64,000 nucleotides of DNA. It comes from Xenorhabdus bovienii SS-2004 (GTDB taxonomy: Bacteria; Pseudomonadota; Gammaproteobacteria; Enterobacterales; Enterobacteriaceae). The stretch lies in NCBI RefSeq assembly GCF_000027225.1, contig NC_013892.1, positions 62,001 to 126,000 on the forward strand. Direction: 5' to 3'. Each line of letters begins with the position of its first letter. The stretch's first letter is position 1. The notes below the pieces were generated by a model. That model was not told the origin of the DNA and ran no database searches. It saw only the letters and a program-made list of their open reading frames with translations. Made by a program: the position numbers and the translations under genes. This document shows positions 1 to 64,000 of this stretch, piece after piece.

Positions 1-648
1 CATCTCATCAATGACCGTTTTATAGTCAGGCTGGCTGAAAATAGCAGAACCTGCAACAAACATATCTGCGCCCGCCTGAGCGGCTTCTCTAATATTATTG
101 GCCTTGATGCCACCATCAACTTCAAGACGAATATCGTATCCGCTTTCGTCAATGATTTTGCGTACCTGTCGTAGCTTGTTCAGGGTTTCTGGAATGAAGG
201 ACTGACCACTGAAACCCGGGTTAACGGACATCAGCAGAATCACGTCCAGCTTATCCAGAACATAATCAAGGTAGCTGAGAGGGGTTGCTGGGTTGAAAAC
301 CAGACCTGCCTTACAGCCATGTTCTTTGATGAGTTGCAGGGTACGGTCAACATGCTCGCTCGCTTCGGGGTGGAAAGTGATGTAGGTTGCACCTGCTTTA
401 GCAAAATCAGGGATAATGCGATCTACAGGTTTTACCATCAGATGAACGTCTATCGGTGCCGTAATGCCATAATCACACAGCGCCTGACAGACCATTGGTC
501 CAATGGTCAGGTTTGGCACATAGTGATTATCCATAACGTCAAAGTGGACAACATCAGCGCCTGCTGCCAGAACCTTTGCGGTATCTTCACCTAATCGGGC
601 AAAATCTGCAGATAGAATGGATGGGGCAATCAGAAAATCTTTCTTCAT
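1..648 (-). CDS. rpe: Ribulose-phosphate 3-epimerase (3' end outside window)
   Basis: Interconverts D-ribulose 5-phosphate and D-xylulose 5-phosphate in the cytoplasmic pentose phosphate pathway. Reading leftward from the ATG at 648 gives 216 codons open to the window edge; the family is about 225 residues, so only the last few are missing. Visible landmarks are the N-terminal start [15 protein letters not shown], the metal/active-site segment [12 protein letters not shown], and the phosphate-binding [10 protein letters not shown] and VDGG loops of the TIM barrel. It lies downstream of dam on the same strand (58-bp gap), as in E. coli, where aroK-aroB-damX-dam-rpe form one operon. Identification is secure; only completeness is limited. 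Confidence 0.97.
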
Positions 649-706
649 TATCATCTTCTCCAATTCATTGTTTTATCCCCATTATTTCAGGGGTAAGAAA
701 CCTCAG

Positions 707-1525
707 TCACTTCCGGCAGTATAACGCCAAAAGCTCATCAACTTTACTCCGAGCAAGAATATTTCTACTTATTGTCCGACGGGCTTTAACAATATGAAGA
801 GTAGCCTGATGATACCATTCCCGCGTCATTAGCGTGTCATGGTTGGATATGAGCACAGGAATGCCCTGTTGAGAGGAAAGATGATAGGCCATCCTCGCTA
901 GATTTTCTTGATCGAGGAGGTTAAAACTATTTGTATGATAGGCCGTAAAATTAGCCGTTGCCGAAAGTGGGGCATACGGAGGATCACAATAAATTACTGA
1001 TCCTTGTGGAGCGTTGTCTAACGTGATTTGGTAATGCTGGCAGACAAAAGAGGCTTTTTGGGCTTTTTCAGCGAACCAGTAAAGCTCATCTTCAGGAAAA
1101 TAAGGTTTTTTATATCGCCCAAAAGGGACGTTAAATTCTCCTCGAGAGTTATAGCGGCAAAGGCCGTTATAGCAGTGTCGGTTAAGGTAAAGAAACAATA
1201 GACTGCGGTACAGTGGTTCTTGGCTTTTGTTGAACTCTTCCCTCAGGCGATAGAAGTCTTCCGCAGTGTTGAACTCCTGAGAGAATAATGGACGGGCATG
1301 ATTGATAAATTCTTCTGGACGAGATTTTACCGTGTCATACAGGTTGATCAGATCACTATTTATGTCTGACAAGATGTAAGAATCATAATCGGTATTCAGG
1401 AATACCGAGCCTGCGCCAACAAATGGCTCAATTAAGCGTTCTCCCTCTGGCAGATGACGTCTAATGTCATCCACCAAAGGGTATTTTCCACCGGCCCATT
1501 TTAAGAAAGCGCGTTTTTTTTTCAT
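707..1525 (-). CDS. dam: DNA adenine methylase Dam
   Basis: Orphan N6-adenine methyltransferase acting on GATC, used in mismatch-repair strand discrimination, SeqA/DnaA control and gene regulation. The 272-residue protein is near the 278 of E. coli. Visible motifs are the N-terminal FLKWAGGK, the SAM-binding FVGAGSVF (GxG loop) and the catalytic DPPY in VIYCDPPYAPLS. A conserved RYNSRGEFNVPFGRYK segment lies in the target-recognition region. It sits between damX and rpe on the minus strand as part of the aroK-aroB-damX-dam-rpe operon. Confidence 0.97.
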   Translation of the reverse strand: MKKKRAFLKWAGGKYPLVDDIRRHLPEGERLIEPFVGAGSVFLNTDYDSYILSDINSDLINLYDTVKSRPEEFINHARPLFSQEFNTAEDFYRLREEFNKSQEPLYRSLLFLYLNRHCYNGLCRYNSRGEFNVPFGRYKKPYFPEDELYWFAEKAQKASFVCQHYQITLDNAPQGSVIYCDPPYAPLSATANFTAYHTNSFNLLDQENLARMAYHLSSQQGIPVLISNHDTLMTREWYHQATLHIVKARRTISRNILARSKVDELLALYCRK

Positions 1526-1610
1526 GCCGTCAAATTAGCTATTCAATAATTTCAGAGCCGCAGATTGTACTCTGTTTAGGACAGCATATCAGCGCCTAAT
1601 CAAAATAGTT

Positions 1611-2576
1611 TTATTTTTTCAGATCTTGCTGAACCTGTTGTAGTTTTCTAACCCAAGGTTTTTTGGCCTGAACTTCAGCCGGGAGTGAGGAAATGGCACT
1701 TTTGGCGTCAGAAACCGAACCATAACTGCCGTGGATCAAGATAAACCATGCCTTACCTTCACGTTTAGCTTCATAAACCGTATAGTTTGACAGGTTATTG
1801 TTCTTTGCGAAGGCAATTAAGGTATCCGAGCGGCTGGCGCTACTCAACTGGAGTGTGAATCTGTTGGCGGAGGCTTTCAGTAAATCACCGCGAGTATCAG
1901 TCACACTCTTTTTACTGGCCTGATGGTGGAATATTGCTGGTTTATCAGTTGATTTGGCATGCTTTTCTGATTTTGCCACTTTTTCCGTTTTTTCTATTTT
2001 CGGCGGTGCAACTTTTTCAGTCTTATTCTGTTCAACTGGCGGTATCACCGTCTGTTGCATCGGGTTGGACTGTGATGGCGTCAGGTTTTTTTGCACCGTA
2101 TTATTGATGTTACCTTGCTGTTGATTCAAGGCATCAGAAATATCACCGGGCAATTCTATGCGCTGGTTGTGGTTACTTGCCTCAGGTGCTGGAGAAAGAT
2201 CTTTGCTTGGTGTATTGCTAATGGGTGGCATACTGATTTCTTGTGAGCCATTGATTGCTGATGCCAATGGATTTTCCGGCGAGCTATTCTGATTATTGGT
2301 AGAGAGTGAAGAAGAGCCGGATAGATCGATGTTTTTCTCAGCCGTATTCTGGGATTGCTGTTTCTCATGCTCAGTTGGCGATTTCAATGCAGAACTGATA
2401 GCAATAATCAGCAGTAAAAGCACCAGAATTCCAACCCCAATCATTAATTGCTGGCGGGATACTGCCAGCTTGGGCTGGTTGGATTGGCTGCGCGATCGCG
2501 GAGGGTGGCGATCGGATGTATCGGGTTTAAATTCGTTTTCTGTTTTTTGTTTGTTTTCTGATTTTAATTCGTCCAT
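1611..2576 (-). CDS. damX: Cell-division SPOR-domain protein DamX
   Basis: Inner-membrane bitopic protein that binds denuded septal peptidoglycan through a C-terminal SPOR domain and joins the division ring. The open frame starts ten codons upstream, but I choose the ATG at 2576. It gives MDELKSEN, matching the family N-terminus, and GAGAGGG lies just upstream as a ribosome binding site. Order: charged cytoplasmic tail (about 1-40), one membrane helix (LMIGVGILVLLLLIIAISSAL), a long low-complexity N/Q/S/P/K-rich periplasmic linker, and a SPOR domain of about 75 residues (FTLQLSSASR to the end). The linker diverges from E. coli, as is usual for the family. It lies between aroB and dam. Confidence 0.93.
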   Translation of the reverse strand: MDELKSENKQKTENEFKPDTSDRHPPRSRSQSNQPKLAVSRQQLMIGVGILVLLLLIIAISSALKSPTEHEKQQSQNTAEKNIDLSGSSSLSTNNQNSSPENPLASAINGSQEISMPPISNTPSKDLSPAPEASNHNQRIELPGDISDALNQQQGNINNTVQKNLTPSQSNPMQQTVIPPVEQNKTEKVAPPKIEKTEKVAKSEKHAKSTDKPAIFHHQASKKSVTDTRGDLLKASANRFTLQLSSASRSDTLIAFAKNNNLSNYTVYEAKREGKAWFILIHGSYGSVSDAKSAISSLPAEVQAKKPWVRKLQQVQQDLKK

Positions 2577-2763
2577 ATGCCCTCTCAGCAGAGATAATAC
2601 TGCCAATTGTTATTTTAGAGGCTTGGCAGCCTGATCTAACTAAAACCAATAATGTTATATCTGATAATGTAGCTATTTTTTAGCATAACAGCTAGAAAAT
2701 GATTCATTATTCAAGCTTTTATTCCCAGAAGGAATATTTCGCCATATTCAGATAATCGTGTAT

Positions 2764-3861
2764 TTAGCTGGTCGATGGCAGGCATAGGTGGATGGCGTCC
2801 AATATAACATCAGACCCGATATCAGAACGAAGCTCTGCTTTCCCAATCGCTGTAGGCAGTACCAGATGCAATTTTCCCGCAGAGACTTTTTTATCGCGCA
2901 TCATATGTGGCAAATAGATTTCTGGAGACATTTCCACTGGGCCGTTGACTGGAAGTTTTGCCCGTTCCAGCAAACTGATAATGCGCTGAGTATCCTGTTT
3001 TGAGAACGTGCCCATAAGTTCAGATGTCCGTGCTGCCATCACCATACCCGCAGCAACCGCCTGACCATGCAGCCAGACACCATAACCCATTTCAGCTTCA
3101 ATAGCATGCCCAAAGGTATGGCCGAGATTTAATAGTGCCCGCATCCCATTGCGTTCTTGTTCATCAGCAGCGACAACCCATGCCTTGAGTTCACAGCAGC
3201 GACGAATGCAATAAGCTATTACCTGATTATCGAGAGCCAGTAATTGTTCGATATTGCTTTCGAGCCAGTTAAAAAATTCACCATCCAGAATGATGCCGTA
3301 TTTGATAACTTCAGCCAGTCCTGCATGCAGTTCTTGAGCAGGTAATGTTTTCAGGCAATTGATATCAATAATAACGGATGCTGGCTGATAAAAGGCCCCT
3401 ATCATGTTTTTGCCGAGGGGATGGTTGACGCCGGTTTTTCCACCGACGGAAGAGTCAACCTGAGAAAGTAATGTGGTGGGTATTTGGATGAAGCGAATGC
3501 CGCGTTGATAGCAAGCGGCGGCAAACCCTGTCATATCACCGATTACACCACCACCGAGAGCGATAAGCGTTGTGTCACGACCATGATTATTTTCCAGTAA
3601 AGCGGAAAAAATGTCATTGACCACAAAAAGTGATTTGTACTGTTCACCGTCAGGTAAGATAACTTCGTCTACCCGAAGGCCCATCCCCTGCAATGTGGAT
3701 TTCACCTGTTCAAGATACAGGGGAGCCAGCGTCTCGTTGGTCACTATCATGACCTGCTGACCAGCTTGCAGGGACTTGAATGCCTCATCGCTAGAAAATA
3801 GCCCTTGGGCTATGGCAATCGGATAGCTTCTTTCACCTAACGTAACAGTTACTTGTTCCAT
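2764..3861 (-). CDS. aroB: 3-dehydroquinate synthase
   Basis: Second shikimate-pathway enzyme: DAHP to 3-dehydroquinate, NAD- and metal-dependent, cytoplasmic. The ATG at 3861 ([15 protein letters not shown]) is preferred over the more upstream in-frame start at 3897 because it matches the family N-terminus; the product is then 365 residues against 362 in E. coli. Visible landmarks are ILPDGEQYK, the NAD-binding [33 protein letters not shown], and metal ligands in [19 protein letters not shown] and LHGQAV. It lies 45 bp after aroK, so the two are probably co-transcribed. Confidence 0.97.
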
Positions 3862-3906
3862 ATCAGCTTTCGCCTTATCGTTTGCTGCTGTGCACACCAG
3901 CGTAAA

Positions 3907-4428
3907 TCAGTTTTTTTCCAGTAATTCGATGATTTGGTTAGCAACAACTTTGGCGCTTTGCTCATCTGTACGGATAGTCAGATCAGCAATTTCCTCGTAG
4001 AGAGGGTTGCGCTCATCAGCTAAATTTTCTAAAACTTCGCGTGCTGGTGCATCCACTTGAAGTAAAGGACGTTTTTTATCACGCTGAGTACGAGCTAACT
4101 GTTTTTCGATGGTTGTTTCTAAATAGACAACCACACCACGGGCAGACAGACGATTACGGGTTTCTTTTGATTTAACAGAACCCCCACCCGTTGCCAGTAC
4201 GATGCCTTGTTTTTCAGTCAATTCGTTAATTATTTTTTCTTCACGATCGCGGAAGCCTTCTTCGCCTTCCACATCAAATACCCAGCCCACGTCAGCTCCG
4301 GTACGTCGCTCAATTTCTTGATCAGAGTCGTAAAACTCCATATTGAGTTGCTGAGCTAACTGACGACCAATAGTGCTTTTGCCGGCACCCATAGGCCCAA
4401 CCAGAAAGATATTGCGTTTCTCTGCCAT
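3907..4428 (-). CDS. aroK: Shikimate kinase I
   Basis: Phosphorylates shikimate to shikimate 3-phosphate. The 173-residue P-loop kinase has Walker [10 protein letters not shown] near residue 11, the shikimate-binding DSD and ERR motifs, GxxFR as [10 protein letters not shown], the GGG loop (LATGGGSV) and the RPLL lid segment. It is first in the aroK-aroB-damX-dam-rpe operon, so the transcript promoter should lie in the 400 bp upstream (4429-4831). Confidence 0.97.
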
Positions 4429-4831
4429 GTTTTTGGTATTACTAAGACTATTTGTTAATGATAACCCGCCCCGCCAATCAGATTAGCCACGGGACCTAAA
4501 CTGAAACCTCATGAGTGAGAATGTGAGATCAGATGGGAAAATTATCTCAGTACATCAACCTGTATTGCAACTATATATATCTGGCACGAACCGTTGTAGT
4601 CTGGTTTATGCTTTGTTGGCTGACTGTGAGCCTACTTTATGTTTATTGGGGTAGACTCTTACTTGTGATGTTAGACCCGCTCACTCAATTAGATAATCCT
4701 TGTATGCTAAATTACTCCCAGCGTCAAATCCATAAACAGGTCAGACCAAGAAAAATAGTAGAAAATCTGGTTAAAAAGACGTAATTATTCCTATTAATTG
4801 TTTGATATTTATTGCATATTTTTTGTATTGG
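4429..4831. other. Intergenic region upstream of aroK, downstream of hofQ
   Basis: About 400 bp without a convincing gene. It must carry the aroK operon promoter on the minus strand; an AT-rich TATATATA-type stretch near 4570-4580 could contribute a -10, but I cannot fix a start site. An 83-codon plus-strand frame here has no visible family and runs against both neighbouring operons, so I do not call it. Confidence 0.5.
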
Positions 4832-5917
4832 TCAAATATCGGTCAGTTGAGGTGTGATAAAAATTACGAGTTCCCTTCGGCTGTGCTGTTCTCCTTTTTG
4901 GTTAAATAATGCACCCAATAGTGGAAGATCAGACAAGTAAGGGACTTTTTGCAGGCTAGCGCCTTTTTTCTGCTGAAAAATGCCACCAAGAATCAGGGTT
5001 TCCCCGTTTCTGACGGTAACCTGTGTCACGATTTCCTGTTTATCTATCGCCAGATTTTCATTTCCTCCCTGACTAATGGGCAGTCCAGGAGCATTCTGGC
5101 TGATTTTTAGCGCTAAACGGATTTTCCCTTTTCTCAATATGTGTGGAGTCACTTCCATACCTAATACCGCCTCCTTAAATTGAATCGTCGTTTTGTCCTT
5201 GTCCTGAACGAGATAAGGGATATCAGAACCTTGCTTAATGCTGGCTGGCTGTTGGTGTGAGGCTGTCAGCCTTGGGCTGGCAATGATATCCAGTTGGTTT
5301 TCCTGCTCCAGTGCACTGAGCTCCATTTCCAGCAGGCTTGCATGGATGCGGGCAGTGTTCAGTACCAGTCGGTGGCTTTGATTACCTGCGGATTGATGCA
5401 AATTCAAACGGTTGAGGCCTATTGAGCGATTTAGTGGATCAGCAGCCATGCCCCAGTGAATTCCCAACTCATGCAGAGCCTCTCTGCTGCTGGTAACAAT
5501 ATGAGCCGTAATTTGTACTTGTTGTTGTGGCGTATCCACTTCTTTCAGCCAACCTTTGATGCGGGTAATGGCATCAAACTTATCTTCCAGTATCAGGCTG
5601 TTGGTCATGGTATCGTGTTCAACTTTTCCCCATTTTGTCAGTAGAGCCGGAGTATTTTTCTGTAATTGTTCGGCGATCTGCCCTGCGTCAGCGTATTGCA
5701 GAGTAATCGACTGATATTCAATCTCTTGCTCCTGTTCATCTCTTTCTGCTGGGAAAAATTCGAGTTGTTCATCTAATTCGTTTTTTGGTGGCTGGAACGG
5801 ATTTCTCACCGCTTTTTCGCTCTCTGTTTCTTTCCATGTGTTAATTTCTTCGGCAGAAGCGAGGATTGGCAGTAACAGAAACAGGCAAGCCAGCAAAATA
5901 AAAAAATGACTGTTCAT
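4832..5917 (-). CDS. hofQ: Secretin-like HofQ with PilP/HofP-type N-terminus
   Basis: Outer-membrane secretin of the hof (PilQ-like) system, linked in E. coli to use of DNA as a nutrient. 361 residues against about 412 in E. coli. Residues 1-22 are a signal peptide. Residues 38-44 read RNPFQPP, the hallmark of the PilP/HofP lipoprotein family and not of secretins. From about residue 70 (SITLQYADAG) to the end it matches HofQ: DIIASPRLTASHQQPASIKQGSDIPY, the core ending GGIFQQKKG, and ELVIFITPQL. The STN domain that normally precedes this is absent. This looks like an in-frame fusion of the start of hofP to the back of hofQ, and no separate hofP is present. Its ribosome site overlaps the hofO stop. 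Confidence 0.85.
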   Translation of the reverse strand: MNSHFFILLACLFLLLPILASAEEINTWKETESEKAVRNPFQPPKNELDEQLEFFPAERDEQEQEIEYQSITLQYADAGQIAEQLQKNTPALLTKWGKVEHDTMTNSLILEDKFDAITRIKGWLKEVDTPQQQVQITAHIVTSSREALHELGIHWGMAADPLNRSIGLNRLNLHQSAGNQSHRLVLNTARIHASLLEMELSALEQENQLDIIASPRLTASHQQPASIKQGSDIPYLVQDKDKTTIQFKEAVLGMEVTPHILRKGKIRLALKISQNAPGLPISQGGNENLAIDKQEIVTQVTVRNGETLILGGIFQQKKGASLQKVPYLSDLPLLGALFNQKGEQHSRRELVIFITPQLTDI

Positions 5918-5919
5918 GA

Positions 5920-6471
5920 TTATCCCTCATGGAGGACATCTGACAGCACCATGCGGACAGTCAGATCGTTATCGACAGGGATGATGGTGAGGTGTTTGAT
6001 CAGCAAAACAGGTTGTACTTGTTGGATTTCATTGAGGAAATGGAGGAGTTGGTCATAGCTCAGTGACAGCATGATGTGCCAGAAAATCTGGTTGCCTTCC
6101 CTATGGCTTTTCCACTCCATGAGCTGACTGCCAGAGCTGGTTAAGGGCTGATGAAGGCGTTTGAGTACGGTGGCATTTTTTTGCGGGATATTGTTGGGCA
6201 AAATATTATTGCCTTGGCTGAGTTCTGCCGTCAATTGCTGAATCTGCTGTCGGATATCGGGTAAATTGGGTAACTCGGCGATACGTTTTTCGGATAACGC
6301 CGAATTGTGTTTCTGCTCTGTGAGATTGAGCTGGAGGTCATGGATTGCGTACTCATTCTCCTGCCAGACCCAAAAATAGAAACCCAATATGAGTGGAATA
6401 ACTGGCAATTGCTGCAACAGAAACAACTGCCATGCTGGACGATGAAACCACACAAGATAATTACTTTTCAT
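5920..6471 (-). CDS. hofO: PilO-like protein HofO
   Basis: Bitopic inner-membrane protein of the hofMNOPQ (PilMNOPQ-like) operon. 183 residues: short cytoplasmic start, one hydrophobic helix (about 15-35, LFLLQQLPVIPLILGFYFWV), a coiled-coil-prone segment and a small PilO-like periplasmic domain (WKSHREGNQIFWHIMLSLSYDQLLHFLNEI). Sequence conservation in this family is low; the call rests on gene order, size and topology. The start overlaps the end of hofN by 11 bp, showing translational coupling. Confidence 0.8.
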   Translation of the reverse strand: MKSNYLVWFHRPAWQLFLLQQLPVIPLILGFYFWVWQENEYAIHDLQLNLTEQKHNSALSEKRIAELPNLPDIRQQIQQLTAELSQGNNILPNNIPQKNATVLKRLHQPLTSSGSQLMEWKSHREGNQIFWHIMLSLSYDQLLHFLNEIQQVQPVLLIKHLTIIPVDNDLTVRMVLSDVLHEG

Positions 6472-7012
6472 CAGGTGCTCCCATTAACCAATTGGCATCG
6501 ATAGTAAATATCTTGAGATGTTCTTCCGTGGTGCTCATTTTTTTCAGTTGGACATTGTTCAGTGAGGCATTGTCGGTCAGGTTATCCAGTAAGTCCGAGA
6601 CATCATCGTAGTTTTGACTGCTGGCGGCAAAAACCAATTGGCCGGTGTCGTCACTGAATGCAGTAAGCCAGCTTTTTTCCGGCAACAAATGAGGGAGTTG
6701 ACGAAATAACTGTAAATATCTTTGGTTCTGTTCCATGAATGTCTGTTTTTTCCTTAATTGTTGTGTCAATTGCTGATGATGTTGAATAGCGTGTTCGCTT
6801 TCTTGGATATTTTGCTGTAACTGCATTAATTGGTGGCTAATTTCTGTTAATTTGTCGTGATGTTGCGCAATTTTGTTTTTTTGCTGCACGGAAATAAACG
6901 TTAGTACAGATATGCAGAGTATTAATTGCAGGCAAAGCAATAGCCCCCATTTCCGGCATAGGCGTTTTAATCTTGCCTGACGCCACGGTAAAAAATTAAC
7001 CTGATACATCAT
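6461..7012 (-). CDS. hofN: PilN-like protein HofN
   Basis: Inner-membrane partner of HofO in the pilus-like assembly platform. 183 residues begin MMYQVNFLPWRQARL; the VNFLPWR motif is characteristic of PilN and contacts PilM. A transmembrane helix (about 24-43) and a Q-rich coiled coil (45-85) follow, then a periplasmic domain. The start overlaps the hofM stop by 4 bp (ATGA). Confidence 0.85.
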   Translation of the reverse strand: MMYQVNFLPWRQARLKRLCRKWGLLLCLQLILCISVLTFISVQQKNKIAQHHDKLTEISHQLMQLQQNIQESEHAIQHHQQLTQQLRKKQTFMEQNQRYLQLFRQLPHLLPEKSWLTAFSDDTGQLVFAASSQNYDDVSDLLDNLTDNASLNNVQLKKMSTTEEHLKIFTIDANWLMGAPDEK

Positions 7013-7836
7013 TGATCATCCGGCCTCAGTGCCAGCCCCGCAGCGATAATGAAGGCATCTGTTTTTTCGGGTAATGGGAGCTGGTAATGGCGAAATGCGG
7101 TCTGCATGTGCCAGACATGAACGGGTTCTGCGGGTATAGCATGCTGTTCGTCACTGTAATAAATCTCAGGGCTGGCCATGTCTGATAAAACAGGTAACTG
7201 GCTGATGATTTGTGCCAGATGCGGATGTGTCTGTATTGATATCAACCCATAACCAAAAGGGCTACTGGCGGGGGTAACCCATAGCCAGTCTGTTATGCGT
7301 TTGTGGATCAACCAGCCGTCATCGGGAACGCCCGCGAGTTTGGCAATATAGCGCAATGCGCAGGGAGAAATATCAATGGCATCGGGGGATAAATCGATGT
7401 CTGCGAGCAGCTTAAGCCAGAGGTTGAGATCTTTTTGCCGGGTGGCACTGATACAAATTTGCTGACCTCGTACTCGATAATCCAACGCAAGATCACTGAC
7501 AGGGAATTGTTTTTCGGCATTGGCATGAACAAACCAGCCGAGTTCTGGCTCTTGCAATAGAGTATGGGTAGGTAGGGCGATCTGCTTCTGTAAGGTTTGT
7601 TGAACAGGTAATGTTAATCGTAAGCTAATCTTTTTAGGTAATTTTCGCCGCCATTGCATTAAAATGTGGCCTAATTTTTCAGGATGTTGTAGCCGTCCTC
7701 CTGAAATAATGTCGCTTGATAAACGATATTGCCAGCAATGGCGAAGTTGCCAGCCATCACGGCGTTTAATGGCTGCGAAAGCATTAATGTAATGTTCATG
7801 GACATCCAGTCCGATATACCATTTTGATAAATACAT
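7009..7836 (-). CDS. hofM: PilM-like actin-fold protein HofM
   Basis: Cytoplasmic actin-like protein expected to bind the VNFLPWR tail of HofN. 275 residues; the N-terminus WYIGLDVHEHYINAFAAIKRRDGWQL resembles the ATPase-fold phosphate-1 region of PilM. First gene of the minus-strand hofMNO-Q operon and divergent from mrcA over 117 bp, as in E. coli. I see no clear CRP-S (Sxy-dependent) site in that gap, so competence-type regulation is not supported by the sequence. Confidence 0.85.
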   Translation of the reverse strand: MYLSKWYIGLDVHEHYINAFAAIKRRDGWQLRHCWQYRLSSDIISGGRLQHPEKLGHILMQWRRKLPKKISLRLTLPVQQTLQKQIALPTHTLLQEPELGWFVHANAEKQFPVSDLALDYRVRGQQICISATRQKDLNLWLKLLADIDLSPDAIDISPCALRYIAKLAGVPDDGWLIHKRITDWLWVTPASSPFGYGLISIQTHPHLAQIISQLPVLSDMASPEIYYSDEQHAIPAEPVHVWHMQTAFRHYQLPLPEKTDAFIIAAGLALRPDDQ

Positions 7837-7953
7837 GTCGCGATCTCCATATCTGCTATTAATGAAAGGTCATATCCATAGTGCTGTATAGCCTTTATAC
7901 TACGTACTAATCGTTTATAAACTGCCCGATTAACATGGCGTGAGAAATTTCAG

Positions 7954-10482
7954 GTGAAGTTCATAAAATATTTTTTGATCCTTGTCGTTGTTTGCATTTT
8001 ATTGGGAACCGCCTCGATTTTTGGTTTGTACAAATATATCGAGCCGCAGTTACCAGATGTCGCGACTTTAAAGGATGTCCGATTGCAGACACCAATGCAG
8101 GTGTACAGTGCTGATGGCGAGTTGATGGCGCAATATGGTGAAAAACGTCGTCTGCCGCTAACCCTTTCCGAAATGCCGCCTTTGATGGTAAAAGCCTTTA
8201 TTGCCACTGAGGACAGCCGTTTTTATGAACACCATGGTGTTGATCCCATTGGCGTTATCCGTGCGGTTTCGGTCATGATGACTTCTGGTCACGCTTCCCA
8301 AGGGGCGAGTACCATTACTCAACAGTTGGCGAGAAACTTTTTCCTCAGCAGAGAGAAGACGCTGATACGTAAGGCGAAAGAAGCGTTTCTGGCGATTAAG
8401 ATCGAACAACTGCTGACGAAGGATGAAATTCTGGAGCTATACCTCAACAAAATTTACCTTGGTAATCGTGCTTACGGTGTAGGGGCTGCGGCTAACGTCT
8501 ATTTTGGTAAGAATGCCAATGAGTTGACTTTGAGTGAGATGGCGATGATTGCCGGACTGCCGAAAGCACCTTCTACTTTAAACCCGCTCTATTCTTATGA
8601 TCGTGCAGTCAGCCGTCGTAATGTGGTGTTGGTGCGCATGCTGGAAGAAGGGTACATTACCCAGCAGCAGTACAATGAAGCCAGAAGTGAGAAATTGGTT
8701 GCCCGTTATCATTCACCACAGATTGTCTTCTCTGCGCCTTATCTGACTGAAATGGTACGGCAGGAAATGATTAACCGTTATGGTGAAAATGCCTATACCG
8801 ATGGATATAAGGTCTATACCACCATTACTCGTAAAGTCCAATTGGCTGCCGTTGATGCCGTCCGTGCAAATGTAATTGATTATGATATGCGTCATGGCTA
8901 TCGCGGTGCACAGGAAGTGTTATGGACTGTCAGCCAGTCAGCATGGAGCCAGAGCCAAATTGTTGATAAGCTGAAAACTCTGTCCAAATATGGCTCATTG
9001 CTGCCTGCGGTGGTCACGAAGTCCAGTGCGACTCAGGCTGAAGCTATGCTGGTGGATGGCAATAAAGTTGAACTGACTATGGCGGGCGTTCGTTGGGCGC
9101 GTCAATTTAAATCTGACAGTCTGCAAGGAGCGGCACCACGCAGTGTCAATGAAGTGATTCGAGCCGGTGAACAGGTTTGGGTCAGAAAAGTCAATGATAT
9201 CTGGTGGCTGGCACAATTACCTCAAGTTAACGCGGCGTTGGTATCTCTCAACCCGATGAATGGTGAGGTAGAAGCGCTGGTCGGTGGGTTTGATTTCGAG
9301 CTAAGCAAGTTTAACCGCGTGACCCAATCTCTGCGTCAGGTGGGTTCTAACATCAAGCCATTCCTGTATACCGCTGCAATGGACAAAGGGCTGACGTTGG
9401 CATCTATGTTTAATGACGTGCCTATCAGCCGTTGGGATGCGGGAGCTGGAACGGATTGGCGTCCTAAAAACTCACCGCCGTCTTACGATGGACCGATTCG
9501 TCTGCGTCAAGGATTGGGGCAATCCAAGAACGTGGTCATGGTTCGAGCCATGCGTGCGATGGGGGTGGATTATGCCGCTGACTATCTGCGCCGGTTTGGC
9601 TTGCCGGGGGAAAATGTCGTGCGGACGGAATCGATGGCGCTGGGTTCTCCTTCTTTCACACCAATGCAAATGGTGCGTGGCTATGCAGTGATGGCGAATG
9701 GCGGTTATTTGGTTGATCCTTACTTCATCACTAAAATTGAAAATGATGAAGGAAAGGTATTGTTTGAAGCTAAACCGAAACTAGCCTGCCCACAGTGTGA
9801 AAATATTCCGGTGATTTATGGTGATACAGCGCATTCCATTGAGTTGTCCGAAGATTCGATTGAGAACGTGACCCATTCCAATGTTACGCAAAATTCGACT
9901 CAGCCACAGTCAGAGTTAGAGCGTGCTCCGGTTAATGTGAACAACGATGATCAGCAGTACGCGCCTCATGTCATCAGTACGCCGCTGGCGTTCCTGATTC
10001 ATGATGCCTTGAATACCAATGTCTTTGGTGAACCGGGTTGGATGGCGACAGGCTGGCGTTCAGCCCGTGATTTGAAACGCCGGGATATCGGGGGCAAAAC
10101 AGGAACGACAAACAGCTCGAAAGATGCGTGGTTCTCTGGTTATGGCCCTGATATGGTTGCCACGGTCTGGATTGGTTTCGATGAGCATAGTAGATCTCTG
10201 GGGCGTACACCCGCCCTGAAAGGTGAAGGCGGAGCGAAAAGTGCTCAACCTATTTGGAATGATTTCATGAAAGTGGCGCTGGAAGGTGTACCGGTAAAAG
10301 TGATGGAACCACCAGCAGGCATCGTTTCTGTTACCATTGATCGTGCGACGGGTAAGCTATCCAATGGTGGGGGCAATACCCGTAAGGAATATTTCATTGA
10401 AGGTACACAACCAACGGAATATGCCGTCCCAGAAGCAGGAACGACAGTCACTGAGAATGGAGAGAGTCAGGAACTGTTCTGA
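7954..10482 (+). CDS. mrcA: Penicillin-binding protein 1A
   Basis: Bifunctional class A PBP polymerising and cross-linking peptidoglycan in the periplasm. The GTG start at 7954 gives MKFIKYFLILVVV, the family N-terminus with its signal anchor. The glycosyltransferase domain (about 60-230) has ATEDSRFYEHHG with the catalytic Glu, and QGASTITQQLARN. The transpeptidase domain has the SxxK serine at residue 465 (GSNIKPF), SKN in GQSKNVVMV and KTGT in GGKTGTTNSS. 842 residues against 850 in E. coli. Divergent from hofM; followed by an intrinsic terminator. Confidence 0.97.
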   Translation: MKFIKYFLILVVVCILLGTASIFGLYKYIEPQLPDVATLKDVRLQTPMQVYSADGELMAQYGEKRRLPLTLSEMPPLMVKAFIATEDSRFYEHHGVDPIGVIRAVSVMMTSGHASQGASTITQQLARNFFLSREKTLIRKAKEAFLAIKIEQLLTKDEILELYLNKIYLGNRAYGVGAAANVYFGKNANELTLSEMAMIAGLPKAPSTLNPLYSYDRAVSRRNVVLVRMLEEGYITQQQYNEARSEKLVARYHSPQIVFSAPYLTEMVRQEMINRYGENAYTDGYKVYTTITRKVQLAAVDAVRANVIDYDMRHGYRGAQEVLWTVSQSAWSQSQIVDKLKTLSKYGSLLPAVVTKSSATQAEAMLVDGNKVELTMAGVRWARQFKSDSLQGAAPRSVNEVIRAGEQVWVRKVNDIWWLAQLPQVNAALVSLNPMNGEVEALVGGFDFELSKFNRVTQSLRQVGSNIKPFLYTAAMDKGLTLASMFNDVPISRWDAGAGTDWRPKNSPPSYDGPIRLRQGLGQSKNVVMVRAMRAMGVDYAADYLRRFGLPGENVVRTESMALGSPSFTPMQMVRGYAVMANGGYLVDPYFITKIENDEGKVLFEAKPKLACPQCENIPVIYGDTAHSIELSEDSIENVTHSNVTQNSTQPQSELERAPVNVNNDDQQYAPHVISTPLAFLIHDALNTNVFGEPGWMATGWRSARDLKRRDIGGKTGTTNSSKDAWFSGYGPDMVATVWIGFDEHSRSLGRTPALKGEGGAKSAQPIWNDFMKVALEGVPVKVMEPPAGIVSVTIDRATGKLSNGGGNTRKEYFIEGTQPTEYAVPEAGTTVTENGESQELF

Positions 10483-10501
10483 TTGACTACAGGAATCAAG
10501 G

Positions 10502-10536
10502 AAAAAAGCCCTGTCGGGAAACGGACGGGGCTTTTT
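10502..10536 (+). terminator. Rho-independent terminator of mrcA
   Basis: A GC-rich hairpin, AAAAAGCCC paired with GGGGCTTTTT around a GGGAAAC loop, ends in a T run 20 bp after the mrcA stop. Confidence 0.9.
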
Positions 10537-10770
10537 ATTATTATCAGCTTATCAAAATCTGTTCTCTAAGCGCTCTTTTATCATTAAAAAGCGTCTTATA
10601 GCGGGTTGTTGATTCCAGAATATTGACTATTAATCATACCTTTTAAATAAGAAGTGTGATGAATTAGAGAACTTATTCTTATTACCAATCCATAACGCAG
10701 GTTTATGTTTTTTGGCAGATTGGTATGGTTACACTATGGCCTGTCAATGATTGCTATCCAGCGTAAAATA
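10537..10770. other. AT-rich spacer before IS630 copy 1
   Basis: No gene or structured RNA that I can support. The last two bases (TA, 10769-10770) are the left half of the IS target duplication. Confidence 0.5.
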
Positions 10771-11873
10771 TACCCGTCGTCATTGAAGATGCTTGATTTT
10801 TCATTTGTATCAGATCATGATTGCGCCCATGAAAATTAATCTAACAGATGCCCAAAAAGACGCCCTCGAATTGATGCATGATACGACTCGCGATGGACGA
10901 GTACGTGACCGCATCAAGGCCGTGCTTTTGGCCTCAGAAGGCTGGACTGCCCAGATGATTGCTCAGGCTTTGCGGATCCATGAAAGTACGGTGAGCCGCC
11001 ATCTGAAAGATTACTTCTCTGAGGAAAAACTCGCCCCTGAAAATGGGGGCTCTGAAAGCCGTTTGTCTGCCGAACAAACAACAGAATTAGTTGAGTATCT
11101 GATGGCAAATTTGATGCACACTACCGCACAAATTGTGGCCTATGTTCGGGCACGATGGCAGGTGACTTTCACTGTCGCAGGAATGACGAAATGGCTTCAC
11201 CGTCAAGGTTTCAGCTACAAGAAGCCAATGGGTGCTCCGCATAAATTTGATGCGGATAAACAGCAACAGTTTATTGAAACCTACAACGCGCTGAAAGAAG
11301 AATGTGGCCAGAATGCGCCTATTTTATTTATTGATGCGGTTCACCCGACCCTGTCCACAAAATTAAGTTATGGCTGGATGAAGAGCGGGCGGAAGCACGT
11401 CAAAGTGGTTGAAACCACAGGCAGTCGTACTCGACTCAACATCATGGGTGCCCTTAATTTACAACGGATTGAAGAGACTATTGTTCGTGAATATCCGACG
11501 ATTAACGCGAAAAATGTCGTCCTTTTTTTCGGCTCAATCCGGGAAACCTATCCACTTTCGCAAAAAATCCACATTATTCTGGATGGTGCGGGTTATCACC
11601 GTTCCGGAGTCGTCCAATTTTTTGCCGAGGTTTTGAATATTGAGTTGCACTACCTGCCGCCTTACAGCCCTAATCTCAACCCGATTGAGCGATTATGGAA
11701 GTATGTGAATGAGCAGGTACGAAACAATGTCTATTTTCCGGATACCAAAACATTCCGTGAAACGCTGCGCCACTTTTTTCATGTCACATTGCCAGAAAAA
11801 GCGAAAGAACTCACCACTCGGTTGACTGATAACTTCCAGATTTTAAAACCCGCATCTTCAAGTTAATTGCGTA
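10771..11873 (+). mobile_element. IS630-family insertion sequence, copy 1
   Basis: 1103-bp element bounded by imperfect inverted ends. The left end is TACCCGTCGTCATTGAAGATGC and the right end, reversed, is TACGCAATTAACTTGAAGATGC, sharing TTGAAGATGC. It is flanked by TA at 10769-10770 and 11874-11875, the dinucleotide duplication typical of the IS630/Tc1/mariner group. Two further copies of the same length lie at 20443-21545 (same orientation) and 41646-42748 (inverted). This copy lies between mrcA and nudE and disrupts no visible gene. Confidence 0.95.
10817..11866 (+). CDS. IS630-family transposase, copy 1
   Basis: DDE transposase. An N-terminal helix-turn-helix region (MIAQALRIHESTVSRHLKDY) is followed by a winged-helix half (YKKPMGAPHKF) and the DDE core: FIDAVHP, ILDGAGYHRSG and PYSPNLNPIERLWK. 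The frame is open from a TTG at 10793; I prefer the ATG at 10817 (349 residues), though the ATG at 10829 (MKINLTDAQ) is also plausible. No clear Shine-Dalgarno is visible for any of them. The protein is identical to the other two copies in this window, so it is probably active or recently active. Confidence 0.95.
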   Translation: MIAPMKINLTDAQKDALELMHDTTRDGRVRDRIKAVLLASEGWTAQMIAQALRIHESTVSRHLKDYFSEEKLAPENGGSESRLSAEQTTELVEYLMANLMHTTAQIVAYVRARWQVTFTVAGMTKWLHRQGFSYKKPMGAPHKFDADKQQQFIETYNALKEECGQNAPILFIDAVHPTLSTKLSYGWMKSGRKHVKVVETTGSRTRLNIMGALNLQRIEETIVREYPTINAKNVVLFFGSIRETYPLSQKIHIILDGAGYHRSGVVQFFAEVLNIELHYLPPYSPNLNPIERLWKYVNEQVRNNVYFPDTKTFRETLRHFFHVTLPEKAKELTTRLTDNFQILKPASSS

Positions 11874-11875
11874 TA

Positions 11876-12274
11876 TATTTTTAATCTGATCATTTTAAAA
11901 AAATACTTGATTTCAATTGGCTGGATTAAGTGTTTTATTAATCAATAGAAAGAAGGTTTTTTATTGGGGAGTAATAACGATCATATTTATTAATTATTTT
12001 TAATAAAGGGAAAAGCTTTTTACCCATATTAATATTATTTATGGTAATTATTTTAATTTAAGTGATTGATATTTTTTGTCAGATTGGCGGCTTAAAAAGG
12101 GTACAGGATTAATATTAAGAGGCGTTATCTTTTATTGCGAATAGATTTCAAGTTGTAGCGCGATAGCAAGTGAGTGGATCCCCAGGCATATAGATAACAA
12201 TGTGACTAGGGAGTAGTAAACTCAGCCGCAAAAGCAGAAATTTGAAAGCACATACCTGTCGATTGGGATAGGTT
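11876..12274. other. Intergenic region, IS630 copy 1 to nudE
   Basis: About 400 bp. The first 250 bp are very AT-rich with no coding frame. The last part contains an imperfect palindromic repeat-like segment (12147-12246), listed separately. Confidence 0.5.
12147..12246. repeat. Degenerate palindromic intergenic repeat
   Basis: About 100 bp beginning TTTCAAGTTGTAGCGCG and ending GCAGAAATTTGAA. It resembles the roughly 100-bp imperfectly palindromic intergenic repeats I recall from Photorhabdus, Xenorhabdus and Serratia (CAAGTTGCAGCGCG...). It is degenerate, and the family assignment is from memory. Confidence 0.35.
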
Positions 12275-12838
12275 TTAACGCGTTCCATTGCTTGATGCTT
12301 GCAGGTATCGTTGTGCAAAAAACAGGGCGCTGACGTTTCTGGCTTCGTTGAAATCGGGATGTTCCAGCAAAGACATCATATCTGCGATTGGCCAGCGAAC
12401 CTGTACCAGCGGTTCTGGCTCATCTCCTTCCAAACATTCGGGATAAAGATCTTGAGCAATGACAATATTCATCCTGCTGGAAAAATAGGAGGGAGCCATT
12501 GTCAGTTTTGTCAGCAGTTCCAGTTTGGCTGCCCCGAATCCCACTTCTTCCTTCAGTTCACGATTGGCAGCTTCAAGGGTGCTCTCTCCCGCATCAATAG
12601 CACCCTTTGGAAAACCCAATTCGTATTGTTCAATGCCAACGGCATACTCACGGATAAGGAGTAACTCATCGCCGATCACGGGAATGATCAGTACTGCTTC
12701 ACGATTGGAGGGTTTCATGCGTTCATAAACTCGCTTTACACCATTGCTGAACTCAAGATTAACAGACTGAATATTGAATAAACGGGAATGGGCAACGTCA
12801 TTTATATTCAATATTTTAGGTATCTTCTGATCAATCAT
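12275..12838 (-). CDS. nudE: ADP-compounds hydrolase NudE
   Basis: Nudix hydrolase acting on ADP-ribose, NADH and diadenosine polyphosphates in the cytoplasm. 187 residues against 186 in E. coli. The Nudix box is visible as GFPKGAIDAGESTLEAANRE followed by LKEEVGFG. Flanking segments SRLFNIQSVNLEFSNGV and MAPSYFSSRMNIVIAQDLYPE also match. Divergent from igaA, the standard enteric order between mrcA and igaA. Confidence 0.96.
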   Translation of the reverse strand: MIDQKIPKILNINDVAHSRLFNIQSVNLEFSNGVKRVYERMKPSNREAVLIIPVIGDELLLIREYAVGIEQYELGFPKGAIDAGESTLEAANRELKEEVGFGAAKLELLTKLTMAPSYFSSRMNIVIAQDLYPECLEGDEPEPLVQVRWPIADMMSLLEHPDFNEARNVSALFFAQRYLQASSNGTR

Positions 12839-13194
12839 GCTTGCCCCTGATGGTTGCCATACACTGGCTCATTGAAAAATGATGCATCCAATCACCGAAA
12901 AATTCTTGGTAAATTCAATTTTTGTGATGAAATTGGATACGCATCCAAACTTTGCTTTAATATGGCCGATTATGCCAGTAAATGATAGCGATTATCGCTT
13001 GTATGTATTTTTGTTGCTATCTTACGGCTGCACAAAAGGCTTTATTTTGCGAAATGGTGTAATAAAATTTATTTAACCTTTTGTTAATAACATTAAAAAT
13101 AGAAGGTAAGAATAGAAATAGCCTGAATCTGCGTATTTTTGTCAGGTTGTTATTCTGCCAGTCTCTTTATTGCTGTCATGGGCGTGGATAAGAA
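12839..13194. other. Divergent nudE/igaA intergenic region
   Basis: 356 bp that must carry the nudE (minus) and igaA (plus) promoters. A 65-codon frame at 12879-13076 has no recognisable product and is not called. Confidence 0.5.
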
Positions 13195-15303
13195 ATGAGT
13201 TCACTAGTCATTATATTGGCTATTTTTATCACTAGCATGATTATAATGGTTTCCTTTCTGACTTTCAGATGGAAGCGGCCTGATAACGCGCGTTATCTAC
13301 CGTCAATCGCCAAAACAGGCCATCGTAAGCTGAATGCTGATGAATATCAGGCAATTGATTCTTATTTGCAAAATGCTCTGTCCCTGATGCAGCCAGATAG
13401 GAGCCACAGATCAGGCCAACCAGCACTGTCTGTCAAAAATGATACGGTTTATACCATCAATCACACCATCAACCGCTTTTCTGTCGCTACGGATGAATCG
13501 CAGTATTGGCGCTATTATGTTGATGAAATGGAGATACATCTTCCTGCGTTACTTGAGTCATTCATTAAGCAGCAGAATACGATTGAGATTGTTCAAACCA
13601 CATTCATGCCTCTTGTTATTGCCGTGAATGGCCACTTCCTGAAAGATTATCAGCAAGATCTGTCCATCGCGCGAATCGTGAAACAAACGGCACAGGCTTC
13701 AATCCAAAAAAACGGCAATTCCATTGCCAATTTTTTGTATATCCGCAAGGAAACGCCGGAAGAGAATCGTCTGCGTCGTTCAACAGGCATTCTGGAAGGC
13801 ATTCTCATGTGTATTGGCTTGTCGCTCTGGTTTTTGGCTCTTTTCATGCCAACGCCCATATTACCGTGGCTAATGTTGGCCGCTGTTCTGTTTCTGATTA
13901 CCAGCTTCTGGCTGACTTTCCGGTCACCTTCTCCGCGTAACATTTTGAATATTAGCTGCTTTAATGGTATTCCGAAACGTTGGGGTATATTCAGTGAATC
14001 TGAACCGGAACAGCGGAGGAATATCTCTCTGGGGGGTATTGATCTTATCTATCCCTCACATTGGGAGCCGTACGTCGTTCGTGAGCTTGACCAAAATACT
14101 GATGTTGATATATATACCAATTGCCATGTCGTTCAGCAGGGGCGCTACCTCTCATTGCATGAGGAAGAAAAACACTATCCTTATCAGCGCTATAGAAAAA
14201 ACCTGATACTGGTGGTTTTTTCCATTTGTGCTATGTTGGTACTTTATTTTTACCAGCCCGTGAGCTTATCTATGCGGCTCAGTTTTGCATGGCTGTATGG
14301 GAGTAATACTCAGGTCATCACCAGCGTCACTGAACTGCAAAATATGCCTCTGAAGGAAGGCGATGTACTGCGAGTTAAAGGCATAGGGATGTGCTACATA
14401 CCACCCAGACTGAATGATAATCCCGGTGGAATCAAACATATATTTACTGCGTTTGACTGCACTGGCATCTACTGGAATAACGATAGCCCATTGCCCATTC
14501 CGGAATCAGATATTATCGAAAATGCATCAACATTGATTACAACGGTCAATGAGCAATTACACCCGATTGAACGTAGCCGGAAAACCAACTCTGACCTGAA
14601 TGAAGCCATTGCGAAATCGGGTATGACATTACTCGACAATTTTTCGCAAGTCATCTTGAAGACGCATAATTTGTGCATGGACGAGATTGACTGTATTCGT
14701 CTGAAAAGCGCACTGGTCAATCTGAGCAATGCTGAGGATTGGAATGATCTATTGAAACAGGCTGAAAGAGGGAAACTGAATGGAACCAAAGTATTATTAC
14801 GTTCAGTAAGCGCAGATGCACTGGAAAAGTTAATTGATACCACCACAGCATCATTTATTTATCGGGAAATTGATAAAATAAGCATACTGCTGAACAGCCC
14901 ATCGCCGGGGGGCGTCCTGCTGATCAGCGAGGAAGGGAATAAATTGGTTGAATTGCCTTATTTACCATTTCTTACCTATGAATACAGCGCACTGGATCAG
15001 TGGAGGGAATTACAGCGGTTAGCTGAAATACTGTTGAGTGCTCCATTTGAAGCTGTCGGAATTGTGACGAAATTGTCCGAAGACGCAAATGAGACTCGCC
15101 GTATCACCTTGCATAGTGAACCCGACTCCGTGACTCTTATTCGTTATCTGGGAAGCTGCTTCTTTCTGGCAATACTCATGGCGATATTGAGCATCAATGC
15201 CATTCTGATAATAAGCAAAAGGCAGAAAAATAAGGTGCGGCTCCAGCGTATAGGCGAGTACTACGACAATTGTTTCAACTCGAAACAGCCGCCGATGGAT
15301 TAG
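13195..15303 (+). CDS. igaA: Rcs phosphorelay repressor IgaA
   Basis: Inner-membrane protein (YrfF/IgaA, about 710 residues in enterics; 702 here) that holds the RcsCDB envelope-stress phosphorelay off until RcsF signals. Topology is visible: an N-terminal helix (about 2-22), a helix pair near 200-240 (GILEGILMCIGLSLWFLALFMP and neighbour), a third near 340-360 (LILVVFSICAMLVLYFY), a large periplasmic domain, and a last helix near 650-675 (YLGSCFFLAILMAILSINAILI). Next downstream is hslR; the HAD phosphatase gene yrfG that sits between them in E. coli is absent. Confidence 0.93.
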   Translation: MSSLVIILAIFITSMIIMVSFLTFRWKRPDNARYLPSIAKTGHRKLNADEYQAIDSYLQNALSLMQPDRSHRSGQPALSVKNDTVYTINHTINRFSVATDESQYWRYYVDEMEIHLPALLESFIKQQNTIEIVQTTFMPLVIAVNGHFLKDYQQDLSIARIVKQTAQASIQKNGNSIANFLYIRKETPEENRLRRSTGILEGILMCIGLSLWFLALFMPTPILPWLMLAAVLFLITSFWLTFRSPSPRNILNISCFNGIPKRWGIFSESEPEQRRNISLGGIDLIYPSHWEPYVVRELDQNTDVDIYTNCHVVQQGRYLSLHEEEKHYPYQRYRKNLILVVFSICAMLVLYFYQPVSLSMRLSFAWLYGSNTQVITSVTELQNMPLKEGDVLRVKGIGMCYIPPRLNDNPGGIKHIFTAFDCTGIYWNNDSPLPIPESDIIENASTLITTVNEQLHPIERSRKTNSDLNEAIAKSGMTLLDNFSQVILKTHNLCMDEIDCIRLKSALVNLSNAEDWNDLLKQAERGKLNGTKVLLRSVSADALEKLIDTTTASFIYREIDKISILLNSPSPGGVLLISEEGNKLVELPYLPFLTYEYSALDQWRELQRLAEILLSAPFEAVGIVTKLSEDANETRRITLHSEPDSVTLIRYLGSCFFLAILMAILSINAILIISKRQKNKVRLQRIGEYYDNCFNSKQPPMD

Positions 15304-15377
15304 CGATGAGTCTGCGGGCTGTGTTACCCTCAATCCGTTTTTTGCCAGCTTCGATTAGACATTTGGGAGAAACAACC

Positions 15378-15791
15378 ATGCCGAATTCAGACACGGATCA
15401 GACTATGCGCCTCGATAAATGGCTCTGGGCTGCCCGTTTTTACAAAACCCGCTCCATCGCGCGTGAAATGATTGATGGGGGAAAAGTTCATTATAATGGG
15501 CAGCGGAGTAAACCGAGTAAACTGGTTGAGTTGAATGCAGAAATTAAACTGCGTCAGGGAAATGAAGAGAAAATAGTGACTGTTTTAGCATTGAACAGTC
15601 ACAGACGCAGCGCCACTGAAGCCCAGCAACTTTATCAGGAAACGGAAAAAAGCATTATCAATCGGGAAAAAACGGCATTGGCCCGTAAAATGAATGTGCT
15701 CACGATGCCGCATCCCGATCGCCGCCCAGATAAGAAAGAGCGGCGTACACTGATTAAATTTAAGAACACGAAATTAAACGAGCCGGAATAA
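15378..15791 (+). CDS. hslR: Heat-shock RNA-binding protein Hsp15
   Basis: S4-domain protein that recycles stalled 50S subunits carrying peptidyl-tRNA after heat shock. The frame is open upstream, but the ATG at 15378 gives MPNSDTDQTMRLDKWLWAARFYKTR, matching the family, with GGGAGA about 10 bp upstream. The S4 domain spans about residues 11-70 (REMIDGGKVHYNGQRSKPSK); the conserved basic tail TMPHPDRRPDKKERR is present. 27 bp before hslO, so likely one operon. Confidence 0.95.
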   Translation: MPNSDTDQTMRLDKWLWAARFYKTRSIAREMIDGGKVHYNGQRSKPSKLVELNAEIKLRQGNEEKIVTVLALNSHRRSATEAQQLYQETEKSIINREKTALARKMNVLTMPHPDRRPDKKERRTLIKFKNTKLNEPE

Positions 15792-15817
15792 CCGTCTCAG
15801 TGAGATGAGAGAGATTT

Positions 15818-16690
15818 ATGACCAAGCATGATCAATTACACCGCTTTTTGTTCGAAAGCCATTCTGTCCGGGGAGAACTCGTTTCCGTCAGTGAAACGTA
15901 CCAGCGGATGATGGAAAATCACCATTACCCTTTGCCCGTACAGCAGTTATTAGGTGAATTGTTGGTCGCAACCAGCCTGTTGACTGCCACATTGAAATTC
16001 AACGGAGATATAACCGTACAGATTCAAGGTGATGGGCCAGTCAGACTGGCGGTCATTAATGGTAATAATCAACAGCAGATGCGTGGCACTGCCCGTATTG
16101 ATGGTGATGTGGATGCTGCGAGCAGCCTGCGGGATATGGTCGGTAATGGTTATATGGTTATTACTGTTACGCCAACAGAAGGTGAACGTTATCAGGGCGT
16201 TGTCGCGCTGGAAGGGGAGACGCTGGCAGAATGTCTGGATGCGTACTTCAAGCAGTCGGAACAATTGCCAACCAGACTGTTTATCCGTACGGGAATACTG
16301 GATGGAAAAATGGCGGCGGGTGGCATGTTATTACAGATCCTGCCCGGCGCACAGGAAGGCAGTGAAGACCTGCTTGATCATCTGGTACAACTCACTGCGA
16401 CCATCAAGGGAGAAGAGCTGTTTACGCTGGATGTGAAAGAAATTTTGCATCGTCTTTATCATGAAGAAGATGTGACGCTGTATGAGCCGCAACAGGTTGA
16501 ATTCCGCTGTACCTGTTCTCACCAACGCTGTGCTGATACGCTGGTGACGCTGCCGGATGCTGATCTTCAGGAGATTTTGCTCAAAGATGGCAAAATCGAT
16601 ATGGAATGTGAATTCTGTGGTATGCACTATATTTTCAATGATAAAGATATCAGCGAAATAAAGATTGTGAAAAAAGAACTGCTTCACTGA
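15818..16690 (+). CDS. hslO: Redox-regulated chaperone Hsp33
   Basis: Cytoplasmic holdase activated by oxidation plus unfolding. 290 residues. The C-terminal zinc switch has four cysteines as CTCSHQRC (about 230) and CEFCGMHY (about 265); the N-terminal holdase begins [19 protein letters not shown]. Follows hslR on the same strand and ends before a strong terminator. Confidence 0.97.
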
Positions 16691-16710
16691 TGCGATTAAT
16701 TATTTTTTCA

Positions 16711-16733
16711 GGGCGTAATATACGCCCTTTTTT
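16711..16733 (+). terminator. Terminator after hslO
   Basis: Perfect GGGCGTA/TACGCCC stem with a three-base loop followed by a T run, 20 bp after the hslO stop. Confidence 0.92.
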
Positions 16734-16887
16734 ATGTGTTCATTAATCCTTTCATTCCGTGTCCTGCGTCTCATATAAACCTAAAAAAAGTAATGCAATT
16801 TCAATTTTTTGATAACAATCGCTGTTAATTAGTCATAATTATTTATTATTCCCCGCCGAGAAAAGTGTAACTGATCAGGAGCAACAC

Positions 16888-18507
16888 ATGAGCGTTAAAG
16901 GCATTACTGCGCAGGAACTTGCGGTTTATGGTATTTGTGATGTTAGCGAGATTGTTTATAACCCAAGTTATGAATTGTTATTCTCTGAAGAAACTCAGCC
17001 CTCACTGCAAGGGTATGAGCGTGGCACACTGACCCATCTTGGTGCGGTTGCGGTAGATACAGGGATTTTCACGGGGCGTTCTCCCAAAGATAAATATATT
17101 GTCCGCGACGATGTGACGTGCGATACCGTATGGTGGGCTGATCAGGGAAAAGGTAAAAACGATAACAAACCGCTCAGTCAGGAAACCTGGTCTCAGCTCA
17201 AGGGATTGGTTACGCAGCAGCTTTCAGGCAAACGTTTGTTTGTCGTAGATGCATTTTGCGGCGCAAATGCGGATACCCGCCTGAAAGTGCGTTTTATCAC
17301 CGAAGTGGCGTGGCAGGCTCATTTTGTCAAAAACATGTTTATTCGCCCATCGGATGAAGAATTAGTTAACTTCACGCCTGATTTTATTGTGATGAACGGG
17401 GCGAAATGTACCAACCCGCAGTGGAAGGAACAAGAGCTGAATTCTGAGAACTTTGTTGCCTTTAACCTGACAGAACGTATGCAGTTGATTGGTGGTACTT
17501 GGTACGGCGGCGAAATGAAAAAAGGAATGTTCTCAATAATGAACTACCTGCTGCCATTGAAAGGTATTGCATCCATGCACTGCTCTGCCAACGTGGGTGG
17601 AGAAGGCGATGTTGCCATTTTCTTCGGCTTGTCTGGTACAGGTAAAACCACGCTTTCCACCGATCCGAAACGCAAGCTGATTGGTGATGATGAGCACGGC
17701 TGGGATGATGACGGCGTGTTTAACTTCGAAGGTGGCTGCTACGCGAAAACCATTAACCTCTCCAAAGAAGCAGAGCCGGATATTTATCACGCGATCTGCC
17801 GTGATGCTCTGCTGGAAAACGTTACCGTGCTGGCGGATGGCACAGTCGATTTCAATGACGGTTCTAAAACCGAAAATACCCGCGTTTCTTATCCTATCTA
17901 CCATATCGAAAACATCGTTAAGCCAGTATCGAAAGCCGGACATGCCACTAAAGTGATTTTCTTGACCGCTGACGCTTTCGGTGTATTGCCTCCGGTTTCC
18001 TGTCTGACGCCAGAACAGACCCAGTATCACTTCCTGTCTGGTTTTACGGCGAAGCTGGCGGGAACTGAACGTGGTGTGACAGAACCTACGCCAACGTTCT
18101 CTGCCTGCTTTGGTGCGGCATTCCTGTCACTGCATCCGACTCAGTACGCAGAAGTGCTGGTTAAGCGGATGCAGGCATCAGGTGCGAAAGCTTATCTGGT
18201 CAATACTGGCTGGAATGGCACAGGTAAACGCATCTCTATCAAAGATACCCGTGCGATTATAGACGCGATCCTGAATGGTGATATTGAAGATGCAGATACC
18301 ATTGAGCTGCCGATCTTTGACTTAGCTGTACCGACAGCATTGCCAGGCGTGGATACAGGCATTCTTGATCCACGTAACACCTATGCGGATAAATCTGAAT
18401 GGGATGTTAAGGCTAAAGATCTGGCACAGCGTTTTGTCGATAACTTTGACAAATATACTGATACAGCCGCAGGTGCTGCATTGGTGAAAGCAGGGCCTAA
18501 TCTGTAA
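16888..18507 (+). CDS. pckA: Phosphoenolpyruvate carboxykinase (ATP)
   Basis: Gluconeogenic conversion of oxaloacetate to PEP. 539 residues against 540 in E. coli. Landmarks: [45 protein letters not shown], the P-loop [22 protein letters not shown], and [11 protein letters not shown] near the end. A Shine-Dalgarno (AGGAGC) lies 7-8 bp before the ATG. A terminator follows 36 bp after the stop. No envZ/ompR pair is adjacent, unlike E. coli. Confidence 0.97.
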
Positions 18508-18543
18508 TAGCTGCCGTGTTAAATTCACAGCAAACCACGTAAG

Positions 18544-18571
18544 ACCCTATCTGGCTGGATAGGGTTTTTTC
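18544..18571 (+). terminator. Terminator after pckA
   Basis: ACCCTATC paired with GATAGGGT around TGGCTG, followed by a T run. It lies between convergent pckA and yhhW. Confidence 0.88.
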
Positions 18572-18594
18572 ATTCATCGAACATTAATCAGCAA

Positions 18595-19296
18595 TCAGTT
18601 AGGTGGCAGGTCGAACAGCAGGATTTCGCTCTCTTGGCTGGCAATTAATTGAAGATGAGATTCATCCCAGATAGCGATGCCATCGCTGGTGGTCGCTTGA
18701 ACGCCATTGATAGTCACTTCGCCACGAACAACCTGAATCCAGATTTTTCGCGATTTTTCTATATCATACTCGTCTGTTTCGCCGTTTTTCAGTGCCCAAC
18801 GCCATAAAATCATATTCTGAAATACTTTTAACGAGTCATCGCGAGTATCGGGCGAAAGGATTAACTGGCGACCTTTGGCAGAATCAAAGCAGCGTTGCTC
18901 GTAGCGCGGTGGCAGGTCATTTTTTTCCGGCATGATCCAGATTTGGTACAGGTGAAGTTTGCTACTATCATGCGGATTATACTCAGAGTGACGGATACCG
19001 GTTCCTGCGCTCATAATCTGGAACTCTCCGGCGGAAATTTGCCCCTGATTTCCCATACTGTCCCGATGCTCGACTGTACCGGAAAGCACATAGGTCAGGA
19101 TTTCCATATTCTTGTGAGGATGCATGCCAAACCCTTGTCCGGCATCAATTACATCTTCGTTAATCACCCTAAGGGCAGAGAATCCCATGAAATTGGCGTC
19201 ATAATAGTCAGCAAATGAAAACGTATGCCAGCTGTCCAACCAGCCGTGATTGGCGTGACCTCTTTCTGAAGCTTTACGTAAGTAGATCATTTTCAA
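18595..19296 (-). CDS. yhhW: Pirin-family quercetinase YhhW
   Basis: Bicupin metalloprotein; the E. coli homologue cleaves quercetin in vitro, with unclear physiological role. 233 residues. Metal ligands are visible in the N-terminal cupin: GFGMHPHKNMEILTYVLSG and the glutamate in GTVEHRDSMG; the pirin signature SAGTGIRHSEYNP follows. Its gene start faces the ryhB locus, an association also found in E. coli, where ryhB lies near yhhW-yhhX. Confidence 0.93.
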   Translation of the reverse strand: MKMIYLRKASERGHANHGWLDSWHTFSFADYYDANFMGFSALRVINEDVIDAGQGFGMHPHKNMEILTYVLSGTVEHRDSMGNQGQISAGEFQIMSAGTGIRHSEYNPHDSSKLHLYQIWIMPEKNDLPPRYEQRCFDSAKGRQLILSPDTRDDSLKVFQNMILWRWALKNGETDEYDIEKSRKIWIQVVRGEVTINGVQATTSDGIAIWDESHLQLIASQESEILLFDLPPN

Positions 19297-19411
19297 AATC
19301 CCTCAATGTTTTTTGTAGTCTAATTGAAGGCTTGAAATATAAAAGATTGTAAATTTAATCTTAAAATTCAAAATTTTTGAATAGTAGCTGTAGCTAAGTT
19401 GAGTTAAGTAT

Positions 19412-19508
19412 AAAAAAAAGCCAACATTCAAGTTGGCTATAAAAATAAACACTGGAAGCAATGTGAGCAATGTCGTACTTTCATATGACCCTGAAGGTGG
19501 TGCACTGA
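19412..19508 (-). ncRNA. ryhB: Small regulatory RNA RyhB
   Basis: Fur-repressed, Hfq-dependent sRNA that down-regulates iron-using proteins (sodB, sdh, fum and others) when iron is scarce. On the minus strand the conserved core GACATTGCTCACATTGCTTC (about 19451-19470) is present. It ends in a hairpin AGCCAAC/GTTGGCT with a run of eight T (19412-19438). A Fur-box-like palindrome sits just upstream (19522-19540). Location beside yhhW matches E. coli. The 5' end is estimated from the E. coli length (about 90 nt); it could differ by several bases. Confidence 0.92.
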
Positions 19509-19521
19509 AAGTAATAGTAAT

Positions 19522-19540
19522 GATAATCGTTCTTATTATC
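19522..19540 (-). promoter_or_regulatory. Fur box at the ryhB promoter
   Basis: GATAATCGTTCTTATTATC is a 19-bp palindromic match (GATAAT/ATTATC arms) to the Fur operator, about 14 bp upstream of the estimated ryhB start. Implies iron-dependent repression of the sRNA. Confidence 0.85.
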
Positions 19541-19790
19541 GTTTGTAAAGTGTTTTTTTAACCAAATTTAGAGGTATAGCTAAAAAGTCGATCTTTACAC
19601 GGGATCGCCGGTAAAGTGTACTGATTATGAAAACAACATCGTCCTGACAACTGAGCCAGGGTAACAAACCAGTGCCGTAAAATACCCTGCATCAGATAAC
19701 TGCCAGAGAGGTCACATCCAACTATTGCGGAAATGGTAACCATCTATAAGCAATTGTGGAATTAATGACTGATTTATTGGAGAAAAGGCC

Positions 19791-19892
19791 ATGAATATCG
19801 TAGGACGTTTTATTAACGGCAATGTTACTGATATCCATTCATGCTTACAGGATATTTATTCACGCAACGCTGGCCATCCGCTAGCCCCTTGA
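19791..19892 (+). CDS. 33-residue hypothetical peptide
   Basis: ATG at 19791 follows GGAGAAAAGGCC, a good ribosome site, and reads MNIVGRFINGNVTDIHSC to a TGA. No family recognised. It lies between ryhB and hcp and may be the 5' stub of a lost gene rather than a working peptide. Confidence 0.3.
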   Translation: MNIVGRFINGNVTDIHSCLQDIYSRNAGHPLAP

Positions 19893-19922
19893 CGTATCTA
19901 TTGCAATTTTTTTAATATGTTA

Positions 19923-19946
19923 ACGTAATTTTTATTTAAATTACGT
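19923..19946. promoter_or_regulatory. Inverted repeat upstream of hcp
   Basis: Perfect 9-bp arms ACGTAATTT / AAATTACGT separated by 6 bp, about 43 bp before the hcp start codon. The position suits an operator over the hcp promoter, but the regulator is unknown. Confidence 0.4.
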
Positions 19947-19988
19947 AAGAAACCACATTATTTAAACATAACTAAGATGGAACTCTGT

Positions 19989-20468
19989 ATGTCATACATG
20001 ATATATCTAACATTAAATGGTAAGAAGCAGGGCTTAATATCAGCAGGGTGTTCAACGCTTGATTCTATAGGAAATCGGTATCAAAAAGGGCACGAAGATC
20101 AAATACAGGTACTCAGCCTGAATCATGCAATTTCACGCCAGCAGAACGTGAGTCACCAGCCAATACAGTTCATCAAACCAATTGACAAGTCATCACCACT
20201 ACTGGCAATGGCAATAGACTCCAATGAATCACTGAATGGCGGTTTTATTTTTTATAGAACAAGCCAAACAGGGCAATTAGAATTATTCTACGAAGTAAAA
20301 ATTACGGAAGCCACTATCACAGATATCTCCTGTGTATACCCACATTCTATAAATGATCACGATATGATGCCATATGAAAAAGTTACATTAAACTATAAAT
20401 CTATATCATGGAATCATATAACGGCAGGTACATCTGCCTATATACCCGTCGTCATTGAAGATGCTTGA
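19989..20468 (+). CDS. hcp: Type VI secretion Hcp-family protein with IS-derived C-terminus
   Basis: Hcp forms hexameric rings of the T6SS inner tube and carries or chaperones effectors. I choose the ATG at 19989 (MSYMIYLTLNGKKQGLISAG); an ATG four codons earlier is also in frame. Family landmarks: GCSTLDSIGNRYQKGHEDQI, NHQP-type SHQPIQFIKPIDKSSPLL, and TDISCVYPHSINDHD. The natural ending (...AGTSAYSIWEDRVL) is interrupted after TSAY by IS630 copy 2. The present frame instead ends IPVVIEDA, encoded by the left end of the IS. The lost tail SIWEDRVL plus stop is still readable directly after the IS. Core fold retained; activity uncertain. No other T6SS structural genes are in the window, so this is an orphan hcp. 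Confidence 0.85.
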   Translation: MSYMIYLTLNGKKQGLISAGCSTLDSIGNRYQKGHEDQIQVLSLNHAISRQQNVSHQPIQFIKPIDKSSPLLAMAIDSNESLNGGFIFYRTSQTGQLELFYEVKITEATITDISCVYPHSINDHDMMPYEKVTLNYKSISWNHITAGTSAYIPVVIEDA

Positions 20469-21545
20469 TTTTTCATTTGTATCAGATCATGATTGCGCCC
20501 ATGAAAATTAATCTAACAGATGCCCAAAAAGACGCCCTCGAATTGATGCATGATACGACTCGCGATGGACGAGTACGTGACCGCATCAAGGCCGTGCTTT
20601 TGGCCTCAGAAGGCTGGACTGCCCAGATGATTGCTCAGGCTTTGCGGATCCATGAAAGTACGGTGAGCCGCCATCTGAAAGATTACTTCTCTGAGGAAAA
20701 ACTCGCCCCTGAAAATGGGGGCTCTGAAAGCCGTTTGTCTGCCGAACAAACAACAGAATTAGTTGAGTATCTGATGGCAAATTTGATGCACACTACCGCA
20801 CAAATTGTGGCCTATGTTCGGGCACGATGGCAGGTGACTTTCACTGTCGCAGGAATGACGAAATGGCTTCACCGTCAAGGTTTCAGCTACAAGAAGCCAA
20901 TGGGTGCTCCGCATAAATTTGATGCGGATAAACAGCAACAGTTTATTGAAACCTACAACGCGCTGAAAGAAGAATGTGGCCAGAATGCGCCTATTTTATT
21001 TATTGATGCGGTTCACCCGACCCTGTCCACAAAATTAAGTTATGGCTGGATGAAGAGCGGGCGGAAGCACGTCAAAGTGGTTGAAACCACAGGCAGTCGT
21101 ACTCGACTCAACATCATGGGTGCCCTTAATTTACAACGGATTGAAGAGACTATTGTTCGTGAATATCCGACGATTAACGCGAAAAATGTCGTCCTTTTTT
21201 TCGGCTCAATCCGGGAAACCTATCCACTTTCGCAAAAAATCCACATTATTCTGGATGGTGCGGGTTATCACCGTTCCGGAGTCGTCCAATTTTTTGCCGA
21301 GGTTTTGAATATTGAGTTGCACTACCTGCCGCCTTACAGCCCTAATCTCAACCCGATTGAGCGATTATGGAAGTATGTGAATGAGCAGGTACGAAACAAT
21401 GTCTATTTTCCGGATACCAAAACATTCCGTGAAACGCTGCGCCACTTTTTTCATGTCACATTGCCAGAAAAAGCGAAAGAACTCACCACTCGGTTGACTG
21501 ATAACTTCCAGATTTTAAAACCCGCATCTTCAAGTTAATTGCGTA
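20443..21545 (+). mobile_element. IS630-family insertion sequence, copy 2
   Basis: Same 1103-bp element as at 10771, flanked by TA at 20441-20442 and 21546-21547. Inserted in the last codons of hcp, in the same orientation as that gene. Confidence 0.95.
20489..21538 (+). CDS. IS630-family transposase, copy 2
   Basis: Protein identical to the copy at 10817-11866 (DDE motifs FIDAVHP, ILDGAGYH, NPIERLWK). The upstream TTG-started frame (20465) overlaps the new hcp stop, so hcp transcription may read into the transposase. Confidence 0.95.
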   Translation: MIAPMKINLTDAQKDALELMHDTTRDGRVRDRIKAVLLASEGWTAQMIAQALRIHESTVSRHLKDYFSEEKLAPENGGSESRLSAEQTTELVEYLMANLMHTTAQIVAYVRARWQVTFTVAGMTKWLHRQGFSYKKPMGAPHKFDADKQQQFIETYNALKEECGQNAPILFIDAVHPTLSTKLSYGWMKSGRKHVKVVETTGSRTRLNIMGALNLQRIEETIVREYPTINAKNVVLFFGSIRETYPLSQKIHIILDGAGYHRSGVVQFFAEVLNIELHYLPPYSPNLNPIERLWKYVNEQVRNNVYFPDTKTFRETLRHFFHVTLPEKAKELTTRLTDNFQILKPASSS

Positions 21546-21578
21546 TAGTATATGGGAAGACAGAGTATTGTAAAAAAC

Positions 21579-21610
21579 AAACTAAGCATATGTAACCATA
21601 TGCTTAGTTT
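21579..21610. terminator. Terminator of the hcp unit, likely bidirectional
   Basis: Perfect 14-bp stem AAACTAAGCATATG/CATATGCTTAGTTT with TAAC loop, flanked by A and T runs. It sits after the displaced hcp stop and faces the minus-strand gene at 21618. Confidence 0.85.
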
Positions 21611-21617
21611 TATATTT

Positions 21618-21986
21618 TTAATTACACACCTTCATATTTTTGACATATTTATTAGGTGCAATTAAAGAAGTTTTTTCACATTTAATATAACCAGATTTTT
21701 TCAATTTATGATCAGCATATATAGATACAGGAAAACTAGCCACGATAGATAATATAAAAATCAACACGCATAAATTCAAAAAAAAACCATAAAATGGCGA
21801 TGGTTTATTTAATAAACAATTTTTTATTGCCAAACCAAACATATAGTAAACTATTGGCAAGCCAAAACATGCAAAAAACACCCTCCAAGAAAAATATATT
21901 ATGTCATTCATGTTAATGAATGACATGAAGTCCCTCCAAGAAAAATATAAAAACAATGTTGTAATAAATAAGAAAATAATTGACAT
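21618..21986 (-). CDS. DUF1240-like small membrane protein
   Basis: 122 residues with three hydrophobic segments (about 1-16, 28-50, 68-90) and a cysteine-containing tail YADHKLKKSGYIKCEKTSLI to APNKYVKNMKVCN. The tail resembles the DUF1240 family I recall from Photorhabdus, Xenorhabdus and Yersinia. Position beside hcp suggests an immunity-type role, which is inference only. ATG at 21986 is the only canonical start; the ribosome site is weak and the gene is very AT-rich, consistent with transfer. It lies convergent to hcp across a shared terminator. Confidence 0.6.
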   Translation of the reverse strand: MSIIFLFITTLFLYFSWRDFMSFINMNDIIYFSWRVFFACFGLPIVYYMFGLAIKNCLLNKPSPFYGFFLNLCVLIFILSIVASFPVSIYADHKLKKSGYIKCEKTSLIAPNKYVKNMKVCN

Positions 21987-22049
21987 TACTACACAAAAAA
22001 TTCTATTTGGTAGAGTTATGTGAATTTTATTTTTTTTATTAATAATATT

Positions 22050-22223
22050 TTACCTATAAAAAATTGGAGGTCTTGGCATATTATATTTTGGGTTTGCTAA
22101 GTGCTCCCGAAACCTTTTTTTTGCTTCTTCATTTCTCAATGCTTCTATGAGTTTCTCACTTACTTGATATTTATCATCAAGATAATATAATACACCGGCT
22201 ACAACTAAACCAAAAACAATCAA
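22050..22223 (-). pseudogene. Remnant encoding a 57-residue C-terminal fragment
   Basis: Open frame from just after a stop, with only a TTG as possible start. It reads a hydrophobic stretch (IVFGLVVAGVLYYL), then DDKYQVSEKLIEALRNEE and KYNMPRPPIFYR before the stop. No family recognised. Lack of a start and position among hcp-linked debris suggest the tail of a lost gene. Confidence 0.35.
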
Positions 22224-22236
22224 TTATGATATAAGT

Positions 22237-22410
22237 TTATAATTTCAATGTTTCTAATTCTAATGATAAGACTCTGCCATCAGAAACACGCATATTCACC
22301 CCATCTGTCTGAGTTGATGACAATAGTTGAAAACAAAACATCATCATCACAGCCAGCTTATCCTCTGATTTCACCGGACTATTGATCAATAAGTTACTTA
22401 TTTTCTGCAT
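22237..22410 (-). CDS. Hypothetical 57-residue protein
   Basis: ATG at 22410 is preceded by GAGAGAG about 8 bp upstream. The product starts MQKISNLLINSPVKSEDKLA and ends SDGRVLSLELETLKL. No family recognised; residue composition looks coding. It ends 14 bp before the next remnant on the same strand. Confidence 0.4.
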   Translation of the reverse strand: MQKISNLLINSPVKSEDKLAVMMMFCFQLLSSTQTDGVNMRVSDGRVLSLELETLKL

Positions 22411-23140
22411 CAATTATTCTCTCTCATCCATACGACATCTCCTATCATGAATTAACAATTAGAATATAACATCTTTATATAAAAAATAGCCATATCAATC
22501 ATATAACAATTAACCCTTTAAAAAAGCACAAAATCATGCATTACTCCTCCATAAGGAACAATTGTAATTTTAAATATTTTTAATTTTATCTATCGAAAAT
22601 TACATAAATAAGTAACTCATACGATTAACCTCATATTATTGATTTTATTCAATCCGTTAGGAAGTCTGTGGAAAAACTGACAAGTTTGATAAGTTTGAGA
22701 TATTAGTGGTTTATCTTAACGTCTATAACTATTTGATAATTAACTTAGAACAGCACTTTTGATAGATTTTTTCCAACATAACCAAAATAGTATACTTTTT
22801 TATAAATATAATTAAGTAACTTATTGAGGTTTTAGTAACTTTACATTTTTGTCAATTTTTCCACTGGACCCCATCCAGCGAACTGGAAACCCCATTTAAT
22901 GTTCAATTCCCGCTGAAACTGTATGGGGACATGGGTCTGTCAGGAGCCGGATGCGGTAGCTCTGCAAGTCCGGATTTCATCGATAGCCTAGACACACACG
23001 CTGTTCAGTTTGTTCGTACTATCCAGTCCGTCAAATATAAGATCCTCGATCTTGCTCACAGATCTACATATTTTTCCTGATGGAAATGCAGAAAGTTACA
23101 TGTATGTATATGAATGACTTCTTTATTTTACATTTTTGCT
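22411..23140. other. AT-rich accessory spacer with a decayed coding fragment
   Basis: Mostly AT-rich DNA without genes. From about 22862 to 23081 a plus-strand frame without start reads ETPFNVQFPLKLYGDMGLSG and later THAVQFVRTIQSVKYKILDL up to a TGA. It is notably higher in GC than its surroundings and looks like a decayed gene fragment that I cannot name. Confidence 0.4.
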
Positions 23141-23146
23141 ACAAGT

Positions 23147-23175
23147 TTGACGAAAATGCAACTATTAAATATATT
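23147..23175 (+). promoter_or_regulatory. Sigma-70-type promoter of the amine catabolic cluster
   Basis: TTGACG (23147-23152), 17-bp spacer, TATATT (23170-23175), placed 45 bp before the first ATG of the cluster. A GGGGG ribosome site lies at the ATG. Confidence 0.65.
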
Positions 23176-23220
23176 AAATCATAGGTTATATTTTATGCAT
23201 TCAATCCATCGGGGGTAAGC

Positions 23221-24651
23221 ATGCCGGTACCAACGTTTAAGCATTTCATTAATGGTCAGTATATTGAGTCTCAAGGTTCCGAGTATTTTGATCTGGTCAG
23301 CCCGGTCACTGGTAAAGCTTATGCGCGTTCTCCTAACGCGACTGTAGCGGATGTTGATGATGCTTATGCATCGGCTAAAGAGGCATTTAAAATATGGGGA
23401 CGCAGTACACCCTCTGCACGTCAGCAGGCGTTACTAGCGCTGGCTGATACGGTGGAAAAAAACGCTGAACGTCTGATTGAGTCGCAAAGCCGTAATACAG
23501 GGCAGCTTAAGCACCTGATTGCCTCCGAGGAGATTGCGACGTCGGTGGATCATATCCGCTTCTTCGCCGGTGCAGCTCGTTTTCTGGAAGGCAAGGCTAC
23601 AGCGGAATATCTTTCTGGTATGACTAGCAGTATCCGGCGTGAACCGCTGGGCGTGGTAGGGCAGGTTACTCCATGGAACTATCCGTTGATGATGGCGGTG
23701 TGGAAGATAGCTCCTGCTCTGGCAGCAGGTAATACCGTGGTGCTTAAACCGAGCGATACTACGCCGGAAAGTACTCTGTTGCTGGCTGAACTGTCCGCTC
23801 CGTTCTTCCCTGCCGGCACTTTCAACGTGGTGCTGGGTAATGCCAGCGCAGGTTCTCTGGTCGTTTCACACAAAACGCCGGCTATGGTTTCCATCACCGG
23901 TTCCGTACGTGCCGGTTTGCAGGTTGCGTCTTCGGCGGCAGCTAATCTCACCAGAGCGCATCTGGAGCTGGGTGGCAAAGCGCCGGTGGTTATTTTTGCC
24001 GATGCGGATATAGACAAAGCCGTGGGAACCATTGTTACCGCAGGGTATTTCAACGCCGGTCAGGACTGCACGGCAGCTTCACGTGTGCTGGTGCATGAAT
24101 CTGTTTACGATATTTTCGTCACTAAACTGGTGGCGGCAGCTAAAGCTACCCGTTTTGGCGATCCAGAAGATAAAGAGGCGCTGTATGGGCCGCTTAATAA
24201 TGTTCGCCAGTTGGAGCAGGTCACAGGGTTCCTTGCACGTCTGCCCGCTCATGCCCGTATCGAAACAGGAGGTCGTCAGGCTGATCGTTCGGGATATTAC
24301 TTTGAACCTACGGTGATTACTGGTCTGGAGCAAGAAGATGAAATGATTCAGACCGAAATTTTTGGCCCTGTTATCACAGTACAGAAGTTTCTAACAGAAC
24401 AGGATGCTATCGAGAAAGCTAACGATGTGAAATACGGACTGGCCTCCAGTGTCTGGACCCGCGACCATGGTCGCGCGTTGCGCCTGTCTCGTGAGCTTGA
24501 CTTTGGAACAGTCTGGATTAACACCCATATTCCTCTTACGGCAGAAGCACCCCATGGCGGCTTCAAGAACTCTGGATACGGTAAAGATCTGTCGGCTTAT
24601 GGTTTCGATGAATATACGCGTATCAAACACGTGATGAGTTCCAACGACTAA
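23221..24651 (+). CDS. Aldehyde dehydrogenase, aminobutyraldehyde/betaine-aldehyde type
   Basis: NAD(P)-dependent oxidation of an aldehyde, most likely an amino-aldehyde. 476 residues; closest remembered relative is E. coli PatD/YdcW (4-aminobutyraldehyde dehydrogenase, 474). Landmarks: GVVGQVTPWNYPLMMAVWK, VVLKPSDTTPEST, the catalytic glutamate in HLELGGKAPV, the catalytic cysteine in GYFNAGQDCTAASR, and EIFGPVITVQ. First gene of a co-directional seven-gene cluster with a GabT-like aminotransferase and an FAD amine oxidase, fitting amine to amino-aldehyde to amino acid to semialdehyde. Exact substrate not determinable from sequence. GC content is visibly higher than in flanking DNA. Confidence 0.88.
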   Translation: MPVPTFKHFINGQYIESQGSEYFDLVSPVTGKAYARSPNATVADVDDAYASAKEAFKIWGRSTPSARQQALLALADTVEKNAERLIESQSRNTGQLKHLIASEEIATSVDHIRFFAGAARFLEGKATAEYLSGMTSSIRREPLGVVGQVTPWNYPLMMAVWKIAPALAAGNTVVLKPSDTTPESTLLLAELSAPFFPAGTFNVVLGNASAGSLVVSHKTPAMVSITGSVRAGLQVASSAAANLTRAHLELGGKAPVVIFADADIDKAVGTIVTAGYFNAGQDCTAASRVLVHESVYDIFVTKLVAAAKATRFGDPEDKEALYGPLNNVRQLEQVTGFLARLPAHARIETGGRQADRSGYYFEPTVITGLEQEDEMIQTEIFGPVITVQKFLTEQDAIEKANDVKYGLASSVWTRDHGRALRLSRELDFGTVWINTHIPLTAEAPHGGFKNSGYGKDLSAYGFDEYTRIKHVMSSND

Positions 24652-24666
24652 TACAGGGTACCCATA

Positions 24667-25440
24667 ATGGTTCAAAATAGATCTTCACGTGACTTGGTAT
24701 CGCGTGCGCACCACGAGCTGTTTACTGATCGTGATGTGAGGGCGCTTGAACGTTATTTTGCGCCAAATTTCATCGAACATTCTCCGTTGGTTAAAGAGGG
24801 GTTCGCCGGATTGCGTGAGCGGGTTCAGGCACATCCTGAACTGCACCATGAAATGTATCGCGTACTACAGGATGGTGACTTAGTTGCTATTCACGGCCGT
24901 TTTACGGGATTAGATGAGCAGCCGTTGGTCGGTTTCGATCTGTACCGGGTTGCCGATGGTTTAATTGTGGAGCACTGGGACGGCTTAGTGCCGCAGTCCG
25001 CGCCCAACACCAGTGGCCGAACTCAGTTAGACGGCCCGACTGAAACGGGCTATAGCCATGACAGAGAGAAGAACCGCGAGCTGGTGGTTAACTTTTTCAC
25101 CCGTACCCTGATCGAAGAACACTATGATGAGTTTGGAAACTACACCAATGGTGAAGAGTTTCGTCAACACAGCCCGGATATTCCTGATGGTACGGTTGCG
25201 GTCATTGAGTTTCTTAAGCAACTCAAGGATGAAGGGCAGGGCCTGCATTATGCCAAAATCCACCATACAGTCGCCGACGGGCAGTTTGTTCTGAGCCACT
25301 CGGAGGGAAGTATTGCCGGAGTACGTCACAGCTACTTTGAGCTATGGCGCATTGAGAACGGCAAAGTGGCTGAGCTTTGGGATGCTATCACACCGGTACC
25401 GGAGGATGCGCAAGCGCTGCATCGCCACGGTATGTTTTAA
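24667..25440 (+). CDS. Tandem NTF2/SnoaL-like domain protein
   Basis: 257 residues made of two similar SnoaL-like halves. Half one (about 8-120) has HHELFTDRDVRALERYFAPN and ends GLIVEHWDGLVPQ; half two (about 135-250) ends KVAELWDAITPVPED. Such alpha+beta-barrel domains bind small hydrophobic molecules or act as isomerases or hydrolases; activity here is unknown. It starts 15 bp after the dehydrogenase stop, so it is translated in the same unit and probably handles an intermediate of that pathway. Confidence 0.8.
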   Translation: MVQNRSSRDLVSRAHHELFTDRDVRALERYFAPNFIEHSPLVKEGFAGLRERVQAHPELHHEMYRVLQDGDLVAIHGRFTGLDEQPLVGFDLYRVADGLIVEHWDGLVPQSAPNTSGRTQLDGPTETGYSHDREKNRELVVNFFTRTLIEEHYDEFGNYTNGEEFRQHSPDIPDGTVAVIEFLKQLKDEGQGLHYAKIHHTVADGQFVLSHSEGSIAGVRHSYFELWRIENGKVAELWDAITPVPEDAQALHRHGMF

Positions 25441-25493
25441 CGTTGTTTGCCGACAGGCTGAAATCCGATGCTATTTCAATCAGGAATTAGAGA

Positions 25494-26249
25494 ATGACGG
25501 ATTATTCCATCATCTATGCACCGCTCGATCAGGCTACCCGGACTGAACAGGTTGTCGAACGTTTAAGTAACGCAATCATCTCCGGGATATTACAGACTGA
25601 TGCACAGCTGCCTAACGAAAATGAACTGTCGCGGTTGTTAGGTGTGTCACCGGTAACTGTTCGTGACGCCCTGAATACGCTGCGCGCCAGACAGTTGATC
25701 GATACTCGGCGCGGACGTCATGGTGGTAGTTTTGTATGTCAGGTTCCTGTTGAGGCAATGCGGAAATACCATCCGTTGCGGCTGATGGCTTCAGGTGAAC
25801 TGGCGGATTTCAGTGAATTTCACTGTGCCGTGATCGGCCACAGCGCGAGGCTTGCGGCTCAACGTTCAACGCAGGGTGAACTGAGAAAGCTTGAGCAACT
25901 GATCGACAGCTTTGCGGCCGCGACACAACCGGATGCCCGTATTCAGACAGATATGCGCTGTCTGTTAACGCTGGCATCCCAGTCACAGTCGGCTAGGCTT
26001 GCCAATCAGGAGCTGGAGATTCAGGCCGAATGGACGCCTTTGATGGGGCTTCTGTACCAAGAGGCTGCCGTTCACAGCGAGGTTGTCGCCGCCTGGCGTA
26101 CACTCTTGGCTGCGCTGTATCAGGGTGATGATCTGGCCTGTTACCAGTTGGCGCAGAAGATGATTACTCAAATTACTGACCACCTGCTTGAATGCAAATT
26201 GCGTGTGGATACTGATGCGCCATTCTTGCAGAGATCTGATCGCGAGTAA
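25494..26249 (+). CDS. GntR-family (FadR-like) transcriptional regulator
   Basis: 251 residues. The N-terminal winged helix (about 15-80) shows EQVVERLSNAIISGILQTDA, LPNENELSRLLGVSPVTVRD and RRGRHGGSFV. An all-helical FCD-type ligand domain follows. Probably the local regulator of the catabolic cluster, responding to its substrate or an intermediate. The downstream soluble Cache-like protein may be its partner. Embedded within the operon, so probably autoregulated. Confidence 0.88.
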   Translation: MTDYSIIYAPLDQATRTEQVVERLSNAIISGILQTDAQLPNENELSRLLGVSPVTVRDALNTLRARQLIDTRRGRHGGSFVCQVPVEAMRKYHPLRLMASGELADFSEFHCAVIGHSARLAAQRSTQGELRKLEQLIDSFAAATQPDARIQTDMRCLLTLASQSQSARLANQELEIQAEWTPLMGLLYQEAAVHSEVVAAWRTLLAALYQGDDLACYQLAQKMITQITDHLLECKLRVDTDAPFLQRSDRE

Positions 26250-26285
26250 CACGGCTGCATTCATCCCAGGAGAGGGGGAAGGCAT

Positions 26286-27035
26286 ATGTACAACGATATA
26301 CACGTAGAACGGGCCAGGAGCATCCTGAACGATATTCTGGTCACGGCGCAGCAGGCCACCGCAGCTCTAGCGGATAAGACAGCGCGTATTTTATTGGAAC
26401 TGCCGTTATGTCATACGGTAGGTGTCCGCTTGGCGCGGGAGCAACGCGGCGCATTGCAAAAACATATCCACGATGTACTGCGTAATAACGTCTGGTGTAA
26501 CGGGGCGGGATTTGCCAGTTATGCAGTCCCGAAGACGGTTGGGAAGGAGGGATACTGGACGCTGGAGTGGTGGCGTCAGGAAGGGGATACCATTCAATAT
26601 GCGCCACTGGAACACAATCAGGAGCAGCGCAGGCGCCTGGATTTCCGGTTGTTTGAGTGGTTCAGGCAGCCGGCCAACTGTCATCTTCCCGTCATTGACG
26701 GCCCCTATGTGGATTATGTCTGTAACGGTGCCTACACAATTACGATAGCCCATCCGGTGCTTATCGGTGAGGAATTTGCCGGTGTTGCGGCGGTGGATAT
26801 GCTGGTCTCGACGCTGGATCGGTTACTTCTGCCGGCTCTGGGCGCTATCGGTAAGCCAGCATTGATTATTAATGACGATGCGCGTGTCGTGACCTCGACA
26901 GTGCCGGGAGTGCGTTCAGGTTCGCTATTGAAGAGCCAAGGCGTTAACCGGTCGGTCGATGGTGAAGTCCCTTCACTGCGTCTGGTAATTTTGCCGTCAT
27001 CACACACTGAATCACACAGGGCATTTGTCTGCTGA
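26286..27035 (+). CDS. Soluble Cache/PDC-like sensor domain protein
   Basis: 249 residues. The central part (VWCNGAGFASYAVP, KEGYWTLEWWRQEGD, GPYVDYVCNGAYTITIAHPV, FAGVAAVDMLVSTLD) has the look of a dCache/PDC small-molecule-binding domain: WxxEWW, YVDY and GVAAVD elements. Unlike normal Cache proteins it has no signal peptide, membrane helix or output domain, so it should be cytoplasmic. Gene order directly after the GntR regulator suggests they work together, possibly as co-sensor. Functional role is inference. Confidence 0.65.
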   Translation: MYNDIHVERARSILNDILVTAQQATAALADKTARILLELPLCHTVGVRLAREQRGALQKHIHDVLRNNVWCNGAGFASYAVPKTVGKEGYWTLEWWRQEGDTIQYAPLEHNQEQRRRLDFRLFEWFRQPANCHLPVIDGPYVDYVCNGAYTITIAHPVLIGEEFAGVAAVDMLVSTLDRLLLPALGAIGKPALIINDDARVVTSTVPGVRSGSLLKSQGVNRSVDGEVPSLRLVILPSSHTESHRAFVC

Positions 27036-27071
27036 AACCCACTTATTCAGATTGCTCAGGAGTTTTTATTT

Positions 27072-28355
27072 ATGACTGAATCTATGTTAGCTAAAAGGCG
27101 CAGCGCGGCTATCGCAAAAGGCGTCGGCGTGACGACACAAGTCTATGTTGAACGTGCGGAAAATGCTGAAATCTGGGATGCTCAGGGGCAACGCTATATT
27201 GATTTTGCCGCAGGTATCGCTGTGGTGAATACCGGCCACCGCCACCCGCGCGTCATTGCCGCAGCCAGAGAGCAGCTGGAACAATTTATCCATACCTGTC
27301 ATCAGGTCGTGCCTTATGAAAATTATGTAGCGTTAGCCGAACGACTGAACCGTCTGGTGCCGGGTAATTTCGTGAAGAAGACCGTTTTTGTTACCACCGG
27401 GGCTGAGGCGGTAGAAAATGCTGTGAAGATCGCGCGTGCCGCAACCGGGCGCAGCGGCGTAGTGGCTTTCAGTGGCGCTTTTCATGGCCGTACTTTCCTC
27501 GGTATGTCATTAACCGGCAAAGTCGTGCCGTACAAAATGGGGTTCGGCTCGCTGGTTAGCGACGTTTATCGTGTTCCGTTTCCGGTAGCGCTGCACGGTA
27601 TCAGCGTGGAACAGACGCTGAACGCGCTGGATAATCTCTTCAAAACCGATATTGAGCCGACGCGTGTCGCTGCCATCATCATTGAGCCGGTACAGGGAGA
27701 AGGCGGTTTCTATCCTGCGCCTCCCGAACTGCTCAAATCCCTGCGCGAAATTGCTGATCGCTACGGTATTGTCCTTATTGCCGATGAAATTCAGACCGGT
27801 TTCGCGCGTACCGGCAAACTGTTTGCTATGGAACATCATGAGGTTGCAGCCGATCTGACCACGATGGCAAAAGGTCTGGCAGGGGGATTTCCGCTGGCGG
27901 CTGTAACGGGGCGAGCAGAGCTGATGGATGCGGTAGCACCGGGTGGCTTGGGGGGAACCTATGGAGGTAATCCGGTGGCGATTGCGGCTGGCCATGCGGT
28001 GCTGGATGTGATCGAAGAAGAGAAGCTGGCTGCGCGTGCGACGCAGCTGGGAGAGCGGCTAAAACAATGTCTGAATGAACTGCGGCCGCGTGTCCCGCAG
28101 ATCGCCGACGTGCGTGGGCTTGGGCTGATGATTGCTGTGGAATTTAACCGTGCGGACAGTCAGGAACCCGATGCCGGCTTTACCAACGCCGTGCGTCAGA
28201 AAGCGCTGGAGCGGGGTCTGATTCTGTTGGCGTGCGGTATACACGGTAACGTGATCCGTTTTCTTCCACCGCTGACTATACAAAATGATGTTTTTGACGA
28301 GGCGCTCAACGTTCTGGAGTCTGTACTGCTCGATCTGAACCGTACCGCCGTTTAA
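27072..28355 (+). CDS. 4-aminobutyrate aminotransferase-like enzyme (GabT/PuuE type)
   Basis: Class III PLP aminotransferase moving an omega-amino group to 2-oxoglutarate. 427 residues. Landmarks: YIDFAAGIAVVNTGHRHP, TTGAEAVENAVKIAR, AFHGRTFLGMSLTGK, ADEIQTGFARTGK, the PLP lysine in TTMAKGLAGGFPL, and GGTYGGNPVA. Closest to GabT/PuuE, so GABA is the likeliest substrate. Together with the dehydrogenase at 23221 and oxidase at 28862 it completes a putrescine-like route to succinate semialdehyde; no succinate-semialdehyde dehydrogenase or transporter is in the cluster. Confidence 0.9.
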   Translation: MTESMLAKRRSAAIAKGVGVTTQVYVERAENAEIWDAQGQRYIDFAAGIAVVNTGHRHPRVIAAAREQLEQFIHTCHQVVPYENYVALAERLNRLVPGNFVKKTVFVTTGAEAVENAVKIARAATGRSGVVAFSGAFHGRTFLGMSLTGKVVPYKMGFGSLVSDVYRVPFPVALHGISVEQTLNALDNLFKTDIEPTRVAAIIIEPVQGEGGFYPAPPELLKSLREIADRYGIVLIADEIQTGFARTGKLFAMEHHEVAADLTTMAKGLAGGFPLAAVTGRAELMDAVAPGGLGGTYGGNPVAIAAGHAVLDVIEEEKLAARATQLGERLKQCLNELRPRVPQIADVRGLGLMIAVEFNRADSQEPDAGFTNAVRQKALERGLILLACGIHGNVIRFLPPLTIQNDVFDEALNVLESVLLDLNRTAV

Positions 28356-28437
28356 CCGGAGGGTAACTAAGGAGGGATTAACCCAAAATGAGCGTGGCGG
28401 CAGGGAGGAACCCGCTGGTTCATAAGAGAGGACAACA

Positions 28438-28836
28438 ATGCACTGGTATTTAAATGTATTAAATAACTATGCCTGTTTCAGGGGGCGAGCCCAGCGTAAG
28501 ACGTTCTGGTATTTTGTTCTGTTTCAGATTCTGGCTGTTCTCATCATTTCTTTCTTGGAAAGGCTGTTTGCTGTTGCCAATCCCGAAATTTATATGGGGT
28601 GGTTCAGCGCTATCTATCTGCTGCTCACCTTTTTACCAGCGCTGGCGGTAAATGCCCGCCGCCTGCACGATATCAACTGTAGCGCCTGGTGGCTACTGTT
28701 ACATCTTATCCCGTTTGTCGGCACTGTTATCTTACTGATTCTCGCCGCTCTGAAAGGGCAGGCGGGCAGCAATAAATACAGTTCAGAGAGCCGGGTCCAT
28801 TCACAGGGAAATACCCAGAGCCAAGCTAACGGGTGA
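28438..28836 (+). CDS. DUF805 membrane protein
   Basis: 132 residues with three hydrophobic helices and the DUF805 signatures FRGRAQRKTFWYFVLF and ALAVNARRLHDINCSAWWLLL; hydrophilic tail after about residue 105. Function of the family unknown. Lies between the aminotransferase and oxidase genes, same strand, with an AGGAC-type ribosome site. Confidence 0.88.
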   Translation: MHWYLNVLNNYACFRGRAQRKTFWYFVLFQILAVLIISFLERLFAVANPEIYMGWFSAIYLLLTFLPALAVNARRLHDINCSAWWLLLHLIPFVGTVILLILAALKGQAGSNKYSSESRVHSQGNTQSQANG

Positions 28837-28861
28837 TTTCCGGTCATAAAGGAGTGCTGAA

Positions 28862-30403
28862 ATGGCAATGAACAGAAGAGATTTTATCTCTACTACTGCT
28901 GCCCTTGCAGGGGCGGGAGTGCTTTCATCTTTACTTCCCACCACTTCTCTGCTCGCCCGGACTTTAACTGCGGCCGATGCTTCGGCTGTTAATATTGACC
29001 AACTCCGGCCGACACTGTTGAAGGATGCACAGTACAGAACCAGCCGGTTGGGGTTGGATCCGCGCATTTGGAACTGGCATAGAGACGTGGCTGCCACAGC
29101 CATGCCAGCCAACTATTATGAAGCCTCTCTGGCTGATTGGCCGGCTTTTGGAAGCTTTCCCATAGACCAGAATTGTGAGGTTGTGGTCATTGGCGGTGGG
29201 TTGCTGGGGGCTTCCACTGCGCTGCATCTTGCAGAAGCGGGTGTGGATGTGATTCTGGTTGAAAAGGATAACATTGGTTCGGGAGCCTCTGGCCGTAATG
29301 GAGGGCAGATGACCCCCGGAATTGCCCGCTGGGAAGCTGAAACTATGCTGGAAAAACTTTCACCCGATGAGGCCAAACGTTTATGGCGTTTTGCATCGGT
29401 TGAAGCGATGAATCTTGTGGATGAACTCCGCGAACGTTACGGTTTTGAATGTGATCGTAAATATGGTCATATTACAGCAGCGATACATCCGGGTCATATG
29501 GGGCCATTGGTGGCTAATGCCGATGCCCGGCGCCAGCTGGGAGATACGGCGGTGAAGGTTATTGGGCCACACGAATTGCAGGAAAGGTATGTGCGTTCGG
29601 GTATCTATCATGGTGCCAATATCGACAGCATCGGTGGACAGGTTCAGCCTCTGGCGCTGCTGCGAGGCCTAATTTATAGCTTTGCTAAACTGGGGGGGCG
29701 AGTTTATGACGGCACGAAAGTGAAGGGCATCAGGCAGGATGCCAGCAGCGCGGTCATAGAAACTGAACGGGGAGTCATCAGGGCGAGTAAAGCCGTGGTA
29801 CTGGGGGTACATGGCTCCACCGAAGAGTTTATCTCTGGCCCTTCCACTACCGTGCCTTTTTTCACCTATGTGGCGGTAACTCCGCCGTTGCCGGTGGATA
29901 TCAAAGAGCTGATCCCGTCAGATCTGCCAGTCTATGATACACAGTTACAGATAGATTATTATCGCGCGGTGCGTGACAACCGCCTGCTGTTTGGTGGGCA
30001 GGGCACCGGCAATTCCTGGTCATCGCGTGATGTGAACAACTATTTGCTTGAGCGTATCAGAACCGTGTTTCCACAACTGGAAAAACCCGAATTGGAATAC
30101 TCTTGGGGCGGGATCAGCGATCTGACCCTGAATGGTGCCACCGATGCCCGCAAAAGCGGTGACAGCGTCCCTGTGTATATGGTGCATGGCTGGAGCGGTC
30201 ATGGAGTGGCGCAGACGGTTCGTATTGGCAAAGCCATCAGCGACGATCTCACCGAACGCAATCACGACTTTACCATGCTTACTCGCATCGAACACTCGAG
30301 TATTCCGCTGGGTTCCTATTTCTCTCCGGTGGCTATCCCATTGATTAAAGGCGCTCTGGGGGTGATAAACACAGTGAATCCGGCAGATATGGTTTCGTTC
30401 TGA
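28862..30403 (+). CDS. FAD-dependent amine oxidase with Tat signal (PuuB/DAO family)
   Basis: DAO-superfamily oxidase, 513 residues. The N-terminus NRRDFISTTAALAGAGVL is a twin-arginine signal with hydrophobic stretch and an A-R-A-like cleavage zone near 30. The FAD fold begins near residue 103: VVVIGGGLLGASTALHLAEA, VEKDNIGSGASGRNGGQM. The C-terminal VHGWSGHGVAQTV is the second flavin contact seen in gamma-glutamylputrescine oxidase-like enzymes. E. coli PuuB lacks a signal, so this version should act in the periplasm, feeding product aldehyde inward. Last gene of the cluster. Confidence 0.85.
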   Translation: MAMNRRDFISTTAALAGAGVLSSLLPTTSLLARTLTAADASAVNIDQLRPTLLKDAQYRTSRLGLDPRIWNWHRDVAATAMPANYYEASLADWPAFGSFPIDQNCEVVVIGGGLLGASTALHLAEAGVDVILVEKDNIGSGASGRNGGQMTPGIARWEAETMLEKLSPDEAKRLWRFASVEAMNLVDELRERYGFECDRKYGHITAAIHPGHMGPLVANADARRQLGDTAVKVIGPHELQERYVRSGIYHGANIDSIGGQVQPLALLRGLIYSFAKLGGRVYDGTKVKGIRQDASSAVIETERGVIRASKAVVLGVHGSTEEFISGPSTTVPFFTYVAVTPPLPVDIKELIPSDLPVYDTQLQIDYYRAVRDNRLLFGGQGTGNSWSSRDVNNYLLERIRTVFPQLEKPELEYSWGGISDLTLNGATDARKSGDSVPVYMVHGWSGHGVAQTVRIGKAISDDLTERNHDFTMLTRIEHSSIPLGSYFSPVAIPLIKGALGVINTVNPADMVSF

Positions 30404-30786
30404 TGCAGCGTGGCCGCAAAAGTCTGGAGTGGTTTTAATCATTCAAAATAAGTTATTTGTAAATTGAAAGTTTCGATGGCTCTGTGCAGAGACAATAAAT
30501 GTTAGTTTCACTAGACGAAATCGACTGCGCTGAGCCAGCAGGAAAATAACAAACTGGTGTTGACCATCCGGGGAAGCCTTTATAGTACGATTTTTCCCGT
30601 TTTCTGAGGCAACCCCTAGATACAAAAAAGGCGAAAAAAATCCCTCCTCAATGGTAGGGATTCATGATACTTGTTTTGCTAGTTCGTAATTGGGCATCAC
30701 AACACCAAGAGATTGCTAGTACCTAACCAATCCAGACGTTTTTACGATGAAAAATAGTTTCTTTGTGAAAGAATTTATTGTCATCC
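30404..30786. other. Convergent intergenic region
   Basis: About 380 bp between the oxidase (plus) and the protease gene (minus). Holds the protease terminator (30633-30662); no gene visible. Confidence 0.5.
30633..30662 (-). terminator. Terminator of the DTG protease gene
   Basis: On the minus strand AATCCCT pairs with AGGGATT and is followed by a T run, 125 bp after the protease stop. Confidence 0.7.
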
Positions 30787-31632
30787 TTAACTGTTATTAG
30801 GCAAGCTAATTAACAATCGATCATTCGATATGATAAGAACTCTGTTTGAAAGAAAGTCATCGCCTAACAGGCCATCAAAATCTATCCGTTCATCTGGAAT
30901 TTGAAAGAGAAACGCAGAGAGCTTAACACCGTCAGGCGTCACAATGGCTTTCTTCGGGCAGTGCTGCGATAACTTAGCACATCCCTCCTTTGAGCGCGTG
31001 AAAAGCATTGTATGACTTGCGCCAGTATCAATAACCATACGACGTATTTTCTCATTACCAGATGACACACTGATTTCTATCCCGTTCCTTGTGCGGGTAA
31101 ACGGGATAGATTGCCAGCGGTAGCCATCAGGAAGCGCTTTAAGATGGTCAGCTATCGTCAGCATCTTTGAAGCGTAGTTGATAATAAGCGTTTTGTTTTT
31201 GGCGACACCCAGCCCTAGCACTCCATTTATGATAAGTTGTCCGTTGTCGTCTAACATACCGCCGTTACCCCACGTTTTGAAAATTTCAACGTTAACATCT
31301 GAAAGGCGTTCACCATTAACAGTAATATGGGATGCTCTTGCCGTTACAGCAGACTTCTCAACTCCAAAAACATCAATGGAATTTTGCACGGTTGTTGTGC
31401 GATGGTTTAGCTCTGAAAAAATCGAATCAAAGACGGTTCGAGGGAGATAAAAAGCGCCGGAAGCCCCAGTATCAATTGAAAGCCTATTAACTTCTTTACC
31501 ATTGATATTGAGCGAAACAGAAGGAGTGACATGCTCAAGGTAAACAATCGGCGCAGTAATATCTGCCTTTACTGCTTCAACTGGAATCATTGTAAGACAC
31601 AACGCCACGCATACATTCAGGATTCTATTCAT
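30787..31632 (-). CDS. Secreted two-lobed retropepsin-like aspartic protease
   Basis: 281 residues. A signal peptide (about 1-24, LNVCVALCLTMIPVEAVKA) is followed by two aspartic-protease half sites: SIDTGASGAFYLP (about 53) and MVIDTGASHTMLF (about 198). Each is followed by a hydrophobic-Gly element (GVLGLG; DGLLGDDFL). Most bacterial retropepsin-like proteins have one DTG per chain, so a single chain with both can form the full active site, as in pepsin. Export suggests a periplasmic or secreted enzyme; substrate unknown. Monocistronic with its own terminator. Confidence 0.75.
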   Translation of the reverse strand: MNRILNVCVALCLTMIPVEAVKADITAPIVYLEHVTPSVSLNINGKEVNRLSIDTGASGAFYLPRTVFDSIFSELNHRTTTVQNSIDVFGVEKSAVTARASHITVNGERLSDVNVEIFKTWGNGGMLDDNGQLIINGVLGLGVAKNKTLIINYASKMLTIADHLKALPDGYRWQSIPFTRTRNGIEISVSSGNEKIRRMVIDTGASHTMLFTRSKEGCAKLSQHCPKKAIVTPDGVKLSAFLFQIPDERIDFDGLLGDDFLSNRVLIISNDRLLISLPNNS

Positions 31633-32005
31633 ATTCAGCGATCCGTTAAGGTCAGTGGATAATATTTAGTGCTAACTCGTTTCCCATATTAAAACATAGC
31701 GATGGAAGGCTTAGACTACAATGCTGTTTATTTTGAAATTACTTATAATTGATTGATTTTAGATGTAATAGACAAATAAAGCATGTGAGTATGAGCTTAG
31801 GTCTTTTTTCTTATAGACGGCTTTTAGATCATAGAACCAAGAATTGACGATAAAAACAAAATGACTGCCTTTATCGTAGAGCGTGGGTAAAGAGCTTAAA
31901 TTCGGACAATGACTACTTCACCACCGGGTGTGAACGATACATCAGAGTCTCGATAGACATCGGCTGATTGAATGAGTTTTGCCATGCTGTCTTCCTTCTG
32001 AGTAC
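31633..32005. other. Intergenic region with a small frame
   Basis: AT-rich. On the minus strand 31896-31985 reads MAKLIQSADVYRDSDVSF to a stop (29 residues) behind an AAGGAAG ribosome site. This could be a short peptide or a 5' remnant of a lost gene. Nothing else supported. Confidence 0.35.
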
Positions 32006-32052
32006 AAAAAGATACTGGCTGCATACGTAGTACATACAACCAGTATCTTTTT
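32006..32052. terminator. Terminator after yhiN, likely bidirectional
   Basis: Perfect 13-bp stem AAAAAGATACTGG/CCAGTATCTTTTT with a 21-nt loop, 36 bp after the yhiN stop. Confidence 0.8.
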
Positions 32053-32088
32053 GATTTCCAGAGTTACAAACGTGCAACGGTATACTTT

Positions 32089-33282
32089 CTACACAACAAC
32101 CAGTGCCTGTGCGCAAGCCCATGCGGAACTCCACGCCCATTGGAAGTTATATCCCCCCAGCCAGCCGGTTACATCAACAACCTCACCAATAAAATACAGT
32201 CCCTTCACCTTATGAGACTCCATTGTTTTTGACGATAGCTCATTCGTATCTATGCCACCCATCGTCACTTCCGCTGTACGATATCCCTCAGTGCCATTCG
32301 GTTGTACCTGCCAGTATTGTAGGGTAGCGATCAGTTCCTTTTGCTGAGCAGGATTAATTTGTTTCAGGGAAACATCCGGCAATTGCTCAAGAGATTGCAG
32401 ACACTCTACCAAGCGTTTAGGCAGCAATTTAGCCAATGTGTTCTTTAGATTCTGATTAGGATGGGATTCCCGCTCTTTATCCAAAAACGCATCCAGATCC
32501 ATATCAGGTAGTAAGTTAATACTCACATACTCACCGGGTTGCCAATAACTGGAAATCTGCAAAATAGCGGGGCCAGAAAGCCCGCGATGAGTAAACAGGA
32601 TATTTTCTCTGAATACCGTGCCGTCCTTCGCGGTAACAATGGAAGGAACCGCAACACCGGAAAGTGTTTGTAGCTGTTCCAATAACGGTTTATGCAGGGT
32701 AAAAGGAACCAGTGCTGCATGGGTAGGCAAGATATTGAGGCCGAATTGTTCCGCAATGCGATAACCCAAAGGAGACGCGCCCAACCCAGGCATGGACAGG
32801 CCACCAGATGCCACAACAAGTGAGTGTGCACTTACTTTTTTCCCTGCCGTCGTAATCACAAAACCCTGCTCGTCTTTTTCGATTTGTGTCACTTCACTGC
32901 GTAACCGGACAGTCACCTGACCTGCCTCACACTCTTTCAAAAGCAGGTCGATAATCTGTTGAGCAGAGTCGTCACAGAAAAGCTGACCCAAAGCTTTCTC
33001 GTGATAGGCGATCCCGTGTTGTTGAACGAGGTCAATAAAATCCCATTGGGTATAGCGAGCAAGTGCTGACTTACAAAAATGCGGATTGGCAGAAAGATAC
33101 GCGGCAGGTTCAGTGTACATATTGGTGAAATTACAGCGTCCGCCACCGGACATCAAAATTTTGCGACCTGCTTTTTTGCCGTTATCCAGAACCAGAACGT
33201 TTAACCCCTCTTGCCCTGCCTGAGCCGCACAAAATAAACCGGCCGCGCCAGCACCAATAATCACTACATCAAATTTTTCCAT
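32089..33282 (-). CDS. yhiN: HI0933-family flavoprotein YhiN
   Basis: Predicted NAD(P)/FAD-dependent oxidoreductase, 397 residues against 400 in E. coli. The N-terminal dinucleotide fold reads DVVIIGAGAAGLFCAAQAGQ, followed by the family hallmark GRKILMSGGGRCNFTNM. The C-terminus has GLYFIGEVVDVTGWLGGYNF and QWAWSSAWACAQAL. Biochemical function unproven. Divergent from pitA as in E. coli. Confidence 0.93.
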   Translation of the reverse strand: MEKFDVVIIGAGAAGLFCAAQAGQEGLNVLVLDNGKKAGRKILMSGGGRCNFTNMYTEPAAYLSANPHFCKSALARYTQWDFIDLVQQHGIAYHEKALGQLFCDDSAQQIIDLLLKECEAGQVTVRLRSEVTQIEKDEQGFVITTAGKKVSAHSLVVASGGLSMPGLGASPLGYRIAEQFGLNILPTHAALVPFTLHKPLLEQLQTLSGVAVPSIVTAKDGTVFRENILFTHRGLSGPAILQISSYWQPGEYVSINLLPDMDLDAFLDKERESHPNQNLKNTLAKLLPKRLVECLQSLEQLPDVSLKQINPAQQKELIATLQYWQVQPNGTEGYRTAEVTMGGIDTNELSSKTMESHKVKGLYFIGEVVDVTGWLGGYNFQWAWSSAWACAQALVVV

Positions 33283-33582
33283 TCGTTTGTCTCTTTTAGC
33301 CGAGTTATTTTGCAGGAAATGTACTTTATCGTGGGGGACTGTCCGCGAACTACGGAGAAAAAGATATATTTGGTTTAACTTTTTATCGTAAAAAGTTATT
33401 TTTCGTCAAAAAAATATCAAAATATTAAAACCAAATAATCAATTGATATAATTGATAAAAATAACTGGTTGGCTGTCATTTCATTGTCATTAAATCGAAA
33501 AAAGGTCATATTTCTCTTTTCCCGCTCGCGTTTGTCACTGATAATGCGCCGCGTTCATGTCCTACTAACTGGCTTAACGTTT
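33283..33582. promoter_or_regulatory. Divergent yhiN/pitA promoter region
   Basis: About 300 AT-rich bp. The pitA frame is open from 33469, but the extra 38 residues are poorly matched to the family and I treat them as leader. Confidence 0.45.
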
Positions 33583-35073
33583 ATGCTACATCTGTTTACT
33601 GGCCTGGATTTTTATACCAGCCTAATGTTAGTACTTGCTCTGTTGTTTGTGCTTTTCTATGAAGCCATCAATGGGTTTCATGATACCGCAAATGCAGTAG
33701 CAACTGTTATTTATACCCGCGCGATGCGTTCGCAGTTTGCCGTTGTCATGGCAGGGGTTTTTAACTTTTTGGGTGTTCTCCTTGGTGGGTTAAGTGTCGC
33801 TTATGCGATTGTACATCTATTGCCTACAGATCTTCTGTTAAATGTCAGTTCTACCCACGGCTTGGCGATGGTTTTCTCCATGCTGTTGGCGGCAATTATC
33901 TGGAATTTGGGCACATGGTATTTCGGCATTCCGGCATCCAGCTCCCATACGTTGATTGGTTCCATTATCGGCATCGGCCTGACCAATGCGATAGTGGCCG
34001 ATTCTTCGGTAGTTGATGCGCTGAATATCTCCAAGATGATACAGATTTTCATGTCCTTGATCCTGTCTCCTCTCGTGGGTTTGGTGATTGCTGGAGCGAT
34101 GGTATTTTTACTGCGCCGTTACTGGAGTGGTACTAAAAAACGTCGTCGTATCCATATGACGCCTGCTGAACGTGAAAAACAGGATGGTAAACGTAAACCC
34201 CCATTCTGGACACGGACTGCGCTGATTCTTTCTGCTGTAGGGGTTAGTTTCTCCCACGGTGCAAATGATGGGCAGAAGGGTATCGGCTTGATCATGCTTG
34301 TGCTGATAGGTGTCGCGCCTGCCGGCTTCGTGGTCAATATGAACTCAACGAGCTATGACATTACCCGTACCCATGATGCAGTTGCTTCTTTGCAAAAGTA
34401 TTATGTGCAGCACGGCCCGGCACTTTCCCATGCTATTGAGCAGACTCCGGCAGTGTCTTCGGTAGAAGATTCGGCGGATCAGATGCTCCATTGCGACAGC
34501 TCACAAGCGCAGGATGTGCTGAATACGGCTGCTGTGATGCTGGGAAGTATTCAGAACTTCAGTGAGTTGACCCCAGATCAACGTAACAATATGCGCCGTA
34601 TGTTGATGTGCGCTGCTGATACGGCAAGCGCTGTGGCTAAATTGCCTGAAACCAGTCTTGAAGATGCCCGTTTCCTGAATAAATTACGCAAGGATTTGCT
34701 GAATACCGTTGAATATGCCCCGATGTGGATCATCATTGCTGTGGCACTTGCCTTGTCTCTGGGCACAATGGTAGGTTGGAAGCGTGTTGCTGTTACCATC
34801 GGTGAAAAAATTGGCAAAAAAGGCATGACCTATGCTCAAGGTGTTTCTGCTCAGGTCACGGCTGCCGTTTCCATCGGGGTTGCCAGTTATACGGGGATGC
34901 CAGTGTCTACGACACAGGTACTCTCTTCTGCGGTAGCAGGTACGATGCTGGTTGATGGTGGTGGTGTTCAAAGCAAGACCATTAAGAACATCATGCTGGC
35001 GTGGGTACTAACATTACCTATTTCAATTGGATTATCAGGCATTTTGTATTGGATTGCTCTGCAACTGATCTAA
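33583..35073 (+). CDS. pitA: Low-affinity inorganic phosphate/metal-phosphate transporter PitA
   Basis: Inner-membrane symporter of metal-phosphate with protons. I choose the ATG at 33583 ([14 protein letters not shown]) because it matches the E. coli start; 496 residues against 499. PiT signatures are visible twice: [18 protein letters not shown] in the first half and [19 protein letters not shown] in the second, with about ten membrane segments and a variable central cytoplasmic loop carrying two cysteines. uspB, which lies near it in E. coli, is absent. Confidence 0.94.
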
Positions 35074-35084
35074 TGATGTTTTAG

Positions 35085-35126
35085 AAAAAGGGTTAGCGAC
35101 TATATTTCCGTAAGCTAACCCTTTTT
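35085..35126 (+). terminator. Terminator after pitA
   Basis: AAAAAGGGTTAGC pairs with GCTAACCCTTTTT, 12 bp after the pitA stop. Confidence 0.9.
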
Positions 35127-35348
35127 ATTCCCTTCTTGTTACTTTCAGAACCACTTCAAATTGCCATGGCTATCTATTTAATATTCAAATGAGATACCCA
35201 TATTTTCATACAGTTAAGAAAATAAAATGGTAAGTTGTGATCAAAACAACACTAAAAAGATATATTGAGCAGTTATAGTATAAACAGCAAATCGTGGCGT
35301 TTTAGTGTTGCCAATCCATTTAATCAGCATTATGGAAGGAGTTCACTT

Positions 35349-35780
35349 ATGGCTTACAAACATATTCTTGTTGCGGTTGATCTATCTCCAGAAAGTCAGG
35401 TTTTGGTAGAAAAAGCTGTTTCAATGGCGAAACCGTACAATGCCAAAGTTTCCTTGATCCATGTTGATGTTAACTACTCCGATCTTTATACCGGTCTGAT
35501 TGATGTGAATCTTGGTGATATGCAGCAGCGTATCGCGGATGAAACCCGCAATGCTCTGAAAGATCTGTCTGTTAATGCAGACTATGAGATTCAGGAAACA
35601 TTGAGTGGTTGCGGTGATTTAGGGCAGGTTCTTGTTGATGCTATCAAGCAATACGATATGGATTTGGTCGTGTGTGGTCATCATCAGGATTTTTGGAGCA
35701 AGTTGATGTCGTCAGCCCGTCAGCTCATTAACACCGTTCATGTTGATATGCTGATCGTGCCTTTGCGTGATGAAGAATAA
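35349..35780 (+). CDS. uspA: Universal stress protein A
   Basis: Small cytoplasmic Usp protein induced by starvation and stress. The ATG at 35349 ([16 protein letters not shown]) has GGAAGGAG 9 bp upstream; in-frame sequence further upstream is leader. 143 residues. The alpha/beta fold is clear, ending [20 protein letters not shown]. The canonical ATP-binding G-x2-G-x9-G-S motif is incomplete, as in UspA-subfamily members. Has its own terminator. Confidence 0.95.
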
Positions 35781-35805
35781 TCTACAGTTGAAATTTTATT
35801 CTATA

Positions 35806-35837
35806 AAATCGCCGGCTTATGCAGGCGATTTTTTTGT
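35806..35837 (+). terminator. Terminator after uspA
   Basis: AAATCGCC/GGCGATTT hairpin with a T run, 26 bp after the uspA stop. Confidence 0.88.
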
Positions 35838-36037
35838 CTGAAGAAAAGATGATGAAACTGTTTTGGAAATTGTCAAAACTATTTTTAAGGAAACTTATAA
35901 AAATAGTTGTTGAAATATAAGCGTAAGAAAGTGGTATATTCAGAAAGCAAACCACAATTACCTCACATTTTCGACAAAAAAATAATATGGAAAATGGCTG
36001 GGGGACATCACCTCTGAATGACAAAAGGAAGCCCTAA

Positions 36038-37381
36038 ATGAATATTTCACCCTCTTTGGTCTCATTTCTTGATTCGATTCAGTCTCACAACCCACATCAA
36101 CCGGAATATTTGCAGGCAGTGCGGGAAGTGTTGACATCACTCTGGCCTTTTCTTCAACAAAATCCGCAATATCGTGAGCAAAGCCTATTGGAACGTCTGA
36201 TAGAACCGGAAAGAGTGATCCAGTTCCGTGTCTGCTGGGTCAATGATCAGGGTAAAGTACAGGTTAACCGTGCATGGCGGGTACAGTTCAATTCTGCCAT
36301 TGGGCCATTTAAGGGAGGGATGCGTTTTCACCCTTCTGTTAACCTTTCTATCCTGAAATTCCTTGGTTTTGAACAGACCTTGAAAAATGCGTTGACGACA
36401 CTGCCAATGGGCGGTGCAAAAGGGGGGTCTGATTTCGATCCCAAAGGTAAAAGCCACGGGGAAGTAATGCGTTTCTGTCAGGCATTGATGACAGAGCTTT
36501 ATCGCCATCTGGGGCCAGATACCGATGTTCCTGCCGGAGATATTGGCGTGGGAGGCCGGGAAGTGGCCTTTATGGCAGGTATGATGAAAAAACTGTCCAA
36601 CAATACGGCATGTGTTTTTACCGGTAAAGAACTCTCTTTTGGTGGCAGCCTGATCCGTCCTGAAGCCACGGGCTACGGTCTGGTTTATTTCACCCATGAG
36701 ATGCTCAAACGCCACGGTATGGGGCTGGAAGGGATGCGGGTATCGGTCTCTGGCGCGGGAAATGTTGCCCAATATACCATTGAAAAATGCATAGAGCTGG
36801 GGGCGAAAGTTGTCACCGTATCGGATTCAGGCGGCACTGTGCTGGATGAAGAAGGCTTCACTCCGGAGAAACTGGCTCATCTCGAAGAGATTAAAAATCA
36901 ACGTTACGGCCGTGTGGAAGAGTATGCCAAAGAGCACGGATTGACCTTCCTTAAAGGCCAGGATCCGTGGTCAATACCTGTCGATATCGCATTGCCTTGC
37001 GCTACCCAGAATGAACTGGATCTGGATGCGGCGAAGACGCTGATCAAAAACGGCGTGAAAGTCGTCGCGGAAGGGGCGAACATGCCTGCGACCATTTCTG
37101 CCACAGACGCTTTCCTTGAAGCTGGCGTCTTGTTTGCACCGGGTAAAGCAGCCAATGCGGGAGGTGTTGCAACGTCCGGTCTTGAAATGGCTCAGAACGC
37201 AGCTCGTCTGAGTTGGAAAGCAGAGAAAGTTGATGTGCGCTTACACCACATTATGCTCGATATCCACCATGCCTGCGTGGAATATGGCGGGGAAGGCAAG
37301 CAGACCAACTACGTACAGGGCGCGAATATCGCTGGTTTTGTCAAAGTGGCTGATGCGATGCTGTCGCAGGGGATTTTGTAA
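36038..37381 (+). CDS. gdhA: NADP-specific glutamate dehydrogenase
   Basis: Reductive amination of 2-oxoglutarate to glutamate. 447 residues, the same as E. coli GdhA. Landmarks: VQFNSAIGPFKGGMRFHPSV, the catalytic lysine in LPMGGAKGGSDFDPKGKS, DVPAGDIGVGGREVAFM, and the Rossmann VSVSGAGNVAQYTIEK. This is a non-E. coli location for gdhA, between uspA and rsmJ. Convergent with rsmJ across a shared terminator. Confidence 0.96.
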   Translation: MNISPSLVSFLDSIQSHNPHQPEYLQAVREVLTSLWPFLQQNPQYREQSLLERLIEPERVIQFRVCWVNDQGKVQVNRAWRVQFNSAIGPFKGGMRFHPSVNLSILKFLGFEQTLKNALTTLPMGGAKGGSDFDPKGKSHGEVMRFCQALMTELYRHLGPDTDVPAGDIGVGGREVAFMAGMMKKLSNNTACVFTGKELSFGGSLIRPEATGYGLVYFTHEMLKRHGMGLEGMRVSVSGAGNVAQYTIEKCIELGAKVVTVSDSGGTVLDEEGFTPEKLAHLEEIKNQRYGRVEEYAKEHGLTFLKGQDPWSIPVDIALPCATQNELDLDAAKTLIKNGVKVVAEGANMPATISATDAFLEAGVLFAPGKAANAGGVATSGLEMAQNAARLSWKAEKVDVRLHHIMLDIHHACVEYGGEGKQTNYVQGANIAGFVKVADAMLSQGIL

Positions 37382-37417
37382 TTCTCGTGTAATCAAATCA
37401 ATGGTGTTTTGGCGGAT

Positions 37418-37447
37418 AAGCCCCATGTACAAACACGGGGCTTGTTT
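37418..37447. terminator. Bidirectional terminator between gdhA and rsmJ
   Basis: AAGCCCC/GGGGCTT stem followed by TGTTTT on the plus strand, between convergent stops. Confidence 0.75.
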
Positions 37448-37468
37448 TCTTAATCGCAGCCGTATCGA

Positions 37469-38212
37469 TTAACAAGGATAAATATCGAAACGATGATTTT
37501 TAGTCGTAATCGCTGCGGAAGCCTTAGCCCCTGCCAGCGGTTCCGCATAATCAGGCCGTTTTACCACAACCCGCCGTTTTGCCAGCGCACGGGCAGGCTC
37601 CAGCAAACCATCTGCGTCTTCATCGGCGCCCACTAATGATTGGAAAACGCGCATCTCTTTTTTGACCAGCGCGCTTTTTTGCCGATGGGGATACATGGGA
37701 TCGAGATAAACGACATCAGGTGGCGGTGTAATATCCGTCAAGGCCGTAATACTTGAGGTGTGGATCAGCGTCATACGTTCTTTCAGCCAGCTACCAATCT
37801 CTTCATTCTGATAGCCGCGCTGTAAGCCGTCATCCAGCAGTGCTGCTACCACCGGATGGCGTTCCAGCATTCTGACCTGACAACCGATGGACGCCAGTAC
37901 AAAGGCATCGCGCCCTAACCCAGCGGTGGCATCGACAACTGTGGGCAGATAACCTTTCTTGATGCCGACAGCCTTGGCGACGGCCTCACCACGGCCACCC
38001 CCAAAACGGCGGCGATGTGCCATCGTGCCGGCAACAAAATCGACATAAATACCGCCCAGCTTTGGCTCATCGAGTTTGCGCAGTTCCAGCCGTTCAGGTG
38101 TCAAGACCAGCGCCATGACGGAATCTTCATCGTGAACCAGATTCCAGCGTTCAGCCAATTGAGATAAGGCGCTGCTATCAGCGCCTTGTTCACAGATTAA
38201 ACAAATCTTCAC
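37469..38212 (-). CDS. rsmJ: 16S rRNA (guanine1516-N2)-methyltransferase RsmJ
   Basis: SAM-dependent rRNA methyltransferase. 247 residues against 250 in E. coli. Visible: [20 protein letters not shown], the SAM loop [17 protein letters not shown], and the catalytic-type [18 protein letters not shown]. 6 bp after prlC on the same strand, so co-transcribed. Confidence 0.95.
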
Positions 38213-38218
38213 AGGTTA

Positions 38219-40261
38219 TTATCCACTGATGCCAGAGCTTTTCAGCATTGCATCCAGTTTCGGCTCGCGACCACGGAAGCGTACAAACAGCGTCATTGGG
38301 TCTTCTGAACCGCCACGGGTCAGGATATTATCGAGGAAAGACTGCCCGGTTGTGCGATTGAAAATTCCCTCTTCGGCAAAGCGGGAATAAGCGTCCGCAG
38401 CCAGAACATCGGCCCACATATAGCTATAATAACCCGCCGCATAGCCACCGTTAAAAATATGGCTGAAGGTGTTGGGGAAACGTCCCCATTCCGGTGATGG
38501 CACAACCGCGACCTGTTTTTTCACTGACTGCAAGGTTGGCAGGATTTGCGCCCCTTTTGCCGGGTCATATTCAACGTGCAGGCGGAAATCAAACAGACCG
38601 AATTCCAACTGGCGTAGGATTGCCATCGCTGCCTGATAATTTTTGGCGGCCAGCATATTATCCAACATCTCTTTCGGTAGAGGTTCTTTCGTCTCATAGT
38701 GGCCGGAGATAAACGCCAGTGCTTCTGGCTCCCAGCACCAGTTCTCCATAAACTGGCTTGGCATTTCAACGGCATCCCACGGTACACCGTTGATACCCGC
38801 AACATCTAACGTTTCAACCTGAGTCAGCATATGGTGCAGGCCATGACCAAATTCATGGAACAGCGTTGTTACTTCATTGTGAGTAAACAGGGCAGGCTGA
38901 TCGCCAACCGGCTTATTGAAGTTACAGGTCAGATAAGCGACAGGCGTCTGTAATTCGCCGGAAGTATGACGCATTCTGCCGACATAACTGTTCATCCATG
39001 CGCCGCCCCGCTTATGCTCACGGGCATAGAGATCCAGATAGAAACTACCGAGCAATGTCTGTTTTTCATCATACAGTTCAAAGAAACGAACATCAGGATG
39101 CCATGTTTCTACATCGCGGCGCTCTTTAGCGGTAATCGCATAAATGCGGCGTATAACTTCAAACAGACCTTCAATGACACGCTGTTCAGGGAAATAAGGG
39201 CGAAGTTGCTCATCGCTGATAGAGAAATCATGTTGTTTCTGCTTTTCACTATAATAGGCCAGATCCCACGCTTCCAGCTCATCGACCCAATAGTGTGATT
39301 CGGCAAAATCGGTGAGTTCTTCCAGCTCTCTTTTACCTTGAGCATGAGCACGGTTGGCCAGATCGTTCAGGAAATCGAGTACTTGCTTAGGTGTTTTAGC
39401 CATTTTGGTGGCTAGAGAGTTCTCAGCATAGTTTTTGAAACCCAGCAATAGTGCGAGCTCATGACGCAGTGCGAGAATTTCCGTCATGACGGCACTGTTA
39501 TCCCACTGACCGGCATTTGGTCCTTGCTCAGAAGCGCGGGTCGTATAGGCGTAATACATTTCCTGACGCAGTTCACTGTCATCGGCATAGGTCATGACCG
39601 GCAAATAGCTTGGCCCATTCAGTGTCAGCAACCAGCCCTCTAACCCTTTGGCTTCGGCTGCGGCCTTGGCGGCGGCTTTGGCACTGTCAGGCATACCCTC
39701 CAGATCGCACTCATCCGTGATCAGCTTGGTCCATCCCATCGTGGCATCCAGCAAATTATTGCCGAACTGGGAGCCAAGCTCAGATAAACGGGCGGAGATC
39801 TCACCGTAGCGTTTCTGTTTTTCCTTCGGCAGACCAATGCCAGACAACTCAAAATCACGCAGCGTATTTTCGATAGCTTTACGCTGTGGCTGAGATAGTG
39901 CTTTAAAGGCTTCGCTCTCTTTCAGAGCCTTATAAGCCTGATATAACCCTTCGTGCTGCCCCATCCAAGTTTCGAACTCAGAAATCAGAGGCAGGCTTTG
40001 TTCATAGGCTTCGCGAAGTTCTGGGCTATTTTTGACCGCATTGAGATGTTCGACAGGAGACCACACGCGGGAAAGATGATCTTTCGCTTCAGAAATTGGC
40101 TGGCACAGATTATCCCAAGTAAATGTGACATTTCCGGCCAGAACTTTCTCAATCACTTGACGGTAGTTGGCTAACGTCTCTTTCACGGCTGGCACGACAT
40201 GTTTTGGTTCAATGGCAGCGAATTTGGGCAATACAGAAGGAGTCAGTAACGGGTTAGTCAT
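38219..40261 (-). CDS. prlC: Oligopeptidase A (M3 metalloprotease)
   Basis: Cytoplasmic zinc oligopeptidase degrading signal peptides and other short peptides. The ATG at 40261 (MTNPLLTPSVLPKF) matches the family start and gives 680 residues, as in E. coli; the frame is open 31 codons further upstream but that part is unrelated. Zinc site HEFGHGLHHML near residue 470 and the distal glutamate region ENWCWEPEAL are visible; the C-terminus has GGYAAGYYSYMWADVLAADA. Forms an operon with rsmJ. Confidence 0.96.
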   Translation of the reverse strand: MTNPLLTPSVLPKFAAIEPKHVVPAVKETLANYRQVIEKVLAGNVTFTWDNLCQPISEAKDHLSRVWSPVEHLNAVKNSPELREAYEQSLPLISEFETWMGQHEGLYQAYKALKESEAFKALSQPQRKAIENTLRDFELSGIGLPKEKQKRYGEISARLSELGSQFGNNLLDATMGWTKLITDECDLEGMPDSAKAAAKAAAEAKGLEGWLLTLNGPSYLPVMTYADDSELRQEMYYAYTTRASEQGPNAGQWDNSAVMTEILALRHELALLLGFKNYAENSLATKMAKTPKQVLDFLNDLANRAHAQGKRELEELTDFAESHYWVDELEAWDLAYYSEKQKQHDFSISDEQLRPYFPEQRVIEGLFEVIRRIYAITAKERRDVETWHPDVRFFELYDEKQTLLGSFYLDLYAREHKRGGAWMNSYVGRMRHTSGELQTPVAYLTCNFNKPVGDQPALFTHNEVTTLFHEFGHGLHHMLTQVETLDVAGINGVPWDAVEMPSQFMENWCWEPEALAFISGHYETKEPLPKEMLDNMLAAKNYQAAMAILRQLEFGLFDFRLHVEYDPAKGAQILPTLQSVKKQVAVVPSPEWGRFPNTFSHIFNGGYAAGYYSYMWADVLAADAYSRFAEEGIFNRTTGQSFLDNILTRGGSEDPMTLFVRFRGREPKLDAMLKSSGISG

Positions 40262-40448
40262 AGTGAGCGCCTTAGTTGTATGTTTGGGTATATAAACCGC
40301 TATATCCCAATGGGTTGTTGTCGATAAGATGGGGATAAGATACAGCGAGTTCAATGCTGATGCCGCACTTTTATGCGGATAATCGGGGTCTTTTTATATC
40401 AGATATCTGTGAGATGACGAATGAGTTTAGATGTTTCGTGGGGCGGGC

Positions 40449-40454
40449 TATAAT
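40449..40454 (+). promoter_or_regulatory. Minus-10 box of the selC promoter
   Basis: TATAAT followed by a CCC discriminator, about 24 bp before the tRNA 5' end. A weak TTTAGA lies 17 bp upstream as possible -35. Confidence 0.6.
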
Positions 40455-40477
40455 CCCTGCTCTTCATTATTTTTTAT

Positions 40478-40550
40478 GGAAGATCATCGCCCCCGGTGGG
40501 GCGGCTGGGCTTCAAATCCAGACGGGTTCGCCAGCGGCTCCCGGCAGGTT
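40478..40550 (+). pseudogene. selC: 3'-truncated selenocysteine tRNA (selC)
   Basis: The first 73 nt follow E. coli tRNA-Sec: 5' acceptor strand GGAAGATC, the long D stem, anticodon arm GGCTTCAAATCC with UCA anticodon (40512-40514), and the long variable arm to CAGGTT. After this the sequence leaves the tRNA: the T-loop has lost a base, and the 3' acceptor strand GATCTTCC and CCA are not found in the next 250 bp. The product could not fold a T arm or acceptor stem, so UGA decoding as Sec from this locus should be lost. selC is a classic integration hot spot, and the adjacent DNA is accessory. Confidence 0.8.
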
Positions 40551-40776
40551 GACTACGTTCATTTGCTGCTGTTCAGTAATTTGAAATCTATTGGATAATC
40601 ATTTCTTATAAGAAAGGACTGTCCAATTAATGGCAAGAGCCAATGTTGCGGCAATAACCTCTAATACGTTATTAATATGGACAATGTTGGGATACTCCGT
40701 TTTTGTAATAATATCGCGTTATATAATTTATATTTTATTGTCGTTGGCTTAATTGGATAAGGGGCAGGATGAGTTT
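40551..40776. other. Region downstream of truncated selC
   Basis: AT-rich. Contains a plus-strand 40-codon frame (40630-40752, MARANVAAITSNTLLIWTML, hydrophobic) with a weak AAGGA ribosome site. Could be a small membrane peptide; low confidence. Confidence 0.3.
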
Positions 40777-40837
40777 ATATCCTCCGTCTTCCAAGTTGCT
40801 GCTTTGCTGGCTGTAACCTGAAAGACGAAGAGGATAA
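40777..40837. repeat. Palindromic intergenic repeat
   Basis: Inverted repeat with outer arms TTATATCCTCCGTCTTCCA and TGAAAGACGAAGAGGATAACT around TTGCTGCTTTGCTGGCTG. It resembles the short palindromic repeats I recall from Xenorhabdus and Photorhabdus intergenic DNA. It may also serve as terminator for the minus-strand gene that stops at its edge. Confidence 0.55.
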
Positions 40838-41164
40838 CTATATCGGCTTCTGGATTGAGTTATAAATTGCATCAAGCTGGTTAATACGCTGGTGATAACG
40901 TTGTAGCAGGCATGTCTTATCGCCTTTGCATTTCTGGCGTTGTTTCAGCCAAGCCTGTTGGCTGTCATACATTTCACCCGACATGCCCATAGCAAATAAC
41001 CCTCGTAGGAAATGATATTTGACGCTCATTTCTATATCCAGATCATTAAGCCGGTGATCAGTACAGATTGCTTTTTCATCTGGTACCTTGGCTTTTGCAC
41101 AGTCAAAACTGGCAGCCAAACTAAGAGGAGACAGAATAAGCAGCATAAATAATGTATATCTCAT
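40838..41164 (-). CDS. Small secreted DUF1311/LprI-like protein
   Basis: 108 residues. A signal peptide (about 1-17, MRYTLFMLLILSPLSLAAS) precedes a Cys-containing module FDCAKAKVPDEKAICTDHRL, YDSQQAWLKQRQKCKGDKTC, typical of the DUF1311/LprI (lysozyme-inhibitor-related) family with two predicted disulfides. Periplasmic. It starts immediately after the DUF930-like gene stop, so the two form an operon; role unknown. Confidence 0.75.
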   Translation of the reverse strand: MRYTLFMLLILSPLSLAASFDCAKAKVPDEKAICTDHRLNDLDIEMSVKYHFLRGLFAMGMSGEMYDSQQAWLKQRQKCKGDKTCLLQRYHQRINQLDAIYNSIQKPI

Positions 41165-41644
41165 CTACTCCCCTTTTTTAGGAAGGATCACCGGCTCTGG
41201 CCCGGTCTGTAATTGTGGTGGTAATGCTTTTAACAATTTGAATGACCGCGCTTCGCCGGTTTTGGGATCTAACTCACAGGAGAATCTGATATTTTTCCAG
41301 CCAAATCCTTGGCGATACATCCCTGTACCTATGAGGTGGGAATCAACCAATCTGATACTGTTTGGCGATTCATCACCGAGAAACACTTTGTCAGCCTCTT
41401 TGTGCTCTTGTTGAATAACAGAGAGTGCTAAAGGCCTGCAAATAAACTCGGCTACTTTTTTAGTATCTGACCAGCTTTCTACCTCTTTGACCGCTGATTT
41501 ATCTGTCATTTGTTTATCTATTTGCTGTTGCAGGTATTTTTGTTGGCTTGTAGACAATTGGGACGATGACGATTGTGCTTGTACGAATACGGAAAAGAGA
41601 AAAAAGCTGGCACCAAAATAATTCAAACATTTTAAGTAAGACAT
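41165..41644 (-). CDS. Small secreted DUF930-like protein, 5' region split by IS630
   Basis: 159 residues with a signal peptide (about 1-23), a Q/S-rich linker and a C-terminal domain VAEFICRPLALSVIQQEH, GTGMYRQGFGWKNIRFSCELD. This resembles DUF930 with its two cysteines. IS630 copy 3 inserted at the TA overlapping the ATG; the start codon is regenerated by the TA duplication, but the native GGGAG ribosome site now lies 1.1 kb away beyond the IS. The transposase stop is only 11 nt upstream of the ATG, so expression may rely on reinitiation. Family assignment moderate. Confidence 0.6.
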   Translation of the reverse strand: MSYLKCLNYFGASFFLFSVFVQAQSSSSQLSTSQQKYLQQQIDKQMTDKSAVKEVESWSDTKKVAEFICRPLALSVIQQEHKEADKVFLGDESPNSIRLVDSHLIGTGMYRQGFGWKNIRFSCELDPKTGEARSFKLLKALPPQLQTGPEPVILPKKGE

Positions 41645-41645
41645 A

Positions 41646-42748
41646 TACGCAATTAACTTGAAGATGCGGGTTTTAAAATCTGGAAGTTATCAGTCAACCG
41701 AGTGGTGAGTTCTTTCGCTTTTTCTGGCAATGTGACATGAAAAAAGTGGCGCAGCGTTTCACGGAATGTTTTGGTATCCGGAAAATAGACATTGTTTCGT
41801 ACCTGCTCATTCACATACTTCCATAATCGCTCAATCGGGTTGAGATTAGGGCTGTAAGGCGGCAGGTAGTGCAACTCAATATTCAAAACCTCGGCAAAAA
41901 ATTGGACGACTCCGGAACGGTGATAACCCGCACCATCCAGAATAATGTGGATTTTTTGCGAAAGTGGATAGGTTTCCCGGATTGAGCCGAAAAAAAGGAC
42001 GACATTTTTCGCGTTAATCGTCGGATATTCACGAACAATAGTCTCTTCAATCCGTTGTAAATTAAGGGCACCCATGATGTTGAGTCGAGTACGACTGCCT
42101 GTGGTTTCAACCACTTTGACGTGCTTCCGCCCGCTCTTCATCCAGCCATAACTTAATTTTGTGGACAGGGTCGGGTGAACCGCATCAATAAATAAAATAG
42201 GCGCATTCTGGCCACATTCTTCTTTCAGCGCGTTGTAGGTTTCAATAAACTGTTGCTGTTTATCCGCATCAAATTTATGCGGAGCACCCATTGGCTTCTT
42301 GTAGCTGAAACCTTGACGGTGAAGCCATTTCGTCATTCCTGCGACAGTGAAAGTCACCTGCCATCGTGCCCGAACATAGGCCACAATTTGTGCGGTAGTG
42401 TGCATCAAATTTGCCATCAGATACTCAACTAATTCTGTTGTTTGTTCGGCAGACAAACGGCTTTCAGAGCCCCCATTTTCAGGGGCGAGTTTTTCCTCAG
42501 AGAAGTAATCTTTCAGATGGCGGCTCACCGTACTTTCATGGATCCGCAAAGCCTGAGCAATCATCTGGGCAGTCCAGCCTTCTGAGGCCAAAAGCACGGC
42601 CTTGATGCGGTCACGTACTCGTCCATCGCGAGTCGTATCATGCATCAATTCGAGGGCGTCTTTTTGGGCATCTGTTAGATTAATTTTCATGGGCGCAATC
42701 ATGATCTGATACAAATGAAAAATCAAGCATCTTCAATGACGACGGGTA
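41646..42748 (-). mobile_element. IS630-family insertion sequence, copy 3
   Basis: Inverted 1103-bp copy of the element at 10771, flanked by TA at 41644-41645 and 42749-42750. It lies directly upstream of, and co-oriented with, the DUF930-like gene. Confidence 0.95.
41653..42702 (-). CDS. IS630-family transposase, copy 3
   Basis: Protein identical to the other two copies. Its stop codon lies 11 nt before the downstream gene start, giving a possible translationally coupled arrangement. Confidence 0.95.
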   Translation of the reverse strand: MIAPMKINLTDAQKDALELMHDTTRDGRVRDRIKAVLLASEGWTAQMIAQALRIHESTVSRHLKDYFSEEKLAPENGGSESRLSAEQTTELVEYLMANLMHTTAQIVAYVRARWQVTFTVAGMTKWLHRQGFSYKKPMGAPHKFDADKQQQFIETYNALKEECGQNAPILFIDAVHPTLSTKLSYGWMKSGRKHVKVVETTGSRTRLNIMGALNLQRIEETIVREYPTINAKNVVLFFGSIRETYPLSQKIHIILDGAGYHRSGVVQFFAEVLNIELHYLPPYSPNLNPIERLWKYVNEQVRNNVYFPDTKTFRETLRHFFHVTLPEKAKELTTRLTDNFQILKPASSS

Positions 42749-42783
42749 TAGCAGAGTCGCTCCCAGTTTGAGATAAAAAAAGT

Positions 42784-42810
42784 ATGGCACAGGTTTTGTC
42801 GCCGTGCCAT
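42784..42810 (-). terminator. Hairpin with minus-strand T run
   Basis: ATGGCAC/GTGCCAT stem; read on the minus strand it is followed by a run of seven T (42773-42781 as A). Could stop treC read-through before the DUF930-like gene. Confidence 0.55.
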
Positions 42811-42906
42811 TGTCTGGGTTTTTTCCAGAGAATTCTCGTGCGTGTAATTCATTAAATATGGGCAGAGCATTTTGGTCAATATTGCAATGAATAATGAGGT
42901 AAATGT

Positions 42907-42929
42907 ACCTCGTCCTATTCGGACGAGGT
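42907..42929. terminator. Hairpin after treC
   Basis: Perfect 9-bp ACCTCGTCC/GGACGAGGT stem with five-base loop, 36 bp after the treC stop. The T-rich tail is on the plus side, so direction is ambiguous. Confidence 0.5.
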
Positions 42930-42964
42930 TTTATTTTGAGTGGATTAATAAGGAATAAATAAAA

Positions 42965-44629
42965 TTATTTTTCAGCTATCAAGTATATTGATTCATAAGG
43001 TTTAATTGACATCTCTTTTTCTATTGAAGAAGGCGATGGATAATTACTTATTAATACCTGCCATTCTTTATCTGTGAGAGAAGGTTCTGGAGACCATAGC
43101 TGGTTTTCATCACTTAAATTCGCGATAACTAACATGACCTGATTCTGCCAGCGACGCAGATAACACCAAAGCGAAGGATGGTCGGGTAACAGATCCAGAT
43201 AATCACCGTAGGTCAGTATGGGTTGTTGTTTCCGCAATTTAATTAATTCGTGGTAGCAATAGAAGACAGAATCTTTATCCTGCAATGCAGCTTCGGCATT
43301 GAGCTCTGGATAATTATCGCAAGAGGCTATCCACGGTGTGCCAGAGGTAAAGCCGGCGTTGGCTGAACCATCCCACTGCATCGGCGTCCGGCTGTTATCA
43401 CGGGATTTCTGCGCCAGAATTGCCAGTATTTCCTCTGGTGCCATGCCTTGCTCAATGCGCTCCTGATACATATTCAGGCTTTCAATATCCCGATACTCTT
43501 CAATACGCTCAAAGTGAGGGTTCGTCATGCCCAGCTCTTCACCTTGATAGATATACGGCGTACCTTGCATACCGTGCAGCACCATTGCCAGCATTTTGGC
43601 TGACGTCCTGTGATGCTGGTGTTCATCCCCAAATCGGGAAACAATGCGGGGCTGATCATGATTGCACCAGAAAAGCGCGTTCCATGCTTTTTGATGCATA
43701 CCTTGCTGCCAGGTTGAGAAAATCTTTTTCAAGGCAATATAGTCAGGTTTGGCGAGAGTCCATTTTTCACCGTTAGGATAATCGACTTTCAAATGATGAA
43801 AATTAAACGTCATGGACAGCGCACTGCTATCCAAAGCGCTGTAACGGAGGCAGTGCTCAAGACCTGTGGAAGACATCTCACCTACGGTCATCAAGCCCTT
43901 GGGCTGGAACACATCACGGCTCATTTCTTGCAGAAATTCATGAATACGCGGGCCATCGGTATAGAAACGGCGGCCATCTCCGTGATCGTCACTCGGATAA
44001 TCCTGCTGTTTTGAGACGAGATTAACCACATCCAGCCGCAAGCCATCAACACCACGATCTGCCCAGAACTCACAGATTTTTTTCAGCTCGGCGCGGACGG
44101 GTTCATGTTCCCAGTTCAAATCAGCCTGTTTTATCGCAAACAGATGGAGGTAATATTGCTGGCTTTCAGCATGCCATTGCCACGCATTCCCGCCAAACTT
44201 GGATTTCCAGTTATTGGGCAGGGAATCGCTGGAGCCTTCGCGCCAGATATAAAACTGGCGCGAAGGGCTATTGATATCCTGTGCAGCCTGAAACCACGGA
44301 TGTTCGGTTGAAGTGTGGTTAAAGACCATATCCAAAATGATGCGGATACCACGGCGATGGGCATTTTCCACTAAATTGTCAAAGTCTTCCATTGAGCCAT
44401 AATCGGGATTAATGGCACAGTAATCGGCAACATCATAGCCATTATCAACTTGCGGAGACGGATAAAACGGCGTGATCCAGATAGCCTCAACACCGAGGTG
44501 CTGTAGATAATCCAGCCGTTGGGTGATCCCATTGATATCACCTGTACCGCTTCCGGTGCTGTCCTGAAAACTTTTTGGATAAATCTGGTAGATAACGCTA
44601 TCTAACCACCAAGGTTGCTGTTCAGTCAT
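42965..44629 (-). CDS. treC: Trehalose-6-phosphate hydrolase
   Basis: GH13 enzyme hydrolysing trehalose 6-phosphate to glucose and glucose 6-phosphate. 554 residues against 551 in E. coli. Motifs: WWLDSVIYQIYPKSFQD, DMVFNHTSTEHPWF, nucleophile in DGLRLDVVNLVS, acid/base in MTVGEMSS, and CNHDQPRIVSRFGD. 18 bp after treB in an operon. Confidence 0.95.
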   Translation of the reverse strand: MTEQQPWWLDSVIYQIYPKSFQDSTGSGTGDINGITQRLDYLQHLGVEAIWITPFYPSPQVDNGYDVADYCAINPDYGSMEDFDNLVENAHRRGIRIILDMVFNHTSTEHPWFQAAQDINSPSRQFYIWREGSSDSLPNNWKSKFGGNAWQWHAESQQYYLHLFAIKQADLNWEHEPVRAELKKICEFWADRGVDGLRLDVVNLVSKQQDYPSDDHGDGRRFYTDGPRIHEFLQEMSRDVFQPKGLMTVGEMSSTGLEHCLRYSALDSSALSMTFNFHHLKVDYPNGEKWTLAKPDYIALKKIFSTWQQGMHQKAWNALFWCNHDQPRIVSRFGDEHQHHRTSAKMLAMVLHGMQGTPYIYQGEELGMTNPHFERIEEYRDIESLNMYQERIEQGMAPEEILAILAQKSRDNSRTPMQWDGSANAGFTSGTPWIASCDNYPELNAEAALQDKDSVFYCYHELIKLRKQQPILTYGDYLDLLPDHPSLWCYLRRWQNQVMLVIANLSDENQLWSPEPSLTDKEWQVLISNYPSPSSIEKEMSIKPYESIYLIAEK

Positions 44630-44647
44630 AAAGATATCTCTAAGGAA

Positions 44648-46081
44648 TTAATTCGTTAGCTCATTAATTAATGTCGTTTTGCGCTCGTTTCTGCGATAGG
44701 CCAGCACAGTAAGTAGCATAGGCACGACAATGGCGATGATCATGGCAATAAGGTAGACCATCCAGAACTGCGGCTTGATAGAGAGAATACCAGGGAGCCC
44801 ACCAACACCGATGCCATTGGCAATCACATGATTAAGGCCACATACCAGTCCGGCCAGACCTGCTCCAATCATCGCGCAGAACATCGGATAACGGTATTTC
44901 AGGTTGATACCATACATTGCGGGTTCAGTAACGCCGAGATAGGCTGAAATGGCTGCCGGAATCGAAACCTCCCGCTCTTTCTGCTTCTTGCTTGCCCAGA
45001 TAATGCCGGCAACGGCAGAGCCTTGGGCGATATTGGATAACGCAATGATAGGCCAGATAGGGGTTCCGCCCGTGCTCTGGATCATTTGCAGATCGATTGC
45101 CAACGTGGTTTGGTGTACGCCCGTAATAACCAGTGGTGCGTAGAAAAAGCCGAACAGGGCAGCACCGATAGGCGCGAAACTTCCGGTCATCAGGCTCTTG
45201 ACGACCCAAGCGACCCCATCACCGATTGCGCGCCCCATCGGGCCGATCAGCGTATGGGCAAGGAAGACCGCCAGCAGCAGAGAAACAACGGGGACAATCA
45301 CCAGATAGAGATAATCCGGCACCCATTTTTTCAGCCGAGTTTCAATCCATCCCAACGTTAAACCCGCCAATAGTGAAGGAATAACTTGTGCCTGATAGCC
45401 GACTTTGGAAATGGTAAACCAGCCGAAATCCCAGACTTCCGGTGCTTGCTGCCCAAGCAGGTAAGCATTCATCAACTGTGGTGAAACCAGCGTGATACCC
45501 AAAACAATGCCTAATATTGGGGTTCCGCCCATTTTTTTAACGGCAGACCAGCAGATACCTACAGGGAGGTAGAGAAATATGGCTTCACCGATTAACCAGA
45601 GAAAACTATAGATGGTTTGCCAGATAGGATATAGCTGGGCGAGTGTTTTGCCTTCACTGAAAGGGATATCCCCAATGATGTTACGGAAGCCTAATATTAA
45701 CCCGCCGCTGATTAAGGCTGGCAGCAGAGGGAAAAAAATCTCAGCAAAATGTGAAATTGCATTTTCATGCCATTTCATATTTTGTCGGGCTGCTTGTTTA
45801 ACCTCTTCTTTATTAACGGATTGTTTCCCCGTATTTTCAAGCAGGGCTTTATAATAAATGTCTACATTGGTTCCAATAACCACCTGAAATTGCCCGGCAT
45901 TGGTAAAACACCCTTTTACCATGGATAGCTCTTCGATGGCCTTGGCATTGGCATTTTCTGGTGAATAGAGAACGAATCTGAGACGGGTAATACAATGGCT
46001 GACAGAAGCAATATTCTCTTTTCCACCAATCAAAGTAATAAGTTTTTCAAGATCCTTCTGATTTACTTGATTTTTCTTCAT
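44648..46081 (-). CDS. treB: PTS trehalose-specific EIIBC
   Basis: Imports and phosphorylates trehalose. 477 residues. The EIIB domain has the phospho-acceptor Cys30 in SVSHCITRLRFVL; the EIIC domain has about ten membrane segments and ITGVHQTTLAIDLQM plus GVTEPAMYGINLKYR. E. coli has treR directly upstream; here no repressor gene is found in the next kilobase, so regulation is not encoded locally. Confidence 0.95.
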   Translation of the reverse strand: MKKNQVNQKDLEKLITLIGGKENIASVSHCITRLRFVLYSPENANAKAIEELSMVKGCFTNAGQFQVVIGTNVDIYYKALLENTGKQSVNKEEVKQAARQNMKWHENAISHFAEIFFPLLPALISGGLILGFRNIIGDIPFSEGKTLAQLYPIWQTIYSFLWLIGEAIFLYLPVGICWSAVKKMGGTPILGIVLGITLVSPQLMNAYLLGQQAPEVWDFGWFTISKVGYQAQVIPSLLAGLTLGWIETRLKKWVPDYLYLVIVPVVSLLLAVFLAHTLIGPMGRAIGDGVAWVVKSLMTGSFAPIGAALFGFFYAPLVITGVHQTTLAIDLQMIQSTGGTPIWPIIALSNIAQGSAVAGIIWASKKQKEREVSIPAAISAYLGVTEPAMYGINLKYRYPMFCAMIGAGLAGLVCGLNHVIANGIGVGGLPGILSIKPQFWMVYLIAMIIAIVVPMLLTVLAYRRNERKTTLINELTN

Positions 46082-47149
46082 GCCTTTCTCCTTAGTATGG
46101 CAGGAGTAATAAGTAACTGAGTTTTGCTATTAACAGAATGATTACTCTCGTGATGAGATAATTCAAAGACTGAAGTAATGGCTGATTTATCCTAATCAGA
46201 TTTCAAGTTTTTGAATATGAAAAGATGTTTTGTTTGAGTTTTGGATCACATTTTATTCTATTGGTTTGAAACTAAAAGGCTTTTTATATTTATTTTATTG
46301 ATTATTTAATAGAGTCTAATTTCCTTAGTAACTAATGGATATAAGATATGAATTTTGTTGGTTTATGTTTTATTTTTAATAAATAAAGGGGTTGGATAAA
46401 AGAAAAAAGACAATAATTTAACTAAATAGAGGTAATTTTGGGGTTTTTTGATTAGCTGATTCAGGATAACGACCTTTCCATTAATACTTTATAAGTAAGT
46501 GATATGGATAAGTGTATTTTCAGTAGTCATATTTATAATTTCAACAAATATTCACGCTACTACTGACAATAATGTTGCCACAGCAATCAACGGCATCACC
46601 TGCTCCGGGATTAATCATTTTCTTAAATATCAAATGTTAGCATAAACTCATTTTCAGAATAGCGCCTTTAGGGAATTTCTTCCCAGCTATGACGAATTTC
46701 TGATATTGTTAAATATGACGGAAGGATTGGAGGATAATATCAATCTTTTTCATATTAATATTTGCCAAATAGGAATGAATTATATTAATAAGTTAATTTA
46801 TATTAGAATTATAATAATAAAACATAACATTTTAATTACAACTAAAACTCCTTGATTATCCCTATCCAGCAGAAATAATTTATATTACAGGCATTATCGT
46901 TAAAGGAGTGGATACTCCACCTTAAACTATATGCAAATTTTAATTTGCGATTTTTTTAAGAGTCATACTAGTTTATTTTCTGCTATTAACCGTTTTTGAT
47001 GATAAATAGCACCCTCTGACATTTGGACACGGACGTCCATATTTTCGTCCCTTTCCCGTATAGAATCGTTACCATGTTGTCGGAGACCGAAACTGTAATC
47101 CTTTTAATAACAATCGTATTTTTTGCTCACAGAACAGTCATATTTTCTT
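46082..47149. other. 1-kb AT-rich region upstream of treB
   Basis: Contains the treB promoter region, a decayed frame (46499-46855, listed separately), and a hairpin GCAAAT/ATTTGC followed by a T run near 46932-46957. No TreR gene. Confidence 0.5.
46499..46855 (+). pseudogene. Decayed small secreted protein gene
   Basis: From a GTG at 46499 the frame reads a hydrophobic signal-like start (ISVFSVVIFIISTNIHA), then TTDNNVATAINGITCSGINH to a TAA at 46643. The same frame continues after the stop with FREFLPSYDEFLILLNMTEG to a TGA at 46853. One in-frame stop in an otherwise open 119-codon stretch suggests a broken gene. No family recognised. Confidence 0.35.
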
Positions 47150-47605
47150 TCAAGATACTTTTTTTTGTTGCAATAACCATTTATCTAGTTCATTTGCGAA
47201 CTGTTGGCGATCACGTTGGTTTAACGTAGCAGGCCCTCCCGTGTGGATCCCACTCGCCCGCATCGTATCCATAAAATCACGCATAGTCAGGCGTTCACGT
47301 ATTGTCGCTTCACTATAACGTTCACCGCGCGGATTGAGTGCTATTGCACCTTTTTCGATCACTTCAGCAGCAAGAGGAATATCTGCTGTAATCACTAAAT
47401 CACCGATTTCTGAGCGACGAACAATTTCATTGTCAGCGACATCAAACCCAGCAGGGACTTGTAATGTACGTAAAAAAGCGGATGCAGGTACACTTAATCG
47501 TTGATTTGCCACGAATGTAACCTGTATTTTTTCACGTTCTGCTGCACGATATAATACTTCTTTTATAACCTTAGGACATGCATCAGCATCTACCCATATA
47601 GACAT
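47150..47605 (-). CDS. yaiI: UPF0178 (DUF188) protein YaiI
   Basis: 151 residues against 152 in E. coli. NYN/PIN-like fold signatures: [33 protein letters not shown], and [19 protein letters not shown] with conserved aspartates. Likely RNA- or nucleic-acid-acting; function unproven. Single gene. Confidence 0.93.
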
Positions 47606-47792
47606 AACAGGTTCCTCTCAATTTCATATTTTTAGCCACATCGGGGGCTATTTAATACAGGTTCATGAAGGTAGTTAAAGTAATAAGATGAACTTTACTT
47701 TAAAAAATAATGAAAAACAATTAGATAAAAATGTTGAATCTTATGAACTGAATTCGCACCCAACATAAATTAAATAAAAGTGACCGTGATAC

Positions 47793-48110
47793 TCACTCGG
47801 TTTCTATGAGTTCAAACTCTTCAAAGATCAGTTCCATGTTTTCGGAATAAGAGTTTTCTCTCTCGAAAAAATTTTGATGCTCTTTCCTCCTGTACGAAAG
47901 ACTCAGATCGCCTTTGATTTGCTGCTGTAATCGGCTGATTAACACCGTTAAATGTGTTGCGAGATCGCTTCTTAGCTTGCTGTCATGGTGTAAATCATAG
48001 TTATAGGACGCATTGATATCGTTGAGGATCTCATCTACCCATTGGTGGCTGTTGGGTGTATGCGGGGTGGGATTATCGTGTTGGGGAATTCTCTGTGCGG
48101 CAATCTCACC
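47793..48110 (-). pseudogene. Remnant of a BglG/LicR-type PRD regulator
   Basis: Open frame of 106 codons without a start. The stretch HQWVDEILNDINASYNYDLH and LRSDLATHLTVLISRLQQQI matches the start of a PTS-regulation domain, including the conserved His before the RL element. DNA-binding and EIIA/EIIB parts are missing. Suggests loss of a PTS-controlled operon here. Confidence 0.5.
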
Positions 48111-48166
48111 TCAAAAAGGTGGGCTAAACGAGGATAAGGGAACAAGGCCACGGAGATACCTTTAGT

Positions 48167-48703
48167 TTACCATTTGATATCCATAATGGTTTCAATTGCG
48201 CCACTGCGTAAAAAGCGCCGCTTATCCGACGTAACGTGAATCGGTTTATTGACTGGCAGGACACGGATGCCTGAACCCAGAAATATGGGAATGGTCGTAA
48301 TAAACAGTTGTTGTAACTCCCCAGCATCGGCAAAACTGGCTGCGGTTTTGCCTCCTCCAATCATCCACACGTTTTTACCTTTGGCAGCGGCTCTTGCTTC
48401 AGCAGCAATATCGTTGGTCGAGGTATGAGTGACAACGGCACTGATGCCTGGCGGAATGGATATATTTCGTGAGGAGAGGATAAACGAGGGAATATCCTGA
48501 TACGGCCAGTCACCGGAGGTATTTTTCATGATCCACTCATAAGTACCAGCCCCCATAATGGCTGCCCCAATGCCTTGGTAAAATTCATCATAAGGCGTGG
48601 CGTCATCGCCGAGGGTAAATGCCTCTAACCAACCCAGTCCGTGATCTTCGGTAGCGATATAACCATCCATTGTTGCGGCGACATAATAAATGAGCTTTGA
48701 CAT
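48167..48703 (-). CDS. RibD C-terminal/dihydrofolate-reductase-like protein
   Basis: 178 residues of the RibD_C/DHFR superfamily (YyaP/YwjB-like): YYVAATMDGYIATEDHGLGW, AAIMGAGTYEWIM, VWMIGGGKTAASFADAG, ELQQLFITTIPIFLGSGIRV. Probable NADPH-dependent reductase of unknown substrate. Stand-alone. Confidence 0.85.
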   Translation of the reverse strand: MSKLIYYVAATMDGYIATEDHGLGWLEAFTLGDDATPYDEFYQGIGAAIMGAGTYEWIMKNTSGDWPYQDIPSFILSSRNISIPPGISAVVTHTSTNDIAAEARAAAKGKNVWMIGGGKTAASFADAGELQQLFITTIPIFLGSGIRVLPVNKPIHVTSDKRRFLRSGAIETIMDIKW

Positions 48704-49134
48704 AGTTCCGGTTTCTCCGCATTAAATAAACTCTTTACTCTATCAGGAAGATAAGGAATGGATTAGTCTTTTTGAGTGATCGCAATGGAAAAACAGGTCG
48801 AAATTTACACGGGATAAATAACGCATCATGATAATATTTAGTGTGGGTTTTGTTATCTGTTATTTAGAGGGAATACTAATGATTACGCAATATCAACCGA
48901 TGAAATACGCTGATGGAGCAAAATTCTAAGGATATTTTACTGGTAATAAATAATAAAAATGGTTATTTGTTTTTTATGTTAGTTTTATCATGCATTAAAT
49001 AATACCCACGTAATAATCAAAAATAAGATGTATCTTACTGGACAGGGGTTTGATTTATCAATAAAATATTTTTATTATGGCATGGTATTTTTTTTCAAGA
49101 ACGGATTTCAACAAAATCAAAAGGATAATTAATT
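48704..49134. other. AT-rich region before the effector gene
   Basis: About 430 bp. Apart from a 16-codon mini-frame near 48880 (MITQYQPMKYADGAKF) behind GAGGGAA, possibly a 5' stub, I see no gene. The effector promoter must lie in the last 150 bp. Confidence 0.4.
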
Positions 49135-49977
49135 ATGTCTAGATTTATTATCAGTCGGAACAACAAGTCTTTACTTAATGAAACCGTATTCTATCTTACG
49201 AAAGGGAATATGCTTACATTAAAGATAGATGGTTTGAATAGTAATACAAAAAGACATCTTAAATTTCAGTCGAATAATACGCTTGTGTCCATTTTTCAAC
49301 GTGATAATTATCTGTTTAGAGAGCAAAGCTTGCAAATAACAGCTCTTAATATGGGAGTAAGCGTGGTTAGAGCGGTGGATACTGATATAGATTACTGTCC
49401 CTATTTTGCAGCAGGTGTCGCTGAGGATTGTTTTCCACCATTAACAATTCATGTCTTATCCAAAATATCGATTCCAACGGACTTAACTGCCGAGCAGAAA
49501 GCGATTTTAATGGTGTTGTTAGCGGAAACGACAACGCCTGAGACACCGGGAATAAAGTATGATGAAAAAAAAGCTAAAGATGTTATGCAATATATGCATG
49601 ATGTTCTATTGAACAGAGTCCGGTCTCCTAAAGCACATGAGCTTGATGTGCCCAGTCAGGGGAATAAATTAATCGGATTAATTTCAGGAGCACGGACAAT
49701 AGAAGGTTTTAGTCAATATCCCAATATTAAATCTGATATAAAAGATAGAATTAACGGTATGATAATAGCTGCGAACGAAGGTAGTAATTCAAATTTTTTA
49801 GCTTATCGACGGTTAATTAAAAATGCTATTGATATAGCCAAAAGTAATAAAATCTCTAATACAGAGATTATTGCATGGAGAACGAAAAGTACTGATTCTC
49901 CTGGCTCAAATTTTATCAAGCTATTTTCATTACAAGGACAAGATTTTTATAAGCTATCTGATAGTTATCTTAAATAA
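49135..49977 (+). CDS. Putative antibacterial effector, possible cell-wall hydrolase
   Basis: 280 residues, no signal peptide or membrane segment. The N-terminal half (1-115) looks beta-rich; after SIPTDLTAEQKAILMVLLAE a helical domain follows. It shows AETTTPETPG and VMQYMHDVLLNRVRSP, recalling the E...NRV pattern of SleB-like or lysozyme-like hydrolases, and a C-terminal SLQGQDFYKL. The gene 10 bp downstream encodes a small exported protein, the arrangement expected of a periplasm-targeted toxin with periplasmic immunity. Delivery route unknown (T6SS is plausible given hcp elsewhere). AT-rich. Enzymatic class is a guess. Confidence 0.5.
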   Translation: MSRFIISRNNKSLLNETVFYLTKGNMLTLKIDGLNSNTKRHLKFQSNNTLVSIFQRDNYLFREQSLQITALNMGVSVVRAVDTDIDYCPYFAAGVAEDCFPPLTIHVLSKISIPTDLTAEQKAILMVLLAETTTPETPGIKYDEKKAKDVMQYMHDVLLNRVRSPKAHELDVPSQGNKLIGLISGARTIEGFSQYPNIKSDIKDRINGMIIAANEGSNSNFLAYRRLIKNAIDIAKSNKISNTEIIAWRTKSTDSPGSNFIKLFSLQGQDFYKLSDSYLK

Positions 49978-49987
49978 GAGATTATAT

Positions 49988-50518
49988 ATGAAATATTTAA
50001 TTGGTCTATGTGTTATTTTTTTCTCTTTAACTGTTTTTTCTAAGCAAGATGAATTGGACTTCAAGGCTTGGGAAAAGAAGGGCAGTTGGGGGATATATAG
50101 TGAAAAACCAAATAGTCATTTTAAGCCGCTAAAAATCAAGAGCTATAAAGAGGGTTATTTGCCTGCATTCAGTTATCTTATTAAGCGGTTTAATTTACAA
50201 AATGTGAATAATCAATACTGTCTGATTGGTTATAAGTGGAATAAAACAAAAAATAGTGATGAGCGTGAAAATATTATTGTTTTTTGGAAAACGGCTAATT
50301 ATCTGATTAATTGGAATTTGCCGGATAGTGAGGACGATGATAGTTATAAAGCCATTATATTCAGCAAACCCTTTATTGATATGAGTGAATCCGTTGTTCC
50401 TTATAAGGAATCAGAAGGTGCGCAGGCTTTATGGGCTAAAGAAGGCGTTATTCAAATGATGAATGATTGTGAATTGAATGGGCAGAAAATCACGATAACA
50501 CCTTCTGGGGTCAGGTAA
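49988..50518 (+). CDS. Putative periplasmic immunity protein
   Basis: 176 residues from the ATG at 49988; the frame is open further upstream but MKYLIGLCVIFFSLTVFSKQ is a clear signal peptide. Mature protein begins DELDFKAWEKKGSWGIYSEK; two cysteines (YCLIGY, MNDCELNG) could form a disulfide. Starts 10 bp after the putative effector stop. A C-terminal copy of this gene is found at 54271-54513, consistent with immunity-gene duplication. No family name recognised. Confidence 0.55.
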   Translation: MKYLIGLCVIFFSLTVFSKQDELDFKAWEKKGSWGIYSEKPNSHFKPLKIKSYKEGYLPAFSYLIKRFNLQNVNNQYCLIGYKWNKTKNSDERENIIVFWKTANYLINWNLPDSEDDDSYKAIIFSKPFIDMSESVVPYKESEGAQALWAKEGVIQMMNDCELNGQKITITPSGVR

Positions 50519-50700
50519 TATCACAACTGCTCGCAGACTGCGGGCAGTTCGTGTTTAAATTAGCGGTAACAATATGCGCCTATTGAAATATAAAGAGATT
50601 TCGCGGTTTCGTATAATAAATGCAACATCGTTACGCTGGAATTAAACATATTTGTGTTCCTTGAAAAGATTATGACTAATCTTTTGAGCTAGTTCGGCTT

Positions 50701-51294
50701 CTAAATGAGTATGCCACGCTCGGCATAAAATCGGCCAAAAATATCTACTGACATTTTTACATCAATTTGACTTTGAGTGTTAGCACCAGAAGGATTATGA
50801 AAAGTTATTTCTTCGGGTGTAGCGTTAGTCACCAGTACAAGATGTCCGCCCTTTTTTTCAGGTAATCGTGTTGGCCATCTGATACTAGGATGAACGGAAG
50901 CTATATATAAACTATCTTGGGTAAAAACTTCATGTATCTTTTCGGCCGTCATACCGGTCACTATTTGAGAGATAATCCCAAATTGTTCCGATAACATTGA
51001 AACTACAGGAGCATAAATCATTCCTTTTATATGCTCATCTTCTATCTGGTATGCTCCGTACTCGGTTGCCATTTTAGTTAATTTCAGCAATGGGTAAATT
51101 TTCCCTGAGCGAGCTGCAAGCAACATTTTAAGACAAGCCATACCACAAATATGATTTGCCCATTTTGCATATTCCTCTGGGGAATCTGCACCGGATTGTT
51201 CCCATAGCGGATCATGACTAAGTGGAAGTTGATGGTGAATAATGTCATTGGCTAAATGGAATGATTCCCACTGAGAAAAATAGGGGACTTTCAT
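50701..51294 (-). CDS. C39-like cysteine peptidase domain protein
   Basis: 197 residues of the peptidase_C39-like papain fold. N-terminus MKVPYFSQWESF is typical; the probable nucleophile is Cys50 in HICGMACLKMLLAAR; the histidine is in KKGGHLVLVTNA and the third position in TFHNPSGANT. No signal peptide, so cytoplasmic. Last gene of a four-gene minus-strand operon, overlapping the exporter by 4 bp. Could trim or condense a peptide made by the upstream ligase, or act in transfer rather than hydrolysis; function inferred from context. Confidence 0.7.
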   Translation of the reverse strand: MKVPYFSQWESFHLANDIIHHQLPLSHDPLWEQSGADSPEEYAKWANHICGMACLKMLLAARSGKIYPLLKLTKMATEYGAYQIEDEHIKGMIYAPVVSMLSEQFGIISQIVTGMTAEKIHEVFTQDSLYIASVHPSIRWPTRLPEKKGGHLVLVTNATPEEITFHNPSGANTQSQIDVKMSVDIFGRFYAERGILI

Positions 51295-52145
51295 AGTCTC
51301 TCCATGAACATAAGTAAAATTGCGATAACAGCAACAAAGGAAAATAACATTTGTTCAGAGAGTTTTCCTTCACGATAGACAAGCACTGAAATTAGCATAA
51401 GTAAAGGAATTCTGAGAGTTATTGCTAGATATCCGTAGCTGACAGGTAAATAAGTGGCAATAGCATAGTTAAAAAATAATTCTGGTAAAAACCAGATGAT
51501 TGATATGGAAAGCCAAAATTTCAGTGGAACAAAAGAAAATTTATTTTTCTGATAGAAAAAAATAACAGATATATTCCCTACGCCAGTAAATAATAAATAG
51601 GTAAACCAACCACTCATGGGAATCCCTGTTCGGTCCATAATTGCAAACCCGATTACACAGAATATCATAATGAAAAACATAAGCTTACTTCGTTTGTGCA
51701 TGCTTTTAATATGACCAATCATAGTGAAAAGAATTCCGGCGACAAAAAGAATGTTAATACTGAGGATTGAGGAAAAGGTAAGATTAGAACCAAATATCAG
51801 TATATCAATGAGTGCAATAAACCCAAGAGATATAGGGAATACATAAGTGGCAGATGAAAGGCTTTTGTTGATAAGATTTTGTTGTGCTATCAGCATTATG
51901 CCTAGAAGCACCCCTTTCATCAATCCAGCAGATATCCCTGCTAGGTTAAAGAAATCAGATGGAGTTGAGATGCCCGTGGTTATGGCGACAGGAAGTAGAG
52001 AAAGGCACGTTAAAAACGTGCCAGCGCCAATAATAAAAGCAGTATTCTCCGGAGATACACGTTCTGCAACTTTTTTAAGGGCAAGGGTTCGCAAAGTCGT
52101 TAGTACGGTGATCAACAAAAAAACACCATATTGTGCTATGTTCAA
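51291..52145 (-). CDS. EamA/DMT-family transporter
   Basis: 284 residues with about ten hydrophobic helices in two five-helix halves, the drug/metabolite transporter layout. Near the start is TTLRTLALKKVAERVSPENT; the end (LLMLISVLVYREGKLSEQML) resembles EamA members. Overlaps both neighbours by 4 bp (ATGA type), so stoichiometric co-translation is likely. In context, a likely exporter of the small product of the racemase/ligase pair. Confidence 0.8.
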   Translation of the reverse strand: MNIAQYGVFLLITVLTTLRTLALKKVAERVSPENTAFIIGAGTFLTCLSLLPVAITTGISTPSDFFNLAGISAGLMKGVLLGIMLIAQQNLINKSLSSATYVFPISLGFIALIDILIFGSNLTFSSILSINILFVAGILFTMIGHIKSMHKRSKLMFFIMIFCVIGFAIMDRTGIPMSGWFTYLLFTGVGNISVIFFYQKNKFSFVPLKFWLSISIIWFLPELFFNYAIATYLPVSYGYLAITLRIPLLMLISVLVYREGKLSEQMLFSFVAVIAILLMFMERL

Positions 52146-52873
52146 TTGAGATACCTTAACATAGACGAAGTATTATTATTTTCCGGTGTTAGAGACAATG
52201 CGGCTTCAATGTGAGCATCGATAGAATCAATTATTTTTATTGAATTTTGATACACCCTATCACTGACAACTAAAGGAATTTCTGTACAGCCGAGTATGAC
52301 GGCTTCTGCGCCTAATTCAGCTAATTCATCAATAGCACGATACATTATTCCACGGGATGTGTCAGTGAGTGCATAGCGACATAGATCCTGATAAATAGAA
52401 TCATGTATGATTTGCCGAGTCCTGGATCTAGGTATTAATACGTTTATTCCTTTAGCTTCAAGTCGTTTCTTATAAAAATCACGTTCCATAACATATTGAG
52501 TACCAATTAACCCAACATTGGAAACCTTCATGCTGAGTAATTTATTTGCGGTGGCATCAATAATATTGATAATTGGAATATTAACCAGTTTTGAAAGCCG
52601 ATCGCAAGTATTACTGGTTGTATTAGAACAAATAAGGATTTTTTTTACTTCGGCTTGCGCAAGTTGATGAACTGCTTTGCTGAGAATGTTAAATTCAGTC
52701 TCATTATCATCTCGCTTCTGGGCGGCAAGTATTTTTGAAAAATTAAGGCTGATAATAGCTAGATCGGCAGATTCAAAATCTTTGCCAGTATTCTGCACAG
52801 CCATATTCAAACGTTTATAATATTCCATAGTTGATGCCCAACTGACACCGCCAATTAATCCTATTCTTTCCAT
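52142..52873 (-). CDS. Aspartate/glutamate racemase-family protein
   Basis: 243 residues. Starts MERIGLIGGVSWASTMEYYK, the Asp/Glu racemase (and RacX/YgeA) N-terminus. The two catalytic cysteines are present: Cys82 in KILICSNTTSNT (canonical CNTxH replaced by CSNTTSNT) and the second in VILGCTEIPLVVSD near residue 194. Cofactor-independent racemisation is expected, substrate unknown; the altered first motif may shift specificity towards a non-Asp amino acid. 10 bp after the ligase gene. Confidence 0.85.
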   Translation of the reverse strand: MERIGLIGGVSWASTMEYYKRLNMAVQNTGKDFESADLAIISLNFSKILAAQKRDDNETEFNILSKAVHQLAQAEVKKILICSNTTSNTCDRLSKLVNIPIINIIDATANKLLSMKVSNVGLIGTQYVMERDFYKKRLEAKGINVLIPRSRTRQIIHDSIYQDLCRYALTDTSRGIMYRAIDELAELGAEAVILGCTEIPLVVSDRVYQNSIKIIDSIDAHIEAALSLTPENNNTSSMLRYLN

Positions 52874-52883
52874 TTTTTTACCT

Positions 52884-53981
52884 TTACTCGATAATGTAGT
52901 TAAAAATAGATTTTTTTTCAGAAATGTTTTGTGATGAACATGATAGGTGAATAAACAAGCCAGGTATTGATAATTTGTGTCCTTTTAACATCTTAGGGAA
53001 TATGCTATTTTTCATCATGCCCGGAATTGGATTTGATTCAAGAAAGTATATTTCTTCAGACTCGGTAACAATAAAGTCAAATCGACACATAAATTCATAT
53101 CCAGTAGATTCAAAAATTTTAATAGATAAATCTTTTAGTGTTCTCGTTATCTCTGAATCTTGTATTAAAAGAATTTCTTCTGCTTTATTAATTCGATGCT
53201 TTTCATCATGACCGAAAAAACCATTCTTTGTGATTATTTCGACAACATTGAGTGCTATTGCTTTCCCTTCTATTCGAATGCAACCAACAGAATACTCTTT
53301 TCCTTTGATGAAAGCTTGTACCAAGGCAAATCTATCGTATTCAAAAATATTTTTTAAATTATCCAATATTGATTTTTTTTCATTTTCCAGATTAACATAT
53401 TTATTTGTAAATAAAGAAGCGCCTAATGAATTAGGTTTTATAACTATTTTTTCTTCAGGGAAGTTATCGCTAATCAATGAAAATGCTTTTTCTAGATTAC
53501 CTTCAGTTAAGAGTAATGTTTTCGGTGATCTTAAAGAGGGTAATAAACTATTAATATAGTGTGACATATGGTATTTACTCATAGATAGCGAGGAAGGAAG
53601 TACACTACCAAATGTTCCTTTAATTTTAAAATACTTAGCAACTCCTTGGATATGCCCATCCTCACCTAAATTACCATGAAGAAGATTGATGTGAAATTCG
53701 CTTTGTTTAGACATCCTTTTGATTGCTGTATATAAATCTATTTTATCTCCAGAATGAGTAAAATCATAGGGAGAAATATAAGGTGTATAGGCGTTGTATA
53801 AGACAGAACCATCTTTATCGAAGAAGTATATTGAATTAAGATTTCTATCAAAATTAAGCTCTCTGAAACTTTTTATAAGATTATCAAAAGAACTAACTGA
53901 TGCTGGATGTTCTGGGGAAATTCCACCAAAAATGATCGATAATGGTATAGTTGTTTTTGTATCGCTAGGAAAATAAACCAT
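52884..53981 (-). CDS. D-alanine--D-alanine ligase-like ATP-grasp enzyme
   Basis: 365 residues. Ddl motifs are present but diverged: FGGISPEHPASVSS (18-31; canonical FGGxSxEHxVS), HGNLGEDG (102-109), the ATP-grasp KPNSLGASLF, FIKGKEYSVGCI, and ESNPIPGMM (canonical NTMPGM). First gene of the operon, preceded by GGAAA and a plausible promoter. The housekeeping ddl lies elsewhere in enterics (mur/fts cluster), so this is an accessory ligase. It could form a D-amino-acid dipeptide for export, or alter or protect cell-wall synthesis. Strongly AT-rich, suggesting transfer. Confidence 0.85.
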   Translation of the reverse strand: MVYFPSDTKTTIPLSIIFGGISPEHPASVSSFDNLIKSFRELNFDRNLNSIYFFDKDGSVLYNAYTPYISPYDFTHSGDKIDLYTAIKRMSKQSEFHINLLHGNLGEDGHIQGVAKYFKIKGTFGSVLPSSLSMSKYHMSHYINSLLPSLRSPKTLLLTEGNLEKAFSLISDNFPEEKIVIKPNSLGASLFTNKYVNLENEKKSILDNLKNIFEYDRFALVQAFIKGKEYSVGCIRIEGKAIALNVVEIITKNGFFGHDEKHRINKAEEILLIQDSEITRTLKDLSIKIFESTGYEFMCRFDFIVTESEEIYFLESNPIPGMMKNSIFPKMLKGHKLSIPGLFIHLSCSSQNISEKKSIFNYIIE

Positions 53982-54009
53982 ATATATTTCCTTTTTTTGA
54001 TTTTTTTAA

Positions 54010-54039
54010 AATATAATTCATGCATTGAAATCAATTCAA
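54010..54039 (-). promoter_or_regulatory. Predicted promoter of the ligase operon
   Basis: Minus strand: TTGAAT (54034-54039), 18-bp spacer, TATATT (54010-54015), ending 28 bp before the ligase ATG. Confidence 0.5.
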
Positions 54040-54060
54040 GCATACTATTCATTTCAATGC
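54022..54060. promoter_or_regulatory. Inverted repeat, candidate operator
   Basis: Perfect 10-bp arms GCATTGAAAT / ATTTCAATGC separated by 19 bp, overlapping the -35 box and spacer of the predicted ligase promoter. The geometry suits a dimeric repressor or activator; no regulator gene is adjacent. Confidence 0.5.
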
Positions 54061-54270
54061 AATACCTTTTGGCTATTTATTTTTTTAAAAAAGAAAAAAT
54101 AAAAATAATTATTAATTGTTTCTATAAGTATTTATAGTGGTGAATATTTATAAGATAATATTTTTTATGTTTAATTAATTTCATCCTGATTTTATAAAAG
54201 ATGTTTTTCAGATCGACAACATTAGGCTAGCCTAAATAAACACAGATGATCGTGTTTTGGTAAACTTATT

Positions 54271-54513
54271 AAAACGGCTAATTATCTGATTGATTGGTAT
54301 CTGCCGGATGGTGAGGACGATCATCGTTATAAAGCTATAATATTCAGTAATCCCTTTATTGATATGAGTAAATCTGTTATTCATGATAAAGAGACTGAAG
54401 ATGCTCAGGCTTTATGGACTAAAGAAGTCGTTATTCAAATGATAAATGATTGTGAACTTAATGGGAAAAAAATTACGATAACCCCCTATTTTAAGGGGGT
54501 CGTGGCTTTATAA
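54271..54513 (+). pseudogene. C-terminal remnant of a second immunity gene
   Basis: Without a start, the frame reads KTANYLIDWYLPDGEDDHRY, SNPFIDMSKSV, EDAQALWTKEVVIQMINDCE and GKKITITP. This parallels the last 70 residues of the immunity protein at 49988-50518 codon for codon. The similarity begins abruptly at 54271 (counterpart 50288). Near its end is an ACCCCC/GGGGGT hairpin (54481-54500). Confidence 0.85.
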
Positions 54514-54533
54514 ATTACCATTTAATTCATCGA

Positions 54534-55160
54534 CTACTGATTCTGCCACCACCGATATAACCCTTCAATATCTGCTGAAGTGAGCATCTTCATCGCCGCT
54601 TTTAATTGTTCCAGCGGCCAGTTCCACCACTGCATTTCCAGTAACATAGCAATCTGTTCATCTGAAAAGCGTTTTCTGATCACCTTCGCCGGATTGCCAC
54701 CAATAATGGTGTAAGGTTCCACATCCTTGGTGACAAGAGCGCGGGTGCCGATAACTGCCCCATCGCCAATGTTTACGCCGGGCATAATAATCGCTTCGGC
54801 ACCCATCCAGACGTCATTGCCGATAACAGTATCTCCCATCGGTTGGTAGCCATTTTGAGCATCAGCAAAGGCCGGTTCTTCCGACATATAGAAAAACGGA
54901 AAGGATGAAACCCAATCCAAACGATGTCCTTGATTACCTGCCATCATAAAGGCGACTCCAGTGCCGATGGAGCAGAAGCTGCCGATGATCAACTTATCAA
55001 CATCAACCAGATCGGGATGCAGGTAACGGGCGCAGTCATCAAAAGAGTGACCATGATAATAACCGGAATAGTAACTGAAACGGCCGATCTGAATATTCGG
55101 ATTAGTGACTTGTTCCGCTAAGGTTTTGCCCTTAAATGGGCTGTCAAAGTAGTTTTCCAT
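54534..55160 (-). CDS. catB: CatB-type (xenobiotic) acetyltransferase
   Basis: Hexapeptide-repeat acetyltransferase; relatives O-acetylate chloramphenicol. The ATG at 55160 ([20 protein letters not shown]) is the family start; the frame is open further upstream without similarity. 208 residues. Landmarks: [40 protein letters not shown] with the catalytic histidine, [20 protein letters not shown], and [12 protein letters not shown]. Probably an intrinsic resistance gene; substrate range not provable from sequence. Confidence 0.9.
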
Positions 55161-55201
55161 ATAACCCTTGCTGTTATCTGATTCGAATTTGAAAATTATA
55201 A

Positions 55202-55357
55202 TTAGTTTTTCGGTATAAAGTCCTGACTGAATGTCAGCCGTTTTCGTCCCTGTTCCATTTCTGCCAGCGGCTCCACTTCCCGTAAGGTCTTTTTGCAACG
55301 TGTGACGAGATCCTGAGATGGTAACAATTCATTGTAGCTCCAATATAGCCATATCAT
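55202..55357 (-). CDS. Hypothetical 51-residue protein
   Basis: ATG at 55357 behind GGGAGAAAA; reads [18 protein letters not shown] and later [18 protein letters not shown] to a TAA. Composition looks coding, but no family is recognised; it may be a fragment. It lies 41 bp before catB on the same strand. Confidence 0.35.
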
Positions 55358-55429
55358 TTTTCTCCCATTTGGTTTTTGGCGTCATTTTGGCACGTATATT
55401 GATTTTTGTTAAAGAAAATGTTAAATTAG

Positions 55430-55461
55430 ACCGTATATTAAACCAATAACCGCAATACGGT
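55430..55461. promoter_or_regulatory. Inverted repeat before the antitoxin gene
   Basis: ACCGTAT / ATACGGT arms 18 bp apart, 12 bp before the antitoxin ATG. A likely operator for autoregulation by the ribbon-helix-helix antitoxin. Confidence 0.55.
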
Positions 55462-55473
55462 GGAGTTTTGACT

Positions 55474-55767
55474 ATGGCCACATTATCAAATGAAAGAATC
55501 ACCACTAGGGTGAATTCAGAAACTAAAGAGTTGCTTGAAATGGCACTATCATTATCTGGGTATGCGAGTTTGAATAGTTTTATTGCAAATGCTGCTGTAG
55601 CAGAGGCGAAACGACTGATTGAACAAAACATGCGCATCAAATTGTGTCAGGAGGATGCAGTGGCATTTGTGCATGCATTAGAAGAACCTACCCAGATAAA
55701 TGAGCGTTTCCTTCGTGCAGCTCGTAGACATAAGGATTTGTTAGATGAAGATCGAGTGTCTAAATAA
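55474..55767 (+). CDS. DUF1778 (TacA-like) antitoxin
   Basis: 97 residues from the ATG at 55474 with TGGAG upstream (an in-frame TTG two codons earlier is possible). The N-terminal ribbon-helix-helix reads SNERITTRVNSETKELLEMALSLSGY and SLNSFIANAAVAEAKRLIEQ; the C-terminal tail (EEPTQINERFLRAARRHKDLL) wraps the toxin in known TacA structures. It overlaps the GNAT toxin gene by 23 bp. Confidence 0.9.
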   Translation: MATLSNERITTRVNSETKELLEMALSLSGYASLNSFIANAAVAEAKRLIEQNMRIKLCQEDAVAFVHALEEPTQINERFLRAARRHKDLLDEDRVSK

Positions 55768-56257
55768 AAATAAACACGATAGAAATAATTTTGACTGTGG
55801 TGAACCTGCGTTAAACAACTATTTGAAAGCAGTATCAGGGCAGCATGATAAAAAGGACCTATCAAGGACATTTGTCCTGACAAGTAGTCAGAATGAATCT
55901 CAAATAAAGGGGTATTATTCACTAGCGCTGTGCACGGTAGAACTAGACGAAATACCAGAAAAAATATCGAAAAAATACCCTTCCAGTTTGTATTGCGCAC
56001 TTATTGGCCGATTAGCTATAAATAAATTATTTCAACGCCAAGGACTTGGCGAAATTTTGTTGATAGATGCAATTCGAAAATCAATAGAATCGTCAGAATC
56101 CATTCCTACTCCAATGATTATCGTTGACGCTAAGCACGATATTGCTAAAAAATTCTATATAAACATGGGGTTTCAGGAATTTCCAAAAATGAAATTCAGG
56201 CTCTTTATGCCTATGAATGCAGCTGTGAACATTATAGAGCAAATCGACGCGATATAA
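55745..56257 (+). CDS. GNAT-family toxin (TacT-like)
   Basis: 170 residues. TacT-type toxins acetylate the amino group of charged tRNAs and block translation. Signatures: N-terminal FDCGEPALNNYLKAVSGQHDKKDLSRTFVL, LIGRLAINKLFQRQGLGEIL (acetyl-CoA-binding QGLG), and DAKHDIAKKFYINMGFQEFP. Paired with the DUF1778 antitoxin as a type II module. Confidence 0.9.
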   Translation: MKIECLNKNKHDRNNFDCGEPALNNYLKAVSGQHDKKDLSRTFVLTSSQNESQIKGYYSLALCTVELDEIPEKISKKYPSSLYCALIGRLAINKLFQRQGLGEILLIDAIRKSIESSESIPTPMIIVDAKHDIAKKFYINMGFQEFPKMKFRLFMPMNAAVNIIEQIDAI

Positions 56258-56263
56258 TTCAAC

Positions 56264-56285
56264 AGGTGGGACCGCGGTCCCACCT
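56264..56285. terminator. Palindrome after the toxin gene
   Basis: Perfect 22-bp palindrome AGGTGGGACCG/CGGTCCCACCT, 6 bp after the toxin stop, without a strong T run; terminator-like or processing hairpin. Confidence 0.6.
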
Positions 56286-56354
56286 CATTCTTCAGTAATT
56301 TCACCTACACCAGAACAATTTGTGCATTGCTGCACCTGAGTTGCATCTGTGTGG

Positions 56355-56680
56355 TGTTCTGCTCAAGAAAAATCGGACACTTTTACGAAGGCCATTTCAT
56401 ATTCCACGGGTGTTAAATCATTATTGGCCGTGTGCAATCGTGTTAAATTGTAATAATGCAGATAACCCAAGACATCTTTTTTCATCTCTGCCTGGTTTTC
56501 ATGATGGGTTTTGGTTTCAGCTGCCTGTGGGACTGTATAGCTCTGTTCAACAACCAGATTGACCGCTTCTCTTTTAAAGTTATCGGTAAATTTTTGGGGT
56601 GATTTTCGTTTCATAAAGACACCTTAATTAAAGTCATTCTATTCCTTTACCAAAGTGTCCGAATTTATTAAAGCACAACA
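56355..56680 (-). mobile_element. Internally deleted IS3-family remnant
   Basis: About 326 bp between inverted ends that both lead into CGGACACTTT (TGTTCTGCTCAAGAAAAATCGGACACTTT and, reversed, TGTTGTGCTTTAATAAATTCGGACACTTT). A minus-strand frame (56363-56614) joins the OrfA start (MKRKSPQKFTDNFKREAVNL) directly to the OrfB end (DVLGYLHYYNLTRLHTANND). The central transposase is deleted, so it cannot move by itself. No matching target duplication is evident. Confidence 0.8.
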
Positions 56681-56713
56681 CTGATTAAGACAGCGGCCGG
56701 GTGGACAAAAATG

Positions 56714-57640
56714 CTAACCACCAAAACGGCGGTAATACGCGGCCGCAGGTGGCGGAAGTGTGCCAATGGTGGTTTCACAGCGTTCGCTGACGTAATGTGT
56801 CGCAGTAAGGTCTATTCGGTGATAGATATTGGTGCACAAGTTACGGGCAACCTGCCCTTCCCATTGTGCTGGCAGCAAAGCATCCGGCAGCAGCGGATCG
56901 CGCAGTACCACACGGCGGTAAAAGTGAATAAGCAGCAGGCGCAACTGGAAGCTGCGTTCTGGTGTCAGGTCGGCTTCACTGCAATCTTGCAGCAGCTTCA
57001 TTAAGGGACGGAATGAGACGATAAACTCGTGATAGTGTTTTACCACCTGATCCAGTGACCAACTGGCCGATACCCGTTCTTTCAGGCTTTGTTCTGAACG
57101 GGGATAGGGATAGTCTGCCCGAAAGTAGATCACAGAATCACTGGCGTTGAGTTCGCCAAGCAGGGCGGGAATATCACTTTGCGCGCTGCTTGGCGCCGCC
57201 ATCAGAGTGCTGTTGAGTTGGCCGAAGCCAAGCCAGCTCAGTTCTTTTTTCAGGCGGTTGCGTTCTTCTTTGGTCGTGCCTTCCAGCAGCAGTAGATCCC
57301 ACTTGCCATCCCACTCAGGCTGTTCGCTCAGGTAGATTTTGCTCTCGGCATGGCGGAATTGATTCATGCCACGCTCGGTGATGCGGTAATAGCTGCGACG
57401 GCCGATTTTCTCCACCGCCAGCCAGCCCTCTTTTTGCAGGCGAAAGACGGATGTCCGCACAAAACGGTCACTGAACCCCATCGGTTCCAGCAGGAGGCTC
57501 AGACTGCCCAACCATACTTCACCACCACGGTGACTGAGGGCATCCCCAAACAGAGAGATAATCAGCGACGTTCCGCTGATGGGCTGGGCATCAAGGGCGT
57601 GTCGGATAAAGTCGTCGAGTTTGTGTGCCATTTTTTCCAT
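56714..57640 (-). CDS. paaX: Phenylacetate pathway repressor PaaX
   Basis: Represses paa genes until phenylacetyl-CoA binds. 308 residues; winged-helix N-terminus SGTSLIISLFGDALSHRGGE, FVRTSVFRLQKEGWL, and conserved WDLLLLEG, LTPERSFQLRLLLIHFYRRV, DPLLPDALLPAQW. Ends at YYRRFGG, about 17 residues earlier than E. coli PaaX, close to the IS3 remnant. Same strand as paaK (85-bp gap). Confidence 0.93.
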   Translation of the reverse strand: MEKMAHKLDDFIRHALDAQPISGTSLIISLFGDALSHRGGEVWLGSLSLLLEPMGFSDRFVRTSVFRLQKEGWLAVEKIGRRSYYRITERGMNQFRHAESKIYLSEQPEWDGKWDLLLLEGTTKEERNRLKKELSWLGFGQLNSTLMAAPSSAQSDIPALLGELNASDSVIYFRADYPYPRSEQSLKERVSASWSLDQVVKHYHEFIVSFRPLMKLLQDCSEADLTPERSFQLRLLLIHFYRRVVLRDPLLPDALLPAQWEGQVARNLCTNIYHRIDLTATHYVSERCETTIGTLPPPAAAYYRRFGG

Positions 57641-57725
57641 TATCTGCTCGCAAATGTGTCATGCCATTAGCATAACCGGAGAAATATACCCTGCAACTTG
57701 AAATAGTCTCAGCGGTGGCGAATGA

Positions 57726-59033
57726 TTACTCATGCTGGCGGTGGTCGATCACTCTGACCGCCTTGCCTTCTGAGCGGGGGATGTCTCCGCAGTTGACGAT
57801 ACTGACTTCTGTACTCAGCCCTATCATGGATTTAATGTGATGGCGCAACTGGTGGCAGATGTCGCAGCGTTGTTGAGCATCAAGCCGCTCCGGTTCTTTT
57901 AGCTCGACCTTGACTGACAGGCAGTCATAATTGCCTGTGCGGTTCACTTCTAACTGATAATGAGGCGACAGCTCTTTGAAGCGGATGATCTGTTCTTCTA
58001 CCTGTGATGGGAAGACATTGATGCCACGGATAATCAGCATGTCGTCAGAGCGTCCGGCGATCCTGTCCATACGACGCATATGACGGGCAGTACCCGGCAA
58101 TAAACGGGTCAGATCGCGGGTGCGGTAACGGATCACGGGCATGGCCTCTTTGGTCAGAGTCGTGAAAACCAATTCGCCGGATTCGCCATCCGGCAACACG
58201 TTCAGGTTGTCAGGCTCAATCACTTCCGGATAGAAATGATCTTCCCAAATGGTGGAACCGTTAGCGTGTTCCACCGATTCCATCGCGATCCCCGGCCCCA
58301 TGACTTCGGACAGGCCGTAAATATCCAAAGCTTTGATGCCCATGCGCGTTTCAATTTCGCTGCGCAGCGCTTCTGTCCAAGGCTCCGCGCCGAAAATGCC
58401 AACACGCAGGGAGCATTTACTGGCATCTCCGCCCATCCGCTGTTCCAGCGCGTCCAGTAAAGTCAGGCAGTAGGAAGGGGTCATCATGATGACGTCGGGT
58501 TTGAAGTCCAGAATCAGTTGCGCCTGTTTTTCGGTCTGACCGCCGGACATAGGGATCACGGTGGCGCCCAGACGTTCAGCCCCGTAGTGTGCTCCCAACC
58601 CTCCGGTAAACAGGCCGTAGCCATAGGCGACGTGAACTTTGTCTTTGGCGCTCGCTCCGGCAAAGCGTAGGCAACGGGCGACCAGATTCGCCCAATGGTC
58701 GATATCCCGCTGGGTATAACCCACCACGGTAGGATGCCCTGTGGTGCCCGATGAGGCATGGATGCGCACGATTTGTTCCATCGGAACGGCGAAAGTATCG
58801 AACGGGTAGTGATCCCGTAGATCCTGTTTGGTGGTGTAGGGAAATTTGGTGATGTCCGCAAGTTGCCTGAAATCACTGGGATGGATGCCGGCGGTGTCAA
58901 ATTTGCGGCGGTACATGGGCACGTTGTTGTAAGCGTGATGGAGCGTCCATTTTATCTGTTCAAACTGGTGCGCCTGAATTTCGTCACGTGAAGCAAATTC
59001 AATGGAATCGAGGTGTTGTACGTTGTTGCTCAT
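57726..59033 (-). CDS. paaK: Phenylacetate-CoA ligase
   Basis: Activates phenylacetate to phenylacetyl-CoA with ATP. 435 residues. AMP-binding motif VRIHASSGTTGHPTVVGYTQ, DIYGLSEVMGPG, IRYRTRDLT, and GRSDDMLIIRGINVFPSQVEE. Downstream of paaJ in the paa operon with a 95-bp gap. Confidence 0.96.
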   Translation of the reverse strand: MSNNVQHLDSIEFASRDEIQAHQFEQIKWTLHHAYNNVPMYRRKFDTAGIHPSDFRQLADITKFPYTTKQDLRDHYPFDTFAVPMEQIVRIHASSGTTGHPTVVGYTQRDIDHWANLVARCLRFAGASAKDKVHVAYGYGLFTGGLGAHYGAERLGATVIPMSGGQTEKQAQLILDFKPDVIMMTPSYCLTLLDALEQRMGGDASKCSLRVGIFGAEPWTEALRSEIETRMGIKALDIYGLSEVMGPGIAMESVEHANGSTIWEDHFYPEVIEPDNLNVLPDGESGELVFTTLTKEAMPVIRYRTRDLTRLLPGTARHMRRMDRIAGRSDDMLIIRGINVFPSQVEEQIIRFKELSPHYQLEVNRTGNYDCLSVKVELKEPERLDAQQRCDICHQLRHHIKSMIGLSTEVSIVNCGDIPRSEGKAVRVIDHRQHE

Positions 59034-59128
59034 AGTTTCCTGTCCCTTTGTTGATTTGTTTGTAACAGGTTGTTGTTTTTATGTGCAGGTGTGGGTTATT
59101 TGCTAATACCCGATATAAGGCGTTGCCG

Positions 59129-60343
59129 TTACGATATGCGTTCAATAATCATGGCGATCCCTTGCCCTACGCCGATGCACATCGTGCACAAGGCATAGCG
59201 GCCGGTACGCCGTTCCAGTTCCAGAGTGGCCGTCAGCGCCAGACGTGCCCCGCTCATGCCCAATGGATGACCCAATGCAATCGCACCACCATTCGGATTG
59301 ACCTGTTCTGCATCATCCGGTAGCCCCAACTGACGCATGACGGCCAGTGACTGTGCGGCAAAAGCTTCATTGAGTTCAATGACGTCCATCTGGTTCAGGC
59401 TCAGGCCAGTGAGCTCCAGTACCTTGCGGGTGGCTGGCAATGGCCCGATCCCCATCATGCGGGGTTCAACGCCGCAGGTGGCGGTTGCGATAATGCGCGC
59501 CCGGGGTGTCAGCCCCTGCTGCAAGGCGGCCGTCTCTGAGGCGATGATGAGTGCCGCCGCGCCATCATTGACGCCAGAGGCGTTGCCGGCGGTGATTGTT
59601 CCATCAACCCGGAAGGGGGTTTTCAGCCGTTGCAGTTGTTCGAATGTCGTCTCCGGCCGTGGGTGTTCATCCCGTGAGACGATGGTTGGTGTGCCTTTTT
59701 TGTCTGTAGAGGGCAGGGTAATGGGGGTGATTTCTTCCGCGAAAATTCCCCGTTGTTCGGCGTTGGCGGTACGTTGCTGGCTGCGCAGGGCGAAGGCATC
59801 TTGATCGTCACGGCTGATTTGAAACTGGGCGGCAACATTTTCCGCAGTTTCTGGCATGGAGTCTGTCCCAAACTGCTGCTGCATCAGGGGATTGATAAAG
59901 CGCCAGCCAAGGGTGGTATCAAAGATTTGGGCTTGGCGGCTGAATGGGCTGTCGGTTTTACCCATGACGAAAGGGGCACGGGTCATGGATTCGACCCCGC
60001 CCGCCAGCATCAGTTGCGCTTCGCCGGCTTTAATACCACGGGCGGCAAAGGCCAAGGCATCCAGACCGGAGCCGCACAGCCGATTGAGGGTGGTCGCCGA
60101 TACCGAATAGGGTAACCCTGCCAGTAAAACCGCCATGCGTGCCACGTTGCGGTTATCTTCTCCCGCCTGATTTGCGCAGCCCAGAATGACGTCATCAATC
60201 TGTTGCCAATCCAGCGAGGGATAACGTGCCAGTAGTGCCTGTAGCGGCAGAGCGGCCAGATCGTCAGCCCGCAGGCCGGAAAGCGCACCACCATAACGCC
60301 CGATAGGAGTACGGATGCCGTCACAGATAAACGCATGGGTCAT
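59129..60343 (-). CDS. paaJ: 3-oxoadipyl-CoA/3-oxo-5,6-dehydrosuberyl-CoA thiolase
   Basis: Thiolase closing the phenylacetate pathway to acetyl-CoA and succinyl-CoA. 404 residues. Nucleophile in TTLNRLCGSGLDALAFAA, NGGAIALGHPLGMSGAR histidine, and C-terminal cysteine in YALCTMCIGVGQG. Start overlaps the paaI stop by 4 bp. Confidence 0.96.
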   Translation of the reverse strand: MTHAFICDGIRTPIGRYGGALSGLRADDLAALPLQALLARYPSLDWQQIDDVILGCANQAGEDNRNVARMAVLLAGLPYSVSATTLNRLCGSGLDALAFAARGIKAGEAQLMLAGGVESMTRAPFVMGKTDSPFSRQAQIFDTTLGWRFINPLMQQQFGTDSMPETAENVAAQFQISRDDQDAFALRSQQRTANAEQRGIFAEEITPITLPSTDKKGTPTIVSRDEHPRPETTFEQLQRLKTPFRVDGTITAGNASGVNDGAAALIIASETAALQQGLTPRARIIATATCGVEPRMMGIGPLPATRKVLELTGLSLNQMDVIELNEAFAAQSLAVMRQLGLPDDAEQVNPNGGAIALGHPLGMSGARLALTATLELERRTGRYALCTMCIGVGQGIAMIIERIS

Positions 60344-60807
60344 GATTGTTCTCCCTGTAATGGTGTTTCCTGCCTGTCTTCCAGAATAGAATGGCCGAGA
60401 CGATGGGCATGACCACGAAAAAAGGCCACGATTTTGCCGTCCTGATTGATAATTCTGACGTCATACAAGCCCGTGGTTTTTCCCTGATGCTGCATAAAAG
60501 CGGTGGCTGTCAGGCGGTCACCGCTGAAGGCCGGGCGGATAAAATCAATGCTACAACCGGATGCCACCGCCGCCAGCCCTTCGCTGTTGCAGGCATAGGC
60601 GAAGGCAGTATCGGCCAGACTGAACAGGATGCCACCATGACAGCTTTGATGGCCGTTGAGCATGTCTGGTTTAATGGTCATGCTTACTTGGGCGACCCCT
60701 GTATCAACATGGTCGATGTGCATTCCCATATTCTGGGCGCAGGCATCTTTGGCATACATGGCTTCTATGCAGCGTTGAGCCAGTTGGCTGGAAGCGTTAG
60801 CGGACAT
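60340..60807 (-). CDS. paaI: Acyl-CoA thioesterase PaaI
   Basis: Hotdog-fold thioesterase that frees CoA from stalled ring-hydroxylated intermediates. 155 residues; motif NGHQSCHGGILFSLADTAFAYA with conserved HGG...D. Overlaps paaH by 11 bp and paaJ by 4 bp. Confidence 0.95.
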   Translation of the reverse strand: MSANASSQLAQRCIEAMYAKDACAQNMGMHIDHVDTGVAQVSMTIKPDMLNGHQSCHGGILFSLADTAFAYACNSEGLAAVASGCSIDFIRPAFSGDRLTATAFMQHQGKTTGLYDVRIINQDGKIVAFFRGHAHRLGHSILEDRQETPLQGEQS

Positions 60808-62401
60808 GGTTGCGTTCCTTATTTTGATTTTGATCTCGCTGGAGATGCAGCGTTACATAGCCTGCCGCCAGTTGGCGCAACAAAGGTGCAGGTCGGTAAC
60901 GGGGTTCGCCATAAAATTGCTGTAAGTTTTCCAGTGTGCTGAGAATGTGCCGCCAGCCCAGTTGTTCCCCCCATGCCAATGGGCCGATGGGATAATTGAC
61001 GCCGTAACACATCGCCAGATCGATATCTGCAGCGCTGGCGATGCTTTTATTGATGGCATCCAGCGCCTCGTTGCACAACATGGCCACGGTACGCATCGTC
61101 AGTAAGGCAGGGTAATCCGGCAGGAGAATCACCTGCTTGCCGAGAGATTGCAGGAAACTGATCACTTTTGCCGTCTGCGGCCGGGTGTTCTGGCAGGCGG
61201 AGCTAAGAGTGATGATGGAAGCCGTCTGATGATTGGCGGCAAGATCAAACTGTACCACTGGCGCTCTGATTTCATCAGCAAGCTGTGCGCTGGTTTTACC
61301 TTGTGTCAGCGTTAATATAACGTCATCAAGCTGTAATGCTGGCGGCTGGGAATCGGTATTTTTGCTTTCTTCGGGGGCGATTCCATATTGTTGTAACAAC
61401 GGTTTTAATAGCGCGGCAAAATGTGGCAGAGTTCCCCAATCGCCCGTTGCCTGAATCCGCGCAGGCCGTATTTGCTCCTGGAGGGTTTCCAACCGGGGTA
61501 ATGGCTGATGTTTTTCTTTGCTATCATAAACATAAAACCCCTGACCGCGCTTACGACCCAGATGATCGGCTTCCACCAGCTCTTTCTGGCGCAGTGAAGG
61601 CTGGAAGCGCGGATCACCGTGAAATGCGTGGAACAGAGATTCGGTTACGGCATAATTAACGTCATGACCAATCAAATCGGTAAGCTGTAACGCCCCCATC
61701 GCAAAACCGCCCGATTCTTTCATTACTGCATCCAGTGTGGCGGGGGAAGCAACGTTTTCTTCCAGTGCGCGCAAAGTCTCCGCATAAAACGGGCGGGCGA
61801 TGCGGTTGACGATAAAACCCGGCGTAGAGCGGCAAACTACAGGCTGTTTTTGCCAATCGGTGACGAGACTTTTGAGTGTGGTAATCGTTTGAGACGACGT
61901 TTCCAGACCCTGAATGATTTCCACCAGTTTCATCAGTGGTGCGGGGTTGAAAAAATGCAGCCCCGCCATGCGTTGGGGTGAAGCCAGCACACGGGCAATG
62001 GCGGTAATCGAGAGCGATGAGGTGTTGCTGGCAAAGATCGTTCCGGCTGAACAGAGGGGTTCCAGTTGGCGGAACAGGTTCTGTTTGACCTCCAGTTGTT
62101 CGATAATCGCTTCAATCACCAGTGCGCTCGGTGCCAGTGCCTGCAATGAGTCAACCCGTGTGATGCGCTGTAATAGGGCTTGGGTTGCGCCAGCTGCTGC
62201 TTTGCCTGCCTCCACACGTTGATGCAGACGGGTGTGCAGCGTCTCCAGTGCACGCTGTGCCGCTTCATTATTCACATCAAACAGCAGGACGGAATATCCT
62301 GCCTGAGCGGCGACCTGTGCAATGCCGATCCCCATCGTTCCCGCGCCAATGACAGCAATCGGGCCGTGAAGGATCGGATGATGATGTGCTGGCGTGTTCA
62401 T
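60797..62401 (-). CDS. paaH: 3-hydroxyadipyl-CoA dehydrogenase PaaH
   Basis: NAD-dependent oxidation of 3-hydroxyadipyl-CoA. 534 residues, about 60 longer than E. coli PaaH, within the range of two-domain family members. Rossmann IAVIGAGTMGIGIAQVAAQAG, catalytic His in GLHFFNPAPLMKLVE, TPGFIVNRIARPFYAE, and a second C-terminal HCDH domain ending AMCYGVNYPIGPLAWGEQLG. Confidence 0.95.
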   Translation of the reverse strand: MNTPAHHHPILHGPIAVIGAGTMGIGIAQVAAQAGYSVLLFDVNNEAAQRALETLHTRLHQRVEAGKAAAGATQALLQRITRVDSLQALAPSALVIEAIIEQLEVKQNLFRQLEPLCSAGTIFASNTSSLSITAIARVLASPQRMAGLHFFNPAPLMKLVEIIQGLETSSQTITTLKSLVTDWQKQPVVCRSTPGFIVNRIARPFYAETLRALEENVASPATLDAVMKESGGFAMGALQLTDLIGHDVNYAVTESLFHAFHGDPRFQPSLRQKELVEADHLGRKRGQGFYVYDSKEKHQPLPRLETLQEQIRPARIQATGDWGTLPHFAALLKPLLQQYGIAPEESKNTDSQPPALQLDDVILTLTQGKTSAQLADEIRAPVVQFDLAANHQTASIITLSSACQNTRPQTAKVISFLQSLGKQVILLPDYPALLTMRTVAMLCNEALDAINKSIASAADIDLAMCYGVNYPIGPLAWGEQLGWRHILSTLENLQQFYGEPRYRPAPLLRQLAAGYVTLHLQRDQNQNKERNHVR

Positions 62402-62403
62402 GG

Positions 62404-63201
62404 TTATCTCCCTTTGAACTGTGGCTGGCGTTTGTCTATGAATGCACTGACACCTTCACGGAAGTCTTCACTGCGTCCGCACAGGCGCTGTAAATCACGT
62501 TCGAGATTAAGCTGTTGATCCAAGCTATTGGCTGCGGCGGCATAAGTGGCTTTTTTGATGCAACTCAGCGCCACCGTTGGCTGGGTCGCCAGATGTTGAG
62601 CGAGTTCCCGTGTTTTATCTTCTAACGCTTCGGGTTCGACGACCTGCCAGATCATGCCCCATTCCAGTGCTTGTTCCGCGCTGATTTTGTCTCCCAATAA
62701 TGCCATTCCCATTGCCCGGGCATGGCCGATTTTATGGGGCAGGAACCAGCTACCGCCGGCATCCGGTGTCAGACCAATACGGCAGAAGGCTTGAATAAAG
62801 CTGGCGGTACGGGAAGCGATCACAATGTCACAGGCCAGTGCGACGGAGACACCTGCGCCTGCTGCTACTCCGTTGACGGCGCAGATCACGGGTTTGGGCA
62901 GGGAAGTCAGGCGACGGATCAGCGGGTTGTAGAAACGTTCAACGGATTGGCCGAGATCAGGAACGTCACCCTCTGAGATGATGGCGTTGCGATCATTTAA
63001 ATCTTGTCCGGCACAGAAGCCCCGTCCAGCGCCTGAGAGCAGGACACAGCGCACGGATTCATCTTGTTCAGCGATCTTTAGCGCTTCACTTAACTGCTGG
63101 TGCATTTCCTCGTTAAAGCTGTTAATGCGTTCTGGACGGTTGAGCGTAATGCTGAGGACACCTGCTTCAATATCAGTGAGTATCATTGACATATTTTCCA
63201 T
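62404..63201 (-). CDS. paaG: 1,2-epoxyphenylacetyl-CoA isomerase PaaG
   Basis: Crotonase-family isomerase converting the ring epoxide to oxepin-CoA. 265 residues. LNRPERINSFNEEMHQQL, the oxyanion loops GAGRGFCAGQDLNDRN and AVNGVAAGAGVSVALACDIV. I use the ATG at 63201 (AAGGG upstream); the ATG at 63192 (MSMILTDIEAGV) fits the E. coli length and is an alternative. 3 bp after paaF. Confidence 0.95.
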   Translation of the reverse strand: MENMSMILTDIEAGVLSITLNRPERINSFNEEMHQQLSEALKIAEQDESVRCVLLSGAGRGFCAGQDLNDRNAIISEGDVPDLGQSVERFYNPLIRRLTSLPKPVICAVNGVAAGAGVSVALACDIVIASRTASFIQAFCRIGLTPDAGGSWFLPHKIGHARAMGMALLGDKISAEQALEWGMIWQVVEPEALEDKTRELAQHLATQPTVALSCIKKATYAAAANSLDQQLNLERDLQRLCGRSEDFREGVSAFIDKRQPQFKGR

Positions 63202-63204
63202 CGA

Positions 63205-63978
63205 TCAGAACCCTTTGAATGTTGGTTTACGTTTTTCAAGAAAGGCGGTAATGCCTTCTTGGCGATCGGCTGTCCCTGCCAGAGCGACAAATTGCTGGCG
63301 TTCGGCGAGCAGCCCTTGTGACAGGCTGGTTTCGTGTGCAGTCTTGAGTGCAGCTTTAGCCGCCCGTAACGCCAGCGGCGAAAACTCACTGATGCGTTGG
63401 GCAATCTGTTCCGCGCGTTCTAATGTCAGAGCATCGATACAGACTTCGCTCACCAGCCCTGCCTGCTGTGCTTTCTGGGCGTTGATCGCTTCGCCAGTTA
63501 GGATCATTTGATTGGCCAGTGCTTTGCCCACACAGCGGATTAACCGCTGTGTGCCGCCAGCGCCCGGCATTAATCCCAATGTAATTTCCGGCAGGCCGAA
63601 GCGGGCACTTTCACCGCAAATCACCAGATCACAGGCCAGCACCAGTTCGCAACCTGCACCCAGTGCGTAGCCATTGACGGCCGCAATAAGAGGTTTGCTG
63701 ATGTTGTGCAAGCGCTGCCAGAGTTGTGGGCGGCGGTCTGTCATTGCCGTGGCAACGGTCTGCTGCTGTAGCTCCCTGAGATCGGCACCCGCCGCAAAAT
63801 AGCGTGATGCTCCTGTAATGACGATAGCGCCGGTTCCGGTATCGGCATCCGCCTGTTCCAATTGCTGGACGAGCTGCTCCAGACAATCATTGCTGAGGGC
63901 ATTACGGACTTCCGGGCGGTTCAGGGTCAGTGTGCGTACCCGTTGTTGCTGGTGGCATAAAATCCATTCGTGACTCAT
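63205..63978 (-). CDS. paaF: 2,3-dehydroadipyl-CoA hydratase PaaF
   Basis: Enoyl-CoA hydratase, 257 residues. LNRPEVRNALSNDCLEQLVQ, ITGASRYFAAGADLRELQ, AVNGYALGAGCELVLACDLV, catalytic glutamates in LPEITLGLMPGAGGTQRL. GGAGCTACC directly before the ATG. Upstream paaABCDE and paaZ would lie beyond the window edge. Confidence 0.96.
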   Translation of the reverse strand: MSHEWILCHQQQRVRTLTLNRPEVRNALSNDCLEQLVQQLEQADADTGTGAIVITGASRYFAAGADLRELQQQTVATAMTDRRPQLWQRLHNISKPLIAAVNGYALGAGCELVLACDLVICGESARFGLPEITLGLMPGAGGTQRLIRCVGKALANQMILTGEAINAQKAQQAGLVSEVCIDALTLERAEQIAQRISEFSPLALRAAKAALKTAHETSLSQGLLAERQQFVALAGTADRQEGITAFLEKRKPTFKGF

Positions 63979-64000
63979 GGTAGCTCCTCATTTTTGACGG

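Follow-up and report, generated by a model that had tools for sequence, protein, structure and literature searches.

A family of cysteine peptidases with the C39 fold is repeatedly linked to Ddl-type ligases in very different bacteria, a point absent from the first-pass annotation of the DNA analyzed here (a 64-kb window, i.e. the whole stretch of 64,000 nucleotides, from the insect-associated bacterium Xenorhabdus bovienii SS-2004). In the window the peptidase gene (C39) closes a set of four tightly packed minus-strand genes identified from ORF calls, the other three encoding a diverged ligase (LIG), an amino-acid racemase (RAC) and a membrane transporter (EAM). The reading that we prefer, at a probability of roughly 0.42, is that this operon is a horizontally transferred module that makes a small D-amino-acid dipeptide: RAC would supply the D-amino acid, LIG would join, EAM would transport the product and C39 would hydrolyze the D,D-dipeptide.

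The four genes and their products

LIG (52884..53981, minus strand; 365 aa) is followed after a gap of 10 bp by RAC (52142..52873, minus strand; 243 aa), which overlaps EAM (51291..52145, minus strand; 284 aa, TTG start) by 4 bp; EAM in turn overlaps C39 (50701..51294, minus strand; 197 aa) by 4 bp. These coordinates bear out the arrangement of four minus-strand genes, with 4-bp overlaps and a 10-bp gap, described in the first-pass annotation. The GC content is 34.6% for the operon and 29.9% for LIG, compared with 45.0% for the 64-kb window. Homologues of all four proteins exist elsewhere and their gene order recurs in another genus, so the set is more than a chance juxtaposition. The enzyme classes originally assigned stand overall, for the Ddl-type ligase, the racemase and the C39 fold; Pfam EamA membership, which lies below its cut-off, does not.

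LIG passes the Pfam cut-offs for both Ddl domains (Dala_Dala_lig_C, PF07478, 84.4 bits against 24; Dala_Dala_lig_N, PF01820, 40 against 34.6). It falls below the cut-off in all 25 listed of the 33 matching NCBIfam models (best 158.8 against 310), and reaches neither that of the D-Ala-D-Ser nor that of the D-Lac ligase model (107.8 of 520 and 68.9 of 550). The tree places it in a starred clade of 22 rows, separate from housekeeping Ddl; identity with the housekeeping enzyme was rejected because the SS-2004 genome encodes a second, separate Ddl. The motif NPIPGM, which had been singled out as diverged from NTMPGM, is indeed present at residues 317-322, but NPIPG is the consensus among the ligase's own relatives and is normal there. 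Eight D-Ala-D-Ala pocket residues of B. pseudomallei Ddl are named in the portion of the source available (PMC6899670), where position 277 is printed both as Asn and as Asp. Compared with these, and mapped by motif through SS-2004's own Ddl with the B. pseudomallei protein itself unaligned, LIG has five identical residues (K261, R300, N317, G321, S326), two conservative ones (F256, I327) and one change (Tyr221 to His262). A single-sequence query of a viral collection found no relatives of LIG.

RAC matches Asp_Glu_race (118.9 bits) and TIGR00035 (163.2, over a cut-off of 93.1), and its best PDB relatives are 3ojc and EcL-DER (5ell/5hqt). Its motif CSNTTSNT, which starts at residue 82, had been described as altered; it turns out not to be odd. 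RAC Ser83 aligns with Thr83 of EcL-DER, and Cys196 stands in place of Cys197. In the available text of PMC12838360 the usual Cys is replaced by Thr in EcL-DER/YgeA and by Ala in RacX, an enzyme that nevertheless works in both directions, while the excerpted text of PMC12661438 links the unbalanced Thr83/Cys197 pair to one-sided catalysis. RAC is thus of the YgeA/RacX type, as it passes TIGR00035, has its catalytic Cys in GCTE and carries a non-Cys residue at position 83, features that it shares with EcL-DER/YgeA and RacX; it differs from them in the identity of that residue, which is Ser in RAC and Thr or Ala in the others. Ser at this position is common to the 7 aligned intact racemases encoded directly downstream of a ligase.

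EAM scores 8 bits (E 4.4) against Pfam EamA (PF00892), short of the cut-off of 28.2. Its predicted structure matches solved DMT transporters, and because of this predicted fold EAM is placed in the DMT superfamily. The closest fold match is LicB, a choline importer, so that the export function originally proposed is not borne out; this match counts against the dipeptide module. Two sequence matches of EAM in the PDB (E about 0.8) were taken as chance, and no EAM relatives were found in the viral collection with a single-sequence query. The pairing of EamA with a racemase in opine zincophores suggested a metallophore, an idea that was dropped because no opine dehydrogenase occurs among the ten window proteins scanned.

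C39 just misses the gathering cut-off of PF13529 (C39_2; 23.8 bits against 24), a domain carried by 13 of the 120 listed relatives. Membership of the C39 family is settled instead by the predicted fold, with the required Gln, Cys, His and Asn/Asp positions present, in keeping with the C39-like peptidase of the first-pass annotation despite the score. Gln8, Cys50 and His151 are conserved in 80 of 80 aligned rows and Asn167 in 79 of 80. No match was found in the PDB with either the single sequence or a profile. C39 is a soluble single-domain protein with no ABC transporter in the operon, unlike peptidases of the bacteriocin-processing type (PF03412). Phytochelatin synthase and BtrH carry out acyl transfer within the same fold class, and C39 might by analogy be a tailoring enzyme for which the LIG dipeptide serves as acyl donor, for transpeptidation or cyclization, with export of the tailored product; we consider this quite unlikely. 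As for the defence role once suggested, PADLOC gave one weak match (C39 to CARF4, E 3.5e-4), taken as chance, and none for LIG, RAC or EAM, which does not favour that idea.

Flanking DNA and occurrence of the gene set

Upstream of LIG lies a candidate promoter/operator (54010..54061, minus strand), composed of a sigma-70-like site (54039-54010) and an inverted repeat (54021-54035/54047-54061) whose 15-nt arms are 93% complementary and lie 11 nt apart. The scan found 17 promoter-like sites compared with 20.2 expected from shuffles, and is thus at chance level. The operon is flanked by a 215-bp direct repeat, whose left copy (50288..50502) and right copy (54271..54485) are 86% identical. Within the genus C39 is present in 3 of 30 Xenorhabdus genomes, and relatives exist in other phyla; together with the low GC content, this supports the transfer proposed earlier. 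Beyond yaiI, four other Xenorhabdus genomes share at most about 120 bp of flank, and no empty site was therefore found; E. coli genomes gave no DNA match to the operon.

The earlier note had asked whether the four genes occur together elsewhere, and they do: X. bovienii T228 (L032) has the same order, as do two Pseudomonas genomes (L132 and L033, the latter with a split racemase gene). C39 is present at 8 of the 15 best-matching ligase loci; it was not found anywhere in 8 of 16 ligase genomes, which weighs against the dipeptide module. In Rhizobiales all 7 loci fetched pair C39 with a Ddl of a different clade, and next to these Ddl paralogs lie an EamA gene (L023) and a gene for an AI-2E-type transporter (L150). 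The Rhizobiales partners keep canonical Ddl motifs, so D-Ala-D-Ala fits them better than a new product. Genes for other D-peptide hydrolases are found near relatives of the set, of the M15 (L026, L046), M55 (L155, L038) and D-aminopeptidase (L037) types.

C39 also has a life outside the module, as seen from loci with no ligase nearby: 17 of 20 fetched in Streptomyces, 9 of 18 plasmid loci read, and L131, L133, L134 and L135. The frequency of such loci also counts against the dipeptide module. In Pseudomonas L131 (compared with L132) and X. poinarii L135 the C39 ORF is intact although LIG, RAC and EAM are absent, and in L135 it is preceded by about 26 nt that resemble EAM. The L131/L132 C39 pair has 4 differences in 600 nt, compared with dS values of 0.12 and 0.15 for two neighbours, and recent exchange rather than long retention may thus explain that case; the dN/dS of orphan C39 genes does not isolate the period after gene loss. 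Several genomes have C39 but not the rest of the set, and two Agrobacterium plasmids, conjugative by typing, carry GntR/C39/Ddl sets with canonical Ddl motifs. These observations would also suit a resistance cassette, in which C39 and a spare Ddl protect against an antibiotic from other producers, either of the dipeptide type or directed at Ddl, and have been joined to producer genes in the window. This explanation is very unlikely, as it leaves unaccounted for RAC and EAM in the window and the PALP genes in Actinobacteria, and no such compound is known.

Peptidoglycan-linked neighbours and known systems

VanC/VanG-type operons comprise a ligase, a VanXY dipeptidase and the membrane serine racemase VanT. 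The window resembles them in combining a racemase with a D,D-ligase and a peptidase as a functional triad, and in having a membrane component beside the racemase; it differs in that LIG is far below the corresponding models (87.4 bits against 650, and 106.6 against 495), there is no M15 peptidase in the operon, and the racemase and the membrane component are two distinct proteins from other families. NRPS-independent peptide clusters, such as those of D-cycloserine (DcsG) and bacilysin (BacD), use ATP-grasp ligases, and the likeness to the window, already proposed in the first-pass annotation, lies in ATP-grasp amide formation and a transporter. A BacD-like model is absent among the 25 models listed for LIG; a weak match was obtained for the second ligase of Legionella (66.8 of 850).

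An alternative is that the operon rewrites peptidoglycan termini in a van-like manner: RAC would make a D-amino acid, LIG D-Ala-D-X, C39 would remove D-Ala-D-Ala in place of VanX, and the host MurF would install D-Ala-D-X. EAM would then perhaps supply the L-amino acid, with RAC and EAM a split counterpart of VanT, which PMC12423673 describes as a fusion of a serine racemase with a membrane domain. Several loci suit this idea. Three Streptomyces plasmids (L156, L157, L160) carry Ddl, a PALP dehydratase, C39, MurF and a MurC-like gene (in L160, MurF scores 410.9 of 288.6 and the MurC-like protein 322.9 of 335.1), and their Mur genes, which point to peptidoglycan, speak against the dipeptide module; a fourth (L158) carries fragments of Ddl and MurF along with PALP and C39, chromosomal Streptomyces loci (L192, L194, L198) have adjoining matches to Ddl, C39 and MurF, and in G415 C39 lies directly 3' of a RodA/FtsW-type gene. 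However, the Mur-linked plasmid ligases belong in the tree to a different clade from LIG, and LIG's own clade adjoins MFS transporters and second ATP-grasp enzymes (Legionella, Streptomyces), a MATE transporter (Paraburkholderia) or PKS/NRPS genes (P. otitidis). In addition, no Mur, VanRS or M15 gene occurs among the ten window proteins scanned (the operon and six others), and the need for terminus rewriting in a Gram-negative is not evident. We regard this as the main alternative, though a less likely one than the dipeptide module.

Arthrobacter and Rhodococcus relatives have the order LIG-PALP-C39-M15, which would suit terminus rewriting and resembles the Micromonosporales pdx operon (PALP, Ddl-like and VanX-like genes), a system that is predicted only; in the portion of PMC8698665 available, it and rare racemase-Ddl-VanY-like sets are read as possible cell-wall remodelling. 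C39 and M15 co-occur in two loci, and are thus not simple substitutes for each other, which tells against C39 in the place of VanX. The operon has neither PALP nor M15, both of which are present in relatives L026 and L046; in the window an Asp/Glu-type racemase and C39 stand in their places, a DMT-fold transporter is added, and VanRS is absent among the proteins scanned. The term 'C39' has 0 occurrences in the main text of PMC8698665. No description of this gene set, or of C39 with Ddl, was found among titles and the starts of abstracts in the open-licence literature, a weak negative because only such papers were covered; it agrees with the initial statement that no system with this exact set was known.

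A proposed D-amino-acid dipeptide module

In the dipeptide module, RAC would convert an L-amino acid to its D form, mostly in one direction, and LIG, related to Ddl but changed in its pocket, would consume ATP in ligating two alpha-amino acids, one or both in the D form, giving a dipeptide with a free C-terminal carboxylate other than D-Ala-D-Ala. EAM would carry this product out of the cell, and cytosolic C39 would hydrolyze D,D-dipeptide that accumulates, as self-protection or recycling; with such a role C39 could persist after loss of the biosynthetic genes. Consistent with the module are the tight operon, the recurring gene order, the pocket change in LIG, the Ser83/Cys196 pair and the transporter neighbours, as well as the conserved catalytic positions of C39, the D-peptide hydrolases nearby and the intact orphan C39 ORFs. 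We infer a D-amino-acid dipeptide-type product, as the first-pass annotation did, and the analysis supports it.

We suggest tentatively, and for the family as a whole, that these cytosolic C39-fold proteins are D,D-dipeptidases, counterparts of zinc-dependent VanX, and the component shared by mobile cassettes in which they are combined with Ddl-type ligases and with interchangeable sources of D-amino acids; the Xenorhabdus/Pseudomonas cassette would be a Gram-negative system making a non-standard D-dipeptide that is exported or written into peptidoglycan. If this is true, an overlooked cysteine-based hydrolase of D,D-dipeptide metabolism would be travelling with Ddl-type ligases across Proteobacteria and Actinobacteria, in a coupling that apparently arose more than once, and it would offer a handle on a class of small, NRPS-independent D-amino-acid peptides, or on editing of peptidoglycan termini outside the known van systems.

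The operon and its flanks in Xenorhabdus

In the 4.2-Mb genome of X. bovienii SS-2004 four minus-strand genes encode, in order, a diverged ATP-grasp ligase of the D-Ala-D-Ala ligase (Ddl) type (LIG; window 52884-53981), a YgeA/RacX-type racemase (RAC; 52142-52873), a membrane transporter (EAM; 51291-52145) and a soluble cysteine peptidase (C39; 50701-51294). Enzyme classes, residues and linkage are observed directly; the folds (DMT-superfamily for EAM, C39 for the peptidase) are those predicted by modelling. The four ORFs, their overlaps and two motifs (NPIPGM, CSNTTSNT) are all present as the first-pass annotation described them, and the AT-richness it reported is borne out by a GC content of 34.6% for the operon (29.9% for LIG) versus 45.0% for the window. 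The operon's proteins share 95-99% identity with their counterparts in X. bovienii T228, and X. bovienii database entries include a second protein type (LIG 69%, EAM 70% and C39 73% identity to the window's). C39 occurs in 3 of 30 Xenorhabdus genomes: the window's own, G020 (judging by position, apparently that of T228, locus L032) and X. poinarii.

A direct repeat of 215 bp (86%; window 50288-50502 and 54271-54485) lies on both sides of the operon; the left copy makes up the 3' portion of the plus-strand ORF 49871-50518, so the operon may have been acquired along with copies of this gene or in between them. Two plus-strand ORFs adjoin the operon (49135-50518): the 280-aa product of one matches nothing in Pfam, NCBIfam or PADLOC, and the other has no PADLOC match over the 177-aa stretch searched. 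Upstream of the operon is a CatB-type chloramphenicol acetyltransferase-like gene (54534-55298; NCBIfam 405.6 against a cut-off of 350), and a TacA-like antitoxin gene followed by that of a GNAT protein (55468-56257) is likely a toxin-antitoxin pair.

Distribution of the ligase and of C39

Among the best 80 of 460 candidates from a ligase profile search, C39 lies within the fetched DNA of 8 loci, all among the 15 best (L032-L046), at 5.6 kb from the ligase in L037, 8.1 kb in L041 and shorter distances elsewhere; none was seen in the fetched DNA of the remaining 65, mostly below 33% identity, of which closer study took in some of L047-L053. Six of the 15 best carry a racemase immediately downstream of LIG (L032, L033 (split), L035, L037, L044, L045). 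Whole-genome search of 16 ligase-bearing genomes (L033-L048) finds C39 in 8, seven times in the ligase locus itself and once, in G437, next to a Ddl paralog (L136). The check on whether the four genes occur together elsewhere found the window's order in T228, in Pseudomonas L132 and, with a split racemase, in Pseudomonas L033. In Pseudomonas otitidis (L034, 9001-19003) a ligase-clade gene adjoins an NRPS and a PKS, the latter with a sulfotransferase domain. In the Brevibacillus protein P0171 a C-terminal ligase portion is fused to a racemase portion, which looks like what a deletion left behind.

C39 also stands apart from the operon. The flanks of Pseudomonas L131 match those of L132 (96.0% over 5,991 bp, 93.2% over 3,252 bp), and L131 lacks 3.6 kb of L132 spanning LIG, RAC and almost the whole of EAM, its C39 being intact. 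The two C39 genes differ at 4 of 600 nt, versus dS of 0.12 and 0.15 for two neighbour genes at the same chromosomal site, which makes a recent exchange likely and suggests recombination around C39. X. poinarii L135 has C39 alone (78% identity, dN 0.13, dS 1.6), preceded by ~26 nt resembling the end of EAM; in G415 C39 is directly 3' of a RodA/FtsW-type gene, and the sole C39 seen in G427 is a shortened ORF. As a background frequency, with the window's own or the centre genome included, C39 is present in 2/369 genomes of the class sample, 3/398 of the Pseudomonas, 8/297 of the Mesorhizobium-order and 43/245 of the Streptomyces-order sample (profile search); the family of G415 has it in 2 of 5.

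C39 beside other ligases

In Rhizobiales a Ddl paralog adjoins C39 in all 7 fetched loci (centre locus left out; C39 of L152 is in two pieces), as it does in L136. Aligned paralogs of this Rhizobiales type retain canonical Ddl motifs, and the C39-adjoining paralogs form a starred clade of their own in the ligase tree. Of 54 plasmid C39 records 18 loci were read, 9 of which carry a ligase, whole or in pieces, within ~4-6 kb (L021, L023, L114, L116 (partial), L155, L156, L157, L158 (pieces), L160); no ligase is nearby in L022, L027, L028, L112, L113, L115, L153, L154 and L159, a match of just 25 bits in another ORF of L028 not being counted as a ligase. The Streptomyces plasmids L156, L157 and L160 hold C39, a dehydratase-type (PALP) gene, Ddl, MurF and a MurC-like gene. 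On Streptomyces chromosomes (20 loci fetched of 44 places, one ending at a contig end) C39 has Ddl and MurF matches next to it in L192, L194 and L198, and neither match is beside it in the other 17. C39-linked ligases occupy 26 of 53 tree rows, and their placement requires five or more label changes across starred branches, where each change may be a gain or a loss; the simplest reading is that Ddl-type ligases acquired C39 as a partner on more than one occasion. On the Sinorhizobium medicae plasmid NZ_CP140903.1 (L025, L113) a gene of the ligase clade and one for C39 lie ~50 kb apart, with transposase genes near both.

Proposed product and relation to known systems

The ligase clade's neighbours (EAM, MFS or MATE transporters, second ATP-grasp ligases, PKS/NRPS) favour a small-molecule pathway: RAC would make a D-amino acid, LIG a dipeptide that EAM would move, and C39 would hydrolyse a D,D-dipeptide. 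An exported small D-amino-acid dipeptide is our tentative product (probability roughly 0.4). Van-like remodelling of the cell wall, which we consider somewhat less likely, draws on the neighbours of C39 in other genomes (MurF, MurC-like, M15, M55, D-aminopeptidase), which favour cell-wall dipeptide chemistry, but fits poorly with the transporters, second ligases and PKS/NRPS of the ligase clade; because the two neighbourhoods point different ways, both readings are kept close.

PMC8698665 gives the Micromonosporales pdx operon (PALP, Ddl-like, VanX-like) and racemase-Ddl-VanY-like sets in Actinobacteria without assigned function, C39 being absent from its main text. EAM plus RAC may be likened to VanT, a membrane domain plus racemase according to PMC12423673. 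PMC10318531 treats C39_2 as single-domain peptidases, and 'Ddl' and 'D-alanine' are absent from its main text. The literature searches made found no paper describing the four-gene set, in agreement with the first-pass annotation, which knew of no system with exactly these genes. The set is real, conserved and mobile, and is a new variation assembled from enzyme classes already known; of most interest is the C39 family, together with its recurrent pairing with Ddl-type ligases.
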